Origin: Alkalicoccobacillus plakortidis
GTDB lineage: Bacteria; Bacillota; Bacilli; Bacillales; Bacillaceae_D
Assembly: GCF_023703085.1 (NCBI RefSeq)
Contig: NZ_JAMQJY010000001.1
Location: forward strand, 434,001-498,000
DNA length: 64,000 bases
Direction of reading: 5' to 3'
Shown one piece after another: positions 1-64,000 of this stretch. Positions within the stretch are counted from its first letter, which is position 1. Every line of letters starts with the position of its first letter. The position numbers were made by a program, and so were the translations under genes. Under the pieces are notes generated by a model. That model saw only the letters and a list, made by a program, of their open reading frames with translations, made no database searches and was not told where the DNA came from.

Positions 1-1131
1 GTAAGTATAAAATGATTTTCTGCTCCAACCGGTGCTTGCAGCGGATCAGATTTAGAGGATATCCCTACATACACAGTTGGATCATCAGCCGGCCGCTTTT
101 CCTCAAAGATTTGTTTAAATTCTAATTGCGGATCCTTAGAGAAAAAGAAATTGTGATGAGCAAGTTGCGGATATGTTCGGTTTATACCTAGAAGTAACAC
201 TAAACCAGAAACACTCGGTTCATAGTTGCTCAGCTTTTTAACTTCTTGTTTTGCTTTTGGTGCTTTAGTAAGCAGTTTTTCATAAGTCGGTATAACCTCA
301 AGATTTGAAACGATGATATCCGCGTTCAACATCTCTCCGCTCGCTAGTTGAACTGCTTTTGCTTGTCCATCTGACTCTATGATTTGATCCACTCTAGCAT
401 TAGTACAAATATCTACTTCAAGCTCATTCAACACTCGTTCCATAGCTCGAATGATATTATACATGCCACCCTCAACATAATGAACGCCAAGACCAAATTG
501 AACGTAAGCAAGTTGTGATAAGACAGCTTGGTGCCTGATAAGGAGATGAGCCTACATACATCACTAAAAAATCAAGAAGTTGCTGTAAATGAGGATCCCT
601 TATATACTTTTTTGTAGCTTGGTTCATACTTTTCATTGGGTCCATTGCAAGCAATTCTTTAAAGCTATGCAAGGTACGCAAGTCCTTTAATCCAGCTAAG
701 CTTTTTTGATAGAAGCTTTTGGTACATAGCTCATAAATTTGACTACTATAATGTAGATAATCAAGAAACCCAGACTTATCCTCTGGTGAAATTCGATCAA
801 TTTCAGCTAGCATATCCGGTAAATCACCTTTAAGATCAATGGATACACCATCCTCGAAAAACGTTCGCCATTGAGGTTCAATTCGCTTGATCGTCAGATA
901 ATCAGAGAGTTTACGTCCTGCACGTGTAAACAATTGTTCCAATGTCCATGGCATCGTCAAAATAGATGGACCTGTATCAAACGAATAACCAGCACCACTT
1001 CGGATATTACATTTTCCACCAATTCGTTCATTGGCCTCTAGGACTTGAACCTGATAACCTTCTGCTGCAAGACTAATTGCTGAAGATAACCCACCAATTC
1101 CGCCACCAATTACAATTACTTTCTTCTTCAC
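1..1131 (-). CDS. Phytoene desaturase family protein (CrtI/CrtN-like), 3' end outside window, frameshifted as read
   Basis: FAD-dependent carotenoid desaturase or oxidase. The N-terminus has the dinucleotide-binding motif VIGGGIGGLSSA (about residues 6-17), an ERIGG segment and the family motif GPSILTMPW. The reading frame breaks at 526-531, after GSSPYQAP. In the next frame the protein continues as AVLSQLAYVQFGLGVHYVEG and runs to the window edge, so the C-terminus is missing. The break is one extra base (CCAAGCT where CCAGCT restores the frame). Its neighbour is a methyltransferase, which suggests a carotenoid cluster continuing beyond the window. It acts on membrane-bound C30 or C40 polyenes by family knowledge. 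The exact substrate cannot be told from the sequence. Confidence 0.85.
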
Positions 1132-1151
1132 ACGTACTTACCCCTCTTCTC

Positions 1152-1712
1152 TTAATAGATCCAAGGCATTAAAATCCAGCGCTGCCGTTTCCACTCGTCA
1201 TAGGTTTCACCCAATGCTTCTGTTAACATCGCTTCCTCAAGCTTTATTCGAATAACGATGGAAGGAATGATAAGCAGAAGAGTGAATAACAACCCTACCC
1301 ATGAAGCTAGGTAACAGGATAGACCAACCATGCAGACTATTAAGGCAGTATATAAAGGATGTCTCATAGAACGATATGGTCCATGACTAACCAGTTTTTT
1401 ATCAGCAGATACCTGAACATGCCTTGTAAATTCATGCTTTAACGTCAGCATTGACCAGTATCTGAGAAAAATACCTGTTCCATAAATAAACAAGCTTAAC
1501 CACGTGATAAAAAGAGGTGTGTGAATTACAAATGAGGTTTCTCGGATAATCAGGCAACCAATGACCGTTGCGATGATGGAAAGTAGAATAAGGTAATAGC
1601 TTTTTTGTTCAATTGAAAGAGAGTCTCCTGAGTGACGTGCCCCTCTAAAAAGAACAAATTCCAATAACCAAATTAGACTTAAGCAAAAAAAGAACCACTC
1701 TTCTATATTCAT
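1152..1712 (-). CDS. ICMT-like membrane methyltransferase
   Basis: A 186-residue protein with about five hydrophobic segments. It has the C-terminal signature HGPYRSMRHPLY (about residues 110-121) of the isoprenylcysteine carboxyl methyltransferase superfamily, which binds SAM and uses it to methylate carboxylates or lipids at the membrane. It lies 20 bp upstream of the CrtI/CrtN-like gene on the same strand, so the two are probably co-transcribed. Some Bacillaceae make methyl-ester glycosyl-apolycopenoate carotenoids, so carotenoid carboxyl methylation is a reasonable but unproven role. A general phospholipid or quinone methyltransferase is the alternative. Confidence 0.75.
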   Translation of the reverse strand: MNIEEWFFFCLSLIWLLEFVLFRGARHSGDSLSIEQKSYYLILLSIIATVIGCLIIRETSFVIHTPLFITWLSLFIYGTGIFLRYWSMLTLKHEFTRHVQVSADKKLVSHGPYRSMRHPLYTALIVCMVGLSCYLASWVGLLFTLLLIIPSIVIRIKLEEAMLTEALGETYDEWKRQRWILMPWIY

Positions 1713-1733
1713 AAAGCTCCCTTCACTTGCTGA

Positions 1734-2363
1734 TTAGTTAGAAGTAACACGCTGATACGTAACGTGTGAATAACGTTGGATAATAATAACGATAATGAGC
1801 ACAGAAGTTAAAACAACCGCCATTTGATAGGTTGGAATGATAATAGCACCAATAAAAATGACTAAACCACAAGCAAAAAATAACTTTCCAGCTAAACGAT
1901 TAACAATCGCCCAAACCTGATCGTTCTGAAGGGTCCAACGATTTCGTGCACCAAAGATAGCATTCCGTTTCACTTGCGGCATAATGTTACCAATAATCAT
2001 CATCACAACACCGAGACTAATTCCAATTATCGCCTCTATATTTATAGAATAGTCAAGTCCTGAAAAGATAATCAATCCATGACAAACAAATAATAATCCT
2101 GGTAAAACAGCGCATATGACTTGCTCCACTTTTGCTTGAACAGAAGTCATTTTCCTCATTACGCGTATCAGAAATTGATTCACTAAAAATAGAATGACCA
2201 TAAACGCAGGCATGATAGTGATGGCTGCTACGGCTGGCAAAGTGCCTGTCACCTCTCCATTGGTCCAATGGACGGCTAATTGATCTGGTAGTTGACTATA
2301 GGTCACAACACTTAATAAAACCGAGGCTAAAAACAAACTGATGGCAATATAAGTAGCTTTCAT
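1734..2363 (-). CDS. sdpI: SdpI-family immunity/signal-transduction membrane protein
   Basis: About 210 residues with roughly six membrane segments. The N-terminal DUF1648 region contains LPDQLAVHWTNGEVTG. The SdpI domain carries MPQVKRNAIFGARNRWTL followed by the usual NRLAGKLFF helix. In Bacillus subtilis SdpI gives immunity to the SDP cannibalism toxin and sequesters SdpR at the membrane. I chose the ATG at 2363 because an AGGAG sits 8-9 bases upstream; an in-frame ATG at 2372 is too close to it. The start follows the sdpR stop codon by one base, implying translational coupling. No sdpABC toxin genes are in the window, so it may be an orphan immunity pair. Confidence 0.85.
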   Translation of the reverse strand: MKATYIAISLFLASVLLSVVTYSQLPDQLAVHWTNGEVTGTLPAVAAITIMPAFMVILFLVNQFLIRVMRKMTSVQAKVEQVICAVLPGLLFVCHGLIIFSGLDYSINIEAIIGISLGVVMMIIGNIMPQVKRNAIFGARNRWTLQNDQVWAIVNRLAGKLFFACGLVIFIGAIIIPTYQMAVVLTSVLIIVIIIQRYSHVTYQRVTSN

Positions 2364-2364
2364 T

Positions 2365-2634
2365 TTAGTCATCTCCTTTTGTTTTAAATTGATAAAACCA
2401 AGCAAAGACATCTTGTAACACCGTTGTATTTAACGTGTGATAGATGTATTGTCCTCTTTTATCGGCTGTTACCAGATTTGCCTGCTTAAGTAACTGAAGG
2501 TGATGAGAAATACTTGGTTTGCTCATATCAAAGTGCTCTGAAATCTCAGATGCAGTTAAACACCCATGCTTGCTTAATAAACTCATAATCTCCCTCCTTG
2601 TTTCATCGTTTAGAGCCTTAAATAACTCGTTCAC
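2365..2634 (-). CDS. sdpR: ArsR-family transcriptional repressor, SdpR-like
   Basis: 89-residue winged-helix protein. FKALNDETRREIMSLL opens the fold, and a recognition helix region (SKPSISHHLQLLKQANLV) is followed by the wing RGQYIYHTLN. No metal-binding cysteines of ArsR/SmtB type are visible, which fits the SdpR subgroup. It starts with GTG, with AAGGAGA well spaced upstream. It forms a two-gene operon with sdpI. In B. subtilis SdpR represses its own operon and is titrated to the membrane by SdpI. The two near-identical repeats just upstream (2659-2717) are the likely operators. Confidence 0.85.
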   Translation of the reverse strand: MNELFKALNDETRREIMSLLSKHGCLTASEISEHFDMSKPSISHHLQLLKQANLVTADKRGQYIYHTLNTTVLQDVFAWFYQFKTKGDD

Positions 2635-2658
2635 AGCTTTATCTCCTTTAATTAAGTA

Positions 2659-2717
2659 ATTAGAAAACTATCTAACTAAAGACTAACACAATTAAATAAT
2701 TAAACAACTGTCTAATT
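2659..2717. promoter_or_regulatory. Paired 19-bp direct repeats, putative SdpR operators in a divergent promoter region
   Basis: Copies at 2659-2677 and 2699-2717 match at 15 of 19 positions. Their starts are exactly 40 bp apart, close to four helical turns. Each contains an imperfect inverted repeat of the form TTA(G/A)A-N6-TCTAA, typical of an ArsR-type dimer site. They lie between sdpR (minus strand) and the isochorismatase-family gene (plus strand), so one regulator could control both. A TATAAT for the plus-strand gene is at 2728-2733. Confidence 0.5.
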
Positions 2718-2765
2718 AATGATTTGCTATAATAATATAAATACATTAAAAAGGAAGTGGCCCTT

Positions 2766-3287
2766 TTGCATACAGCCCTCATTATTATCGATGTACAGAA
2801 TGGTATGTTTGATGAACAATTTCCAGTATGGAATGGGGATCGACTACTAACCAAGATAAAAAACCTTCTACAAAAAGCTCGAGAACAAAATGTGCCCGCC
2901 TTTTATGTACAGTATAACGAGGCAGCTGGCCTTCAGTTAGAATCTGGGACAACCGCATGGGAGATTCATCCTGACATCAAACCATTGCCCATGGATCATA
3001 TCATTCAAAAAACAAGACCTGACTCTTTTTTTGAAACCATTTTAGAAGATGAGTTAGCTGCCCTTAACATCAAGCACGTCATACTCACAGGCATCCAAAC
3101 AGATCTTTGTGTGGATACAACGTGTAGACGTGCCAACAGTCTTGGCTATCAAGTGACAGTAGTTGCAGATGCTCATAGCACATTTGATTCACAAAACTTA
3201 TCAGCAGAGCAGATTATTGCCCATCATAATGAAACGCTCCAATTTTTTGCTGAAATAAAAAAAGCTGATGAAGTAGATTTTCATTAA
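2766..3287 (+). CDS. Isochorismatase-family cysteine hydrolase
   Basis: About 173 residues with the isochorismatase-like fold. It shows the catalytic Asp in ALIIIDVQNGMF, a Lys in HIIQKTRPDSFF, and the nucleophilic Cys in GIQTDLCVDTTCR. Such proteins hydrolyse amides such as nicotinamide or carbamoyl compounds; the substrate is not predictable here. I prefer the TTG at 2766, because GGAAG then lies about 8 bases upstream. The GTG at 2757 overlaps that ribosome-binding site. The gene is divergent from sdpR and shares its control region. A strong terminator follows directly. Confidence 0.85.
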   Translation: MHTALIIIDVQNGMFDEQFPVWNGDRLLTKIKNLLQKAREQNVPAFYVQYNEAAGLQLESGTTAWEIHPDIKPLPMDHIIQKTRPDSFFETILEDELAALNIKHVILTGIQTDLCVDTTCRRANSLGYQVTVVADAHSTFDSQNLSAEQIIAHHNETLQFFAEIKKADEVDFH

Positions 3288-3292
3288 TGTGA

Positions 3293-3336
3293 AAAAAGGC
3301 TAATTCTCGTTGCAATCGTTGAGAATTAGCCTTTTT
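3293..3336 (+). terminator. Rho-independent terminator of the isochorismatase-family gene
   Basis: Perfect arms AAAAAGGCTAATTCTC (3293-3308) and GAGAATTAGCCTTTTT (3321-3336) flank a 12-base loop, and the descending arm ends in a T run. It begins a few bases after the stop codon. Confidence 0.9.
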
Positions 3337-3508
3337 ATTTTCTTGAATTCAGATGATGCTTCTGTTCATTAAAAATGTAACCTATTAGTGCATGTTCAAA
3401 ATCTACGTCCCTTCTTCTAAAATAATTCAAATCATCTTGCTTTGAATACAGCAATAAAAATGAAACAGATAGCCGTTTAGATATTTAGATCGACGACCGT
3501 CGAACAGA

Positions 3509-3930
3509 TTATACTTCTCTAAATTTATTCTGCACCTGAACAAATATGTATTTATCAGTCCACATTTGAGTAGTGACAATTAATTCTTCATCCTCTTTTT
3601 GAAAGAAAAGAGCAGAGCCTACTTTCTCTTTAAACTCCAGCCATCTGAATGGATACGCTGTTTAATATTTTCATCTGATTTCGCGAAACCTTCATTTTTA
3701 CTACTCTTTGTTAAAAACCAAGTGTAATCTTCAAGTTCTGCAATTTCTGCTACCTCATCATCGGATCTATCAAGTTTTTCAATGACATAACTTGCAGACA
3801 CATTTTCAATTGGTAGAGAAGGATAAAAATAATATGACTTATTTACAAATAAAAAAACAGCTACACTAACTAAAACTATACTAAACATACTAAAGAATAT
3901 TGCAAACCGTTTCACAAATATCGCCCTCAT
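3509..3930 (-). CDS. Hypothetical exported protein with N-terminal membrane anchor, frameshifted as read
   Basis: I do not recognise the family. The N-terminus has one membrane segment (about residues 10-30, FAIFFSMFSIVLVSVAVFLF), followed by an extracytoplasmic region. As read it stops at 3619. The next frame continues without a gap as EKVGSALFFQKEDEEL and then VTTQMWTDKYIFVQV, ending at 3509. One missing base in the short T run near 3630 restores a protein of about 140 residues. The conserved-looking C-terminal half argues that the break is a sequence error. Confidence 0.55.
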
Positions 3931-4180
3931 TCTAATTTTTTATAGTTTCTCTCGTATAAAATTCCATTCAAGGCAAATCTCATTTGTCTACCTCTTTTTC
4001 TATATTACACCATTTATTAACTCTAAAATCTTAATCTTTTCTTAAACAATTCTGTTATTTTACGTAAATTATTTACACGTAGTATCCGGGATTATTGAGA
4101 TGCAGCATGGGTTGTTAGAGATTTTATTATTTCTACTTACTTACGCATCTCTTACTCATTTTTCTATACCAGATACAAAG

Positions 4181-4253
4181 AAAGAAGAGTACCAAAGCTT
4201 AAAAGCCTTAGTACTCTTCTTTTTTTCTTATGTGCGGTTGTTAGAAGTTCATC
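4181..4253 (-). repeat. Terminator hairpin of the tRNA-Leu-like repeat family (degenerate copy D)
   Basis: A long stem-loop has arms at 4181-4200 and 4204-4222 built on the core GTACCAAAGCT / AGCCTTAGTAC, the same hairpin as in copies A-C. The adjoining tRNA-like part (4229-4253) is strongly decayed. It lies downstream of the anti-sigma gene and would serve as its terminator. Confidence 0.6.
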
Positions 4254-4304
4254 AAAAAAACTGAATGAAACAAAAGTAATCACAGATGATAGTCTTTACG
4301 TTTG

Positions 4305-5033
4305 TCAAAACCAATTGATGCTTTCTGCAATTTCAATTATTTCTTCTTCTTCAACACCTGACAATCCTTCATTGTCACTATTCCTGTCAAAACAAGTAAT
4401 AATAATTTTCCATTCATCTTTTTCTAAATATATTACTTTACCATCGATGTCTTCTATTCCCATTAGTTTTGCTGTTACTCCATCAATTAATAAATCTTTT
4501 TCAATTCCAGTTCCGTCTTTGCTCTCTGCAGAAAAACTAGGTTTGGTATCAATATTATTCGTTGCATGGACAGAATAACGTCTTTCAGCAGTTCCTGCGT
4601 TATAATACAATTGTTTAAATTCCCCTTGTTCACCCATACCTACGCTGTATTCTACATCTTCTTTACCAATAGCACTCTCTAACACCTCTGGAAAAGGGAC
4701 TTGTATATTAAACAAGCTCTCTAACTCTTCAATTGATTCTACATTTCTTTCAGCATAAACATCAGTATTTACAAACCCATAACCAATGGACATCTCTTTA
4801 ACGTTATGTCTTTCCTCAAATTTTGTTACCTGAAATAAATCTTCAAACATACCCTGAGCAGAAGGCGTTGAATAAATACTGACACTTAAAATAACAATGG
4901 CAGCGGCATACACAAGTGGTTTTTTGAATGTTTTTTTCTGTTCTCCTTTCGCTTTTTTGACTCCCATCTTTGATCTTGTCGATAACTCATCTGGAATCTT
5001 AATCTCCTCAAGCTCACGTTTAAACTCATTCAC
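4305..5033 (-). CDS. Membrane-anchored anti-sigma factor-like protein
   Basis: 242 residues. The N-terminal cytoplasmic part is about 38 residues and rich in Lys and Glu. One membrane helix follows (about 39-56, KPLVYAAAIVILSVSIYS), then an extracytoplasmic region of about 185 residues. The start overlaps the end of the ECF sigma gene by 8 bp, the usual layout for a sigma/anti-sigma pair. The N-terminus would hold the sigma factor at the membrane while the outer domain senses stress. The architecture resembles DUF4179-type proteins. I rely on context and topology and did not recognise a specific sensor motif. Confidence 0.7.
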   Translation of the reverse strand: MNEFKRELEEIKIPDELSTRSKMGVKKAKGEQKKTFKKPLVYAAAIVILSVSIYSTPSAQGMFEDLFQVTKFEERHNVKEMSIGYGFVNTDVYAERNVESIEELESLFNIQVPFPEVLESAIGKEDVEYSVGMGEQGEFKQLYYNAGTAERRYSVHATNNIDTKPSFSAESKDGTGIEKDLLIDGVTAKLMGIEDIDGKVIYLEKDEWKIIITCFDRNSDNEGLSGVEEEEIIEIAESINWF

Positions 5034-5583
5034 TCATATCAACTCCTTTTAATTCTTTTCGTAGTTTCCCTAGTGCTCTATACAAAATAGATTTTGCAGT
5101 ACCTAAAGGAATGTTGAGGATTTCTGAAATCTCTTTGAACGAATAGTCTTCGTAATACTTTAAAATAACGACACTTTTCTCTTCAACATCTAATAAATCA
5201 ATTAATTCTTGTAGTGCTATGGAGAGACATACATCTTCCATTTCATTTGCTGATTTTCCTTCATGATCAACTCTGAAATTGACTACCTTATTATTCTTGT
5301 TAATAACATTTAAAGAGCAAGTGATCGCAATTTTTATTAACCATGTTTTTAAATAATCAGGATTTTCAAGAGAACTGATATTTTTGTATGACCGATAAGC
5401 AACTTCTTGAACTACATCTAAAGCGTCATTCTGATTTTTTACATACAGATAGGCCATACGATATATATCTTTTTCATAACATTGAAATATTTTTAAAAAG
5501 GATTTCTCATCTCCTTTTTTGGCTTTTACTATTAATTTTTTTATTTCGTTCACCTCTTTTTCTTTATTATATCTATTAGACAA
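5026..5583 (-). CDS. ECF-subfamily RNA polymerase sigma factor
   Basis: 185 residues with sigma region 2 (FQCYEKDIYRMAYLYVKN, then DALDVVQEVAYRSY) and region 4 (YYEDYSFKEISEILNIP followed by GTAKSILYRALGKLRKEL). It resembles the SigM/SigV/SigX type of Bacillus. The listed TTG start lacks a good ribosome-binding site. A GTG about 36 bases downstream, giving a protein that opens NEIKKLIVKAKKG, is an alternative. It is translationally coupled to the membrane anti-sigma protein. I saw no clear autoregulatory ECF promoter upstream. Confidence 0.85.
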   Translation of the reverse strand: MSNRYNKEKEVNEIKKLIVKAKKGDEKSFLKIFQCYEKDIYRMAYLYVKNQNDALDVVQEVAYRSYKNISSLENPDYLKTWLIKIAITCSLNVINKNNKVVNFRVDHEGKSANEMEDVCLSIALQELIDLLDVEEKSVVILKYYEDYSFKEISEILNIPLGTAKSILYRALGKLRKELKGVDMSE

Positions 5584-5658
5584 TTCAAAACACTTTTTGG
5601 CTTAAACTTTATAATATATTCTTGGAAATATTTGATTATAGGCTTATGCTAACCTTAA

Positions 5659-5765
5659 AAAAGTACCATAGCATCAATCGCTATGGTACTTTTACTTTTC
5701 TTTCAATCTTATATGGACAGGAGGAGTCGAACCTCCATGAGTTTAACCTCTTTAATCCCTAAGTT
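5659..5765 (-). repeat. tRNA-Leu-like 3' half plus terminator (copy A)
   Basis: On the minus strand, a T-arm-like hairpin (GGAGG-TTCGACT-CCTCC, 5720-5736) follows a GAGGTTAAACTC variable-arm-like segment. It is followed by a perfect 14-bp terminator stem (5659-5672 with 5680-5693) and a T run. No 5' acceptor strand or D-arm is seen, so it is not a complete tRNA. It lies just downstream of the acetyltransferase gene at 5840-6369. Confidence 0.7.
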
Positions 5766-5839
5766 TGTGGATAAAATCTAGCCTCTCAATATAAACCTGA
5801 GAAATTTGGTTTCTTTAGATCATTATTTACCCCTAATGT

Positions 5840-6369
5840 CTAATCTTCTTTTAATACACTAAACATTGCTAAGTCAATGTACCTACCTTTGCTTTTTTCG
5901 TAGGAACGTAAAAGCCCTTCCTGTTTAAAACCGAGTTTCTTTAATAGAAATTGTGATGCTTGATTTTGAGTTTCTACCTTAGCTTCGATTCGATTAAGTT
6001 TGTAGTAATCAAAACCATATCTAACAAGTTCCGTTAAAGCCTCGGTCATGTATCCTTTTCCCCAATGATCAACAGAGAGTTCATAGCCAATTTCTCCTCT
6101 GTCATTTTCTGAATCTATATAATTGAAACCGCAAGACCCAATAGACTTCGATTGATCAGATTCAAAAATAGAGAATCGATTACCTTGATTGCTTTTATCC
6201 ATTCTCTGAAAAATATTAATCATTTCATATGATTGCCTTACATCCATCATTGGTGTAATGTTCATAAACTCTGTTACTTGAGGATTAGACCAAACTTTGA
6301 AGAGCGCATTGGTGCATCTTGAAGGGTAACCTTCTTTAATGTAAGTCTTTCAGTATTCAATTCACTCAA
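5840..6369 (-). CDS. GNAT acetyltransferase, RimJ/RimL type, frameshifted as read
   Basis: The N-terminus is SELNTERLTLKKVTLQDAP. The frame shifts near 6308-6312 and the protein continues as ALFKVWSNPQVTEFMNITPM to the end. Motif A is visible in YELSVDHWGKGYMTEAL, and the typical NRIEAKVETQNQASQFLLKK segment ends in a GFKQEG turn. One missing A in CCAATG would restore about 176 residues, the usual family length. The start is TTG at 6369, 8 bases after AAAGGAG. RimJ/RimL-like enzymes acetylate protein N-termini or small amines; the substrate is unknown. Confidence 0.8.
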
Positions 6370-6567
6370 TTTTCACTTCTCCTTTTAGTTTAAGTTGAAT
6401 TTTCTTATATATGATTGCAAAACTAAGTTTACTATCTGGCATATTCCACCCCTTAATAATTGCATAAATTATAACACTTTAATTCTTATTTAAAATATGT
6501 CGTTAGAATTAGTGAAGCTAAATAACCTCATTTATCAACACTCGGTTAAGAGGATTGGTTTAAGTCA

Positions 6568-7088
6568 TTAAAAGTTAAGATAAAAATAGATATCAGAATT
6601 GCCTCTTTCAGAAGTGAATTCATAATCTCTTGTATTTAACCCACCAATCTCAAATCCGTACTTCAAATAAAATTTATTTGCAGCAAGATTATAAGCTTGA
6701 GCGATGGTACTTAATCCTTTGCAGTTCTTTTTTTAGCTATGTTGATTGCAAAATCAAGCATATCTTTAGATATTCCGCTCCTTCGATAGTTCACATTTAC
6801 TTTAAGATCGCTTAAATAACAATATTTATTCCACCCAGTTTCAAATACTGCTAAACCAACACATTGATTCTGATCAAATGTGGCAACCGCAAAACCATTT
6901 TGATTAATTGTCTCAAATGAGTAATTCTCTTCTGGAAATATCTTTTCCTTCGGTTCATCGAAATATATTTCGTGATACTCCCATTTGTCATTTGGCTTCG
7001 TAACTACTAATTCACCAAACAACTCAAATTTTTCGTTAGGTAATCTCAAACAATCTTTTGTCTCTTCTGTGACTAATTCAATCTTCAA
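6568..7088 (-). CDS. GNAT acetyltransferase, streptothricin acetyltransferase (SatA)-like, frameshifted as read
   Basis: The first 120 residues resemble SatA-type enzymes: MKIELVTEETKDCLRLPNE, an acidic EPKEKIFPEENYS loop, and motif A around LSDLKVNVNYRRSGISKDM. As read it ends at 6711, in a run of seven A residues at about 6727-6733 (plus-strand T run). The other frame continues as GLSTIAQAYNLAANKFYLKY and GFEIGG, ending at 6568, which is the expected C-terminal half. SatA acetylates streptothricin. Whether this enzyme does so is inference from family resemblance. Confidence 0.75.
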
Positions 7089-7123
7089 TTAAATCCCCCA
7101 TGATCTCAAATAATTAATTGATT

Positions 7124-7342
7124 TTAGTGTACTTTATAATGAACCCTCTGCATGAATAGTATAGACGATATTTGCAAAGTTTCCGTACTGTCAAGTCTGT
7201 AGTGAACTTTCACTACTGGTAGCGTAAGGTTTGTTAATGTAGAGCAGCAGCCTTCTGGTTCTAACAATTCAACTTCTAACATTCCTTAATTGTATAATTG
7301 ATCTTCTAGGTTTCAACGCTTGAGTAAGTTAATATTATTCAT
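7124..7342 (-). pseudogene. Possible broken small gene
   Basis: A strong AAGGAGG and an ATG at 7342 open a frame that reads MNNINLLKR, stop, NLEDQLYN, stop. It then runs uninterrupted from MLEVELLEPEGCCS for 52 codons to 7124. All parts are in one frame, so two nonsense codons rather than frameshifts would separate them. The product is unknown. The downstream 52-residue part could be an independent small protein, although its own ATG (7282) has no spaced ribosome-binding site. Weakly supported. Confidence 0.25.
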
Positions 7343-7691
7343 ATTTTCTTCCTCCTTTTAGTTAGATACATAAGGTAAAAACCTCGGCGTATATTGTCAG
7401 AAAAATATCTGATTTATAGTAATTTTCCGAACTAAAAGATAGGCAGATTCAGACCACTTATTTACTCATTTATCATTAAAAGAAGGTTTCTATTCCATAA
7501 TATCCATTGCGGAGAAAAAAACTTTACAATTATTTAGACAACAAACTTTTATGAGACTAATTAGTTGTGAGTTATTACTTGTAGCATACCCCTCCACCAA
7601 ATTTTAGAATAATTTTATACTTACTACTTAAATGCTCATATACAATGGATTTAGGCTATTAAATTCTCATGGAGTAAAAACGGAGATAAGT
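7343..7691. other. Intergenic stretch with no gene recognised
   Basis: About 350 AT-rich bases between the broken small gene and the small membrane protein gene. I see no open frame with a ribosome-binding site, no clear hairpin terminator and no repeat. Confidence 0.5.
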
Positions 7692-7817
7692 ATGAACATA
7701 AAAAACAAGAAAAAAAGAGAGCATTTTGATTGGCTAGCATTAATTTTTGAGATTTTGCTCTATATACCACGTCTCACCTTAAGTTTATTTAAATGGCTCT
7801 TTGACCTAATAACATAA
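7692..7817 (+). CDS. Small membrane protein, 41 residues
   Basis: The start ATG at 7692 is preceded by CGGAGAT. The protein opens with a basic head (MNIKNKKKREHFDWL), then a single hydrophobic segment (ALIFEILLYIPRLTLSLFKW). A Lys/Arg-rich N-terminus, aromatic residues and a short helix are common in small Bacillaceae membrane proteins of unknown function. The frame extends upstream to 7632, but no ribosome-binding site supports a longer product. Confidence 0.5.
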   Translation: MNIKNKKKREHFDWLALIFEILLYIPRLTLSLFKWLFDLIT

Positions 7818-7879
7818 AGTTCATGGACGCTGTCCAAACCTGCAAGCTAGATTAGCTTGACCAAGTTTTAAGTCATCCC

Positions 7880-8027
7880 CCCTCCTCAAATCTTGAGGGT
7901 AACAATAGCCGGTAGCCGAACAAAAAGATGTGTTTTTTGTTCGGCCAAGCGGGTGATCATACTGAGAATCTATCAACTCCTTAAATTCCTTTTACTCTGT
8001 TCCAGTCAGCCATTTACCGTTGATAGA
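7880..8027. other. Structured intergenic region, candidate RNA
   Basis: Three stems lie in a row: CCTCA/TGAGG near 7881-7898; a perfect 12-bp stem GCCGAACAAAAA / TTTTTGTTCGGC at 7915-7945; and TCTATCAAC (7969-7977) with GTTGATAGA (8019-8027) around a 41-base loop. No open frame covers it. The middle stem could terminate transcription of the small gene ending at 7817. The set as a whole looks like a folded RNA or leader. I do not recognise the family. Confidence 0.4.
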
Positions 8028-8112
8028 TACAATATGTAGAGTCTTTTTTATTTCAATTTTAAAAGTTTAATAGAATGAGACAGTTAAAGTTGTTTAGAAA
8101 GGCGAGATTCTT

Positions 8113-8286
8113 ATTAATACAAAAGTTAGATTGATAATTTTTATTCCGCTAGTGATTCTTTCACTAATTGCTCTGGAAGTGTTTAACCTTTCTATCCAAG
8201 TATTTTGGATTACCATTGCAATCATCTTTATGTTTAACGGTTTGATGCAGTATGCAATCAGAGAAAAAAGAGAAAGTAGAAAATAG
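8113..8286 (+). CDS. Small two-helix membrane protein, start codon unclear
   Basis: The frame encodes NTKVRLIIFIPLVILSLIAL, EVFNLSIQVFWITIAI, IFMFNGLMQYAIR and a basic tail EKRESRK. Two membrane helices are evident. The only start near the AAGGCGAG ribosome-binding site is an ATT at 8113, so either a rare start codon is used or a base is wrong. The sequence has the composition of a real small membrane protein and belongs to a run of such genes. Unknown function. Confidence 0.4.
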   Translation: MNTKVRLIIFIPLVILSLIALEVFNLSIQVFWITIAIIFMFNGLMQYAIREKRESRK

Positions 8287-8462
8287 CTCAAAAAAGTCCT
8301 TTAGCTGTTACTATAGCTAAACAGTTAAAGGATATTAAATAGTAAACAATTATACATAGACCAGGTCCTTGACTTCCGCTAACCACACATCAAGCATTTT
8401 TACTTGTTTCTTAGGTAACTCCACATTGGTTATACTATTGGTAATAAAGGAAGGTAATTATA

Positions 8463-8648
8463 ATGTCAGAAAAACGTATGAACATATTACTATTAATCAT
8501 CTCAATACTCGCTATTCTTAGTGGACTTTTTAATCTTCTTCCTAAAAGGAATACTTTTTTTATTGCTTTTGGTTTTTCAATGGGAGCAACTAGATTGATA
8601 CGAATTAGAGAAATTTCTAAAAGTAAAAAAAGTACACTAGATAAATAG
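8463..8648 (+). CDS. Small membrane protein, 61 residues
   Basis: The ATG is preceded by AAAGGAAGG about 8 bases upstream. Two hydrophobic segments (NILLLIISILAILSGLFNLL and FFIAFGFSMGATRLI) are followed by a Lys/Ser-rich tail. I do not recognise the family. It lies in a row of small plus-strand genes, each with its own ribosome-binding site and no shared overlap. Confidence 0.5.
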   Translation: MSEKRMNILLLIISILAILSGLFNLLPKRNTFFIAFGFSMGATRLIRIREISKSKKSTLDK

Positions 8649-8789
8649 TCTATTCTTATAAGAAAGATTCTCCCATCACAGTAAATCCATACAATCACAC
8701 TTAACACAATCCGCCTCTATATATGGGATTATATGTTATAATGCAAAATATAATTTAAAACTCACCTGATTCTATTAGGAGGTCGTCGT

Positions 8790-9080
8790 ATGAACTACTA
8801 TGAAAAACTAAAAGAATTGAGTGTTCAACTTGAAATTGATTTAAATAAACTAAGTAATCAAAAATTTAATGACCATTTCAGCTGTAATGTTCTTCATAGC
8901 CATTCACTCGATACTTACTTTATTAATGTTATACTGACCTCAAATCAGTTCAAAAATAGATACTCTATTAACTGCAAAAATTATAGCTTTTTTCTCCGCG
9001 ACTCTCCATCGAATTTTAGTTTGCCCAACAGCTACATGTTAATTATTAACCGTTACATAAACTATTTAAAAAATCTTTAA
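8790..9080 (+). CDS. Hypothetical protein, 96 residues
   Basis: A strong ribosome-binding site (TTAGGAGGTC) stands before the ATG. The product opens MNYYEKLKELSVQLEIDLNK, probably helical, and is rich in Asn, Ser and Tyr with no membrane segment. No domain is recognised. The region is AT-rich compared with neighbouring housekeeping genes, so recent acquisition is possible but unproven. Confidence 0.5.
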   Translation: MNYYEKLKELSVQLEIDLNKLSNQKFNDHFSCNVLHSHSLDTYFINVILTSNQFKNRYSINCKNYSFFLRDSPSNFSLPNSYMLIINRYINYLKNL

Positions 9081-9143
9081 ATCCAATAATGAATCAGATT
9101 GGTAAAGTGAATATTTCTTATTCATCTGAAGGGAGTTTGTCTC

Positions 9144-9353
9144 ATGGAAGCAATTTTAGCAAGTATTTTTTCAACAATAATTATAGCTATGACAATCTAT
9201 TTTATTATAAAGGTACTAAACATTGCTTATAGAAGAAATGAAATTACAAATCGAAAGTTTATTATAATTGCAACTTCATCCATAACGATTGGAATTACAT
9301 TATCATTAATAATGCTTTATATGTATCAAAATTTGTTTGATTTAATTTTTTAA
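9144..9353 (+). CDS. Small membrane protein, 69 residues
   Basis: GAAGGGAG lies about 8 bases upstream of the ATG. Two membrane helices (ILASIFSTIIIAMTIYFIIK and FIIIATSSITIGITLSLIML) are joined by a basic loop (AYRRNEITNRK). Unknown function. It is the last of the run of small plus-strand genes. Confidence 0.5.
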   Translation: MEAILASIFSTIIIAMTIYFIIKVLNIAYRRNEITNRKFIIIATSSITIGITLSLIMLYMYQNLFDLIF

Positions 9354-9535
9354 CATATCTCTTTTTTTAAAATAACTTTATATATAGTCATAAGATTATT
9401 ATATAGTTTTATTTCATCCGAGATTATTTCAATTCCCACTAAATTTTAACTACTGTATAAGATAATTCTTACTAAATTGTGTAAAGTATCACTAGTTTCT
9501 ATGAAACTCACTCAAAAAAATATGCACTAAAGGGT

Positions 9536-9576
9536 AAAAGACTCTATGGAAGTGAATCGCATAAAGTCTTTTTTTA
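9536..9576. terminator. Terminator between convergent genes
   Basis: The arms AAAAGACT (9536-9543) and AGTCTTTT (9565-9572) are reinforced by an inner TATG/CATA pair. They sit between the last small plus-strand gene and the minus-strand lipoprotein gene. There is a T run on the plus side. Confidence 0.65.
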
Positions 9577-9580
9577 TTAC

Positions 9581-10444
9581 TTATTCTCCAATCGTATCTC
9601 CGATTTCACCATCTACCACTTCTAAGTCTTCAGGTACTTGAAATAATGTTTCATCGAAGTCTGGGTTTAATTTATATTCAATTACTGTATCTCCAGCTGT
9701 TACTGATGAATCAACACTTTGTTCTTCTGACTCGGAACTCATACTAATCTCACCCTTTACTTCAAAGAACGTTTCCGTATCAAACCAATACTCTTCTATA
9801 CCATCATCTACCTCTGCTGTGATGTGATAAGCCTGATAGCCGTTTACTTCTTCTTCACCTTCTAAAGTCAATTCTGCTTCTTCAAGCAGCCCTTGATATC
9901 GTTCGCCTATCATATCAAAGGTGAATTCTTCTGTAGTCGGATTCTCAATTCGTACAGCCTCTTCGTCTCCTTCATTGTAAGTTATAAGATAGCTCGGTTC
10001 GTCAATATCTGTAAAACTGTATGAAGTACTCTCTGCATTAGTACTTTCTCCACCTTCTTCTTCCCCACTCGATTCCATAACTGATTCCGTTCGATTATAA
10101 AGATCTCCGTCCGTGACGTACGTCCATTCATATGTAGACATCTCTAATTCCATATCAAGATTTCCTGCTTCATCTTCCTCAGGAGGTTCAAAATTTAAAT
10201 CGCCACTACCTTCTCTTAAGACATATAATCCTTCAAGGTCACCGTAAAGCGCGATAGCTTCCTCTACAATTTCCTCAGCTGTTAGTTCATCATTAGAGTC
10301 CATTTCATCTGTTGTAGTGGTTTCATTTTCATTCACTTGATCAGTTTCAGTGGACTCGGTTGAAGAGTCATCTGAATTACATGCACCAAGAATTGTAACC
10401 GAGCTAATTAATGTTGCTATGACTGCCTTTTTCATATTGAACAC
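9581..10444 (-). CDS. Acidic lipoprotein, LolA/LppX-like fold suspected
   Basis: 287 residues with a lipoprotein signal peptide (MKKAVIATLISSVTILGAC; lipobox LGAC) and a very Asp/Glu/Ser/Thr-rich stretch after the Cys. The body has the alternating strand pattern of COG2834-type proteins. Examples are YVLREGSGDLNF and EEVNGYQAYHITAEVDDGIE followed by EYWFDTETFFEVKGEISM. It would be anchored on the outer face of the membrane. The strongly acidic composition suits an alkaliphilic or halotolerant host. Function unknown. The actual start could be the second Met (MKK), three residues in. Confidence 0.7.
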   Translation of the reverse strand: MFNMKKAVIATLISSVTILGACNSDDSSTESTETDQVNENETTTTDEMDSNDELTAEEIVEEAIALYGDLEGLYVLREGSGDLNFEPPEEDEAGNLDMELEMSTYEWTYVTDGDLYNRTESVMESSGEEEGGESTNAESTSYSFTDIDEPSYLITYNEGDEEAVRIENPTTEEFTFDMIGERYQGLLEEAELTLEGEEEVNGYQAYHITAEVDDGIEEYWFDTETFFEVKGEISMSSESEEQSVDSSVTAGDTVIEYKLNPDFDETLFQVPEDLEVVDGEIGDTIGE

Positions 10445-10492
10445 CCCATAAATTTTTTAATATGATCCTTTCTTAATCATTCATAGCTCACT

Positions 10493-10708
10493 TTAGGTCT
10501 TCTCATTATTTGCAGGATTTTCACCCTTAAATGATACGATGAGCACAATCACACCAACTACAAATGCAAGTAAAGCTAACCAAGCAACGAGATTAGAAAC
10601 AGGAATTACATTTAATAAGCCTAAAATCGCAATAATCGGGAGAACAAATATCGTACCAATCAATCCTTGATATCTTGAATGCTTTGCTCTTCCTTTAAAA
10701 GAAGACAT
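10493..10708 (-). CDS. Small membrane protein, 71 residues
   Basis: The start is preceded by AGGAGGTAAT. A basic N-terminus (SSFKGRAKHSRYQGLI) leads into two membrane helices (GTIFVLPIIAILGLLNVIP and LVAWLALLAFVVGVIVLIV) and a hydrophilic tail. It lies upstream of the acidic lipoprotein gene on the same strand and may be co-transcribed with it. Unknown function. Confidence 0.6.
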   Translation of the reverse strand: MSSFKGRAKHSRYQGLIGTIFVLPIIAILGLLNVIPVSNLVAWLALLAFVVGVIVLIVSFKGENPANNEKT

Positions 10709-10805
10709 GTATTACCTCCTATTTTCAGCCTATTAAACTGTTCCCTTCTCCATTAATACCAAACATAAACAATTAACCAATTCTTTTTCAGATTCCGATG
10801 ATATA

Positions 10806-10905
10806 AAAAAAGTACCAAAGCTATAAAAGCCTTGGTACTTCTACCTTTCTTCTTATGCGACTCGGTGGCATCGAACTTCCATGAGTTTCATCTCACTAAG
10901 CTCTC
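10806..10905 (-). repeat. tRNA-Leu-like 3' half plus terminator (copy B, decayed)
   Basis: On the minus strand a CTAAT-TTGAGAG-CTTAG anticodon-arm-like segment is followed by a GAG...CTC variable-arm remnant and a mutated T-arm. After that comes the hairpin AAGTACCAAGGCT...AGCTTTGGTACTT with a T run. It starts at the stop codon of the gene ending at 10909, which it would terminate. Confidence 0.6.
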
Positions 10906-10908
10906 AAA

Positions 10909-11559
10909 TTAGAAAGTTGTGTTCAATGCATTATCAATTGAATGCTCACCTTGCTTAATATAAAAACTCTTACCGAAAAGCTTTTCATTTCCTATTGTTT
11001 GAACGAGTACCTGAGCAACATCCTGTCTTGTGATTAGATAATCATTAAAATGCTCTTTTCTTGTTGGGTGTAACTCTATTTTTCCAAGTGCTTTGTCATT
11101 GTTCATCGGCCCTGGTCGCACAATGGTGTATGGTAGGTCGCTTTTTTCTACGTAGAAATCGGACATATTCTTTGCAACTGCATATGGTTTCATTTTCTCG
11201 CTTTCCTCGTCTACATCTAAACTGTCTGCTGCACTTAGTTGAATAAAGTGTGTGACACCGGATGATTTTGCGTAATCAACAGCCTTTTTAGTTCCCCATA
11301 AATCAATGAGCAATGTCTTATCCGCTCCAGTACTTCCACCTGAACCAGCAGCAAAAATAACAGTATCAATGTTCTCAAAAGCATGTGAGAAATCCTCTTC
11401 TAAGTCACCTAGCACAACATGGTTAGCACCGAGTGATTTCAATTCTTCTACTTGTTCTTTTTTACGTACGAGAGCAGTTGATTGATGCTCTGTTTGCTTT
11501 AGTTGAGTAATGATTTCTTTTCCAACCTGACCGTTTGCTCCAATAACTAGTACATTCAT
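10909..11559 (-). CDS. NAD(P)-binding oxidoreductase, YhfK/YwnB-like
   Basis: 216 residues with an N-terminal Rossmann motif (NVLVIGANGQVGKEI), an atypical SDR core (FIQLSAADS, then KPYAVAKNMSDFY) and a YTIVRPGPM motif. This is the NmrA/HSCARG-like NAD(P)H-binding group that includes B. subtilis YhfK. Such proteins are often induced by oxidative or electrophile stress. The promoter region contains the same operator as the old yellow enzyme gene (11583-11598), which places it in that regulon. The start ATG lies at 11559. Confidence 0.85.
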   Translation of the reverse strand: MNVLVIGANGQVGKEIITQLKQTEHQSTALVRKKEQVEELKSLGANHVVLGDLEEDFSHAFENIDTVIFAAGSGGSTGADKTLLIDLWGTKKAVDYAKSSGVTHFIQLSAADSLDVDEESEKMKPYAVAKNMSDFYVEKSDLPYTIVRPGPMNNDKALGKIELHPTRKEHFNDYLITRQDVAQVLVQTIGNEKLFGKSFYIKQGEHSIDNALNTTF

Positions 11560-11582
11560 ATGAGTGCCTCCAAAGATTTTTC

Positions 11583-11598
11583 ATGCATGCGTCTGCAT
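11583..11598. promoter_or_regulatory. Operator ATGCA-N6-TGCAT upstream of the YhfK-like gene
   Basis: A perfect inverted repeat with the 18-base sequence ATGCATGCGTCTGCATGT begins 24 bp before the start codon. The identical 18-mer occurs at 13492-13509, in front of the old yellow enzyme gene. The likely binder is the MarR-family protein encoded at 13590-14030. Confidence 0.7.
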
Positions 11599-11672
11599 GT
11601 TCTTGTTGTTTCTTATACCCTTATTGTTCTCAATGAAACAAGAAGAATACGTACATCATACGATATAGATTC

Positions 11673-12416
11673 TTACCACTCTTGTTTAGTTGGTGTCACA
11701 AAAATATCGTTAATCATAACGTTACTTGGCTTATTCACTGCAAAAGCAATCGTTTCAGCCACATGTTCTGGTGCAATTGCTACTTCATTTAGGTTACCTA
11801 ACACGGAACTCACATCTTTGTCTGTTACTTTATCTTGCCAATTAGTTGCGATTACACCTGGTGAAACGTACACCGCTTGAATATTATGATTCACAGATAT
11901 TTCTTTTCTTAAGCTTTCTGTAATGGCTCTTGTTGCGTATTTTGTCGCACTATAGACACCATGACCTTCACCTACTGCGTGACCTGCAACTGAGCCAACA
12001 TTAATAATTTGACCACTGCCTTGCTTTTTCATTTTTGGGAGAACAGCAGCTATACCGTATAATACTCCCTTTAGATTCAAGTTGATCATTTTTTCCCACT
12101 CATCAACGTGAGCATTATCCCATTTAGAGAATAACATTAAGCCTGCGTTATTAATGAGTGTATCTACTCTTCCATAATTATCCACAGTGAAATCTATTAA
12201 TGCACTTACTTCGTCTCTTGAGGAAATATCCGTTGCTTTAAATGTAGCAACTCCACCATTGCCTTCAATTTCTTGAACAATTCCACGTAGTTCTTTTTCA
12301 TTACGAGCAGCTAGAACAACTTTTGCACCTTCCTTAGCAAGATGTTCTGCTGTTGCTTTCCCAATTCCACCTGAAGCTCCAGTTACGACAATCACTTTAT
12401 CTTTAATATAAGACAT
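11673..12416 (-). CDS. Short-chain dehydrogenase/reductase
   Basis: 247 residues, a classical SDR. It shows the cofactor motif TGASGGIG (about 12-19), NNAG in LINNAGLM, the catalytic Ser region INVGSVAGH, and YxxxK in VYSATKYATR. The final YVSPGVIATNW loop is also typical. It reduces or oxidises carbonyl/alcohol groups with NAD(P); the substrate is unknown. It lies 16 bp downstream of the old yellow enzyme gene and is probably in one operon with it, under the ATGCA-N6-TGCAT operator. Confidence 0.9.
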   Translation of the reverse strand: MSYIKDKVIVVTGASGGIGKATAEHLAKEGAKVVLAARNEKELRGIVQEIEGNGGVATFKATDISSRDEVSALIDFTVDNYGRVDTLINNAGLMLFSKWDNAHVDEWEKMINLNLKGVLYGIAAVLPKMKKQGSGQIINVGSVAGHAVGEGHGVYSATKYATRAITESLRKEISVNHNIQAVYVSPGVIATNWQDKVTDKDVSSVLGNLNEVAIAPEHVAETIAFAVNKPSNVMINDIFVTPTKQEW

Positions 12417-12432
12417 GTATCATTACTCCTTT

Positions 12433-13470
12433 TTAGAACCCTAATTTATATTGAACCGGAACCATTTCATCCGTTGATTTTCTTAGTTGTTTAGCAGCTT
12501 CTAGAGCCCAATAAGGATTACGAAGCATGCCTCTTCCTACCGCTACAAGATCTGCATCTTCTGTTCCTACCACCGCATTAGCTAGTGTTGGGTCATCTAA
12601 TCGCCCCACTGCAATCACTGGTACATTTAAAGCCTTTTTGATTTCTCTTGCTAGTGGAACTTGATATGCTGCGTGTGTACCTGGTTTACCCCAAGCTGCA
12701 ATTTGACCTTCTCCACCAGATGAGATATCAAAAATTTCTGCTCCAGCTTCTTTATAAGCTTTAGCAAGTTCAATCGCTCCATTAATATCATAGCCACCAT
12801 CTACATATTCTTTTGCAGATATACGCATAATGAGAGGCATGTCAGTAGGAATCTCTTCTTTGGCTGCTTTAAGGACATCTGAACCAAACTTCGTTAAATC
12901 TTTTCCAAATTCATCTGTTCTCTGATTGGTGAGTGGTGAGTGGAATTGATGAATGAGATAACCGTGAGCTCCGTGGATTTCAATGACATCAAAACCCGCT
13001 TGGACAGCAAATCTTACAGATTTACGAAACTTCCCAATCAGTTCGTATACTTCTTCTGTTGTTAATTCTCTTGGTGTTTTTGAATTCTCATCAAAAGGGA
13101 TGGCAGAAGGTGCAACTGGTACTTCAGCATCTTCTGCTTTTCGACCTGCATGAGCAATTTGAATAGATGCCTTCGCACCATGTTGGTGAATCCCATCAAC
13201 AATCTTTTTTAATGCCGGAATTTGTTCTTCAGACCATAGCCCTAAATCATGATCAGATATGCGTCCATCAGGTTCAACATCCGTCATTTCAACCATCACT
13301 AGACCTGCACCACCTATAGCGCGGCTTACATAATGAATGTAATGCCAATCAGTGGCGATACCATCTTTCTTGTCCACACTGTATTGGCACATTGGTGACA
13401 TCATAATGCGGTTTTTAAGCTCTAATCCTTTTAAAGAAAACGAATCAAACATATTAGGTTCTTTCATCAT
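12433..13470 (-). CDS. namA: Old yellow enzyme-family NADPH dehydrogenase, YqjM-like
   Basis: About 345 residues with an FMN-dependent TIM barrel. Family marks are RIMMSPMCQYS (with the Cys of the YqjM group), HxGRKA in IAHAGRKAEDAEVP, the EIHGAHGYLIHQFHSP flavin-binding segment with its NQRTDEFG loop, and AVGRGMLRNP near the C-terminus. It reduces activated alkenes such as enones, quinones and nitro compounds, and so detoxifies electrophiles. I prefer the ATG at 13470, 6 bases after AGGAG; in-frame Met codons upstream lack spacing. It heads an operon with the SDR gene. Confidence 0.9.
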   Translation of the reverse strand: MMKEPNMFDSFSLKGLELKNRIMMSPMCQYSVDKKDGIATDWHYIHYVSRAIGGAGLVMVEMTDVEPDGRISDHDLGLWSEEQIPALKKIVDGIHQHGAKASIQIAHAGRKAEDAEVPVAPSAIPFDENSKTPRELTTEEVYELIGKFRKSVRFAVQAGFDVIEIHGAHGYLIHQFHSPLTNQRTDEFGKDLTKFGSDVLKAAKEEIPTDMPLIMRISAKEYVDGGYDINGAIELAKAYKEAGAEIFDISSGGEGQIAAWGKPGTHAAYQVPLAREIKKALNVPVIAVGRLDDPTLANAVVGTEDADLVAVGRGMLRNPYWALEAAKQLRKSTDEMVPVQYKLGF

Positions 13471-13491
13471 TGTCATCTCCTCGATAATTAA

Positions 13492-13507
13492 ATGCATGCG
13501 TCTGCAT
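13492..13507. promoter_or_regulatory. Operator ATGCA-N6-TGCAT upstream of the old yellow enzyme operon
   Basis: The same 18-base sequence as at 11583-11600, about 22 bp before the start codon at 13470. Its position next to the ribosome-binding site suggests repression of transcription initiation or early elongation. Confidence 0.7.
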
Positions 13508-13589
13508 GTAATTAGAAGTTAACATCTATTTTTTCTGATGTCAACCAAGTAGAATGAACTTGAAGAAAATCCAAAATCAGCTCTCTACT

Positions 13590-14030
13590 TTACTTATGGT
13601 TATTCGTATCCTTTAAAAAACTAAAGATTACACTGTTATCCTTTTCATTAAGATCCATATCATTTATGACCGTATTAAACGTATTCAGTGCTCGTTCAAA
13701 CTTACTCTCCCCTAATGAAGTCAGGGAAGTATATATTCCTCTTTTATCATCTTCACAAGTCGTTCTCTCTAGTGCACCACATGTTTTAGCTTCAAGTCTT
13801 CCAACAAGTCGAGACATGGCACTCTGACTAAGACCAATTAATTCTTGAAGTTGTTGTAACCGTAATTTACGATCACTTTCTTGTGATAAGTAGTACATAA
13901 CGTAAAATTCTTTGAGGGATATATCGTTATTTTTTTTAAGTGCAGACTCCAACTCATTTGAAATTTTATCTTTAATTGAGGTTACTTCTAACCAATTGTT
14001 TAAGAACTCATATTGAGACTCATTATTCAT
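13590..14030 (-). CDS. MarR-family transcriptional regulator
   Basis: 146 residues. The winged-helix core includes ISLKEFYVMYYLSQES, the helix-turn-helix LRLQQLQELIGLSQSAMSRL, and the wing RTTCEDDKRGIYTSLT. Two cysteines in the wing region (AKTCGALERTTCED) could sense thiol-reactive compounds, as in YodB/MhqR-like regulators. It lies directly upstream of the old yellow enzyme operon on the same strand. It is the obvious candidate for the shared operator, but this is inference from context. Confidence 0.85.
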   Translation of the reverse strand: MNNESQYEFLNNWLEVTSIKDKISNELESALKKNNDISLKEFYVMYYLSQESDRKLRLQQLQELIGLSQSAMSRLVGRLEAKTCGALERTTCEDDKRGIYTSLTSLGESKFERALNTFNTVINDMDLNEKDNSVIFSFLKDTNNHK

Positions 14031-14055
14031 AAGATCACCCTTTATAATAATTAAA

Positions 14056-14073
14056 ACAATGCATTTGTATTGT
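14056..14073. promoter_or_regulatory. Inverted repeat upstream of the MarR gene, possible autoregulatory site
   Basis: ACAAT (14056-14060) and ATTGT (14069-14073) are separated by 8 bases, with a TGCAT inside the repeat. It lies about 26 bp before the MarR start codon. It differs from the operator at the other two genes, so autoregulation by the same protein is only suggested. Confidence 0.35.
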
Positions 14074-14228
14074 GATTCTATATCTATTATAACCTAAAAT
14101 ACTTTTGATGATATTTACGCTTTCCAAGAGATAGAAACGTTTATTTTACATTATCATATTACATTATATTAGGTCGTTGCTATTTAAAAGCTCTAAAAGT
14201 CTTTTAGTAACATACATTTTACGACATT

Positions 14229-14260
14229 AAAAAACAAGGGTAAGCTAATACCCCTGTTTA
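14229..14260 (-). terminator. Terminator of the glycoside hydrolase block
   Basis: On the minus strand AACAGGGGTA pairs imperfectly with TACCCTTGTT and is followed by six T residues. It lies about 30 bp after the GH42 stop codon. Confidence 0.8.
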
Positions 14261-14288
14261 AGCACATTACATTCTTCTAGAAATCTCG

Positions 14289-16328
14289 TTAAACCTTTGT
14301 AAGTATCATGACACCATAAGGCTCGATCGAACAAGCGCTTTGGAAAGTAACATCAGATAAAAGCTCGTTCATTGGTTCATTCAGAGTGATGGTTTGCTCC
14401 TCTCCGCTGTAGTTAAGTAAAAAGAAATATTCCTTGTCCTTACTGGCTCTAATAGCGAGTTCAATCGTTTTTGGAAGCGTTAGCTCTGACCTTGTCTTTA
14501 ATCCTGTATCTGTTAATAAAAGATCAGCAAGTTGGTCGTTAAAGACACCGCCATAATAGTAGCAAGTACCTTTGCCAAAGCTGGTTCTGACTAGGGCAGG
14601 CTCATTAGCATAATAGCTATTTTGATAAGTCGCAAGTACGGTTGTTTTCTCACTTAAGATCGTTAGGACTTCATTAAATGTTTCTGCCTTCACGGTGTGT
14701 TCTCCCCATTCAATATAAGGAGTGTCATCAACCTTATTAATTCTGGTGAAATCATTGACTTCAACGCCGGCTAGATCTGAAAGTAATCCTGGAAATGACT
14801 TCATATAAGCATGGCCATATTCGTTTTTATAGCCTGAGCGACTCCCAAGAATGAGTGTTCCTCCTTGCTCGCTAAATTGCTCTAATAACTTAGCTCGTTT
14901 TGGGGTCACAATAGCTGCATGCGGATAGACAAGAACTTTGTAGGTCATGAGTTGATCTAGCGTCGTATCGTCATCTAGGGTGAAACAATCTACAGGAATA
15001 TGTTGATATTGAAACGCTTTAAACCAAGATCGAATACTTTTTCCTGTAAATGGACCATGCCATGTATCAAGCTCTCCATCCCATTCGTTGTCATAATCAT
15101 GTAAAATGGCAGCTTCTGCTAAGTAATCTGTTCCGAATAGGTTTTCCCCAACCCGTTTAAGTTCTTCACCAATCTTTGCCGCTTCTTTTAATCTTCGGTT
15201 TGGCTTATTATCATAATTGTTTAATCCGTGCCAATACATTTCTGTTCCTTTGATGGCCGTGCGCAAGCGGAAGTACAGAACCATATCTGCACCATGCGCA
15301 ATGGATTGATACGTCCAGAGTTTAATTTGACCCGGCTTTGGTGTTGGCTGCTCTAACCGATTAACCCAACCACCTGGCCCGCTCTGTTGTTCGAATATAG
15401 CAAACTGACTACTAATATCTCTTACGGTACTAAGGTTCCAGCTCCACTTTCGATCGAAAAGCGGATCATCCTCACCTTCTGAGAAAACAAATCCAAAGTT
15501 AGGATACGAATCATAGGCATAAAAATCAAGTAAATTATTTGTTAATTGATGATGATTCAAATGTCCAAATTTCCCGTTTGTCGTGACCCAATGATTGGGT
15601 GCATGTTCCCGAATAATATCAGCCTGCAGCTTAGCGTAACGAATGGTACTATCAGAGACAAAACGTTTTTCGTCTAATGCATGATGAGGATTGTCTGAAT
15701 CGGCCGGAGTCACTCTTGGCAAAAAGACCTGTTCCCAGTCAGAGTAAGTCTGATTCCAGAAGACGGTCCCCCATGCATCATTTAACTGATCTAATGTTCC
15801 ATACTTTTGTTTGGCCCATTCTCTAAAAGCATCATGGTCAGCATCAGAATAGTAAACATTGGACTCACAGTTAAATTCGTTACCAATTTGCAAGCCACAT
15901 ATAGCCGAGTGATTTGCATAATGCTTGGTAAGTTTTTCGACGATGATCTTAGTGAATTCTCGATAGGTAGACGAATTATAATTATAATGTCCCCTCAGAC
16001 CGTGGTGATGCGTAGTCCCATCCTTCGACACATTCAAGACCTCAGGATGATTGTGTGTCAGCCACGCAGGAGGAGTCGCTGTAGGAGTAGACATTATGAC
16101 TTTTAAGCCGCATTTCTCTGCTAATGAAATGGCACGATCAAAGAGATCAAATGAAAATACACCTTGAAGCGGTTCAAAAATACTCCAAGCAAATTCCCCA
16201 ATACGCACATAGCTAAAACCCATCGCTGCCATGCGTTTATAATCATCTACCCATAAAGATTCATCCCACTGCTCCGGATAATAACAAACGCCCAATTCAA
16301 TACGTTTGCCAGGTATCGCTCGATTCAA
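14289..16328 (-). CDS. Beta-galactosidase, glycoside hydrolase family 42
   Basis: About 679 residues. The N-terminal TIM barrel carries the GH42 opening (LGVCYYPEQWDESLW). It has the acid/base Glu in CGLQIGNEFNCES and the nucleophile Glu in SQFAIFEQQSGPGGW. The trimerisation-type domain follows (HDYDNEW, then GTLILGSRSG), and the C-terminal beta domain ends the protein. GH42 enzymes release beta-galactose from plant galactans or oligosaccharides and are usually cytoplasmic; no signal peptide is seen. I chose the TTG at 16328, 8 bases after GAGGAG. A longer frame from 16367 has no supporting site. A cre-like site lies 25 bp upstream. Confidence 0.9.
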   Translation of the reverse strand: MNRAIPGKRIELGVCYYPEQWDESLWVDDYKRMAAMGFSYVRIGEFAWSIFEPLQGVFSFDLFDRAISLAEKCGLKVIMSTPTATPPAWLTHNHPEVLNVSKDGTTHHHGLRGHYNYNSSTYREFTKIIVEKLTKHYANHSAICGLQIGNEFNCESNVYYSDADHDAFREWAKQKYGTLDQLNDAWGTVFWNQTYSDWEQVFLPRVTPADSDNPHHALDEKRFVSDSTIRYAKLQADIIREHAPNHWVTTNGKFGHLNHHQLTNNLLDFYAYDSYPNFGFVFSEGEDDPLFDRKWSWNLSTVRDISSQFAIFEQQSGPGGWVNRLEQPTPKPGQIKLWTYQSIAHGADMVLYFRLRTAIKGTEMYWHGLNNYDNKPNRRLKEAAKIGEELKRVGENLFGTDYLAEAAILHDYDNEWDGELDTWHGPFTGKSIRSWFKAFQYQHIPVDCFTLDDDTTLDQLMTYKVLVYPHAAIVTPKRAKLLEQFSEQGGTLILGSRSGYKNEYGHAYMKSFPGLLSDLAGVEVNDFTRINKVDDTPYIEWGEHTVKAETFNEVLTILSEKTTVLATYQNSYYANEPALVRTSFGKGTCYYYGGVFNDQLADLLLTDTGLKTRSELTLPKTIELAIRASKDKEYFFLLNYSGEEQTITLNEPMNELLSDVTFQSACSIEPYGVMILTKV

Positions 16329-16352
16329 TACAAACACTCCTCTAACTAATTT

Positions 16353-16366
16353 TGATAACGCTATCA
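16353..16366. promoter_or_regulatory. cre-like catabolite-repression site before the GH42 gene
   Basis: TGATAACGCTATCA is a 14-bp near-palindrome with the central CG and flanks of the CcpA cre consensus. Its position, 25 bp before the GH42 start codon and between GH78 and GH42, suggests that GH42 has its own CcpA-controlled promoter. Confidence 0.6.
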
Positions 16367-16404
16367 TTAATGCTCATCGCTTTTATTTACTTCACCTGTG
16401 TTTA

Positions 16405-19090
16405 TTAGACTTTCTTTATATGAAAGTTGTATTCGCCTGATTTAGTAGGAATAACCATACGTCGCACACCATTCATTCGTTTAATTTCTTCTTTCAACAT
16501 ACCCATTTCTCGTTCTCGCACCACCTCATTTTCAGCGACAGGTAGAGAAATCATTGCTTCACTATTAACTGGGATAGATACATCTACTAGTAATTCATCC
16601 TCTTTCTTTCTCCACTGAACTTCCAAGCAAGCCGGATGCTAATTTATGCCTAGTTTTAACCCAATCAACATGTTCCGCAATAAAAGGTGAAATACTTAAT
16701 GGATATATTTTCTTTCCAGTATAATCAATTTGAATTCCGCTTAATTGCGAGTAAAACCATTCTTCTATATGTCCCATCATGATGTGATTATGTGAATGAC
16801 CTGTAAGAGGACCGTCCCAAAATTCAGTTAAACTTGTTGCACCATGGCTCACTAAAAATTGATAATAAGGCTCCTTAGATTGCTGAAGCATCTTCTCAAC
16901 AATATCTGATCTATCGTACTTTGCTAAAGCTAATAGTAAATACCTGTGACCTACCTCTCCACAAGTTATAGCATAGTCATTTTCAATTAAACCTGTAACC
17001 AGATTAGATAGTACTTTGTCTTTATCCTGCTCTTTCACTAAATCTAAGGCCAGAGCTGTAGAATTAGCTGTCTGACTGTTAGTAGCATAAAAAGAATGGT
17101 TTTCATTAAAAAATGCTTGATTAAAAGCGTTTTTAGTCTCTAGTGCAACTCTCTTGAATCTTTTTACATCATCGCCATGGCCAAGTAATTGTGCAATTTC
17201 AGCTACTATCCGACTTATGTCAAACAACATTGCTGTTGCTGTGACGGCGATAGGTGTGTGAACAGCAAAACCTTGATTATCATTAGGAACCTCTCCTAAA
17301 TCACCCCAATCACCTAAACCATGATTCACGATTCCATCTGTAGAACTAGATACTAAATACTCCACATATCTAATCATTTGAGTGTAATGTTTCTTTATCG
17401 CGGTATCATTACCATACCAATGATAATGATACCAGGGGGCCATAATAAATGAGCTACCCCATTCTGGTGAATCTCTAAAACCACCTTCAAATTCCACATA
17501 TTCAGGAGCAATATTTGGTACAAACCCATTCTCTTCTTGAGCTTCTTCCATATCCATAAAAATCTTCTCATAAAGAGGTGCTACATTATAGTTATAGAAC
17601 ACTGATGGCGCCATTAAATGTAATTGTTCAATCCAGCCTAACTTTTCACGGTGTGGGCAGTCTGTAAATATACTCTTCATATTACTCTTAATGGACCTAT
17701 TTATGATGTCATGAATAGCTTTCCACTCAGAATTCGAACAGGTAAAGTCTCCAACCTCATCTACATCTGGGTATATCATTTCTCCTTGTACACTTAAGAG
17801 CTCTGGTCGTTCTTCTTGATACGTGAATCTGACTTGCACATATCGAAATCCATGATACATAAATTTGGGTGCCCATTCTTCCATTTCATTTTCTCCTCTT
17901 AATGTATACGTAAAGGAGACCGGTTCTCCAATCATAGACTGATCTATATTGCTATCATCCTTAATCAATTCTCCGGTAACCAATGTAACAGAAGAACCTT
18001 TTTTTCCTTTTAAACGAATACGTGGCCAGCCAGAGATGTTTTTCTCTAGATCATATAATTCTATGTCTCGATGATTCACTTTCTTTTTTATTGCTACGAT
18101 GGTTTCTTGCACTTTATTTCTTGGAATCATCCGGCTACAGAGTGTCCCTTTTGGAGCACTTACTAGAGGCGCAGATCTCCAATTATTTCCTGAATCGATA
18201 AATCCAACTTTGTCCCATCCGGTTTGATAAAGACGTCCATCATAGTCTTCTCCACCATATATTGATGAAAAAACAATTGGACTTCTATCAATCTCCCAAT
18301 CTGATCCAGTTCCAATTGATTCAGATTCTCCATTAGAATATTCTATTGTAAGCTGAACAATACATTTTGGTAAATCGTAGCTTCCTTCGTATTTTACATA
18401 CCTTTTTGTCTGGCCATTTACATGATAGAAGCCACACCCTAGCATAATGCCAGCTGCATTCTGTCCATCATTCATATAAGAAGTGACGTCATAGGAATGA
18501 TACAGGCAGGACTGATCATAATCTGTCCAACCTGGTTCAAGGACAGCGTCACCTACCTTAACCCCATTTAAGAGAAATTCATATTGGCCTAGTCCACATA
18601 CATGAGCAAGCACTCGAACAGGTGATCTTGAGATATTGAACTCATGTCGGAATAAAGGCATAGGCTCTTCACAGGAATGTTGTTTCCAATCATTTTGAAT
18701 AGATGGCGTCAAACCAATCCAATCCGCTTTCCATACCTGATCCATTAATCCCATTGTCCAGGTTGATCGTTCGCTCCATTCGCTTTCTTCACCGTTTACA
18801 TCCCAAATACATACAGTCCATACATAGCTCTTCTCTGGTAATAAGGGAAGGCCTTCATATTTAATAAATTGATGCTGATCCGTATCGATTTTTCCACTAT
18901 CCCACATATCAGCATGTTGCGAGTTTAGTAATGATTCTTGAGTAGACACATGAATCCGGTAAGCCGTTTGTTTCTGCCCTCTTTCAATTGAATTTGAAAA
19001 TCCCCACCCGAATAAAGGAGTATTTACATCTATACCATAAGGTTTGTGCATTTGCTCTACTGTTAGATTTATTGCTTTGATTATCCCCAT
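16405..19090 (-). CDS. Alpha-L-rhamnosidase, glycoside hydrolase family 78, frameshifted as read
   Basis: About 895 residues. It has an N-terminal beta domain (GIDVNTPLFGWGF) and a carbohydrate-binding lectin-like region (YEFLLNGVKVGDAVLEPGW). The catalytic alpha/alpha barrel carries the GH78 acidic motif SIFTDCPHREKLGWIEQLHL and the SLTEFWDGPLTGHSHNHIM segment. The C-terminal beta domain continues in a second frame (EVQWRKKEDELLVDV...). The break at 16623-16628 is one extra base (CCAAGC where CCAGC restores the frame). The enzyme removes terminal rhamnose, for example from rhamnogalacturonan or flavonoid glycosides. There is no signal peptide, so oligosaccharides are probably imported first. 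Confidence 0.88.
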
Positions 19091-19169
19091 GCTTACCTCC
19101 TTATTGTCGGTTTATTACTGTTATCGTTGTTTTTCTTATGGTAAACCTTCTCATTTCGCCTCAACCCCT

Positions 19170-21517
19170 TTATTCTATTTTGTTGTTGTTTATTACTTCA
19201 AATTCGTAAATTGACGTTAATGATATAGACTTAATCTCTGCAAGCTCTTTGTTAGCTATTTCAGATCTTGCTGCCATTGGTGAATCACTTTTCACTTTAC
19301 GTCCTTCTTTTATTGGAGAAATGAGGAGATAAATTGAATCGTTTAGTAGCGTTGTCTTCAAGTGACTTAGCCCAATCTGCCAAACTTCACCATTGTTAAA
19401 ATTGTCATGTATTAGTTCGTTATTAATAAATGCGTATCCTACATCCCCCTCATAATGGATGTTTAATAACACTTCTTTGCACTGACTAAAGGCTTTACTT
19501 GGAATGGTTACTTTAGTTCTCCTATGATCTATTTCTTCTAACTCATGTTCAGCCTTTATCTTCTCTTTTTTGATTGAGTATTCACTTTGCAACACATGAT
19601 CTGTACTCTCAGAAAAATAGGAAGCGAGAGTTGTGGAAACGAGTTTGTCTATTACTGTTATTTGAAGAAACTCAGATTCTGATTCAAAGCGAATACGATC
19701 TTCTTCCACAATGACAGCAGCCTCTGTTATAATCGCATGCGGCTTACCATCCCATTCAAATGACCAAAAATTCAAACTATTTTCGTCTGACATCGTATAA
19801 ATTCGAATAAGTTTTCCTTGTTTAGTGTGAAGATCTATCCTAGTGATTATTTCTTCAGTTGGCCATACGGTATAGTGACTGTTCTCTCTTGTTACGTCTC
19901 CATCTGAAAGAACGACACGCTTTATATTCTGTTCTTCGAATCGATAACTTGGCTTCATGCCTATAGGATGAAAGAAAAAATAAGCTTCTTCATTTTCAGA
20001 AAGTGTAACTCTTTTCATTAGCTGGGCTGTCGCATATTCCAGCTTACATCTGATAAAGATAGATGAAAAGGAAGAATACAGCTAACATCCTCACCTATCG
20101 ACATTCCTCCTTGATTCGGTATTTGTAGATTCGTTTGTTCAATTTGAATCTGTAATGTGACATTTTGTTTTGAGGGTGATTGTATATGGTCCTGGTAGTT
20201 ATTGATAAAGATAAATCCTTTGCCTTCATTTACTCGCAGTGCATAGCGTAAAGTATTCACATCATCTGGTCTCATATCATCTGTACTGTAGGGTAAAATA
20301 GTAGTGGTCTGACAAAAACTTTCTTCAAAATCTTTATAAAAATAATGCTGTCGCTTTAACCGTTTATACGATTCTCTGATTTGACCGAATTCTCCAATAG
20401 GTGCTTGATAGTCATAAGATATTTTTGGTGTAGCATTTTCATTTAAATATGGAGTGGTTTTCCCTTTTGGATTCGAGCTTCCATGAAAGACATAATATCC
20501 AACGAAATTACACCCACCAGCTACTTTAATATTAGCCATCGCTTCAACACTTCTATAAGGCAAGACGAAACGATAATTATAAAAGACCGTCATGCCGCCT
20601 CCCATCTCACAGCAGGCAAACGGAATCGCCTTTGGATCATAATCAGGATCAAAATTATATGTTTTGTGATTATAATCACGATAAATAAATTCAGGAGTAA
20701 TGGGGTGTTCCTTTACATTCTCATCATAAAAAACCCAAGGCCAAAAAGCATACCCTCCCCATAAAGGTAGAACTTCTTCAGTTGGTGCTAAAGCTCCTCC
20801 CCAACCAGTGGCTGAGTATATCGGGGTTACTAATTCTGCTTTTATTGCTAACTCTTTTAATAATAGAATATGTGCTTCTCCATCTTCTCCAGCTGACACC
20901 CATTCATTACTTGTTCCCGATGTTAACTCCCAAGGAGCCCCGGCATGATAAAACTCATTCTCGAGTTGAATGCCAATGACCGGTCCGCCATCCTTATACA
21001 TTAGTCCATCTGCTTGCTTCCCTATTTCATTGTATAAACGTTCAACATAATAGATATATTTTGCATCATTGCTTCTTACGCGGCATGGTTCTCCATAAAG
21101 CCAATCTGGAAGACCGCCATTTCTCACTTCTCCATGAGCGAATGGACCAATCCGTAAAATGCAATGTAATCCATGCTTTCCGCAAAGCTGAATGAATGTA
21201 CGTAAAGACTTATCTTCCGTCCAATCATATTCTCCTTTGATCTCTTCATGATGATTCCATATAACATACGTTGGAACAATGGTTATCCCACACATTTTCA
21301 TTTTTAAAAGCTCGTCTTCCCATTTTGTGTGATCATATCGACTAAAATGAAACTCTCCACAGATCCCAAAAATAGGATTGTTATCAACCATCATAAAATG
21401 ATTAGAGAAATGAATCTTCTCATTGTTGGGGTTTCTTCCTTCTAATGCTGGTAAAGCAGGTGAAAATAGATTCTTCTTATCTGAAATACATATCATTTCC
21501 TTTTGACTTTTCTGCAC
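19170..21517 (-). CDS. Beta-galactosidase-like enzyme, glycoside hydrolase family 35, frameshifted as read
   Basis: About 780 residues once two frames are joined near 20050. The TIM barrel begins FMMVDNNPIFGICGEFHFSR. It contains the GH35 acid/base motif (GPVIGIQLENEF) and CCEMGGG in the region of the nucleophile. After the break the second frame reads EYATAQLMKRVTLSE and FFFHPIGMKPSYRF, which fits the usual GH35 C-terminal region and shows that the two frames are one gene. The start is GTG at 21517. The target is probably terminal beta-galactose on plant side chains. With GH78 and GH42 it suggests arabinogalactan or rhamnogalacturonan-I use. A cre-like site lies 70 bp upstream. Confidence 0.85.
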
Positions 21518-21586
21518 CTTACCACCGTCCCGTTAATGAATTAGATCTTTCAGAAGAAATTTGAATATCTTCAACCCTCACTTCAC

Positions 21587-21600
21587 TGATAGCGCTTTCA
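21587..21600. promoter_or_regulatory. cre-like catabolite-repression site before the GH35 gene
   Basis: TGATAGCGCTTTCA (minus strand TGAAAGCGCTATCA) is very close to the CcpA cre consensus and has a central GCGC. It lies 70 bp upstream of the GH35 start, where it could block the promoter of the whole hydrolase block. Confidence 0.65.
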
Positions 21601-21762
21601 TAACACATACTAGCTTACCTAACTTTACTAAGTCAAGATTATAATGAGGTTGGTGCCCTGCGGAGTATCGATTAAAAATAGATGGTTTACATTTTATCGC
21701 TTAAAAGCCTCCATTTTTGATCTCAATTCCCAACTAGTAATCATTAACAATAGTATGACGGT

Positions 21763-21859
21763 TTAGGATTAGGTGTTTGAGTAGATGGGATCATTATCAC
21801 AGATAGAGGATTTATTGAATTCCCACCTCTAATCCCATGGATAAACGTCCTAATCCTAA
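21763..21859. repeat. 97-bp nested inverted repeat
   Basis: Three inverted pairs nest one within another. The outer arms are TTAGGATTAGG (21763-21773) and CCTAATCCTAA (21849-21859). Inside are ATGGGAT/ATCCCAT and then AGAGG/CCTCT. It lies between GH35 and the acetyltransferase gene, about 15 bp from the latter's stop. There is no long T run, so it is not a plain terminator. Confidence 0.65.
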
Positions 21860-21873
21860 GCAAATCAAAGGAA

Positions 21874-22413
21874 CTATTCCACTATGTTAAGTCGTTTGGC
21901 ATAGCAGTGCCTTTCTTTTCCCCCATACATTGTTCGTGTAAACTGACGAGTAAAGCCGGCTGTTTCTAGATTGTTAATGCTTGCATGGTTCTGAGGGTGA
22001 ACCGTTGAATATAGATATTGGTACCCTTTCTCCTTTGCGCTCTTTTCTCTCATTTCGTGAAATAACCTTTGTAAGCCCAACCCACGAACTGATTCATGAA
22101 CTATGGTAGAATCCAAAACCGCTACAAAAGGCAGCTCTTCCTCCGATACTCCAAATTCAGTACCTAAATTCCCTTCATTTCCACCTGGGAAAGCTAGTAC
22201 TGAAAAAGCAACTAAGCTACCATTTTTAAAAGCACCATATACCTCACCATTTCCATCAAATATCTCTCTGAAATAGTCCTCATCATCCATTGCAAATAAG
22301 TCTTGGGAAGGCAATCGTGAAATAACATCATTCATTAACCTTATTACATTTACTAAATCTGAATGCTCTAACCGACGCATCTCTAGTTGACCACTCTGTT
22401 CTATATACAACAT
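21874..22413 (-). CDS. GNAT-family N-acetyltransferase
   Basis: 179 residues. The acetyl-CoA-binding region is STIVHESVRGLGLQRLFHEM, a somewhat divergent motif A. It is followed by a typical motif B (YLYSTVHPQNHASINNLETA, then GFTRQ). The N-terminal half contains an acidic loop (DLFAMDDEDYFREIF). The substrate is unknown. It is monocistronic, followed by the nested inverted repeat. Confidence 0.8.
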   Translation of the reverse strand: MLYIEQSGQLEMRRLEHSDLVNVIRLMNDVISRLPSQDLFAMDDEDYFREIFDGNGEVYGAFKNGSLVAFSVLAFPGGNEGNLGTEFGVSEEELPFVAVLDSTIVHESVRGLGLQRLFHEMREKSAKEKGYQYLYSTVHPQNHASINNLETAGFTRQFTRTMYGGKERHCYAKRLNIVE

Positions 22414-22535
22414 GTAAACTCCTATAAGTTTCTATGATTTCTCTAAATCAGTTCATCTAAACTAAAACTATATCTAACGCGTATCCAAGTAATGTGATAG
22501 ATAAGCCTCTTTTCTAGCTATCCAAAATTTCATCA

Positions 22536-22892
22536 TCACTTAGTATGTATACTTTTTATTGCTTTTTTTCTTTCTAGGTTTTTCTCTCCCCATAGTTCAA
22601 GTTGTTCGTATATAGGTATAAGTTCTAACCCTACCTCTGTTAATGAATACTCAACTTTTGGTGGAACTTCATTGTATTGAACTCTTTGAACAATTCCATA
22701 TTCAATCAGTTCCTTTAGAGATTGATTGAGCATGGTTCCTGTAATACCAATTACCTGTCTTTTTAATTCGTTATATCGGATTATTTTGTTCCTGCATAAT
22801 ACAGTTAGGATAGATAAGTTCCATTTTCCTGATAAGATTTTTAGTGTGTAATAGGCTGGAGCTATTTCTTTATTCAAGTGATCATCAGTCAT
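22536..22892 (-). CDS. HxlR-family winged-helix regulator
   Basis: 118 residues with the HxlR signature: LKILSGKWNLSILTVLCRNK, a YNELKRQVIGITGTMLNQSL recognition region, and an EYSLTEVG wing. No Cys corresponds clearly to the redox cysteine of YodB. It is divergent from the dehydrogenase gene at 23092 with a 200-bp shared region. HxlR-type regulators commonly control adjacent NAD(P)-dependent reductases, so that gene is the probable target. Confidence 0.85.
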   Translation of the reverse strand: MTDDHLNKEIAPAYYTLKILSGKWNLSILTVLCRNKIIRYNELKRQVIGITGTMLNQSLKELIEYGIVQRVQYNEVPPKVEYSLTEVGLELIPIYEQLELWGEKNLERKKAIKSIHTK

Positions 22893-23091
22893 AATTTATT
22901 CCTTCCTTAGTCATTTTTTTCTTACTTAGACAGTTTAATATGCGTACTTGTTATAAATATATCTTTAATTATAATCAAATTAGGAAATCAAGTCATTATT
23001 GTTTTTCAAAAAAAGGAGTGGTTAGTTTGATAAATAAAGGAACTTTTACACTAATTTTAATTCCTCAAATTCAGAGGAGACATGTACATAA

Positions 23092-24060
23092 TTGACGATT
23101 AACAAAAATGAGATGCGCGCTGCACAATACAACAACTACGGATCACCAGATGTTTTTTACGAAGGTTATATTGCAATACCACTTGTAAAACCAGGAGAGG
23201 TACTCATCCGTGTACATGGAACGAGTGTAAATTCAATGGATACTATGTTTCGAGCAGGCAAACTCAAGATCTTAACGGGACAAAAATTCCCCAAAGGGAC
23301 TGGAGCTGACTTTGCTGGTGAGGTTGCTGAATTGGGTGTGATGTAACAAGCTTTCAATTAGGCGACAAAGTGTGGGGTATTCTCCCGATGAATTTAAGAA
23401 GTAGCATTGGAGGTGCCGCTGAATATGTAACGACAACGCCAGAGCAATTATCATTAAGTCCTACAACAATTAATCTTTTACATGCTGCGGCTTTGCCTGG
23501 AGTTGGTGCTACCGCTATTATTGCATTACGAAGGAAAACAGAACTTAAAAAAGGTGAAAGATTGCTTGTTCGTGGTGCAAGCGGTGGAGTTGGTAGTATA
23601 GCTGTACAAATCGGCAGCATGTTAGGTGCACATGTAACTGCACTTGCAAGCGCAAAACACCTTACCTTTTTGCAGGAGATCGGTGCAGATGTCGTGTTTG
23701 ATTACTCGAAAACATCCCCTTCTGAGCTTGGAGAATTTGATGTGATTATGGATACCGTCGGGACAGATCTTATGTATTACAGATGCTTGCTTACTACGAA
23801 GGGAAGGATGGTCACAATTGGTTTTCCTAGCTTTGCTTCATTTTCCTATATAGTAGCGTCAGCCGTTTTCGGTTCACGTAGAGTTCGAGCGTTTAGTGCG
23901 AATCCCAAAACCGACCTTCTAAAGGAATTAGCAGGTTATGTAGATTCAGGTGATGTTAAACCAATTATTGACAGCATCTACCCTCTCTACGATATTGCTT
24001 GGGCACATCGCTCTTTGGAAGCTTGGAGGTGGGCGTGGGAAGCGAATCATACAAATTTAA
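23092..24060 (+). CDS. NAD(P)-dependent medium-chain dehydrogenase (quinone oxidoreductase type), two frameshifts as read
   Basis: About 320 residues of the MDR superfamily. It shows the N-terminal GroES-like domain (KPGEVLIRVHGTSVNSMD, then FPKGTGADFAGEV), the cofactor motif GASGGVGSIAVQ, and GEFDVIMDTVG. One break near 23340 moves from GEVAELG to DVTSFQLGDKVWG. A second at 24021-24026 (GCTTGG where GCTGG restores the frame) moves HRSLEA to GGGRGKRIIQI, the expected end. No catalytic zinc ligands are visible, as in quinone reductases. The TTG start at 23092 follows GAGGAG. It probably reduces quinones or enones under control of the divergent HxlR regulator. Confidence 0.85.
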
Positions 24061-24261
24061 AATGTACTCTTACTTACTCAATAAACTCCATGAGATTTTA
24101 TTACTACACGAATCTTTTATTTATTACACAAAAATAATAAGTACCAATTTCAAGAAGGTGAATGTATATCAACAATATCTCGAGCTTCATTTTATAGAAA
24201 ACTATTAAGGATAGCGCCAAGAAAATGCGGAAATACATGGATAAGGAAATTCCAAAATTAG

Positions 24262-24307
24262 AAAACTCAACTTCTCTATAAATCAAAATAGAGAAATTGA
24301 GCTTTTT
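24262..24307. terminator. Bidirectional terminator
   Basis: AAAACTCAACTTCTCTAT (24262-24279) pairs with ATAGAGAAATTGAGCTTTTT (24288-24307), with two mismatches. It lies between the convergent dehydrogenase and DJ-1/PfpI genes. Confidence 0.8.
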
Positions 24308-24314
24308 AGTTCCT

Positions 24315-24947
24315 TCATTTATTTATTGAATTCATTAACTGGAAGAAGTATTCAGGTTTATGAGTTTTATTTAGGTTATACCATGAATGTAATACATCTG
24401 GTGTAAATACATCTATTGTTTTCAGTACCTCCATTGCAAATTCCAGGGGAGCTATTCCTGATGCAGTAACTAAATTTGCATCAGATACCGCAGATCCCAA
24501 CTCATAGAACTTTTCACCTTTATAATTAGGACATATCATTTTAGTATATTCCAAGTTATTACTTGTATGCTTTCTAGCATCTAAGTATCCCATATTCGCG
24601 AGGCCCTCAGTTGCACCACAAATTGCAGCAACAATAGTGCCAAGCTTTAGAGCTTGGCCAATTCTTTCCAAGATAGGTTGATGAATTTCTTCACTCCAGG
24701 TAGTCCCTCCTGGTAAAATTAAAAGATCTTTACTCTCAAGAATACATTCTTCAAGGGAAATCTCTGGTTTTATGCTCAGTCCTCCCATAGTAGTAATCAT
24801 TTCTTTATTAGCTCCTACTGTCATTACTTTTAGAGGCGCTACATCTTTTTTGAAATATCTCCCTGAGTTTAGTTCAGCAATTAAATATCCATATTCCCAG
24901 TCCGACATTGTATTAAATACATATAGAAAAACTTTTTTTGTTTGCAT
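24315..24947 (-). CDS. DJ-1/PfpI-family protein
   Basis: 210 residues with a type-1 glutamine-amidotransferase-like fold. The nucleophile elbow is TIVAAICGATEGLANMG, with the Cys at its centre. LLILPGGTTW forms the preceding turn and TASGIAPLEFAMEVL the C-terminal helix. Relatives act as stress-related glyoxalases, chaperones or amidases. Its neighbour upstream is a WYL-domain regulator, which may control it. The function is not further specified by the sequence. Confidence 0.85.
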   Translation of the reverse strand: MQTKKVFLYVFNTMSDWEYGYLIAELNSGRYFKKDVAPLKVMTVGANKEMITTMGGLSIKPEISLEECILESKDLLILPGGTTWSEEIHQPILERIGQALKLGTIVAAICGATEGLANMGYLDARKHTSNNLEYTKMICPNYKGEKFYELGSAVSDANLVTASGIAPLEFAMEVLKTIDVFTPDVLHSWYNLNKTHKPEYFFQLMNSINK

Positions 24948-24988
24948 CTAATCACACTCCAATCACAATTGATATAGCCATTATAATA

Positions 24989-25020
24989 AAACTTCCCTGA
25001 CAGCTAACGTCAGGGAAGTT
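24989..25020 (-). terminator. Terminator of the WYL regulator gene
   Basis: Perfect arms AACTTCCCTGAC and GTCAGGGAAGTT surround a 7-base loop. On the minus strand a TTTTATTA tail follows. It directly follows the regulator stop codon at 25022. Confidence 0.85.
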
Positions 25021-25021
25021 A

Positions 25022-25983
25022 TCATTCTTGATGAAATTTTATTAATTCCGACAGAACTTCAATCATTCTTTTCTTAAGACTTATTGGCTCAATAACTTTA
25101 ATAGATTTATTGTACGGTAAAAGTAGATAAGGTACATATGTATGTATGATATCTTTTTCAAGAAGAAAAACGGCTTGATTTGAAGTCCGTTCTTGTAAAT
25201 AATGCCCTAAAAACCAATGTTGGCAAAGATCAGCCAATACATTTTTATCCCCATTGACTACCAAAGAAATTATACCATCCTTATCTTCTATAGTTGGAAG
25301 AAGACTTTTTATAAAATAGTCGTGTGCTGAAAAATTTTCTGGCCGGTTAAACTTATTATCGGTTAGCATTAGACTTTCAATTCGATCTACTCTAAAACTA
25401 CGGATATTATTCCTAAGATGACAAAATCCAATCACATACCACTTATTATTCCAATAGATAATTCTGTACAGATTGACCAATCTATCATTTAATTTCTTTT
25501 CACCACTTTTATTGTAAAGAATTTTTACTGAAAGCCCGTCAGCTACAGCCTGCTCCAACTCCTTCAAAAAAGGTACCATAGAGAGAGAACTTACTCGACT
25601 TATTACTTCAAGACTAGTTAAATGTTGGTTTATCTTTGTTTCCTGCTCTTTATTAGAGTGGTTACTTAGTTTTGAAATGGCCCTATTTAATGCTTCACCT
25701 CCATAATATCCGGCTTCTTCTGCAAAAACAGCAGCGTGAAATAGTGAAGTTTGCTCTTCAAAATCAAAAAAAGAGGAGCCTCAATAAAATTGTTCAATAA
25801 AGTGTATCCACCGTTATGTCCTGGTTCTGAAATTATAGGTACGCCACTTGTTGAAATTGTATCAATATAACGATACACAGTCCTTATATTCATCTCTAAC
25901 TTTTCTGAAATTTGTTTTGCAGTAATTTTTTCACCTGAACGAAGCATCCATAGAATCGCTAACATATTGTCAATTTTAGGCAT
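25022..25983 (-). CDS. DeoR/YafY-type HTH regulator with WYL domain, frameshifted as read
   Basis: The N-terminal helix-turn-helix reads MLAILWMLRSGEKITAKQIS, EKLEMNIRTVYRYIDTIS, with a GGYTLL wing. The frame then breaks in a run of seven T (plus-strand A) bases near 25775-25782. The protein continues as DFEEQTSLFHAAVFAEEAGY and SMVPFLKELEQAVADGL. The WYL domain (KWYVIGFCHLRNNIRSFRVD, RIESL) and a C-terminal extension follow. Such regulators bind small ligands or nucleic acid through the WYL domain. The adjacent DJ-1/PfpI gene is a likely target. Confidence 0.82.
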
Positions 25984-26191
25984 ATCATTCGACCTCTATA
26001 TTAAATTTATTTTCTATTATATAATCCAAATTAAGTCTTACTTCTTTAATAGACCTTTAAACTTTCCTTCCTAGATGTTTTTCATACCAACCTGTAGACT
26101 TTTTAATGTCTGTAACAGGTATAAATATACTTCCAATCTTTTAACATACTATCTCTACTTCAAATGAAATTCCTATGTACTAAAAAGTGTG

Positions 26192-26728
26192 TTATAAAAT
26201 AGTTTTAATGGATTTAGAAGCTTCTGTTCTTTTCTCATCTAGATATTTAATCGCATGCATCGAATGATCCTGAATGATGCCTGTATCTACAAAACCAAAT
26301 GAAGTATATAATTTTTTAGCTATAGCATTGCTCGTTCGATAAAAGAGTCCTACATTTTCTGCTTCCCCATATGGCATAGTTCCAATATCCGCCAACATTT
26401 TTTCAAAGGCAAGCTTGCCATATCCTTTCCCCTGATACCTCTCCCCAACCATAAAATGCCAAATGAAATAGATCTTTTCACCGTAAAAAACTTCATTTTG
26501 AAATGATTCATGATCCGTCGTATCATAAATATACATCAAAAAGCCAATCGCAACTCCATCGGCATAAATGGCAAACGGAGTCGTTGGTATCCCCTCTGCG
26601 TTCAACACATAGGCGTCGGCAATACTTCTGAGGTTATTAGTATCTATAAAGTCTTTCTGGTTTTCCCCAACTTCAAGTGCTATTACTTCATCTATGTTAT
26701 CTCCGGTTATTTTCCGCAATTCAATCAT
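26192..26728 (-). CDS. GNAT acetyltransferase, BltD/spermidine acetyltransferase-like
   Basis: 178 residues. It has an N-terminal IELRKITGDNIDEVIALEVG and motif A in FMVGERYQGKGYGKLAFEKM, with the QGKGYG pyrophosphate loop. NAIAKKLYTSFGFVDTGI follows. The arrangement is that of BltD/PaiA-like polyamine acetyltransferases. The substrate is inferred only from resemblance. The gene stands alone; its start follows GGGAAAAAA, a weak purine-rich site. Confidence 0.8.
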   Translation of the reverse strand: MIELRKITGDNIDEVIALEVGENQKDFIDTNNLRSIADAYVLNAEGIPTTPFAIYADGVAIGFLMYIYDTTDHESFQNEVFYGEKIYFIWHFMVGERYQGKGYGKLAFEKMLADIGTMPYGEAENVGLFYRTSNAIAKKLYTSFGFVDTGIIQDHSMHAIKYLDEKRTEASKSIKTIL

Positions 26729-26862
26729 TTTTTTCCCTCTCCTAACACAATATTATTAATAAGTAGATTAAAATAAACAATATTTGGTTATTAGAATTTA
26801 TTATAACATTCAAATAAATTCCATAGGGTTTATTTTACAAATTTCATGAGCAAAAGAAAAAT

Positions 26863-26960
26863 CACCAAAGCTCCTATAGCCTTGGTACTACTAATATGCG
26901 GCCAGGAGGAGTCGAACCTCCACGAGTTTAACCTCACTAAGCCCTCAACCTAGTTACTTG
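26863..26960 (-). repeat. tRNA-Leu(GAG)-like 3' half plus terminator (copy C, best preserved)
   Basis: On the minus strand there is an anticodon arm CTAGG-TTGAGGG-CTTAG (26937-26953) with GAG in the anticodon place. A long variable arm (GAGGTTAAACTC), a perfect T-arm (26905-26921) and a 7-base acceptor strand TGGCCGC (26898-26904) follow. After these comes the ACCAAGGCT...AGCTTTGGT hairpin with T run (26863-26885). The 5' acceptor strand GCGGCCA is not found upstream, so the tRNA is incomplete. It lies downstream of htpG. Confidence 0.7.
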
Positions 26961-27064
26961 GATGTTAACGTCTACTCCGTGTGGAACAAAAAAAGTTTAG
27001 TTCAACATACGTCCAGAGAGTCTTGGCCCCACCCATTAACGTCAATTAAGCAGTCATATAAAAT

Positions 27065-27088
27065 AGCCGACTCAAAAATGAGTCGGCT
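27065..27088 (-). terminator. Terminator of htpG
   Basis: Perfect arms AGCCGACTC (27065-27073) and GAGTCGGCT (27080-27088) surround a 6-base loop, with an ATTTTAT tail on the minus strand. It lies 15 bp after the htpG stop. Confidence 0.85.
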
Positions 27089-27102
27089 TCTTCATATTCT
27101 CA

Positions 27103-28983
27103 TTAAACCATTACCTTACACATATCCTTCGTAAATTCCACCGGATCTTCTAGAGGAAGACCTTCAATTAATAGTGCTTGGCTATATAACAGGTTTGTGT
27201 ATAGCTTTAGCTTATCTTGGTCCGTTTCATGAGCGGCTTTGATTGCTTTAAAGACATCATGGTTTGGATTAATTTCTAGGACCTTTTCGGCTTTTACATG
27301 CTGACTATCTGGCATTGCCTGCAAAACTTTCTCCATCTCAATTGTTACTTCCCCATCAGCTGCTAGAAAAACAGGGTGTGTCTTCAGACGCTTAGATAAA
27401 CGAACATCTTTTACTTTTCCAGAGAGTACAGACTTCATTTCATCAAAAAGAGCTTTATTTGCATCCTTCTCTTCTTTTGTCTCTTCTGTCTCGTCCTCAT
27501 CAATTTTCAGATCCGCACTAGAAACTGATTGGAATTCTTTTTCTTGATAGCTTTGAAGCATTTTAATAGCAAACTCATCCACGTCCTCCGTGAAATAAAG
27601 GATTTCATAGCCTTTATCAGCAACTAATTCAGTTTGTGGCAATTTCTCGATTCGTTCTACGGATTCACCCGTTGCATAATAAATATAGCTTTGATCTTCC
27701 TTCATACGCGATACATATTCAGAAAGTGAGACTAATCCTTTTTCAGTAGATGAATGGAACAATAATAAATCCTCAAGTACTTTTTTGTTTGCACCATAGT
27801 CGTTATATACGCCAAACTTCAGCTGACGACCAAACGATTTGTAGAATGTCTCATACGCTTCACGTTGATTTTTCAACAAGGTTTGTAGCTGAGATTTGAT
27901 TTTAGACTGAATGTTTTTTGCGATTAACTTCAATTGACGGTCATGCTGAAGCATCTCTCTTGAAATGTTAAGTGAAAGGTCTTCAGAATCAACCATACCT
28001 TTGACAAAACTAAAGAAGTCAGGTAAAAGATCCGCGCATTTCTCCATAATAAGTACGCCATTGGCATATAGCTCTAGACCTTTTTCATAATCTTTTGAGT
28101 AAAAATCAAATGGTGTATTTTCTGGAATGAACAGGATCGAGTTATAACGAACAGCCCCATCCACGCTTAAATGGATATGCTCAAGTGGTTTATCAAAGCC
28201 GTAACGCTTATCTTGATAGAACTGTTCATAATCTTCTTTTGTCAGTTCGCTTTTGTTTTTGCGCCAGATTGGCACCATACTATTAACCGTTTGAACTTCC
28301 TGGACTTCTTCTGTTTCACCCTCTTCGCCACCTTCTTTTGGCTTATATGTGGTGACATCCATCTTAATTGGGTAACGGATAAAATCAGAGTACTTCTTAA
28401 CAATTGCTTTCAGGCGATACTCTTCAAGAAACTCATCAAAGGATTCATCTTCTGTATTCTCTTTAATATGTAATGTGATTTCCGTTCCTGGTGTGTCCTT
28501 AACAGTCTCTTCAATTGTGTAGCCATCACTTCCATCTGACTTCCATTTGTAAGCCGTATCAGCGTCCACTGATTTACTGATAACCGTCACTGTATCAGCT
28601 ACCATAAAAGCAGAATAAAATCCTACTCCAAACTGACCAATAATATCGTGCCCATCTTTAATTTCATTGGTTTTCTTAAAAGCTAACGAACCACTCTTAG
28701 CAATTGTTCCTAGATTATTCTCTAGCTCTTCTTTTGTCATGCCAATACCAGTATCCGTTAAGCTTAATGTACGAGCTTCTTTATCTGCAGTAATTTGAAT
28801 GGCATAGCGGTCTTGTTCAAAACTAATTGATTCATCGGTTAGTGCACGGTAATACATTTTATCAATCGCATCACTTGAGTTAGAGATAAGCTCTCTTAAA
28901 AATATCTCTTTTTGAGTATAAATGGAATTAATCATCATTTCCAGAAGACGTTTGGATTCAGCTTGAAATTGCTTTTTTTCCAT
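27103..28983 (-). CDS. htpG: Molecular chaperone HtpG (bacterial Hsp90)
   Basis: 626 residues from the ATG at 28983 ([20 protein letters not shown]). An upstream in-frame extension to 29031 runs into the CIRCE element and is not used. The GHKL ATPase motifs are present: [27 protein letters not shown] and [16 protein letters not shown]. The middle domain carries [14 protein letters not shown], and the C-terminal dimerisation region is normal. The cytosolic dimer helps fold and protect client proteins using ATP. Regulation by HrcA is indicated by the CIRCE upstream. In B. subtilis, htpG is not controlled by HrcA. Confidence 0.97.
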
Positions 28984-29018
28984 ATGTGAACACCATCCCT
29001 TAATTAAACATTTTGATA

Positions 29019-29045
29019 TTAGCACTCTCATATGCAGAGTGCTAA
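29019..29045. promoter_or_regulatory. CIRCE element (HrcA operator) upstream of htpG
   Basis: TTAGCACTC-N9-GAGTGCTAA is a perfect match to the CIRCE inverted repeat. It sits 36 bp before the htpG start codon and next to the -10 of its promoter. The divergent germination operon starts 115 bp away on the other side. Confidence 0.95.
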
Positions 29046-29054
29046 TCTACTTAT

Positions 29055-29082
29055 ATTTTACACACTTGTGCAGTCACGTCAA
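29055..29082 (-). promoter_or_regulatory. Probable sigma-A promoter of htpG
   Basis: On the minus strand, TTGACG (29077-29082), a 16-bp spacer and TAAAAT (29055-29060), followed directly by the CIRCE. The spacing is one base short of ideal. Confidence 0.55.
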
Positions 29083-29159
29083 CACATTCGATAGCAAATG
29101 TATGATTTGTTTCTTCAGAGAACACACTATCCATAATTAGGGATGCAAGGGTGAGTGAG

Positions 29160-30590
29160 ATGACAGAATCAATCCAGTTTACAACGAATACAGAATACAA
29201 CAAACAGCTATTTACAACGTTTTTTGCTAATCAGTCTGATTTTAGTCATCGTGATGTACACATAACGGAATTAAATATGAATTGTACGCTTTTTTTTCTA
29301 AAGTCACGTACCGACTTCAACATACTTATGCAATTCATGCAGAAGCTTGAACGTCTTACTCCTTCTTTGTTTAAGGACAAATCAGAAAAAGAAGTGGCTT
29401 TAAAGACAATTGAAACCTTGTCGTATCAGTCTTCTTTTCTACTAGCCGATACTGTTTCTTTTATCTATGAAGGAAAATCTATTCTTCTTTTAGAGGATCA
29501 CTCTGAATTATTTATTTTAGATACAGCAGCAAACATTAAACGAGGTATTGAAGATTCATCTAGTGAGAAAGTTATAAGAGGTCCTAAATTAGCTTTTATT
29601 GAAAGCATTAATGACAATATCGGTATCATAAGGCAACTCACAAGAGATCAAAACATCATAGCAAAAGAGCATCATATCAATGTACAAAACAACGAGAAAT
29701 TGATCCAATATCTATACAATCAAAAGCAGGTAAATCAAGAGCTTATTAAGGAAATTGATAAACGACTATCGTCTATTAATACAAGCAATCTAGAAGATTC
29801 CGGAATGCTAGAAGAATTAATTGAAGATAATCCAATGTCTCCCTTCCCTCAAATTCAAAACACAGAGCGACCTGATCGAGTAATCGCTGCAATTAATGAA
29901 GGTCGGGTGGCTATGTTCATTGACGGGTCACCTTTTGCCCTTATCATGCCAACCACATTTGATATGTTACTTCAATCACCAGATGACTATTACGAAAGAT
30001 GGCTTGCGGGTAGTTTTTTGCGTGTTTTACGATATTTGTCGATTATGATTACATTATTTCTTTCAGCCTTTTATATCTCCTTGGTTTCTTTTAGCCAAGG
30101 TCTTTTACCAACTGAGCTTGCGATCACGATAGCAAGTACACGTCAAAATGTACCTTTTCCTCCTTTTATAGAAGCAATTATTATGGAGATTACGATTGAA
30201 TTACTTAGAGAAGCAGGCATTCGCTTACCAACACCACTTGGACAAACGATTGGACTAGTTGGAGGGGTTATCATTGGACAAGCAGCTGTTGAAGCTAATT
30301 TAGTTAGTTCATTAATGGTTATTATCATTGCCTTAACAACCATTACTTCATTTACCGTTCCTCAATATAGCTTTGGGCTATCCTTTCGAATGCTTCGATT
30401 TGGGGCAATGATATCTGCTGCGATATTTGGTTTATTTGGTACAGTCTGTTTCTTTATCTGGTTAAGCATTCATTTAGCCAACTTAAAAAGTTTTGGAACC
30501 AGTTATTTCTCACTTCAATTTTCATTCTCAAGAAAGAAATTCCTTGATCTATTTATTCGTTTACCAAAAAGAGTTAAGTCCGCTCAATAA
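29160..30590 (+). CDS. Spore germination protein, GerA family (A subunit)
   Basis: About 476 residues. A soluble N-terminal half ends in the family motif EERPDR-like NTERPDRVIAAINEGR, and MFIDGSPFALIMPTTF follows. The membrane half contains LPTELAITIASTRQNVPFPP and RLPTPLGQTIGLVGGVIIGQ, hallmarks of GerAA/GerKA. A subunits form oligomeric ligand-gated channels in the inner spore membrane. I prefer the ATG at 29160, preceded by AAGGGTGAG. It is first of three genes that together encode one nutrient germinant receptor, expected to be made in the forespore. No clear sigma-G promoter was identified. Confidence 0.93.
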   Translation: MTESIQFTTNTEYNKQLFTTFFANQSDFSHRDVHITELNMNCTLFFLKSRTDFNILMQFMQKLERLTPSLFKDKSEKEVALKTIETLSYQSSFLLADTVSFIYEGKSILLLEDHSELFILDTAANIKRGIEDSSSEKVIRGPKLAFIESINDNIGIIRQLTRDQNIIAKEHHINVQNNEKLIQYLYNQKQVNQELIKEIDKRLSSINTSNLEDSGMLEELIEDNPMSPFPQIQNTERPDRVIAAINEGRVAMFIDGSPFALIMPTTFDMLLQSPDDYYERWLAGSFLRVLRYLSIMITLFLSAFYISLVSFSQGLLPTELAITIASTRQNVPFPPFIEAIIMEITIELLREAGIRLPTPLGQTIGLVGGVIIGQAAVEANLVSSLMVIIIALTTITSFTVPQYSFGLSFRMLRFGAMISAAIFGLFGTVCFFIWLSIHLANLKSFGTSYFSLQFSFSRKKFLDLFIRLPKRVKSAQ

Positions 30591-30603
30591 GGAGGAACAA
30601 CAG

Positions 30604-31695
30604 GTGAAACAAGAATTTGACTCTATTTCAACGTATCAGCTAACAATCTTGATCATTAATTGCATGCTTGGTGTTGGATTTCTTGTTTTACCGAGGCGTA
30701 TTACGGTAACGCTTGACTCGCCTGATGGATGGATCTCTCTGTTAATATCAGGATTGATCATTCTGTTTGCTGTGCTCCTCCTCTTTTATTTTTTCTCAAA
30801 ACATAAAGTCAAGGACATTGTTGAATATACCGAATTAGCTTTTGGAAAGTGGATGTCTAAGTTTATCTGCATTTTATTAGTTCTTTATTTTATCTCACTA
30901 ACAGGTTATGAAGCCGTTGCGATGAGTGAGATGGTTCGATTTTTCCTTCTTGAGACGACACCGCAAATGCTTGTAGTCAGCATTATATTAGTGTTGGCCG
31001 CTTATCTCGGAAGTAGTCCAATTAATACCCTTGTAAGAGTGTGCATGTTTTTTCTTCCCTTTTGTTTAGTAGTGGTGTTCTTTATATTTTTATCTGGATT
31101 AAAAGAAGTAAATATTAATAATCTGCGGCCTGTTCTTGAGTCTGGATTCAATCCTTTTGTTAAAGGTTTTTTTAGTACAAGTCTTTCCTACTTAGGACTG
31201 GAATCTTTATTAATCTTCACTGCTTTTACTTCTGCGAAAACGAAAAAAGTGAAAGCAGCTGTCATAGGGATTGGAAGCACCTCTGTACTTTATGCTCTAA
31301 CGTATATCATCGTTGTTGGAGCATTAAGTTACCAAGAAGTTAAAACGTTAACCTGGCCAACCATTTCATTTATTCAAACGTTCAGTATTCATGGCATTTT
31401 TTTAGAGCGTCTCGATTCATTTTTATTATCTACATGGATTTTGCAATTCTTTACAATCTGTGCGATCAATACATTTAATATTTGCTACATATTGGAGAAA
31501 ACTTTCTCCCTTAAACCTCTCACAAGCTGTTTTATAATCGTACCTCTCGCATTTCTTGTTGCTTATATACCCAGCGATTCTACAGAGATTTTCCTGTTGG
31601 CTAATTTTGTCGATCGAGGTGGATTGATTTGTTTAATCGTTTTGCCATTAATTTGTTTTATCACAGTTAGTATAAAAAAGAAGGTGATTTCATGA
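30604..31695 (+). CDS. Spore germination protein, GerB family permease (B subunit)
   Basis: About 363 residues and ten or so membrane segments of the APC superfamily (GerAB/GerKB type). The start is GTG at 30604, after AAGGAGG with 8 bases spacing; the frame upstream overlaps the A gene and is not used. The N-terminus ISTYQLTILIINCMLGVGFL matches the first helices that form the germinant-binding pocket. It ends by overlapping the ATG of the C-subunit gene (ATGA), a sign of translational coupling. Confidence 0.92.
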   Translation: MKQEFDSISTYQLTILIINCMLGVGFLVLPRRITVTLDSPDGWISLLISGLIILFAVLLLFYFFSKHKVKDIVEYTELAFGKWMSKFICILLVLYFISLTGYEAVAMSEMVRFFLLETTPQMLVVSIILVLAAYLGSSPINTLVRVCMFFLPFCLVVVFFIFLSGLKEVNINNLRPVLESGFNPFVKGFFSTSLSYLGLESLLIFTAFTSAKTKKVKAAVIGIGSTSVLYALTYIIVVGALSYQEVKTLTWPTISFIQTFSIHGIFLERLDSFLLSTWILQFFTICAINTFNICYILEKTFSLKPLTSCFIIVPLAFLVAYIPSDSTEIFLLANFVDRGGLICLIVLPLICFITVSIKKKVIS

Positions 31696-32820
31696 AAAAA
31701 ACAATTAAATTGATGATCTTATTCAGTACACTTATCCTTTCTGCTTGCTGGGACAGTAGAAGTATTGAGGATATTTCGCTGGTTATTGGAGTTGGAGTAG
31801 ATGTAAGCGAAAGTGGTGAGTATATTTCACTTGGTCATCAAATTATTGTGCCTCCTAGTAATAGCGGAGATAGTTCACAGAGTGCGCCTTTTAAAAACAT
31901 TTATACAACAGGGAAAACAGTCCATGGAGCGATTCGAAATGTAGCGCTTCGCGACAATTCAGTCATTAGTGATCATCAGCGAATATTAGTTATCCGCAAA
32001 GAGGTATTACGAAAATGGACATTGGATGAAGTCATTAACCAAATGCAAAGATGACAGAACACGTCGTAGTTTATATGTATTTATTACTGATGAACCAATT
32101 AAACAAATCCTAGGTCTGTCTGATTCCGATGAAATCCCTTCTAATCAGTTATACGATTTACTTGATAATCGATGGCGGTCCACCAAAATCCTTCCTGAGG
32201 TTTCATTAGGTAAGCTCTCGTCAAATTTACAAAAAAACGTTAGCTTTGTCCTTCAAGACGTACAAATTATTGGTGGACGATTAGCTTTATCAGGCGGTGG
32301 CGTTATTAAAAATGGAAAGATCCTTGATGCAGAGCTATCAATTGATGATATAGGCACATTAAATTACTTAACAGGTGAGATTCAAGGTGGTGTCCTTTCA
32401 ACTCAATTAGATTCTATGCCTCTTGCATTTGAAATCCTTGAAGATATGTCGATTAAAGTTAAAACAAATGTAGTTAATAATCATGTTTCAATTGATATAG
32501 ATGCTGAAACATCAGGACGTATTTCTGAGGATTGGAACGAACAGGAAGATTCGTTTACGGATAAGTACAATGACCAAAGGCTAAAAGCAATTGAAGCTGA
32601 AATTCAAAAACGTGTGAATCACCTTATAAAAAAACTCCAAACCGATGTACAAGCAGATGCAGCTGGATTTGCAGAATATATGCGTGTTCAACAGCCAGAC
32701 TTTTGGGATCAGTACGGCGGTCAGTGGGATCAGTATTTTACTGAAGCAGACATTACCTATTCCATTACTGTAATTGTTGAAGACTTTGGCACCAAGGGTT
32801 CCACCAAAAAAATGCAATAA
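31692..32820 (+). CDS. Spore germination lipoprotein, Ger(x)C family (C subunit), frameshifted as read
   Basis: About 375 residues. The lipoprotein signal is MKKTIKLMILFSTLILSAC and the family motif CWDSRSIEDISLVIGVGVD follows. The frame breaks near 32041-32047 (CCAAATG, one A too many) and continues as KDDRTRRSLYVFITDE through the C-terminal domain (FAEYMRVQQPDFW). GerC lipoproteins sit on the outer leaflet of the inner spore membrane and are needed for receptor function. It overlaps the B gene by 4 bp. Confidence 0.9.
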
Positions 32821-32866
32821 ATGTATGGTATGATAAAGGTTACATTGCACGAGGAGTTGAAACACA

Positions 32867-33169
32867 ATGGACCAAACTGAACGCGAAGCCTTTATCATCC
32901 AAAAGTATAAACAGGAAGAAGAACTAATGATTCTTTTGTTTGCACAATGGTGTATAAATCATGATCTCGAACCTGAAGGCATCTATCAAAAAGCATTTCC
33001 TAGCCAATCTAAAAATGCTCAGCTTACACACGCAGTAGAACAAACAATCCCAAAATCAGAAGCAGATGAGATCCCACTCGTCTCCCTTTTAGAAGTGTTA
33101 TCTTGGTTTGAACAGGATGAATTAGCTTTTATTGTGTCAGAAGAAGCCAGTCGTTTAGATAAAAGTTAA
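32867..33169 (+). CDS. Hypothetical cytoplasmic protein, 100 residues
   Basis: GAGGAG precedes the ATG by about 9 bases. The protein is acidic and mostly helical: QKYKQEEELMILLFAQWCIN, LEPEGIYQKAFP, LEVLSWFEQDELAF. I believe small proteins like this exist across Bacillaceae, but I cannot name the family. It follows the germination operon by 46 bp without a visible terminator and might be read through from it. Its 3' end overlaps the convergent monooxygenase gene by 4 bp. Confidence 0.6.
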   Translation: MDQTEREAFIIQKYKQEEELMILLFAQWCINHDLEPEGIYQKAFPSQSKNAQLTHAVEQTIPKSEADEIPLVSLLEVLSWFEQDELAFIVSEEASRLDKS

Positions 33170-34164
33170 TCAAGGATGACGTCAGCAAGTAATTTGTAGG
33201 ACTTGAGACGATCTTCAAATGAATGAACATTTGTCAGTACCATACATTCGTCTGAGCCATATTCCTTTGATAGCTTTAACAGCTGTTCTTTCACATTTTC
33301 GGGTTCTCCAAAGACTTGCCGCTGCTGAAGTTCCTTTCTTTTTTCTGCTTCATCTGGTGTGAGTGAATAGTGATTTGCAAAGTCTTGATTCGGAATCCCA
33401 TCAAGACCTTCTGCTTTCGCCCGCTCAATCGACCAGATATGAGCACTTCCCGCAATCTCTTCTGCCAATTGATTCGTTTCTGCACAAACAACTGAAACGG
33501 CTAGAATTAATGTCGGCTCTTGGTTATACTTCGTTGGTTTAAAGTGTTTTTTATACGCTTCAGCTGCTTTTTTGCTCGATTCGTCGTTCATAAAATGACC
33601 GACGGCATAAGGTAGTCCATGTTTTGCCGCAAGTTTTGCACTTTTTATACTTGTACCAAGAATCCAAGGTACAGGAGGATCATTAGGTACGGGGGCTGCT
33701 TTTAGTGAACGATAGGAATGACCTTCTGGAAAATCATTTCGGATAAAGTGTAAAAGTTCTTCAACTTTTTCAGGCATGCTATAAATGGCCTGAAGCATGT
33801 TTGTATTAAGTGCTAAAGACGCCTCTGCTGATCCACCTGGAGATCGACCTAAACCAAGATCTATTCGTCCAGGATACATTGTTGCAAGTAAATGATATCG
33901 CTCCGCTACTAAGTACGGTTGGTAATTAGGTAAAAGTACCGCGCCAGCACCAATCCGAATCGTTGTTGTTTGTGACCCAATTATCCCCAACAATACATCC
34001 GGAGCAGGACAGGCTAACCCTGGAAGATCATGGTGCTCAGCGATCCAATAACGTGAATAGCCCAACTCGTCAGCATATATCGCAAGTTGCTCGGTCTCAT
34101 TGATCGCATCGGCGACAGAACGGCCACGAGAGACAACCACCTGATCTAAGATACTTAATTTCAT
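33166..34164 (-). CDS. LLM-class flavin-dependent oxidoreductase
   Basis: 332 residues with a bacterial luciferase-like TIM barrel. It shows [51 protein letters not shown] and PPVPWILGTSIKSAKLAAKH. This belongs to the single-subunit group of flavin-dependent monooxygenases of unknown substrate (YceB/YddN-like). It is a paralogue of the next gene upstream, from which it is separated by a terminator, so it probably has its own promoter. Confidence 0.87.
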   Translation of the reverse strand: MKLSILDQVVVSRGRSVADAINETEQLAIYADELGYSRYWIAEHHDLPGLACPAPDVLLGIIGSQTTTIRIGAGAVLLPNYQPYLVAERYHLLATMYPGRIDLGLGRSPGGSAEASLALNTNMLQAIYSMPEKVEELLHFIRNDFPEGHSYRSLKAAPVPNDPPVPWILGTSIKSAKLAAKHGLPYAVGHFMNDESSKKAAEAYKKHFKPTKYNQEPTLILAVSVVCAETNQLAEEIAGSAHIWSIERAKAEGLDGIPNQDFANHYSLTPDEAEKRKELQQRQVFGEPENVKEQLLKLSKEYGSDECMVLTNVHSFEDRLKSYKLLADVILD

Positions 34165-34182
34165 TTGAATATTCCTTTCACT

Positions 34183-34216
34183 AAAAAAGCCATGACTACT
34201 CAGCCATGGCTTTTAT
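34183..34216 (-). terminator. Terminator between the two luciferase-like genes
   Basis: AAAAGCCATG (34185-34194) pairs with CATGGCTTTT (34205-34214), with a run of T residues on either side. It stops transcription of the upstream monooxygenase gene. Confidence 0.85.
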
Positions 34217-34230
34217 TTTTTAATTGACGT

Positions 34231-35262
34231 TTATGATAACAACTCTGCTACGATCTCATGTGAACGAACACGTGCATCATGATCAAACGCATCAGATGAA
34301 ATGATCACTTCATCTGCTTTTGTTTCATCAATAAAGTCAGCCAACTTTTGTTTAATTGTGTCTTGAGATCCTGTCATATAAGAGCTTGCACCTCGATTAC
34401 GTTCTAGAGCTGCAATCTCACCTGGCGCATAATGATCAGATAGGTTCTTAACAGGTGGCTTAAATTGACCTGGTTTGCCTCGCATTAAATCAAGCATTTG
34501 TTGCTTACGTGATGTTGACAAATATTCTGCTTCCTCATCTGTATCTGCAGCTACTAAACTAACGCCAAGCATAATATGTGGTTTCGATAGCGTTTCAGAC
34601 GGCTCAAAGCGACTGCGATACAAATCAATCGCTTGATGCATATAATCAGGAGCAAAATGCGATGCAAACGAGAATGGAAGACCCCTTTGAGCCGCAAGTC
34701 TAGCACTAAAGCCACTTGAACCTAGCAACCAAATCGGTACATCCTGCCCTACACCAGGATACGCTTTGACCCCAGTAGCCGCATCCTCACTCATGTAAGC
34801 CTCAAGCTCTTCAACTAAATCAGGGAAGTCATCGCCATTACTAAACAACGTCCGACGCAGTGCACGAGCAGTCAGTTGATCACTACCTGGTGCACGACCA
34901 AGGCCTAGATCAATTCGACCTGGATGAAGCGCATCAAGTGTGCCAAACTGTTCTGCAATCATAAGTGGTGCATGGTTTGGAAGCATAATCCCACCTGATC
35001 CAACACGAATATGTTTTGTCCCTTGAGCAATATGATTAATAATAATTGACGTGGCCGATGATCCGATACCTGGCATATTATGGTGCTCAGCTAACCAATA
35101 GCGATTAAATCCCCACTCGTCTGCTTTTTGAGCAAGATCTAAGCTTCGTTTAAAGGTCTCTGACGCATTTGACCCTTGTGTGATAGGAGCCAAATCCAGA
35201 ACAGATAGCGGTGTATCCTTAAAACGTTTTGTTTGTTTATGTGTTAATTCCATATTTGTCAT
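34231..35262 (-). CDS. LLM-class flavin-dependent oxidoreductase (second paralogue)
   Basis: 343 residues with the same fold and motifs as its neighbour: [50 protein letters not shown], and [18 protein letters not shown]. It resembles B. subtilis YwcH-type proteins. FMN-dependent oxidation of a small molecule is expected; the substrate is unknown. The start ATG at 35262 lies close to AAAGG; the second Met (35253) is an alternative. Confidence 0.87.
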
Positions 35263-35318
35263 CTACCTTTCTCATTCCAATACATGCACCTATTGTAAAG
35301 AGTAAGGAAGCACGGTGT

Positions 35319-35909
35319 CTATTTTTCTGCCTGAGGACTGAAACCATTCCTGCTAGACAAATATTGATGAATATCCTTATCTGTATAAGATAACTCAGCA
35401 ATACCCTTTGCAATCGTTTGAGCATATGGCTCTGCTGGTGCTGTAAAAGAATCTGTTCCCATGTCTAAAGGATTTGTAAATGTCAGCTTAGGATACCCAT
35501 TTTCCATACCAAGATATACAACCCGACCATACCAACCATCATCTAATGTAACGTAGCCATTCTCCATCAAGTCTTCAAATTGCAAACCCGACGCATCCGC
35601 TTGATTTTCCTGCTCTACCACATCAACAAACTGCTCAAACGTAATCAAATATTGACGTGCAATCGTTTGCTCACGCGCGTCCTCTTTGTGACCAATAAAA
35701 GCCACGCCGCCTTTCCCCCACTTACTCTCATCCTTTGCAAAATACAAAGGGTATGGCAGAACACAGCCACGATTATCACGAGGAAGTGTCGCATCACGAC
35801 AGCCTCTCTCCGCTTCACTTGATCCCGTTGGCACTCCACCTCTTATATAACAATGGAAACGATCCTCCATAAGATTTGATCCGTAACTAACATACCAGAC
35901 TAAATTCAT
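35319..35909 (-). CDS. Gamma-glutamylcyclotransferase-fold protein
   Basis: About 196 residues. The N-terminal MNLVWYVSYGSNLMEDRF matches the YGSNL motif of the GGCT/AIG2 fold. The body holds PLYFAKDESKWGKGGVAFIG and a C-terminal NPLDMGTDSFTAPAEPYAQT. I chose the ATG at 35909, preceded by AGAGGCGG; an upstream Met (35942) lacks support. Family members act on gamma-glutamyl amines, but many, possibly including this one, have unknown substrates. Confidence 0.7.
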   Translation of the reverse strand: MNLVWYVSYGSNLMEDRFHCYIRGGVPTGSSEAERGCRDATLPRDNRGCVLPYPLYFAKDESKWGKGGVAFIGHKEDAREQTIARQYLITFEQFVDVVEQENQADASGLQFEDLMENGYVTLDDGWYGRVVYLGMENGYPKLTFTNPLDMGTDSFTAPAEPYAQTIAKGIAELSYTDKDIHQYLSSRNGFSPQAEK

Positions 35910-36056
35910 TTTACCGCCTCTTTCTTTTTGATACACATTCATGATCTACGTTGATTAGTATACTATTGGTTGTTGAGAGGTGTAAAACGTACCATCTTGA
36001 AGAGCCAGATCATACACGATAATATTGTAGGTAAAATGGTTAGGAGGTTAAATATT

Positions 36057-36239
36057 ATGAAAGAAGCGCGTTACTTATTGTATATCATTTTATTAGGAAT
36101 TTTGACGGCATTTGTTGTGACTTTTGTTTTTTAGGAGGAAGTAAATGACGAAGAAACAACTGATGAAATTAGCGAGGGTGACTTTGTTAAAGATATAAAT
36201 GATGTTGTGGCTGATAACGTAATTTTAAAGCTACCTTAG
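36057..36239 (+). pseudogene. Small membrane protein gene with in-frame amber codon
   Basis: TAGGAGG precedes the ATG. The frame encodes one membrane helix (KEARYLLYIILLGILTAFVV, TFVF), then TAG at 36132-36134. It continues in the same frame with an acidic tail (EEVNDEETTDEISEGDFVKD, INDVVADNVILKLP) to a stop at 36237. No frameshift is needed. Either one base is wrong, the gene has decayed, or the product is a 25-residue peptide. Unknown function. Confidence 0.45.
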
Positions 36240-36492
36240 TAAGTATCGAAAAGGTGTATGATAAAACACTACATGGAAATATGAACCACAATAACATCTA
36301 ATATCAGTTTTGTTAAACCAAAAGTCTAAATTCAATGTAGTCATACTTGATTTAAGGATTTTCGCTTGGAAGGCCTTTTTCTGAGTTTCTATACAAGATT
36401 TTAGAAAAACGTTAGATTTTATTTATTTGATTAAGTATTTAGCTATAATAAAAAGTAGACTTCATAAAAAAATAAATAAAAGGCGGCATTTT

Positions 36493-36741
36493 GTGAATAA
36501 AAAAACCTATAGAATAATCTCTTTATGTTGTGTTTTATTGTCAATAATAGTTTGGATACCTAATATCATTTTAAATATCGCAAGTTCTCTCTGGCTTCTT
36601 ACTTTTGTGTTCGGAACAGTAGGCTTAGTTTTTGGTATGTTAGGCAGAAGTATTTGGTTATCCTTTGTAAATTCATTAATGACAATTAGCTTTTTTATTT
36701 TAATGTACATAGGGTATACTTGGATTTCTCTTGATTGGTAA
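36493..36741 (+). CDS. Small membrane protein, about 82 residues
   Basis: The GTG at 36493 follows AAAGGCGG at good spacing. The frame is open further upstream, but a start at 36427 has no site. Three hydrophobic segments are visible (IISLCCVLLSIIVWIPNIIL, LLTFVFGTVGLVFGMLG, LMTISFFILMYIGYTW). Unknown function. The flanking 250 bases upstream hold nothing recognisable beyond the amber-interrupted gene. Confidence 0.55.
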   Translation: MNKKTYRIISLCCVLLSIIVWIPNIILNIASSLWLLTFVFGTVGLVFGMLGRSIWLSFVNSLMTISFFILMYIGYTWISLDW

Positions 36742-36788
36742 AGTAACAAATTAGCCTTGAGCGCTCAGCCTGTTTTTTATAGTTAACT

Positions 36789-36978
36789 TCAAAGAGTTTC
36801 ATTTCCTATAATTTTTTGTAGGTTCATTTTTACTCTCAGGTCCATCTCAAGTAATATATCTTTTGTATTCAAATCACTATTAAATATTACAGTAACGCGA
36901 TATGGACTATTTCCACCCGTATTTGCAGCATACTTTACATATATATCAGCAATATCATCTTTTAGATAAATTTTAAAC
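36789..36978 (-). pseudogene. C-terminal gene fragment abutting the tRNA
   Basis: An open frame of 62 codons without a start encodes FKIYLKDDIADIYVKYAANT, GGNSPYRVTVIFNSDLNT and more, ending at 36789. It looks like the end of a real protein. Upstream it runs into a stop codon and then the tRNA 3' end 8 bp away. No parent gene is in the window. It could be a remnant left after integration or deletion next to the tRNA. Confidence 0.4.
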
Positions 36979-36985
36979 TAGTTAT

Positions 36986-37057
36986 GCCCTAGGAGAGACT
37001 CGAACTCCCGACCTATGGTTTAGGAAACCAGTGCACTATCCGCTGTGCTACTAGGGC
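36986..37057 (-). tRNA. tRNA-Arg (anticodon CCT)
   Basis: A cloverleaf is present on the minus strand: acceptor GCCCTAG/CTAGGGC with discriminator A, D-arm GCAC/GTGC, T-arm GGGAG-TTCGAGT-CTCTC. The anticodon stem TGGT/ACCA carries the loop TTCCTA. The loop is one base short; the usual form is TTCCTAA, which gives anticodon CCT. A dropped A in the short A run would explain both the loop and the total length of 72 instead of 73. CCA is not encoded. Confidence 0.78.
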
Positions 37058-37130
37058 TGAATTTTATTGCAAGTTCTATCTTATTGAAAGATTGTGGATT
37101 TAGCAAGATTTGTGTCTTTTTTGATGTTAG

Positions 37131-37462
37131 CAAGATAAAGCATCCATTTACTAAGACGGTTAAGGAGTTGGCAAGAGCATGGAGCACTTACAAAGAGAGA
37201 TGAACTAGTTAATAAGATAGGTCAGCTTATAATCAAGAAGTAGACCTCTTCACCAAGAACTACCTGAACTTAATCAAGAAGTAGACCTCTTCACCAAGAA
37301 CTACCTGAACTTAATCAAGAAGTAGACCTCTTCATCAAGAACTTCCTCAACTTAACCAAGAAGTAGACCTCTTCACCAAGAACTATCTATACTTAATCAA
37401 GAAAGAGTTCCCTTCATCAAGAGCATTCGACACATAGCAAGAGGAATGACCATTTACCAAGC
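37131..37462. repeat. Phased CAAGA array 1 (17 units, 20-21 bp spacing; 41-bp tandem core)
   Basis: CAAGA or a one-base variant starts at 37131, 37152, 37172, 37192, 37213, 37234, 37254, 37275, 37295, 37316, 37336, 37357, 37377, 37398, 37418, 37438 and 37458. The mean spacing is 20.4 bp. Between 37231 and 37434 the sequence between motifs is also conserved, giving five 41-bp tandem copies, each with two motifs. The period is not a multiple of three, so the array is not coding. It lies between the tRNA-Arg and the 3' end of exoA. Confidence 0.85.
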
Positions 37463-37483
37463 CCCTCCTCCCCACTCCCAGTG

Positions 37484-38240
37484 TTAAACCTCAAGATCTA
37501 GCTTCACCGGACAATGATCACTGCCGTAGATATGTGAGTCAATACCTGCATCCTTTATCTTATCTTCCAATTGCTTAGAGACAATAAAGTAGTCAATACG
37601 CCAACCGATATTTCGCTCACGAACCTTGGACATATACGACCACCATGTAAAGGCATCATCACGCTCAGGATAAAAAAGTCGGAAGGAATCTAAGTAACCA
37701 GCTTCTAATAAACGGTTAAACTTGCCTCTTTCTTGATCTGTAAATCCAGCGTTACCGATATTAGCACGGTCATTTTTTACATCGTTAGGCTGGTGTGCAA
37801 CGTTTAGGTCGCCGCATAAGATAACGGGTTTGTTCTCTTCAAGCTGACTGATATAACGGCGAGCTGCCTCTTCCCAGAGCATACGATAGCCTAGGCGCGT
37901 GAGATCTCGTTTTGCATTCGGTGTGTACATGGTTATAAGATAAAACTCTTCATATTCTAATGTAATGACACGACCTTCAAGATCTTCTATTTCTTCACCT
38001 AGTCCGTAGGTAACTGACAGAGGTTCTTTTTTGGTGAATATCGCTGTGCCGGAGTATCCTTTTTTCTCGGCATAGTTCCAGTATTGCTTGGTAGCCTTTA
38101 AGATCTAGCTCGATTTGTCCTGCTTGTAACTTTGTTTCTTGTAAGCAGAAAAAGTCTGCATTCTCCTCATGAAAATAATCTAAAAAGCCTTTTTTGACAC
38201 AGGCACGGATGCCGTTTACGTTCCAAGATATAAATTTCAT
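37484..38240 (-). CDS. exoA: Exodeoxyribonuclease III (ExoA/Xth), frameshifted as read
   Basis: About 252 residues with the AP-endonuclease fold. Motifs are MKFISWNVNGIRA (metal/active site), FFCLQETKLQ, LITMYTPNAKRD, VILCGDLNVAHQ, and the C-terminal YGSDHCPVKLDL with catalytic Asp-His. The frame breaks at 38096-38101 (CCAAGC where CCAGC restores YQQYWNYAEKKGYSG). The enzyme cuts at abasic sites and degrades 3' ends during base-excision repair. The start at 38240 is preceded by GGGGGA. Confidence 0.9.
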
Positions 38241-38356
38241 ACATTCCCCCATAAAGCGTTAAGCTAATTGTTTGACGTTCGACAACTACTCCATCATAAT
38301 GGACAAAACCTAACCGGTCTACCTTTAGTCTCATCAAAAAAGATCAAGCAAAAATC

Positions 38357-38385
38357 TTGAAAGGTCAGAAATGGTCAGGTATAAT
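38357..38385 (+). promoter_or_regulatory. clpE promoter P1 with CtsR box in the spacer
   Basis: TTGAAA (38357-38362), an exact 17-bp spacer and TATAAT (38380-38385). The whole spacer is a CtsR box, GGTCAGA-AAT-GGTCAGG (heptads 3 bases apart), so repressor binding would exclude RNA polymerase. Confidence 0.85.
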
Positions 38386-38419
38386 ACAACTATAATCAAA
38401 AAACACACAAGCAGTTCAT

Positions 38420-38448
38420 TTGACGATGAGTTGCTAACGTTTTAAGAT
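38420..38448 (+). promoter_or_regulatory. Second possible clpE promoter P2
   Basis: TTGACG (38420-38425), a 17-bp spacer and TAAGAT (38443-38448). Two CtsR boxes lie just downstream. Confidence 0.55.
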
Positions 38449-38451
38449 TAA

Positions 38452-38513
38452 GGTCAGACTTAGTCAAAACCTTTGATCTTTATTTTTTCTCGCAAAGGTC
38501 AAAGTTAATCAAA
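38452..38513 (+). promoter_or_regulatory. Two further CtsR operators upstream of clpE
   Basis: GGTCAGA-CTT-AGTCAAA (38452-38468) and GGTCAAA-GTT-AATCAAA (38497-38513) both fit the tandem-heptad CtsR consensus with 3-base spacing. With the box in P1 this makes three operators, as expected for a tightly repressed clp gene. Confidence 0.85.
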
Positions 38514-38548
38514 GTCTAATTTCACTCTTACTTAGGAGGAATGTAAAC

Positions 38549-40660
38549 ATGAAATGTCAACATTGTCAGCAACGTGATGCTTCAGTCGATGTTAAATTAA
38601 TGATCAATAACCAAGCAAGGAATATACAGCTCTGCGCGGAATGTTTTCAAATGATGCAACAACCTCTAAATAATCAAGGTGGATCATTTGATGATCTGTT
38701 TAAACAATACTTTGCCAATCAAGGCTCAAACTCATCTCAAGGTGTTCGTCAAAAGGTAAAAGAGGATAAAGGTGCTGGTAATGGTTTCCTTGATCAATAT
38801 GGTCGCAATCTAACTGCTAGCGCAAAAAATGGTCAGATTGATCCTGTTATTGGTCGTGAAGAGGAAGTTGAACGTGTTATTCAAGTGCTTAGTCGTCGCA
38901 CCAAAAATAATCCGGTTTTAATCGGTGAAGCTGGTGTTGGTAAAACTGCGATTGCAGAAGGTCTAGCTCGCCGTATTGCCGAAGGATCTGTTCCTTTTAA
39001 AATGAAAGATAAGCAAATTTATAGCTTAGATCTTACATCTCTTGTTGCAGGAACTAGCTACCGAGGTCAGTTTGAAGAAAATATTCAAAAGTTGATTCAA
39101 GAGGTTGAAGAAAGACAAGATGTCATCCTCTTTATGGATGAGATTCATATGATGGTTGGTGCAGGTGCTTCCAATGATGGTAGTATGGACGCTTCAAACA
39201 TTCTAAAACCGGCTCTAGCTCGTGGGAAATTCCAATTGATTGGAGCAACAACATTAAAAGAGTTCCGTCAAATTGAAAAAGATGCCGCTTTAGAACGTCG
39301 TTTTCAGCCGGTAAATGTTAAGGAGCCAACACTTGAGCAAACATATGAAATTCTTCAAGGCTTGCGTCCTATCTATGAATCGTATCACCATGTAGCTTAT
39401 TCAGATGAAGTTTTACGTGCAAGTGTAGCGTTATCTGATCGCTATATTCAGGATCGCTTCCTACCAGATAAGGCGATTGACTTGTTAGACGAAGTTGGTT
39501 CAAGACTCTCTCTATCGGATGAAAATCAGGATAAAGAGCAAATTGAGGAACGCTTAACGAAAATCCGTGCTGAGAAACAACAGGCTTCAGAGGTAGAGGA
39601 TTATGAAAAAGCAGCGTTGCTTCGTCAGGAAGAGCTTGTTTTACTTGAGCAAAAAGAAAAAACTACTGGTGCTGCCGTAGAAGTGACTGTTGATTTAATT
39701 CAAGATGTCATAGAAAAACGTACAGGTATTCCAGTTAAGAAATTGCAAAAAGCGGAACAGCAAAAAATGAAAGATCTTGCTTCCCGTCTTCAAGGTCAGG
39801 TGATTGGTCAGGAAGAAGCTGTTGAGAAAGTAGCTAAGGCTGTAAAACGTAGTCGAGCTGGTTTGAAAGCAGCCAACCGCCCAATTAGCTTCATGTTTAT
39901 TGGCCCAACTGGGGTTGGTAAAACAGAGTTAAGTAAAACACTTGCAGCTGAGGTCTTTGGTAGCCGAGATGCTATGATTCGTCTTGATATGAGTGAGTTT
40001 ATGGAGAAACACTCTGTCTCTAAACTAATTGGTTCTCCTCCAGGCTATGTTGGTCATGATGAAGGTGGACAGTTAACAGAACAGGTTCGTCGTAAGCCAT
40101 ACAGCATTATTTTGCTTGATGAGATTGAAAAAGCCCATCCTGATGTGCAGCATAGCTTCCTGCAAATTTTAGAGGATGGTCGCCTAACAGACAGCCAAGG
40201 TCGAGTGGTTTCCTTCCAAGACACTATCATAATCATGACTTCTAACGCAGGTGCTGGTGTTCAAAAAGCTTCGGTTGGATTTAACAACAGCCAAAGCAAA
40301 ACGCTTGGTATGCTTGAAGCACTGAATGATTATTTCAAACCTGAGTTTTTAAACCGGTTTGATAGCATCATTGAATTTAACCAGCTTGCGCAAGATCATT
40401 TAGTTGCGATTGTTGATGTAATGCTTAACGAGCTTCAAGAACGTCTTGATGCACAAAGCATTAGCATGTCTGTAACGGATGAAGCCAAGAGAAAATTATC
40501 AGAGCTTGGCTATCACCCTGCATTTGGGGCACGTCCACTTCGTCGTGTCATTCAAGAAACGATTGAAGATGAGATCACTGAGTTAATCATTGATGAAGAA
40601 ACACTAGGAGCTGTTCACGTTACAGTTGAAGATGAAAAATTAGTTGTGCAAAAAGTGTAA
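38549..40660 (+). CDS. clpE: ATP-dependent Clp protease ATP-binding subunit ClpE
   Basis: 703 residues. The N-terminal zinc finger [11 protein letters not shown]...LCAECF, with two CxxC pairs, distinguishes ClpE from ClpC. AAA domain 1 has Walker [14 protein letters not shown] and Walker [15 protein letters not shown]-type coiled coil follows ([20 protein letters not shown]). AAA domain 2 has [13 protein letters not shown] and [15 protein letters not shown], and the C-terminal D2-small domain is present. It unfolds damaged proteins for ClpP and helps to disaggregate and to inactivate CtsR. Start after AGGAGG. Under CtsR control by three operators. Confidence 0.97.
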
Positions 40661-40675
40661 GATGATAACATGCTT

Positions 40676-40712
40676 AAAAAGAAGTGAGCCTTTATTGGTT
40701 CACTTCTTTTTT
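40676..40712 (+). terminator. Terminator of clpE
   Basis: GAAGTGAGCC (40681-40690) pairs with GGTTCACTTC (40697 onward) and is followed by a T run. It starts about 16 bp after the stop codon. Confidence 0.9.
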
Positions 40713-40722
40713 GCATTTCTCC

Positions 40723-41504
40723 CTATAACAAAGACTGCGCCCCGTCTACGTACATTTCTACACCTGATACATGGCTCGCCTTATCAGAGCATAAAAAGCC
40801 AACAACTTCAGCTACTTGCTCTGGCTTGCCATGCCCACCAAGTGGTATATTCCCTTGTGGGTATTCAATAGGAATACGAATTTCCTCTACATTATCGCGA
40901 ATATGCGTGTTTTCTCCGATATTTGTTTCAATGGCTCCAGGACAGATTGCGTTCACACGGATTCTAAATCGGCCAAGTTCAACGGCAGCCATCTTCATAA
41001 ATGCCACTTGTCCCGCTTTCGATACACTGTACGCACTCATTCCAAGCGCCAAGCGAACGTACGATTGCCATTAACTGAGCTCGTAATGACAATGCTACCT
41101 CCTGCTTTTTTCATGTATGGGATTGCATGCTTTGTGGTAATAAAGGTACTTCTTAAATTTGTATGTTGGGTTTGATCCCAATCAGCTACATCCATATGTT
41201 CAATGGCTGAAAATACGCCATTTACACCTGCATTTGCAACAACCGCTTTGATTGGCCCTTCCCACTTCTTAGATACTAATTCAAATGCTTGTTGGATATC
41301 CTCTTCACTTTGCACATCTACTTGCACAAATAACGCTTCCTGCCCCATTAAACGAATTTCTTCTACTGTTTGTTTGCCTTTATCTTCATCCCTATCAAAA
41401 ACAGCAACATGGTAGCCTTGTTTGGCTAGTTGCAGAGCTGATTGCTTTCCAATACCAGAGGCGCTTCCTGTTACTATAGCTATTGAGATACCGTGGTTTG
41501 TCAT
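40723..41504 (-). CDS. Short-chain dehydrogenase/reductase, frameshifted as read
   Basis: About 260 residues. The N-terminal part has TGSASGIG, ANAGVNGVF and the Ser segment SIVITSSVNGNRTF. The C-terminal part has MSAYSVSKAGQVAFMKMAAV (YxxxK) and RVNAICPGAIETNI. The join at 41042-41054 contains two CCAAGC sites seven bases apart. If both were CCAGC, the sequence would read TFAGAGMSAYS, with the right frame and the normal loop length. The role is an NAD(P)-dependent alcohol/carbonyl redox reaction; the substrate is unknown. It is convergent with clpE. Confidence 0.85.
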
Positions 41505-41526
41505 CTTTCATTGCCCCCTAATCGAA

Positions 41527-42939
41527 TTAGTTACTATCCTTAGTATCGATGGTAATATCTACCCCTACCACACCAATAATCAAACCATCTCTTTTAATTG
41601 GTGCGGAGAACGTAACACATGTTCCTTTTGTAATTGCCGATATATATGGTTCAGAATGATAATATACTCCTTCCATCGCTTCTTTCCACCATTTTCGTTG
41701 ATTGGCATTTAGTAATCCTGCCTTTGGATAGGAGAAGATAAAGGATCCGTTATCTTGATTAGACCAAATGGCTTCTATATTTTCAACCTGATGATAGTAA
41801 CGTAGTAATATGGCTTCATGATCCTTCTTTTCACTCGTTTTTAAAACTGATTCTGCAGCTATTTCTTTTACTAATTGAGTCATTTTATGTATGTCGTCAG
41901 CTGACATTGTGGTTGTCGTTTGACTGTTCAAATCTAACTTTCCTACAGAAGTTGCTAAGTTCGCAGAAGTGCGAGTTAGATCCTGACCTATAAGATTCAA
42001 ATGGCTAATTTCTGAATGTTGATTTTCTATAAAAATGACGGTTTGATCAACTGATTGGATCGTTTGTTCAACTCGATTAACAACACGTTCTAATTGTATA
42101 GCAGCTTCTTTTGTTTTTTCGCTTTGACGTTCACTATCTTCACGGGTTTGATTGATTAGTCCTGTGGTTTGATTCATTAGTGAATGGATACTGCCTAATT
42201 GGTTTGTTATTTCTTTTATTTCATGTATTAATGAGTCTACTGAATCCTTTTCTTCCTTAACAGATTGAACCACTTCGTTTATCGCTTGCTCTAACCCTTC
42301 TAAAATAATGGATGAATGCTTGCTTGCCTCTGCATTTTGATCAGCAAGTTTTTTAATCTCTTTAGCAACAACTGCGAAACCATTTCCATGTTCTCCTGCT
42401 CTAGCTGCCTCAATCGATGCGTTAAACGATAGTAACGATGTTTGTCTAGAAACAGATTGAATCATCTGATTCATGCGAGTAATTTCCTGTGATTGTGAGA
42501 TCAATGCCTCAATTCTAGATCTAGCAAATGTATTAAAGGTTACTAGTTGTTTAGCCTCTTCATTTGTTTTCTCCAGAGATTGATTAATCATTGTGATCGA
42601 ATCACTTGTTGCTTCTGCTTGCTCCTCCATGCTTCTACACGATTGATTCATCTCTGAAGCGGTTTTAGCTGTATCATATAAAATTGAAGAAGTTTGCTGA
42701 ATTTCAACAAGTGCTTGTTGACCATTTGATTGAAGGTCTACACCAGCTGAAGTTGACTGATCAGCTATTTTAGTTAATTGAAAAACGGATTGATCAACTT
42801 CATGCACAGCTGCAATCATTTGGTCTGATGCAACCTGTGACTCGTTTATCACCTCTAGTAAACGTTGATTTTCTAATTTTAACATTAATTCCGTGTCGTT
42901 ATGTTCACTAGATTTAGTCCAAATTTTCAGCATCGACAA
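41527..42939 (-). CDS. Soluble methyl-accepting chemotaxis protein with C-terminal sensor domain
   Basis: 470 residues with no membrane segment. The long coiled coil of the signalling domain occupies about residues 20-330, with the hairpin tip near [20 protein letters not shown] and [20 protein letters not shown]. After it, at residues 375-465, comes a Cache/PDC-like domain ([20 protein letters not shown] is close to the start, then [37 protein letters not shown]). This is the reverse of the usual order (sensor first). It would sense a cytoplasmic ligand and signal to CheA. Its ligand is unknown. Confidence 0.85.
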
Positions 42940-43061
42940 CTACTCCTTTTATCCTATATCTTATTTATCATATTATACGAAATTATTTGTTAATTTGGAA
43001 ATTAAATTTGAGCTACTTTCTATATCCACCTTTTTTCGAAAATAAACGACAAATTTTAAAT

Positions 43062-43078
43062 TGTAATCAAATTGTAAT
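43062..43078 (+). promoter_or_regulatory. WalR (YycF) binding box upstream of the NlpC/P60 gene
   Basis: TGTAAT-N5-TGTAAT (43062-43067 and 43073-43078) exactly matches the WalR direct-repeat consensus. It lies about 110 bp upstream of the start codon of a cell-wall hydrolase, the class of gene WalRK controls. Confidence 0.75.
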
Positions 43079-43188
43079 CTCATTAAAATCTCTCTGTTAT
43101 TTAAGTGCGTTAAATTTGTAGATGTTAAAGAAAACTTTATAAAACACCTACATAATTATTTAAAAACAATCATTCGGAGGTACATAAT

Positions 43189-44138
43189 ATGTTTAAAACT
43201 AAAAGAAATGTAAAAGGGCTTGTTATTAAAACAAGTTTTGTAGTAGGACTAGCTTCAGCAGCAACATTCGTTGCAGATTCAAGTGCGTATGCCAATGTTG
43301 ATATGAGTAAAGTCGTAGAAGAAGACAAAGCAGCTGAGGTACAACAAGCTGATCAGTCAGCTAGTGAAAATGCAGTCGCTCAAGAAGAAACTCAAGCAGT
43401 ATCTAGTTCAACTCTTAAGCAAGGTCAAACTGGACAAGCTGTAAAAGATCTTCAGTCTAAATTAGTTGATCACGGCTACAGCACAAATGGCGTAGATGGA
43501 ATCTTTGGTGCTGGTACTGAATCAGCTGTTCGTAGTTTCCAAGCTGACAACGGTCTTGCAGTTGATGGACTTGCTGGTCGTCAAACAATCTCAGCACTTG
43601 GTGGAGAAGTTACTGCATCAGCTCCAGCAAGCTCAAACACAGCTTCAGCGTCTTCATCAAATGAGAGTGTAACAACTGCAGCTTCTGAGTCTACTACTAC
43701 TGAAACAGCTTCTGCTTCTGAAGATAATAGTGTACCTGTTGAAACACAAGTAGCAGGAACACAAGTTTCATCTAGCTATGGTTCTGTCATTGCAGCAGCT
43801 GAAAGTCAAATTGGTGCTCCTTACCTATGGGGTGGAACAACTCCAGTTGGATTTGATTGCAGTGGATTCATTAACTATGCATTTAAACAAGAAGGGATCA
43901 GTCTTCCTCGTACAGCTCAAGGAATTCATGATTCATCTGCTAAAAAATCAAAATCAGACTTACAAGCTGGTGATCTAGTATTCTTTACGAATACATACAG
44001 TGGTGCACCAACAGTATCTCACGCTGGTATTTATGTTGGCGGCAATTTGTTCATGCTAGCAGCAGCGGCGTTCAAAAAAGCAACTTGAATAGCGGATACT
44101 GGAGCAACCATTATTATGGAGCAGGTTCTGTAAACTAA
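43189..44138 (+). CDS. Peptidoglycan endopeptidase with PG-binding and NlpC/P60 domains, frameshifted near its end
   Basis: About 316 residues. The signal peptide runs from MFKTKRNVKG to DSSAYA. A peptidoglycan-binding domain type 1 is at about 80-145 (LKQGQTGQAVKDLQSKLVDH...GIFGAGTESAVRSFQ). A Ser/Thr/Ala-rich linker leads to an NlpC/P60 domain with the catalytic Cys in PVGFDCSGFINYAF and His in VSHAGIYVGG. Near 44043 the frame breaks, and the other frame gives QFVHASSSGVQKSNLNSGYW and SNHYYGAGSVN. It is an exported D,L-endopeptidase of LytE/CwlO function, cutting between D-gamma-Glu and diaminopimelate. A WalR box lies upstream. Confidence 0.9.
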
Positions 44139-44152
44139 TATAACGATCTATG

Positions 44153-44193
44153 AAAAAAAGCTAGGAGAGAATGATTCTCTCCTAGCTTTTTTA
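44153..44193. terminator. Bidirectional terminator
   Basis: AAAAAGCTAGGAGAGA pairs with TCTCTCCTAGCTTTTT around a short loop. It separates the convergent endopeptidase and YhdH-like genes. Confidence 0.9.
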
Positions 44194-44199
44194 TGTCTT

Positions 44200-45183
44200 T
44201 TAAAGTTTTACAATCGTTCTGCCTCTTACTTTACCCGCCAAGATATCAGTGAAAACCGTATTTAACTCATCTAGTCCAACTTCTAAAACTAATTCTTCTT
44301 CAAGACACGTCGGTTTTAAATCTGTGGCTAAGCGTTCCCATACGTGAGCTCTAATATCCATTGGGCAGCGGACAGAGTCAATTCCTAACCAATTTACACC
44401 TCTAGATATGAATGGTATTACATCTGTTGACACACCTACGCCACCAGCTAATCCACTTGTAGCAACGGATGCGCCATACGCTAGAGTCGACAAAATATAT
44501 TGAGTCGTTTGGCCACCAACTGGATCTATTGCGCCAGCCAAACAGATCTTCGTATAGATTTCCCCTTATGATCAACTAATTCATCACGATGAATGATTTC
44601 CTTTGCACCTAATTTTTTTAGATAATCATGTTCATTAGTTTTTCCTGTCCAAGCTGCAACATCATAACCAAGGTTTGCTAACATATTAACGGCAAGGCTT
44701 CCAACCCCACCACTTGCTCCGGCTACAAGCACCTGACCTTGCCCCGGCTTAAGTCCATTCCTCTCCAACTGTTGAATGGATAAAGCAGCAGTAAAACCAG
44801 CTGTACCAAGAATCATAGCTTCACGTAAACTTAATCCATCTGGCTTAGGTACTACCCAGTCAGCTTGGAACCCTTGCAATCTCACTATAGCCACCGTGAT
44901 GCCCTGTTCCTAATCGGTAGCTTGTTGTAATGACCTCGTCACCTTCTTTAAAACGTTCATCCGATGACTCAATAACCGTACCGGCTAAATCAATACCCGG
45001 TACTAAAGGGGTAAACTCTGCTAAATTGCCAACATTCACTACCAATGCGTCTTTGTAATTAACACTTGAGTAGGTAACTTTTATAAGTACGTCTCCTTCA
45101 TTAAGTTGATCCGTAGACCATTCTTCAATCTCTGATTTAATTGGGTCTGTAGATTTTAGTACAAATGCTTTAAAAGTTGTCAT
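44200..45183 (-). CDS. YhdH/YhfP-family oxidoreductase (acrylyl-CoA reductase type), two frameshifts as read
   Basis: About 328 residues of the MDR superfamily. It has TYSSVNYKDALVVN, GIDLAGTVIES and the cofactor motif LVAGASGGVGSLAVNMLANL. AGAIDPVGGQTTQYILSTLA and GVNWLGIDSVRCP typify YhdH/YhfP. The first break at 44873-44878 is an extra base (CCAAGC where CCAGC gives ARVPADWVVPKPDG). The second, at 44533-44543, is a missing base next to another CCAGC. The enzyme probably reduces acryloyl-CoA or related electrophilic alkenes with NADPH. Confidence 0.87.
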
Positions 45184-45367
45184 ATGTAATCACTCCTATG
45201 TTTCTTACTTTACTCTTTCCTTTTTAAAACCATTTTAAACATTACTTTGTTTACATAATAATATTATTGTTTCCTTGAAATATCGTTCACTACATTTTAG
45301 CTTGAAAATACGAATTTAGGGTAAAGATACATAGTACCGTATGTAGGAACTAAAGGGGATGTTAGGC

Positions 45368-46274
45368 GTGTATAATCGAGCTATACTACTATACAACAAT
45401 AAAGCTGGACAAGACAAAATAAGTGATCAATTAGGTTATATCGCTGAGGAACTTTTATCGCTTGGTTCATGAATTTACGTTTATTCAAACCCTTGAAAAA
45501 GGCGAAGCAGAAAAGGTTTGTGCGCAGAAAGGTGCAGAGATTGATCTGCTCCTTATCTTAGGTGGAGATGGCACGGTGCACGAATGTATAAATGGCATTA
45601 TGAAGGTAAATGAAAAAAATCGTCCTAAGGTCGCTATTCTTCCTGGTGGTACATGTAATGATTTTGCAAGGTCATTACATATTCGCTCTATAAAAGAGGC
45701 CATTACAGCGATTCAATCAGATAATAGCCAATTACTTGATATTGGAGCAGCCAATGATCGCTACTTCTCGAATTTTATTGGTATTGGTTTAATTACAGAA
45801 GCTTCACAAGCAAAAGAAGGACATCTAAAAGAAAAATGGGGAAAGTTAGGTTACATTATGAGTGCCGTTCAATCTCTCAAAGATCCTTCTTCTTTCTCAT
45901 ATTCCATTAAAACAGATACAGATACCCTTGAAGGGGAAGCCGTCATGATTTTAGCTATGAATGGGCATTATCTTGGTACAGCAGGATTGTTTGTTGAAGA
46001 TAATGTGATGGACGATGGAATGATCGACCTTTATATTTTAAAGGAAGCAGGGTTTTCCTTACTGAAGAATGTGTATAATAAATCACGCTCGGATACAGCA
46101 AAAGAATGGCTTTCAAATGCTGAGGATATTCACATGGTTCGAACTAGTTCCTTTAGTTTAAGTACAGACGAGCCACAACTGGCTGATTCCGATGGTGAAT
46201 TATATTTAGAGCCTCCATTAGATGTGACCATCCACAAACAGGCGATAGAATGGATCTATTTAAAAGAAGAATAG
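45368..46274 (+). CDS. Diacylglycerol/lipid kinase (YegS/DagK family), frameshifted as read
   Basis: About 301 residues. The short N-terminal part (YNRAILLYNNKAGQDKISDQ) precedes the break at 45460-45465 (GCTTGG where GCTGG restores the frame). The kinase core follows with LLLILGGDGTVHECINGIM (GGDGT motif), ILPGGTCNDFARSL, and an IYILKEAG-like C-terminal domain. It phosphorylates diacylglycerol or a related lipid at the inner membrane face. The start is GTG at 45368, about 9 bases after AAAGGGG. No neighbour suggests a specific pathway. Confidence 0.88.
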
Positions 46275-46275
46275 A

Positions 46276-46320
46276 AAAGCACTCTAGTAGCTGATTCATT
46301 AGCTGCTAGAGTGCTTTTTC
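46276..46320. terminator. Bidirectional terminator
   Basis: AAAAGCACTCTAGTAGCT pairs with AGCTGCTAGAGTGCTTTT with one mismatch. It lies between the convergent lipid kinase and DNA glycosylase genes and also ends the opuC transcript. Confidence 0.88.
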
Positions 46321-46321
46321 T

Positions 46322-46912
46322 TTATCTCGATCTTGATACATACTTGTTACCTGTGATCCAGAATCGATATGGATAATCTCGTGCTTCTCCACTATTGTCA
46401 ATGCCAACTCGTTTGCCTATTGAGATATTACTTGGCTCTGGTCCGTCAATGATATACGTTGGACTCTCCGTTGCATAATGGCCGTAGTCATCCAAGGTGA
46501 TCCCCATTGCTTTTGTAAGCTTACCTGGCCCATTAGTTAAAGTAACTCCTCGTCTTGCGGGTCCTCTTCTTTTTACCATTAACGATTCACCTTCTATTGG
46601 CTCAATCGCTCGAATTAAAACAGCTTCTGGAACATCGATTTTGTTTGTTACAATGTTAAACAAACAGTGTGTGTGCATCACATAGGTATAGATCACACCT
46701 GGTGGACCAAACATAATTTCTGTGCGTTTTGTTCGTCTACCATTAAAGCTATGTGCCGCTTGGTCCATAACACCAAGATATGCCTCAGTCTCAACAATGC
46801 GACCAATCGTATGCCCTTCATTACTTTCATGTACTAACTGCTTGCCTAATAAATTCCTTGCAAGCGAAAGTGTTGACTGTTCATAAAATGAGTAAGAAAG
46901 TATATGTCTCAT
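46322..46912 (-). CDS. DNA-3-methyladenine glycosylase (Mpg/AAG family)
   Basis: 196 residues of the eukaryote-type alkyladenine glycosylase family found in bacilli. Motifs are LARNLLGKQLVH, the catalytic Glu region RIVETEAYLGVMDQAAHSF, RRTKRTEIMFGPPGVIYTY, and TNGPGKLTKAMGI. It removes 3-methyladenine, 7-methylguanine and hypoxanthine from DNA. The ATG overlaps the stop codon of the opuCD gene as TAATG, so it is apparently translated as the last gene of the opuC operon. Confidence 0.93.
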   Translation of the reverse strand: MRHILSYSFYEQSTLSLARNLLGKQLVHESNEGHTIGRIVETEAYLGVMDQAAHSFNGRRTKRTEIMFGPPGVIYTYVMHTHCLFNIVTNKIDVPEAVLIRAIEPIEGESLMVKRRGPARRGVTLTNGPGKLTKAMGITLDDYGHYATESPTYIIDGPEPSNISIGKRVGIDNSGEARDYPYRFWITGNKYVSRSR

Positions 46913-47548
46913 TAGCTGACTTTCATTCTTTTTTCAAGTCGTCCCAATATATAGTCAGCTAGAATAGCAATGAAACACGCAGGAATTGCACCGACATAAA
47001 TTCGTACATCGTTACGTGAGTTGATACCTGCAAAGATTTCACGACCCAAGCCATCTCCACCTACAAAAGGAGCGAGACTGGCTACACCAATGGCGATAAC
47101 CGCGGCAATCCGTAATCCTGCCATGATAAAAGGCATAGCAAGTGGTAACTGGACCTTCATAAGCATTTGCCAATAAGTCATTCCAATACCCACTCCAAGC
47201 CTCTTGAATAGCTGGGTCGACCTGCTGTAAACCGACGTGAGTATGCCGAATAATTGGTAATAAAGAATATAGAAACAAACCGACTACAACGGTATAGAAT
47301 CCAAGTCCAAAATAGAGCATCAAAACAGCTAGAAGAGCTAAGCTTGGTATAACCTGCAGAATGTTAGCAACAGCTAATATAACTGGTGCCAAACGTTTGT
47401 AGCGATGGGCTACAATACCGAGCAATGTTCCAACAATTAGAGCGGCGGCAATTCCACACACAACCATTAATAAATGCTGACCGGTATATAGTAGAAGTAA
47501 ATCGATATTATTCACCATATAATTTACGATGTCTTTCAATAATTCCAA
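46912..47548 (-). CDS. opuCD: Osmoprotectant ABC transporter permease OpuCD, frameshifted as read
   Basis: About 212 residues, with five or so membrane segments. The binding-protein-dependent permease loop spans the break: VGLQQVDPAIQEA then GVGIGMTYWQMLMKVQLPLA. One extra base at 47195-47200 (CCAAGC for CCAGC) causes the break. The start is probably TTG at 47548, after GGAGGTGA with 8 bases spacing; a GTG at 47563 overlaps that site. It forms the channel for choline/glycine betaine/carnitine with OpuCB. Fourth gene of the operon. Confidence 0.88.
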
Positions 47549-47563
47549 TGATCTCACCTCCAC

Positions 47564-48458
47564 TTATTCCGATAATAGGTCACGACTTTGTAGAAATTCA
47601 ATCGCAACATCTCTTTCACTCCGGTTATTAATATCCACCTCATAGTTCAATCTTGTCACAAGCTCTTCATCCATTGAACCGATTAATTCCTTCATAATCT
47701 CATCAATTTCTGGGTACTTTTCTAATGTTTCATTACGAACAAGCATAGACGCATCATATGGAGGGAAAAAGCTCTTGTCATCCTCCAACGTCTTCAGATC
47801 AAACTCATATAACCGTGGATCCGTCGAATACGCTAATACAACTTCCACTTCTTCTTGTGCAACAGCTTCATACACTAAGTTGATATCCATTGCATATGTA
47901 TTCTGGAAGGTGAAATCATAGTGTTCAACAAAAGCTTGGATAGCCGTCCTGCTGACGTTCCATCCAAGAGGAGTCTACTCCAAATCTCATTTGATCTTGA
48001 TGTTCTCCTAAATCACTTATGGTCTCAAGTCCGAGTTCATCTGCATATTCACCTCTTACCGTTAAGGCATAGGCATTTTCCCAGCCTAGTGGATCATACC
48101 AGGTGAAATCGTAATATTCCTGAAAACCCTCTTGAGCTTGTTTTAGAACCTCATCACGGTCTGTTGTTTCTTTTACATCAAAAAAGTTATTAAAAATAAC
48201 TCCTGTATACATCAAAGCCATATCTAAGTCTGCACGATCCATCGATTTAATAATCATTGGATTGGACAATAAATCAGGTGTTACATCAACGTGAATATCT
48301 GTACGGTCTTCAATTAGTGCTTTATACACTTCAGCCATAATTTTTGTCTCCGTATAGGTGGCAGCGCCTATCTTTATCGTTTCTCCTGAACTACAGGAGC
48401 CAAGTAACACAATTGAAGACAATGCAGGTATCATTGACCACTTCATTAACCGTTTCAT
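47564..48458 (-). CDS. opuCC: Osmoprotectant-binding lipoprotein OpuCC, frameshifted as read
   Basis: About 298 residues. The lipoprotein signal is MKRLMKWSMIPALSSIVLLG followed by SC. KIGAATYTETKIMAEVYKAL and ALMYTGVIFNNFF are typical of the OpuAC/OpuCC type. The frame breaks at 47934-47939 (CCAAGC where CCAGC gives DGYPAFVEHYDFTFQNTYAM). DINLVYEAVAQEEVEVVLAY follows, the hinge and second lobe. It captures quaternary ammonium osmolytes outside the membrane. The ATG at 48458 is preferred, with GGGGAT upstream. Confidence 0.9.
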
Positions 48459-48478
48459 ACACATCCCCACTTCCTTCA

Positions 48479-49125
48479 CTACTGCGTACTTCCTTGCCTC
48501 TGTTTGCTAAATAAACCAAGTATTAAATCAACAGCTAACGCTAAAATAATCGCCGTAATCGCTCCGGTAAAAATCAAGAAGTTATCATTATTAGACATGC
48601 CCGCCATGATTAAATCTCCGAGTCCACCTGCCCCAATTAACGCCGCTAAGGTTGTCCACTAATAATATAGACTGTAGTTAACCTTACCCCTGATAGAATA
48701 TAAGGGAAAGCTAGAGGTAATTCTATTTTCCAAAGTCGCTGCATAGAACTGTATCCCATTCCTTTTGCAGACTCTACTACACCTTCATCCACCTCCATGA
48801 TGCCCGAGTAGGTATTGCGTAACAAAGGCAATAGTGAATACAGAAACAAAGCAATAACAGCTGGAGTCATACCAATTCCGAGAATGGGGATAAAAATTGC
48901 GAGAAGAGCAATGGTTGGAACCGTTTGAAAGATATTAGCGATTGTAAAAACAACACTGTTTATTATGCCTGCTTTCATTCTCGTCAAAACAATGGCTGTA
49001 CTCATTGCTACCACACAACCAAGTAATACGGCTAAGGCTACTATCGATAGATGCTGCCATAAACTTGCGAGAATATCCGGATATCGATTAGATAAAAACG
49101 TCATATAATCTTGAACGAGACCCAT
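48479..49125 (-). CDS. opuCB: Osmoprotectant ABC transporter permease OpuCB, frameshifted as read
   Basis: About 215 residues. MGLVQDYMTFLSNRYPDILA opens the protein, and GIMEVDEGVVESAKGMGYSS is the cytoplasmic coupling loop. One missing T near 48655-48660 breaks the frame after TTVYIIS. The second frame continues WTTLAALIGAGGLGDLIMAG and ends SKQRQGSTQ at 48479. It is paralogous to OpuCD. It starts immediately after the opuCA stop codon. Confidence 0.88.
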
Positions 49126-50298
49126 CTACCCAACTCCATTCTCTGAATCAGATGGAAATACATCCGCCATTAAACGAACCATACTTCCTCTAGTAATAAC
49201 ACCTAAGAAACGGCCTTCTTTTGAGACAACTGGCACATAAGGAGTATTATGTTCTCCCATATATTCAAGGGCATCTGTAAAAGGTTGATCCGGTTCAACG
49301 GTAAATGTCACAGGATTCATGACATCTTTTAATACCTTTGTTTCATCTTGATAGTGCTTTAATACATTTAAAACAGGTGCATAGCCTATTAATTTTCGCT
49401 CACGGTCAACAACAAGGAGCGAATCAACCTTTCGCTGTTCCATTAATTTAATCGCTGCAGCTAGTCCTCGCTCTGGATAAGCAGTAGCGGGATTGTCCAC
49501 CATCACTTCTTGTACGGTTGGGATATCATCCGATTCTATAAAGATCCCACTATCAGAAGACTGATGCTCTTGTAATCGCTTTTTACCTATAAATGTTTTC
49601 ACAAACTCATTGGCAGGATGACGAATAATATCATCTGGAGAGCCGGTTTGTATAACTTCTCCGTCCTTCATCAATATGATGTTATCTGCAATTTTGATCG
49701 CTTCATCCATATCGTGTGTAACAAATACAATCGTTTTTTGCACACTCTCTTGAACCTGGATGAGCTCTGCTTGTAATTGCTCGCGACTAATTGGATCAAG
49801 CGCACTGAACGGCTCATCCATTAAGATAATGTCGGGTTCAGCAGCAAGGGCACGAATGACCCCTATTCTCTGTTGCTGCCCTCCGCTCAATTCTTTCGGC
49901 TTACGGTTGCGATATGTATCAGGTGCTAAATGAACCATGTTTAATAATTCATCCACTTTAGTTTGCGTCTTCTTTTCTTCCCACTTTAACAGCCTAGGAA
50001 CAACGGCTACATTATCTGCAATCGTCATATGTGGAAAGAGCCCAATATTCTGAATAACATAGCCGATTTTTCTTCTAAGTGTAACGGCATTTACAGAACT
50101 AATGTCATCTCCATTTATGAGAACCTTGCCTTCACTTGGTTCAATGAGACGATTGATTAATTTCATGGTTGTAGACTTACCACAACCACTTGGTCCAATA
50201 ATGACATGTATCTGCCCATCCTCTAATTGAAGATTAATGTTTTTTAACGCTTTAAAACCATCTGGATACTGTTTGGTAATCCCCTTTAGCTCAATCAT
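49126..50298 (-). CDS. opuCA: Osmoprotectant ABC transporter ATP-binding protein OpuCA
   Basis: 390 residues. The ATPase domain carries Walker A GPSGCGKSTTMKL, Q-loop YVIQNIGLFPHMT, signature LSGGQQQRIGVIRALA, Walker B IILMDEPFSALD and the H-loop VFVTHDMDEAI. Two CBS domains follow at about 250-380 (DSLLVVDRERKLIGYAPVLN, TPYVPVVSKEGRFLGVITRG), which sense ionic strength or adenine nucleotides in this family. First gene of the opuC operon, preceded by GGAGGAAAAGG. Confidence 0.96.
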   Translation of the reverse strand: MIELKGITKQYPDGFKALKNINLQLEDGQIHVIIGPSGCGKSTTMKLINRLIEPSEGKVLINGDDISSVNAVTLRRKIGYVIQNIGLFPHMTIADNVAVVPRLLKWEEKKTQTKVDELLNMVHLAPDTYRNRKPKELSGGQQQRIGVIRALAAEPDIILMDEPFSALDPISREQLQAELIQVQESVQKTIVFVTHDMDEAIKIADNIILMKDGEVIQTGSPDDIIRHPANEFVKTFIGKKRLQEHQSSDSGIFIESDDIPTVQEVMVDNPATAYPERGLAAAIKLMEQRKVDSLLVVDRERKLIGYAPVLNVLKHYQDETKVLKDVMNPVTFTVEPDQPFTDALEYMGEHNTPYVPVVSKEGRFLGVITRGSMVRLMADVFPSDSENGVG

Positions 50299-50387
50299 CC
50301 TTTTCCTCCAACCTTTTAAACAGATTTATATAAAGTATATGATTACCCTTTTTTCACACACTATAACCTTTATAAAGTTTTTACCCA

Positions 50388-50415
50388 ATAAAAAAACAGA
50401 GCAAAAATCGCTCTG
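50388..50415 (-). terminator. Terminator of the acidic lipoprotein gene
   Basis: On the minus strand, CAGAGC and GCTCTG arms (50410-50415 with 50397-50402) are followed by a run of six or more T residues. Confidence 0.85.
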
Positions 50416-50421
50416 AGTTTA

Positions 50422-50925
50422 CTAGTTTTCATATTCTACACCGTGTTCATCCATCAAACGGTCTAATTCATCATAGAATTCTTGCTCCATTCGGTCGTAT
50501 TCATCGAATAGATCATCCGCTTCTTGAAGAAGTTCCGTGTCTTCTTGATAATGACCTTCTACTTCTTTTTCACCGGCTTCCCAAAAAACCTCATTGTTTT
50601 CTAGATACATATCGTGTAGATTCTTTACCTCTTCTGTTTCTGGCTGAAGTGATTGGATTTCATCGTAATATCCGTCAAGTTCAGGTTTTAAATCGGATTG
50701 ATAAGCATCATAAAACTCTTCGTTTGATAAGTCTGCTGTTTCATCATAAAAATCCCACCATGCATCATCCACATCGGTCTGAATGGGTATAATGTGATCG
50801 TTATAATACGCTTCCAGGTCATCTCCAACCTCGTTCACATTTCCATTTCCGAACATCCCACAACCACTTAGAACGAATATCGAACTAATGCCTGTAAATA
50901 CAATCTTCATTTTCCATTTTGTCAT
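50422..50925 (-). CDS. Acidic helical lipoprotein
   Basis: About 167 residues. The signal peptide MTKWKMKIVFTGISSIFVLS ends in a GC lipobox. The mature part is nearly all helical and very acidic (DDLEAYYNDHIIPIQTDVDD, EQEFYDELDRLMDEHGVEYE), rich in Tyr and Trp. I do not recognise the family. The ATG at 50925 has TAGGAGA 7 bases upstream. It is a single gene with its own terminator. It might be a surface protein involved in envelope or cation homeostasis, but nothing in the sequence shows this. Confidence 0.7.
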   Translation of the reverse strand: MTKWKMKIVFTGISSIFVLSGCGMFGNGNVNEVGDDLEAYYNDHIIPIQTDVDDAWWDFYDETADLSNEEFYDAYQSDLKPELDGYYDEIQSLQPETEEVKNLHDMYLENNEVFWEAGEKEVEGHYQEDTELLQEADDLFDEYDRMEQEFYDELDRLMDEHGVEYEN

Positions 50926-51002
50926 GTACAGATCTCCTATTCTATTCATTTATCTACTTCAAAAAGTCTACCATGAGTCTACAAATTTTTGCAAAGATCA
51001 CC

Positions 51003-51035
51003 AAAAAAAAGACGCAAGCTTGATTTGCTTACGTC
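51003..51035 (-). terminator. Terminator of the sulfate transport operon
   Basis: On the minus strand GACGTAAGC pairs with GCTTGCGTC (one mismatch), followed by eight T residues. It lies 11 bp after the cysA stop. Confidence 0.88.
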
Positions 51036-51046
51036 GTGTAACCTAC

Positions 51047-52117
51047 TTATATACTAAATTCTTCTGGTGAAAAGACATGAACATGTTTAGGTTTGCTATA
51101 AACCACATCACCGAGTTTTAGACCTAATTCTGTAAATTCATTTTTAGGAAGCTCGATATCAATTGTCTCATCCTCATCTAATTTCTCTGCTTCAATAAAA
51201 ACAATCGGTCCAACAGGCTGGATATGAGATATTTTTATTGGAAACGAACCTTCTATATTGCTTTGATGTAGTTGCATCTGATGGGGACGGATATAACCAA
51301 CAACATCTTTATCTTCATGCTTTGTGCTACCAGATGTTCTTAATGTGATTGTACCTGATTTTAGATTTCCTTCTTTTACTCTTCCTTTAAATAAATTCAC
51401 ATTACCTAAGAAGTCGAATACAAACGGACTATTCGGGTTCTCATACACTTCATCAGGCGTACCAATTTGTTCAATACGTCCTTGGTTCATAACCACAATT
51501 CGATCGGCGACATCCATAGCCTCTTCTTGATCATGAGTCACAAATATACTTGTCACATCAAATTGATTATGAAGGTTTCGAAGCCATCTTCTTAGTTCCT
51601 TCCTTACCTTTGCATCTAATGCGCCAAAAGGTTCATCAAGTAAAAGAACTTCTGGTTGAACAGCCAAAGCTCTGGCCAATGCAACCCGTTGCCTTTGACC
51701 TCCTGATAGCTGGGAAGGATAACGCTTTTGAAGACCATCTAACTTTACTAAGCCTAACAACTCATCTACTTTTTGTTTTATTTCATTTTTTGATGGTCTT
51801 TTTTTTCGTGGACGAACTCTAAGTCCATACGAGATGTTATCCGCTACTGTCATATGTGAAAATAAGGCATAATGCTGGAATACAAAACCAACTTGTCTTG
51901 AAACAGCGTTCACGTTTGTCATGTCATTTCCATTAAAATGAATCGAGCCTTTTGTTGCACTTTCAAGACCCGCAATGATTCGTAGTAATGAGGTTTTTCC
52001 CGATCCAGATGGTCCTAATAACGCAACGAGTTCTCCTTTTTTAATCGAAAGTCGAATCTCTTCTAATGCTTTAAAGTCACCAAAGTTTTTTGATACATCC
52101 TGAATATCAATTGACAC
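51047..52117 (-). CDS. cysA: Sulfate/thiosulfate ABC transporter ATP-binding protein CysA
   Basis: 356 residues. Walker [15 protein letters not shown]-loop [13 protein letters not shown], signature [16 protein letters not shown], Walker [16 protein letters not shown] and H-loop [12 protein letters not shown] are all present. A C-terminal regulatory TOBE-like domain follows ([14 protein letters not shown]). It powers sulfate uptake through CysTW. Last gene of the operon, 12 bp after cysW. Confidence 0.95.
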
Positions 52118-52129
52118 CTAAAACACTCC

Positions 52130-52984
52130 TTACTGCACTGGACTTTTCTTCTCAACGAAATTTTTGATAACTAAGGTAATAATAGCAAGGATGGACATAA
52201 GTGATGCAACCGCAAATGCTGCTGTAAACATATATTCGTTGTACAGAATTTCAACATGGAGTGGCATCGTGTTTGTTAAGCCTCTGATTTTTCCTGAAAC
52301 AACGGAAACTGCTCCAAATTCACCGATAACTCGTGCATTACACAGAATAACCCCATATAATAGTCCCCATTTAATATTTGGAAGGGTTACATGCCAAAAG
52401 GTGCGAAAACCATTTGCCCCAAGAGATAATGATGCTTCTTCCTCTGTTGTTCCTTGCGCCTGCATAAGAGGAATCAACTGTCTGGCTACAAATGGTACGG
52501 TCACAAACATCGTTGCTAACACAATACCTGGTACAGCAAATATGATTTGTATATTATTAGCTAATAACCATTCCCCTAATAAGCCGTGTACCCCAAATAA
52601 AAGGACAAACACAAGACCTGCTATTACAGGTGATACAGCAAAAGGTAAATCAATTAAGGTAATTATGAAACTTCTACCTTTAAATTGAAATTTAGATAAT
52701 GCCCATGCTGCCGTGACACCAAATATCGTATTCAGTGGTACAACAATGGCAACAGTTAGTAGCGTCAGTTTGATTGCAGATAAGGCAGCGGGTTCGGTAA
52801 TTGACTGAAGATATACGCCCCAACCTCCTGCAAACGCCCTTACAAAAATCGCAACAAGCGGTAGAATTAAAACTAACGCAAGAAATATAAAAGATATCGA
52901 CAGCAAAAACCATTTCAACCATGATTTTTGCTTACGGGTTTGATTGATAGGTATCTGATTTGCTGTTTGAATTTCTGTACTCAT
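52130..52984 (-). CDS. cysW: Sulfate ABC transporter permease CysW
   Basis: 284 residues with six membrane helices. The coupling loop reads EEASLSLGANGFRTFWHVTL, and YGVILCNARVIGEFGAVSVV followed by VSGKIRGLTNTMPLHVEIL is characteristic of CysW. It pairs with CysT to form the sulfate channel. It lies 18 bp downstream of cysT in the same operon. Confidence 0.94.
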   Translation of the reverse strand: MSTEIQTANQIPINQTRKQKSWLKWFLLSISFIFLALVLILPLVAIFVRAFAGGWGVYLQSITEPAALSAIKLTLLTVAIVVPLNTIFGVTAAWALSKFQFKGRSFIITLIDLPFAVSPVIAGLVFVLLFGVHGLLGEWLLANNIQIIFAVPGIVLATMFVTVPFVARQLIPLMQAQGTTEEEASLSLGANGFRTFWHVTLPNIKWGLLYGVILCNARVIGEFGAVSVVSGKIRGLTNTMPLHVEILYNEYMFTAAFAVASLMSILAIITLVIKNFVEKKSPVQ

Positions 52985-53002
52985 TCTGTTGGATTCCTCC
53001 TT

Positions 53003-53836
53003 TTATGTATGACGTTTAGATGCCCACCATTGAATGAGATTCATAACAAACAGTAGGAAAAATGAAAATAACAGCATGACAGAAGCAATGGCTGTTGCTC
53101 CTTGATAGTTAAACTGTTCAAGCTGATTCATGATTAATAAAGGTGTAATTTCGGTTTTCATAGGCATATTACCTGAAATAAATACAACGGACCCATACTC
53201 ACCTAGTGCTCTAGCAAAAGCAAGTGAGATTCCTGAAAGTAACGCCGGAAACAGCACTGGCAAAATGACTTTAGTAAAGGTATGAAAACCGTTGGCTCCT
53301 AAACTAGATGAAGCTTCTTCAAGTTCCTTATTTAAGTCTCTCAGTACTGGTTCAACCATTCGAACAACAAATGGAAGCCCAATAAAAATAAGTGCAGTCA
53401 TTACTCCAAGTGGTGTAAAGGCTACCTTGATGCCTAATACATCCAGGTATTTTCCAACCCATCCATCTGATGTATAAATGGTTGTTAATGCGATACCAGC
53501 AACAGCTGTAGGTAATGCAAACGGCAAATCAATTAAACCGTCTATTATTCTCTTACCTGGAAAGGTGTATCTCACTAATACCCACGCTAAGATAAGTCCA
53601 AAAACTCCATTAATAAGAGCTGCTGCAAGAGCAGCTCCAATACTTAACTTATATGAGGCGACCACTCGAGGGGAAGTCACCGTCTGCCAATAATCTGAAA
53701 AACTCATCGAAGCGGTATTTAGGAAAATCATCGAAATGGGAATAAGTACGATTAAGCCCAAATACATCATAGTCATTCCCAGAGTTAACGAAAAACCCGG
53801 GATTATACTTTCTTCTTTTAAGCGTAATGATCTCAT
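53003..53836 (-). CDS. cysT: Sulfate ABC transporter permease CysT
   Basis: 277 residues from the ATG at 53836, which follows GGAGG by 5 bases; the longer upstream frame overlaps the binding-protein gene and is ignored. It has six membrane helices, the family motif DLPFALPTAVAGIALTTIY, and the coupling loop EEASSSLGANGFHTFTKVIL. FARALGEYGSVVFISGNMP is the CysT/CysU signature. It lies 19 bp after the binding-protein stop. Confidence 0.93.
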   Translation of the reverse strand: MRSLRLKEESIIPGFSLTLGMTMMYLGLIVLIPISMIFLNTASMSFSDYWQTVTSPRVVASYKLSIGAALAAALINGVFGLILAWVLVRYTFPGKRIIDGLIDLPFALPTAVAGIALTTIYTSDGWVGKYLDVLGIKVAFTPLGVMTALIFIGLPFVVRMVEPVLRDLNKELEEASSSLGANGFHTFTKVILPVLFPALLSGISLAFARALGEYGSVVFISGNMPMKTEITPLLIMNQLEQFNYQGATAIASVMLLFSFFLLFVMNLIQWWASKRHT

Positions 53837-53855
53837 ACGGTCCTCCAGCACACTT

Positions 53856-54900
53856 TTACTGCTCATATATTTGGTCGAAAATGCCCCCATCACTAAAGTG
53901 TTTCTCTTGCGCTTCTTGCCAACCTCCAAATACCTCATCGATTGTAAATAAATTAATCTCCGGGAAGTATTCGCTGTACTCTTCAAGAATCTCTTCGTTT
54001 CTTGGACGATAATAATGCTCAGCAGCAATTCTTTGCCCTTCGTCCGTATAAAGGTATTCAAGGTAAGCTTCTGCTACTTCTCTTGTGCCTTTTTGATCAA
54101 CATTTTGATCAACTACCGTTACTGGCGGTTCTGTTAAAATACTAATTGACGGTGCAACTATATCAAACTCATCTTCTCCAAGTTCTTCAGTTGAAAGGAT
54201 CGCTTCGTTCTCCCATGCTAAAAGTACGTCCCCAATGCCACGTTCAACAAATGAAGTTGTTGCCCCTCTAGCTCCTGAATCTAAGACAGATACATTCTGA
54301 TATAAGTCACCAATGTATTGTTGTGCGGCTTCTTCTGATCCGTATTCTTCTTCTGCCCAAGCCCATCCAGCTAAATAGTTCCAAGCGAGCTCCACCTGAT
54401 GTTTTTGGATTAGGTGTGACGACTTCAACATCATCACGAATTAAATCATCCCAGTCATTGATATTTTTAGGATTACCTTCTCGAACCAAAAATGTAATCG
54501 TTGATGTATATGGCGTTGAATTATCCGGAAGTCTCGATTGCCAATCCTCAGGTATAAGATCACGTGACTCATTTAATACATCAATATCATAAGCTAATGC
54601 AAGGGTCACAACATCAGCTTGCAATCCGTCAATGACCGATCTCGCTTGGCTACCTGAGCCACCATGTGATTGATTAAAGGTTACGGTTTGACCGGTCTCC
54701 TCTTTCCAATGTTCTGCAAACACCTTATTATAATCATCATATAATTCTCTAGTTGGATCATAGGAAACATTCAAAATTTCTACAGCATCGCCTTCACCCG
54801 CAGTTTCATCACCTGAACCGCACGCACTTAGCACTCCTAAAGATGCTGCAATTGATGTTAAACCAATAAGCGTTTTTTTCTTTCTATTATGATTTTTCAA
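53856..54900 (-). CDS. Sulfate-binding lipoprotein (Sbp/CysP family), frameshifted as read
   Basis: About 348 residues. The lipoprotein signal ends LGVLSAC. The family motif [19 protein letters not shown] is followed by [20 protein letters not shown] and [15 protein letters not shown], which contribute to the sulfate pocket. The frame breaks at 54381-54386 (CCAAGC where CCAGC gives [20 protein letters not shown]). The rest includes [19 protein letters not shown] and ends DQIYEQ. It delivers sulfate or thiosulfate to CysTWA. First transporter gene after yezD. Confidence 0.92.
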
Positions 54901-54951
54901 TGTTTTCTCTCCCTTTAAACCATATTTAAATAAATAATTGCTGTGTAAAAA

Positions 54952-55095
54952 TTAGCGAGTGAACCTTGTCTTTTCGGTGGCATCAATTTGTGTGATTTGA
55001 TCGTTATGAATTGTAATTAAAACAGTGCCATATTTGATACTATTAATTTTCTTCTCGATCTCATCGATCTTAATTGGATCCGTTTGTGCCATCAT
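54952..55095 (-). CDS. yezD: YezD-family small protein (DUF2292)
   Basis: 47 residues: MMAQTDPIKIDEIEKKINSI, then KYGTVLITIHNDQITQIDAT and a basic end EKTRFTR. The GSV/GTVxIxIHDGxIxQIE-like strand is the mark of DUF2292/YezD. AAAGGAGG precedes the ATG by 7 bases. It lies 50 bp upstream of the sulfate-binding protein gene, consistent with the known link of yezD to sulfate assimilation operons. Its molecular function is unknown. Confidence 0.8.
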   Translation of the reverse strand: MMAQTDPIKIDEIEKKINSIKYGTVLITIHNDQITQIDATEKTRFTR

Positions 55096-55149
55096 TCAGT
55101 TCCTCCTTTTAATATATTATTAAGTATAGTGGTTTAGTAGGCTTTAAGA

Positions 55150-55197
55150 ACAAAAATAAAAGGCCTCCACTAATAACCACGTTACTAGTAAAGGCCT
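55150..55197 (-). terminator. Terminator of the tenA-ykoCDE operon
   Basis: AGGCCTTTACTAGTAA pairs with TTATTAGTGGAGGCCT on the minus strand, with few mismatches, and is followed by TTTTATTTTTG. It lies between tenA and the yezD promoter region. Confidence 0.8.
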
Positions 55198-55239
55198 TCG
55201 GTTGTCCGATCAGCACATATAATGTTTTATAGTCATATA

Positions 55240-55947
55240 TTATCCATGCTTTTCCGATGTGTCAAGTGTATTTTGTGAATCATTTAAATCATTCCACTTT
55301 TCGAGGGTATAGGCCATCTCCCAAAAATTAAGTTCATATTGACTGCTAATTAAAAAATGCTCCTTCATTTGATCCCTTTGAGTTTGAGTTGATTGCTCGG
55401 CAATTCGGTCTAATCGATTAATTTGTTCATACGTTAATTCTTTAAAGTCATCTCCCCCATATGTGTGAATCCAATCCTGGTAGATCGGTTCAGCAGGTGA
55501 ACATCCCTGTAGCAGCTCTCCTATTTCATGATAAAGCCAATAACAAGGAAGTAACGCAGCAATCGCATCTCCTATCTGACCTGTGTAGGCAGCCCTATAA
55601 AGATGCGATGTATATGCATAGGCTGTTGGGGATGGTTTAAATGCCCTCTGATCATCAAGAGTAATACCTAATCTTCCTGAAAACTCTTGATGAAGGGCCA
55701 TTTCTGCCTCGTAAGAGCCCTGAGCATGAATAGCTAGCCTATTTGTCGTTTCAGGGTCATGAGATTTCGCCGCAGCTAGCGATTGAACACGAGCAAAGTG
55801 AGATAGATAATAAGAATCCTGCATCACATAATACTTAAAAGCTCTAAGTGGCAACGTTCCATTTGCTATTCCTTTAATAAATGGATGCTCAAAGCTTTTT
55901 CTCCAAATGGGGTCTGCCTCATTGCGAATGTGTGCTGTAAATGTCAT
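55240..55947 (-). CDS. tenA: Aminopyrimidine aminohydrolase / thiaminase II TenA
   Basis: 235 residues with an all-helical TenA fold. FKYYVMQDSYYLSHFARVQS (substrate Asp and Tyr), AALLPCYWLYHEIGELL with the catalytic Cys, YQDWIHTYGGDDF, and EHFLISSQYELNFWEMAY with the C-terminal Glu are all present. It hydrolyses aminopyrimidines from degraded thiamin to give HMP. It is the last gene of the ykoEDC operon under the TPP riboswitch, so transport and salvage of thiamin breakdown products are linked. Confidence 0.95.
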   Translation of the reverse strand: MTFTAHIRNEADPIWRKSFEHPFIKGIANGTLPLRAFKYYVMQDSYYLSHFARVQSLAAAKSHDPETTNRLAIHAQGSYEAEMALHQEFSGRLGITLDDQRAFKPSPTAYAYTSHLYRAAYTGQIGDAIAALLPCYWLYHEIGELLQGCSPAEPIYQDWIHTYGGDDFKELTYEQINRLDRIAEQSTQTQRDQMKEHFLISSQYELNFWEMAYTLEKWNDLNDSQNTLDTSEKHG

Positions 55948-55968
55948 GTGAAAACGCTCCTTTTCTAA

Positions 55969-56775
55969 TTAAGAATTGGTATAGCGAACATCCGTATTAT
56001 CAAATAACGGAAACAGATCGGCTAGCATATACGTCGCCAAAGGTGCCGATACTAATACAATTAAAAAGATCAAATCATAGTAGGTAATACGAGTTTGATA
56101 ATAGTAGGTTCGTTGTTTTACTTGCATAAACCGCTTCGCTTCCATTGCTACGGCAATACGCTGAGCCCTGCGAATACTTTGTGCAAGCAGAGGGACAGAA
56201 AAAAATTGAAGCTTTTTATAGACTCCTTTTAGCCCTTTTTCAGGAACCGCTTGTCTAATCACCATTGCATGGCGTAACGTTTGGAACTCTTCAATCATAA
56301 TTGGAATAATACGAATGGAAGCCAAAAAACTATAAGCGTATTTTGACGGAACCTTCAACTGTTGCATCAACGAATAAAATAAAAGAACTGGCTTGGTTGT
56401 TAATGCAAAGATCATTCCTAAGATAGCAAAGGCCAAAGCACGAAACCCTAGGTGAACACCACGATAAAAACTCTCCTCTGTCACATGAAAAATACCCCAT
56501 TTAAACCACGTTGTATCACCACGACCAAAAAAAATCATGGAGCTGGCAGACGAGAAAAAAACAAGGATAAACGGTGCTGAAAAGAGAAGCAAATAGCGTA
56601 ATGGATGTCCTGAGAAGACAAACAATAACAAGCAAAATACAGCAGTTAAATAAACCAGATGTGTGGGGTTATGAATAAAGATCATATAAGCAAACAAAAG
56701 AATAGACAAAATCAATTTTATACTTGGGTTTACATGAGTGATCCATGTATCCTTTGTTGCATATAAAGCTGTCAC
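55969..56775 (-). CDS. ykoC: ECF transporter transmembrane (T) component, YkoC-like
   Basis: 268 residues. The N-terminus TWITHVNPSIKLILSILLFA is typical of CbiQ/EcfT proteins, and about five membrane helices follow. The coupling motifs are around RHAMVIRQAVPEKG and SIRRAQRIAVAMEAKRF (Ala-Arg-Gly-like box, here with AMEAKRF). It joins the ATPase to the YkoE substrate component. The start overlaps the stop of the ATPase gene by one base. Confidence 0.9.
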   Translation of the reverse strand: MTALYATKDTWITHVNPSIKLILSILLFAYMIFIHNPTHLVYLTAVFCLLLFVFSGHPLRYLLLFSAPFILVFFSSASSMIFFGRGDTTWFKWGIFHVTEESFYRGVHLGFRALAFAILGMIFALTTKPVLLFYSLMQQLKVPSKYAYSFLASIRIIPIMIEEFQTLRHAMVIRQAVPEKGLKGVYKKLQFFSVPLLAQSIRRAQRIAVAMEAKRFMQVKQRTYYYQTRITYYDLIFLIVLVSAPLATYMLADLFPLFDNTDVRYTNS

Positions 56776-58229
56776 TAGCTGTTCACCTTCTTTTGATCCA
56801 CGATCGCTTCTTCCTCAAACAACACCCCATGCTCTACAGTCCAAACCCTTGTCGCAAAATGTGTTAGAACGTCCATGTCATGCGTCACCATGATAATGGT
56901 GATGCCTTGCTCTCTGCACGATTCAATCATCTCTAAAAGAGCAAACGTATTTTTGGCATCTTGTCCAAAAGTCGGTTCATCTAATAATAAGACGGATTGA
57001 TCCTTCACAATGGCTGTAGCCACACTTAGTCTTCTTTTTTGTCCTACAGAAAGTTGATAGGGGTGTTGTTCCTGCTGCTTACTCAATGAGAATGAGTCTA
57101 GACAATTTTGTACAATGTGTTGAATTTGTTCAGCTGGCTTTTGCTCTTGTTTTAATGTAAAGGCAATTTCATCAAAAACTCGATTCGTTACAAATTGATA
57201 TTCAGGATTTTGAAAAACAAAGCCGACAGTGTCACTAATTAGGTTCTTCTTCTTCACTTGTGTTCCATGTAGAAAATATTTGCCGTCATGGTTTAGGACA
57301 TTCATCAAACCAAGTAGCAATGTACTTTTCCAGCACCATTTTTGCCTGTCACACAAATCCACTCTCCAGGATAAACCTTAGCATCCTGTACGTTTAACTT
57401 CGCTTCTTTTCTGCGCAGAACTTGGAATGTATCTAACTTAATAACAGGTTCATTATGTTGTTGAACTAGTAATTGCTTTGACCAATCCCTTGAAGCAACA
57501 TACTCCTGCCAAACGCCTGGAAACCAGATACCATAGTCTCTTAATGTTTCTTTATACGTAGAAAAAATGTGCTCAGTTGTACCATCAGCTATAATCTGAC
57601 CCTCTGTATCTAAAACAATAACTCGGTCCACAAAATCGAGCACATGATCAATTTTATGTTCAACAATAATCACCGTACGATCTGCTGCAACAGATTGTAT
57701 CGTCTGCCAAATCTGCTCTGTACCTTCTGGGTCAAGCATGGCCGTTGGTTCATCAAAGATTAATGTAGATGGTTGAAGGGCCAGGCACAGATGCAATAGC
57801 TAAGCGTTGTTTCATACCTTGGGAAAGCTGAGATATTGGCGTGTGTACATTTGTAAGTTCCAAACCCACTTGCTTAAGATAGGCTACAATCTGACTGTGC
57901 ATCTCTTCTCGCTTCACACCTAGGTTCTCCAAAACAAAAGCGATTTCCTCATCAACATAAGGCATGCAAAACTGACTATCCGGATCCTGAAAGACATATC
58001 CCCAAGAATCCGGTTGGGTTAGCTCATCGTATTTAAGTGGAAGTTGAATAGCTCCTGGTACTAAACCGGTTAAAACTTGAAGAAGCGTAGATTTCCCGCT
58101 TCCACTTGGTCCAAGGATTAACACTTTTTCACCTTCTATGATTTGAACACTTAAATCTTTAAATAACAGATTACCGCTTCCAGGAAATGTTAAGCGTAGG
58201 TTTTTCACTCCCGAAATCACTGATGTCAT
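56775..58229 (-). CDS. ykoD: ECF transporter ATPase with two ABC domains, YkoD-like, two frameshifts as read
   Basis: About 485 residues in three frame segments. Domain 1 has Walker A GPSGSGKSTLLQVLTG and signature LSQGMKQRLAIAS. The frame breaks near 57780-57786 (GCCTGG where GCTGG gives SVLALQPSTLIFDEPTAML). Domain 2 begins near VYPGEWICVTGKNGAGK. A missing A at 57328-57334 breaks it inside Walker A (GKSTLLLGLMNV). It continues with LSVGQKRRLSVATAIV and VLLLDEPTFGQDAKN. Duplicated ATPase halves in one chain are typical of YkoD. It energises YkoE/YkoC-mediated uptake of thiamin precursors. Confidence 0.9.
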
Positions 58230-58244
58230 CTGACCACTCCATTT

Positions 58245-58823
58245 CTATTTCTCAAGAGTTTCCAGATCTGCTTTTGAGGATGGTCTGAGCAGATCCGTCA
58301 CACCAGTTTTCTCTAATGCTTTGACAAGATAATAAGCAAAAACACCGGCAATTAAAATACCACTTAATGTCCTTAGTACTAACACAAGAGTTAAATTCCA
58401 ACCAACAAGATCAAACATATACCCTCTGTTCCAATCCATAATAAAAGATCCCCCTGCAGATGCCGCTCCAGCTAGTGACGTAGTCATTAATGAGAAACTT
58501 TTGTAGAAGAAGAATGCAAATACAAGTTCTGCTCCAAGTCCTTGCATCACTCCATAGATGAGGACTTCTAATCCATACTGTGAACCCACGATAAACTCAC
58601 CGGAGGCCGCTGCAGTTTCTGCAATTAGAGCCACTCCTGGTTTACGAATAATTAAAAATGCAACGGTTGCCGCGATAAACCACATTCCATACATAAGCTC
58701 GTTGATCTGCAATGGAAACAGCTTTAAACTATCATTTACTGGCCCCCATAGTCTGTAAACAACGGCAAAAACGACTGCGATAATAACCGTTACCAAAATG
58801 TCTGTTAATGTCAATCTCTTCAT
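58245..58823 (-). CDS. ykoE: ECF transporter substrate-binding (S) component, YkoE-like
   Basis: About 192 residues and six membrane helices. MKRLTLTDILVTVIIAVVFA opens the protein, and LWGPVNDSLKLFPLQINELM followed by YGMWFIAATVAFLIIRKPGV matches YkoE. I chose the ATG at 58823, 8 bases after GAGAGGG, over the ATG at 58847. YkoE binds HMP or related thiamin precursors in B. subtilis. First gene after the TPP riboswitch and its terminator. Confidence 0.9.
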   Translation of the reverse strand: MKRLTLTDILVTVIIAVVFAVVYRLWGPVNDSLKLFPLQINELMYGMWFIAATVAFLIIRKPGVALIAETAAASGEFIVGSQYGLEVLIYGVMQGLGAELVFAFFFYKSFSLMTTSLAGAASAGGSFIMDWNRGYMFDLVGWNLTLVLVLRTLSGILIAGVFAYYLVKALEKTGVTDLLRPSSKADLETLEK

Positions 58824-58861
58824 CAAGTCATCCCTCTCGTTCATCATTTCCCCAGTGACTC

Positions 58862-58899
58862 AAAAAAAGAAGCCACTCCAAAATTGGAGTGGCTTCTTC
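58862..58899 (-). terminator. Riboswitch-controlled terminator
   Basis: On the minus strand GAAGCCACTCCAA pairs with TTGGAGTGGCTTC and is followed by a run of seven T residues. It lies between the TPP aptamer and ykoE, the place of a transcription-attenuation stem. The aptamer's 3' part (AGTGGAGTCGACTC) offers an alternative pairing. Confidence 0.9.
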
Positions 58900-58949
58900 G
58901 TTATTGTACACACTTGCCCCAAAAGCAAATCGTAAATAGAAGAGTCGAC

Positions 58950-59031
58950 TCCACTTTCCTACGCTAGTATTATCTAGATCAGGTCAAGGGTTAAGGCAAA
59001 AGCCTCTCTCAGCGTACGCGCCCCTAGTGGA
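58950..59031 (-). promoter_or_regulatory. TPP riboswitch (THI box)
   Basis: The minus strand carries the thi-box core: GGGGCGCGTACGCTGAGAG, then ACCCTTGACCTGATCT, AGATAATACTAGCGTAGG, closed by a CCACT/AGTGG P1 stem. Together with the downstream terminator it should stop transcription of ykoEDC-tenA when thiamin pyrophosphate is plentiful. Confidence 0.95.
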
Positions 59032-59095
59032 AATAACGTTATATTGTTTGTACGGTTTTATTTAAACATAATTTTCAAGCTGCGACAATACTTTT

Positions 59096-59887
59096 TTAGG
59101 ATAGTTTGTCTAAAACGGCTTCAACTTCAGTGAGCGATTTAATTTCAAATGTTGGTTCAACATCTTCAGTCGTTTGATTCCGTCGATTCACCCAAATAGA
59201 TGAGATTCCCGCTCGCTTCGCACCAAGAATATCTGTCATTAGATTATCGCCAACCATAACAACTTCTTCATTATTTAGCTCCATTAATGATAAGGCATGC
59301 TCAAATATACCTTTATCCGGCTTGCCTTTACCGTAAGCACCGGAGATTACAATGTGGTCAAAATACGGAACCAATTCAGGCGTAAGCTCTAACTTAATAT
59401 TTTGTAAGTCAGGAGATCCATTTGTTAATAATAAAAGCTGATAGTTTTCTTTGAGTGCGTCGAGCACCTCAAATGTCTCTTCATAAACAATTGGATTCTT
59501 CCGACGTTCCAATGGAAAACGTTCAGAAAGTTCTTTAGCTAGCTCCTTATTGTCTACCCCACATTTTTGCAGTCCTAGATCCCATGACGCATAACGATAG
59601 CCAGGAGCTAACTCTTTTAATTTCTGAAACTCTTCTTCTCTATCTTGAAAATTAGCCCAGAGACCTTCAAATGGATTAATACCAATTAATTGAGTAAATG
59701 AAAATGTTTCATAAGAAGCGTACAACTTTTTTGCTTCTTCTCTTACTGCATGTTCTAGTTCTTCAACTTCAATACGATTATCGTGTTCATGGGCATATTC
59801 ACAAGTTGCTGTGAAAGCCTTTTGAACACTTTTTTGATCCCATAAAAGAGTATCATCTAAATCAAAAAAAACAGCTTTAATCATCAA
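59096..59887 (-). CDS. HAD-family hydrolase (YjjG/YsaA-like phosphatase)
   Basis: 263 residues with HAD motif I IKAVFFDLDDTLLWDQ, motif II LLLLTNGSPDLQ, a Lys in YGKGKPDKGIFEHAL, and motif IV EVVMVGDNLMTDILGAKRAG. The helical cap of subfamily IA is inserted after motif I. Such enzymes dephosphorylate nucleotides or sugar phosphates; the substrate is not predictable. It stands alone between the riboswitch leader and ilvE, on the same strand. Confidence 0.9.
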   Translation of the reverse strand: MMIKAVFFDLDDTLLWDQKSVQKAFTATCEYAHEHDNRIEVEELEHAVREEAKKLYASYETFSFTQLIGINPFEGLWANFQDREEEFQKLKELAPGYRYASWDLGLQKCGVDNKELAKELSERFPLERRKNPIVYEETFEVLDALKENYQLLLLTNGSPDLQNIKLELTPELVPYFDHIVISGAYGKGKPDKGIFEHALSLMELNNEEVVMVGDNLMTDILGAKRAGISSIWVNRRNQTTEDVEPTFEIKSLTEVEAVLDKLS

Positions 59888-59934
59888 GGATTCCCTTTCT
59901 GTATTACATTATATAGTTCTTCTCATTTTTTCTG

Positions 59935-61009
59935 TTATTTTACTTCGTGTGTCCAATTAAATGGATCCTCAATTCTTCCTTTTTGGATTCCAGTTAACGT
60001 TTCATACAATTTTGTAGCAAGTGCACCTGTTTCACGATTATTAATCAGAGTTTGTTGACCTTTCAAGCTAAGCTCTCCAATTGGTGAAATCACTGCTGCA
60101 GTACCTGTTCCAAATGCTTCTTCTAAACGATTTTCTTCAATAGCTAAAAGAACTTCATCAATTGAGATTTTCCGCTCTGTAACTTGTACATCCAAGCTTT
60201 TTAATAATTCTATGATCGATTTACGTGTTACACCTTCAAGAATACTACCACTTAATGCTTGGAGTGATTACTTCTCCATCAATTTTAAAGAATACATTCA
60301 TGCTTCCTACTTCTTCAATGTATTTCTTTTCAGCACTATCTAACCACAGTACTTGTGCTTGTCCATGCGCAGTTGCTTTATCTTGGGCTTTATAAGCAGC
60401 AGAGTAATTTCCCGCTGTTTTCGCCATACCTGTACCACCTAATGCGGCTCTTGTATATTCATCTTCAACATAAATACCAACTGGTGCAATTCCTTCTTTA
60501 TAATAAGAGCCTACTGGTGATAGGATAATCATAAATTTATACGTAGCTGATGGAGCCACACTCAAGTTAGGTTCAGTTGCAATAATAAATGGGCGAATGT
60601 ATAACGAAGTTCCTTCATATGTAGGAATCCATTCTCTATCTAATTTTAATAACTCTGATAAGTAATCAATAACAAGCTCTGGATCAATATCAGGAATACT
60701 TAAACGATCGCTTGAACGATTAAGTCTTTTAAAGTTTTGTTCAGGCCTAAATAAAAGAATTCGTTCATCGTCCGTACGGTAAGCCTTAAGCCCTTCAAAT
60801 ACAGTTTGTCCGTAGTGATAAATCATCGCTGCTGGATCTAGTGTTAGGGGTTGATAAGGTATAATTCGTGGACTGTGCCAGCCATTTTCAGTTGAATAAT
60901 CCATAATAAACATATGATCAGTAAATGTTTTACCAAACTCAAGAGTTTCAGGATCTGGCTTTGTTTTATGGTGCGTTGCGGTCATAATTTCTAATGTTTG
61001 ATCAGACAT
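59935..61009 (-). CDS. ilvE: Branched-chain amino acid aminotransferase IlvE, frameshifted as read
   Basis: About 358 residues, class IV PLP-dependent fold. It has YHYGQTVFEGLKAYRTDDER, LYIRPFIIATEPNL, the PLP-lysine region GGTGMAKTAGNYSAAYKAQD, and YIEEVGSMNVFFKIDGEVIT. The frame breaks at 60257-60262 (CCAAGC where CCAGC gives TPALSGSILEGVTRKSIIEL). The end contains EEAFGTGTAAVISPIGEL. It interconverts Leu, Ile, Val and their keto acids. The ATG at 61009 follows AAGGGGAG; a longer upstream frame is not needed. Confidence 0.94.
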
Positions 61010-61091
61010 ATTAAGAAACTCCCCTTTTATCCACAATTATTACATTGTTATGAATCTATTATAACATGTTCGCTCACTTTTTGAATGAGCC

Positions 61092-61904
61092 TTATCCCTT
61101 ACTCTCTTTCATATAATTTCCAAGCTCCATAATCATCGCTCCCATTCGCTCGATTTGTGGAGCCACAATTCTTTTTACACCTTGATTGGATAATTCTTCT
61201 GACGTTACTTTCCCAACAGACACAGCCACAACATTATTCTCAAATAACTTTAACAGATTCTCTTTTTTATGATGCTTGATTGCTACCTTAAATAACTCCC
61301 TAGCTTGAATACCTGTTGTGAAACAAATCGCGTCATAACAACCACTTTCAAGTTCGTCTAATAAAAGTAACACATCTTCTTCTTTTACAGAGACATGCTG
61401 ATAAGGCAAGATTTCTTTTGATATTGCCCCATTGGTTTCAAGAAATGTACGTAATAATGGCGCATCCATTCCATGAAGTTGGACCATAACTAACTTATCA
61501 TTCAAATCCAAGTCTCTCATAACTTCAATAAGACCAGCAGTTGTGCCGTCTTCATCTCTGAGATCGGGCACAAACCCGTATTTTTTTAACACGGCATGTG
61601 TTTTATACCCTCTTGCAGCAATTGTAGCTCCTTGTAATGCTTCATAAAGCTGCTTATCAAATTTTTCTTTCTCTGCAAGTCTAAACAGAGTTTCCGTGCC
61701 AATTCCTGTAGTGAAAACAAACACATCTGGTTTTTTCATGATGGTCGCTTGAAATTCTTCTGCTACATCTAGCTCGGCTAAAAACACAGTTCCTTGTAAA
61801 GATCTTACCTCACTTGTTCCGCCTTGTTTTCTAATAATAGTCTGCATCTCATCTGTCTTTCTCGAAGCAGCTAAAGCTGTGTGGCAATTGATTAGACTTT
61901 TCAT
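61092..61904 (-). CDS. Uroporphyrinogen-III synthase-like (HemD-domain) protein
   Basis: About 270 residues. The two-lobed HemD fold is suggested by ALAASRKTDEMQTIIRKQGG, DVFVFTTGIGTETLFRLAEK, AICFTTGIQARELFKVAIKH and VVAVSVGKVTSEELSNQG. The gene is isolated from other heme genes, so it may be an accessory HemD-domain protein rather than the housekeeping synthase. Such stand-alone forms occur near nitrite-reduction or siroheme genes. The ATG at 61904 follows GAAGGATG. Confidence 0.75.
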   Translation of the reverse strand: MKSLINCHTALAASRKTDEMQTIIRKQGGTSEVRSLQGTVFLAELDVAEEFQATIMKKPDVFVFTTGIGTETLFRLAEKEKFDKQLYEALQGATIAARGYKTHAVLKKYGFVPDLRDEDGTTAGLIEVMRDLDLNDKLVMVQLHGMDAPLLRTFLETNGAISKEILPYQHVSVKEEDVLLLLDELESGCYDAICFTTGIQARELFKVAIKHHKKENLLKLFENNVVAVSVGKVTSEELSNQGVKRIVAPQIERMGAMIMELGNYMKESKG

Positions 61905-62175
61905 ATAAGTACATCCTTCCCCAACCAAAAATACTCGAAATAGATATTTACACAGTTAGAATAAACTGAATATATCATGTTTTTGTTTATTCGTTAAGTT
62001 AATTACCTTTTTGTGTTATCAATACGGTACGTGAAATTTTATAAGTTTACCTAGGTCAACATACTTTTCTTATAGCTAGATAACTGACTTAGGCTAATCA
62101 TCTTGCTGTAGACCCACTCAATCATGCTCTGTTAAGATACTTACGTGAACAGAATGTCGAAAGTGAGGATTACCT

Positions 62176-63054
62176 ATGGAGCGTTATAGCCAACTTAAAA
62201 AAGGTGAAAAGGGCGCATGGCTCAGCATCATCACATATATTATTTTAGCCGCAGTAAAGCTGACCATTGGCACACTGTTTTTTTCAGATGCATTACGCGC
62301 AGATGGTTTAAATAATGCTACAGACATTGTAGCTTCAATAGCTGTGTTAGTAGGCTTGCGAATTTCACAAAAGCCACCTGATGCCAATCATCCCTATGGT
62401 CATTTTCGCGCTGAAAATATTGCCTCACTCATTGCTGCGTTTATTATGGCAGCAGTTGGACTCCAAGTCTTGGTGGAGGCTGGCCGAAAATTATTTACTG
62501 AACCAGAAGCACCAGATCTGACAGCCGGTTGGGTAAGTTTTATTTGTGCCTTAATTATGTTTGTTGTTTATCGTTATAATAAAAAACTCGCTAAAGACGT
62601 AAACAGCCAGGCATTAGTTGCTGTTGCGGCAGATAATCGTTCAGACGCCTTAGTAAGTATTGGTGTAACGATTGGAATCCTTGCTTCTCAGTGGAATATC
62701 GCATGGCTTGACACATTAACAGCCTTCATTATTGGACTGTTAATCTGCTATACAGCATTTGATATCTTTCAAAAAGCAACACATTCACTAACTGACGGTT
62801 TTCACGAGCGTGACCTGAATCAATATAAAGCCTCCATCGAGGTTCTTGAGCACGTAGAGGCCTTAAAAGTTGTTAAAGCACGACAGGTTGGCTCATCAAT
62901 CTATGCAGATGTAGTGATTGAAGTATCTCCTGATTTAAATGTAAGGGATAGCCACAGAATTGCCGATCAAGTAGAAGAAGTGATGCGTGACGAACACCAA
63001 ATCTCAAACACTCATGTGCATGTTGAACCATCTGAGGAAACGAAGCAAAGTTAA
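62176..63054 (+). CDS. mneS: Cation diffusion facilitator, MneS/YeaB-like manganese exporter
   Basis: 292 residues with six membrane helices and a C-terminal cytoplasmic ferredoxin-like domain. SDALRADGLNNATDIVASIA supplies metal-site Asp residues, DANHPYGHFRAENIASLIAA follows, and AADNRSDALVSIGVTIGI forms the second half of the site. It closely resembles B. subtilis YeaB (MneS). It exports divalent metal, probably Mn, in exchange for protons. It stands alone and is followed by a strong terminator. The metal is inferred from similarity. Confidence 0.85.
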   Translation: MERYSQLKKGEKGAWLSIITYIILAAVKLTIGTLFFSDALRADGLNNATDIVASIAVLVGLRISQKPPDANHPYGHFRAENIASLIAAFIMAAVGLQVLVEAGRKLFTEPEAPDLTAGWVSFICALIMFVVYRYNKKLAKDVNSQALVAVAADNRSDALVSIGVTIGILASQWNIAWLDTLTAFIIGLLICYTAFDIFQKATHSLTDGFHERDLNQYKASIEVLEHVEALKVVKARQVGSSIYADVVIEVSPDLNVRDSHRIADQVEEVMRDEHQISNTHVHVEPSEETKQS

Positions 63055-63071
63055 GAGCGACTCATCATGAT

Positions 63072-63101
63072 AAACGATCCTTCGATTAGGATCGTTTTTT
63101 T
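63072..63101 (+). terminator. Terminator of the cation efflux gene
   Basis: AAACGATCC (63072-63080) and GGATCGTTT (63089-63097) form a perfect stem, followed by T residues. Confidence 0.9.
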
Positions 63102-63141
63102 AGTTTTTAGTTGCTTATTTTGAGTGTGAGGTAGAGCGGGA

Positions 63142-63815
63142 TCCTGGTGCGGCGTGCGAGGTCTTACTGTCGAGTGTAGTCTCTTGGTGCGGCGTAAGCA
63201 CTTCTTGCTAACGTGGGCCTTTCTCTTGCTAAGGTAGAGTAGCTCTTGGTTTTACTGCTGCTTTTCTTGGTGTAGGTGCACTGAGCTTAGTAATTGTTTG
63301 GTTTCGCTTGACGTTTCATCAAATTCTCTTGCTATCGTAGTTAGTCTCTTGATGAATCAAAGATTTATCTTAGTTACAATTACATGTTTCTTGGTATTGA
63401 GCTTGGTTTACTCTTGCTTTGGGTTTTCCTTCTAATCGGTCTAAACCTGAATAGGTTTACTCCTTTTAGTCATTTTGAGGGTTGAGAAATGGGTTGCTCT
63501 TTTTATTTGAAGATGGCTCTTGGTGTGATGCAGGAGATTCTTGCCATAGTTGCTATTTCTCTTGTTAACGTAAAGTAGCTCTTACTCCCACCACTGTTTT
63601 TCTTAGAGTAGGTGCACTGAGCTTAGTAATTGTTTGGTTTCTCTTGACGTTTCGTCATTTACTCTGGCTATCCCTACTCGTCTCTTGATGGTTTAACTAT
63701 CTTGCTTGGTCTCAATCATGTGTTTCTTGGTATTGCTTTTAGTCCTTTTCCTCTCCTGTTTTAAGTTCTTGTTTTTCTAGAAAAATGCTTGGCATCACAT
63801 GTTGGAAGATCTTGA
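63142..63815. repeat. Phased CAAGA array 2 (minus orientation) with an internal 336-bp duplication
   Basis: TCTTG (CAAGA on the minus strand) or a near variant recurs at 63162, 63182, 63203, 63224, 63244, 63265, 63285, 63306, 63327, 63347, 63368, 63389. It resumes at 63498, 63518, 63539, 63560, 63580, 63601, 63621, 63642, 63663, 63683, 63704, 63725, 63767 and 63787. Spacing is 20-21 bp. The block around 63224-63405 recurs 336 bp later with partial identity (for example GGTGCACTGAGCTTAGTAAT in both). No reading frame or terminator-like hairpin is seen. Confidence 0.8.
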
Positions 63816-64000
63816 GTGGTAGTTTTTAACTTTGAAAATAAGACCGCTTTTGCACAAAACCTCCACACTCTCATCCCCGATTTCTCCCTTTCATCCTCGA
63901 TTCCACCCCTCATCCTCACTCACTTATGTTGAATTTTCTGAAAAATATGGTTTATCTCCATTCAAATCGGGTACATAATAAATAGAAAAAGACGAGACCA
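63816..64000. other. Window end, no gene recognised
   Basis: A pyrimidine-rich stretch with C/T-rich repeats (CATCC, CTCC) follows the array. No open frame with a ribosome-binding site is visible before the window ends. Confidence 0.4.

Follow-up and report, generated by a model that had tools for sequence, protein, structure and literature searches.

Helically phased TCTTG arrays as a family of chromosomal satellites in Alkalicoccobacillus

Introduction

Tandem repeats of a constant 20–21 or 52 nt, with a variable, species-specific sequence and short signals, have been described in Bacillus, and a protein polymerizing on the DNA, a role in the nucleoid or small RNAs have been proposed to explain them (Subirana and Messeguer 2021, PMC8161180). 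Such satellites have been listed from numerous Bacillus genomes with no function assigned to them. The arrays of TCTTG words that we describe here resemble them in being non-coding, in their step of 20–21 nt, in occurring many times per genome, and in having a species-specific sequence around a short shared signal; in addition, forms of 40–41 nt are noted as related in the legend to Figure 2 of PMC8161180, and a core of 41 bp is found here. A satellite of this type has at least 4 repeats of a constant 20–21 nt (within 1 nt) that do not encode an amino-acid repeat, and the array from which this work started has 17 non-coding sites. The signals are different, TCGCGG in the published example from B. 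weihaiensis versus TCTTGNT, many of our arrays are too diverged for a tandem repeat finder, unlike the published satellites, and the text of PMC8161180 contains no test of constraint between orthologues, of replication polarity or of IS targeting, unlike the present analysis. A preliminary description of our locus had held that no element of this form was known, and in this it was wrong; the general kind is already known, and what is supported here is a constraint on the position of the motif. Titles and abstract openings in the open-licence literature gave no explanation of these repeats.

REP/BIME sequences are also dispersed and extragenic and are insertion targets of specific IS elements (PMC1525189); they are palindromic, however, whereas the arrays consist of direct, non-palindromic units in a two-turn phase. 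With CRISPR the arrays share the regular alternation of a constant word and variable sequence, but here the constant part is ∼5–11 bp, the spacers are 15–16 bp and there are dozens of loci. Plasmid iterons and centromere-like repeats are direct repeats approximately two turns apart that are thought to be bound head to tail; the arrays, in contrast, are chromosomal and lie at many loci. Orthologous arrays here give direct evidence that a named word and its spacing are constrained, and arrays share chromosomal sites between species, which turns the function of these satellites into testable questions, namely which protein binds TCTTG arrays and how the chromosome fares in their absence.

Materials and Methods

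The window is a stretch of 64,000 nt from the A. plakortidis genome (denoted G000); G001–G004 are other genomes of the genus Alkalicoccobacillus. Chains were built from exact TCTTG only, so that arrays broken by an out-of-phase copy were missed (as for L203, found later), and arrays with fewer than 4 chained motifs were omitted. The arrays of G000 are those at the first listed places of contig 1 and thus a part of its matches. Genes were taken as simple open reading frames of at least 130 aa, and polarity was scored by local GC skew, with arrays left unscored where |GC skew| was ≤0.02 (G003 1, G001 2, G004 2, G002 2, G000 1). The search across genera was fixed on TCTTG and covers that word alone, while the comparison of positions between species covers the fetched loci only and gives no rate.

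Results and Discussion

The array beside tRNA-Arg (array 1, Table 1) is flanked by the 3′ end of an exoA-like gene on one side and by the tRNA on the other. A simple scoring scan placed its sites at steps of 20, 20, 20, 21, 20, 21, 20, 21, 20, 21, 20, 21, 21, 20, 20 and 21 bp (minus strand, 5′ to 3′), for a mean of 327/16 = 20.4 bp, with 13 of the 17 sites reading exactly CAAGA on the plus strand and the remaining 4 being one-base variants (CAAGC, TAAGA, AAAGA and TAAGA). Positions 37031–37500 contain 15 exact motifs and 45 in-phase pairs; in 1000 dinucleotide shuffles of this segment the corresponding means were 1.6 motifs (maximum 6) and 0.07 in-phase pairs (maximum 2). The phased CAAGA motifs and the 41-bp tandem core of the preliminary description, and the excess of periodicity over shuffled sequence that it proposed to look for, are all borne out. 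So is its statement that the array is non-coding: no open frame of at least 80 aa spans most of it and neither 41 bp nor the mean step of 20.4 bp is a multiple of three, which rules out a coding repeat for array 1 (open frames of 84–296 aa run across some of the other arrays and are taken as chance). CRISPR had been dismissed as well, in agreement with the shortness of the conserved part and with the lack of cas genes among the flanking genes scanned. Rfam matches in 36000–39000 are limited to the tRNA, and a phage or plasmid origin was rejected as blastn gave no match at E 1e-5, in a search from which the records nearest to the window's own genome were possibly excluded.

Table 1. Positions of the arrays and neighboring features in the window
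Feature	Position	Strand	Remarks
GerAC-like gene	31692–32820		split over two open frames
tRNA-Arg (anticodon cct)	36985–37057	−	same strand as array 1, downstream
Array 1	37131–37462	−	17 in-phase TCTTG-like sites (plus strand: CAAGA); mean step 20.4 bp
Array 1 core, 41-bp tandem repeat	37230–37403	−	4.2 copies, 92% match; two units per copy
exoA-like exonuclease gene	37484–38252	−	two open frames (37484–37930, 37995–38252); end ∼20 bp from array 1
Short-chain dehydrogenase gene	40723–41504		split over two open frames
Cation-efflux family gene	62176–63054	+	upstream of array 2
Terminator-like hairpin and T run	63072–63097	+	between upstream gene and array 2
Array 2	63182–63771	+	same motif; 15 chained exact motifs in several blocks

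The adjacency of tRNA-Arg looks incidental, because scans of the genes beside other arrays gave ordinary protein genes, housekeeping genes among them. At the exoA locus an array is present in G000 and G002 only, with diverged spacers and a phase that is partly kept; neither tRNA nor array occurs within 900 bp after exoA in G001 and G003. Beyond the tRNA-Arg of G002 (L197) we noted by eye a reverse-strand sequence resembling the end of an integrase, and the tRNA may be an integration site.

A second array, absent from the preliminary description, lies near the end of the window on the strand opposite to array 1, and its motif blocks were not reported by TRF. The window as a whole contains 13 occurrences of the three-motif pattern, as opposed to 0 in 100 shuffles. 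The GerAC-like, exoA-like and short-chain dehydrogenase genes are each split over two open frames, and glyA is also shortened in this assembly; exoA-like is a single frame of 256–306 aa in G001–G004. The split genes of the window and the short glyA are either assembly errors or pseudogenes.

A search for three TCTTG words at steps of 20–21 bp gave 493 matches in the window's genome and 42, 204, 51 and 1008 in the other four of the genus, with 1 and 5, 0, 3 and 1 for the reversed pattern; at steps of 25–26 bp there were 0 matches for TCTTG in the five genomes. Arrays in the same phase, which the preliminary description had suggested looking for elsewhere in the genome and in relatives, are thus carried by all five genomes of the genus examined. 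Their unit has a consensus of approximately BYTCTTGVTDW, in which T at +6 is found in 73–97% of units in sets of at least 40 units (34% in the 26-unit set of leading-strand units from G002) and T at +5 is rare. The units within one array all lie on the same strand, and the word TCTTGNT is not self-complementary. Distances between motifs peak at 20/21, 41, 62, 82 bp and onward with few in between, and the fitted periods are 20.39–20.67 bp in the five genomes, with residuals of 0.39–0.54 bp. A step of 20.4–20.7 bp corresponds to two turns of B-DNA, which brings all sites of an array onto a single face of the helix. In 39 of 65 long-chain arrays the spacers are diverged, with a mean spacer identity of 0.30, and the order of steps in these 39 arrays is more regular than in permuted steps (0/2000), although inherited duplicated 41-bp pairs may account for part of this regularity. 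In G038, from another family, a mean of 20.57 bp is reached through steps of 21, 21, 21 and 19. Both in the genus and in G038, these values are in keeping with constraint on the average helical register.

We compared nine orthologous arrays of G001 and G003 over gap-free blocks, counting columns in both directions and excluding the pair L064/L208, which has internal duplications. Where TCTTG is called in one species, the other has a different base at 41 of 775 positions (∼5%), and for the T at +6 this is so at 5 of 144; the spacers differ at 1364 of 4066 (34%) and the flanks, which are partly coding, at 754 of 5124. Bootstrapping over the nine arrays places the ratio of core to spacer divergence at 0.10–0.23. 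A looser count without the block filter gave 60/827 for TCTTG, 9/154 for T at +6, 1310/3976 for spacers and 1393/6541 for flanks, and of the 92 motifs called in G001, G003 has 64 in exact form. At fourfold sites of exoA there are differences at 44 of 89, so that the divergence of spacers is lower than at these sites and that of the motif far lower. Gaps open 11 times over the 2845 columns of the arrays and 34 times over the 2904 of the flanks. Counted by hand, 73 of 83 steps have the same length in both species, the other ten lying at alignment failures or longer gaps. The selection on motif position postulated in the preliminary description is supported in that orthologous arrays keep motif and spacing while their spacers diverge; the comparison of relatives, rather than array 1 itself, argues for strong constraint on the motif across the array family.

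These data bear directly on whether the arrays could be neutral satellites, generated by slippage and duplication, that retain the motif as a relic or as a mutational anchor. Tandem duplications are clear, both in the core of array 1 and in repeated blocks of ∼278 bp in arrays of G001, and array content varies between species at some loci. However, the low ratio of core to spacer divergence in orthologous, collinear arrays, the conservation of steps and the scarcity of gaps are all contrary to neutrality, and we regard this explanation as highly improbable.

The explanation that we prefer, to which we give about an even chance, is that the arrays are sites for a cooperative DNA-binding protein whose polar filaments at the ends of genes have a part in structuring or segregating the chromosome. 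The arrays would then be a genus-wide family of chromosomal satellites offering one site per unit every 20.4–20.7 bp, to which a sequence-specific protein would bind cooperatively and head to tail, one unit per two turns, building a polar nucleoprotein filament at the ends of genes that could act in organizing or segregating the chromosome. The phase, the consensus, the constraint on the motif, the small number of indels, the shared positions, the preference for convergent ends, the partial polarity and the IS targeting are computed; the protein, the filament and the chromosomal role we infer from them, and such a protein would probably have some chromosomal role. A cooperative DNA-binding or nucleoid protein had already been invoked in the preliminary description, and the idea survives as our preferred explanation.

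Several arrays occupy the same chromosomal positions in different species. The gap before a NERD-domain gene has an array on the same strand in G000, G001, G002 and G003, L046/L065/L206 are in the same gap and on the same strand in G000, G001 and G003, and two further gaps have arrays common to G000 and G002. L066/L204 share a position on opposite strands, and L040/L205 were rejected as one shared position since the arrays are in different gaps. An array at glyA, first seen in G003 and G001, was then sought in the other three genomes and proved to be present in G000 and G002 and missing in G004, which, together with the exoA array of only G000 and G002, indicates that single arrays can be lost or gained. 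The largest shared array (L057 13440–14391, L064, L070 and L208) is located between small transporter-like genes, near spoIIID, on one side and the NERD-domain gene on the other, and the NERD gene of G000 and G002 has another array behind it.

A gene context could be assigned to 76 of the 83 arrays and not to the other 7. Thirty-three lie between convergent genes, 5 between divergent genes and the remainder between co-directional genes, with TCTTG in the sense strand in 22 and antisense in 16, compared with 19 convergent and 57 divergent among 170 other gaps. Convergent gaps are favored (Fisher p 4.6e-8) and divergent ones avoided (2.4e-6), with p values that are too small because arrays are partly orthologous across species and the pooled counts are not independent. 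A promoter role was rejected, as promoter-like matches are at or below chance.

The arrays might also act as RNA, transcribed into satellite RNAs that bind a protein or base-pair. The 52-nt satellites of B. coagulans were detected in RNA-seq data (PMC8161180; PMC8625621), and folding of the first 240 nt of array 1 gives z −3.0 on the TCTTG strand (20 shuffles). No fold is common to the arrays, however: over 67 of them the mean z is −0.27 and −0.28 on the two strands, with z < −2 in 9 and 11. The split of 22 sense to 16 antisense between co-directional genes and a helical spacing that has no evident meaning for RNA speak against it too, and an RNA function appears very unlikely.

In G003 four copies of an IS3-family transposase gene, 96–100% identical, are all inside arrays (L072, L201, L206 and L212), which make up 0.14% of this genome. 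The array sequence resumes on both sides of the copies, with apparent 4-bp duplications beside CAAGN-like words (by eye). A fifth relative of 69% identity, which contains a stop, is outside arrays, and the element was found in one of the five genus genomes (E ≤ 1e-100). The repeated 295-aa open frame had been a candidate for the protein that binds the arrays and was rejected once it proved to be this transposase. One can then ask whether the motif is recognized by a transposase or another protein of a mobile element, with the arrays as REP-like landing pads or as repeats spread by the element. The four of four close copies, the targeting of REPs by IS elements as described in PMC1525189 and a location at gene ends like that of other extragenic repeats are in keeping with this. 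It is nonetheless unlikely: the element passes this search threshold in a single genome whereas arrays occur in all five, the diverged relative lies elsewhere, the units lack the palindromy of REPs, and a long-term constraint at fixed positions exceeds what a passive target would need.

In three genomes of the genus the arrays are strongly polar relative to replication. Of the 18 arrays scored in G003, 17 have TCTTG on the lagging-sense strand (the exception being L203), as do all 11 of those scored in G001 and 10 of 11 for G004, but G002 has only 3 of 6 and G000 11 of 30 (arrays among the matches listed). Many arrays are common to G001 and G003 through descent, and the counts for these two are not independent. 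Scored by chromosome arm, 16 of 18 G003 loci agree, assuming a terminus opposite dnaA. Without a skew threshold the values are 4/4 in G129, 4/4 in G023 and 3/11 in G038. In the background the two words are balanced for G003 (165:163), G001 (83:78) and G004 (70:75) and less so for G002 (82:54), and base composition was rejected as the cause of the polarity; in G000, further arrays at the same loci inflate the background count (790:340). Polarity as a rule for the whole genus was rejected as well, since it does not hold in G000 or G002, nor in G038. The loci of G003 crowd toward the origin, with 15 of 18 within 700 kb of dnaA (p 5e-5, for a cut-off picked after viewing the positions), while those of G000, among the matches listed, extend to the far side of the chromosome.

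The lagging-sense bias in G003, G001 and G004, the balanced background of G003 and the crowding near its origin raise the idea that the arrays serve as directional signposts to a machine moving from origin to terminus, for example SMC condensin, the replisome or SpoIIIE/FtsK. Facing one way relative to travel, a filament of proteins arranged head to tail might halt, load or turn the machine, in a way comparable to oriented CTCF sites in animals. With 19 of 30 arrays in G000 and 8 of 11 in G038 pointing the other way, an even split in G002 and the shared descent of G001 and G003, we consider this decidedly unlikely.

The same crowding, along with direct repeats that are not palindromic and have the two-turn spacing of plasmid iterons, could be read as sites that bind or titrate a replication initiator or regulator, pairing of arrays (handcuffing) then controlling replication. 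Yet the arrays are dispersed beside housekeeping genes, array 1 has no blastn counterpart in plasmids or phages, no initiator or partition genes were seen beside the arrays examined, and the arrays listed for G000 extend to the opposite side of the chromosome. In G003 the scan of 16 non-IS flanking genes gave a single replication gene, the replicative helicase dnaB at one array, with no origin or initiator. We place this explanation last in probability, as most improbable.

The cooperative protein that we prefer must also be viewed against other genera. At least one match was found in 63 of 149 genomes, outside the genus mostly one or two, and many of the 80 loci listed, out of 120, are simple or possibly coding repeats. 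Near relatives can differ, as with two genomes of one genus, G088 with 64 matches and G037 with none. In some other genera the word is extended differently, to TTCTTGAAAA in G038, TTCTTGATAT in G129 and CTCTTGTCCG in G023, and this difference means that no single conserved binder is implied. The period is 20.91 in G023 and exactly 20.00 in some TCTTG repeats of several other genera, the latter fitting two turns less well and so counting against a protein. Were a polymerizing protein to be found, it would represent a nucleoid system with a binding word that differs between genera.

TCTTG is not a universal word, as the reversed control word forms repeats of the same spacing in a few other genera. 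These amount to 57 + 54 matches in G128, 17 in G042 and 16 + 1 in G092, and hint at arrays built on other words in these three genomes.
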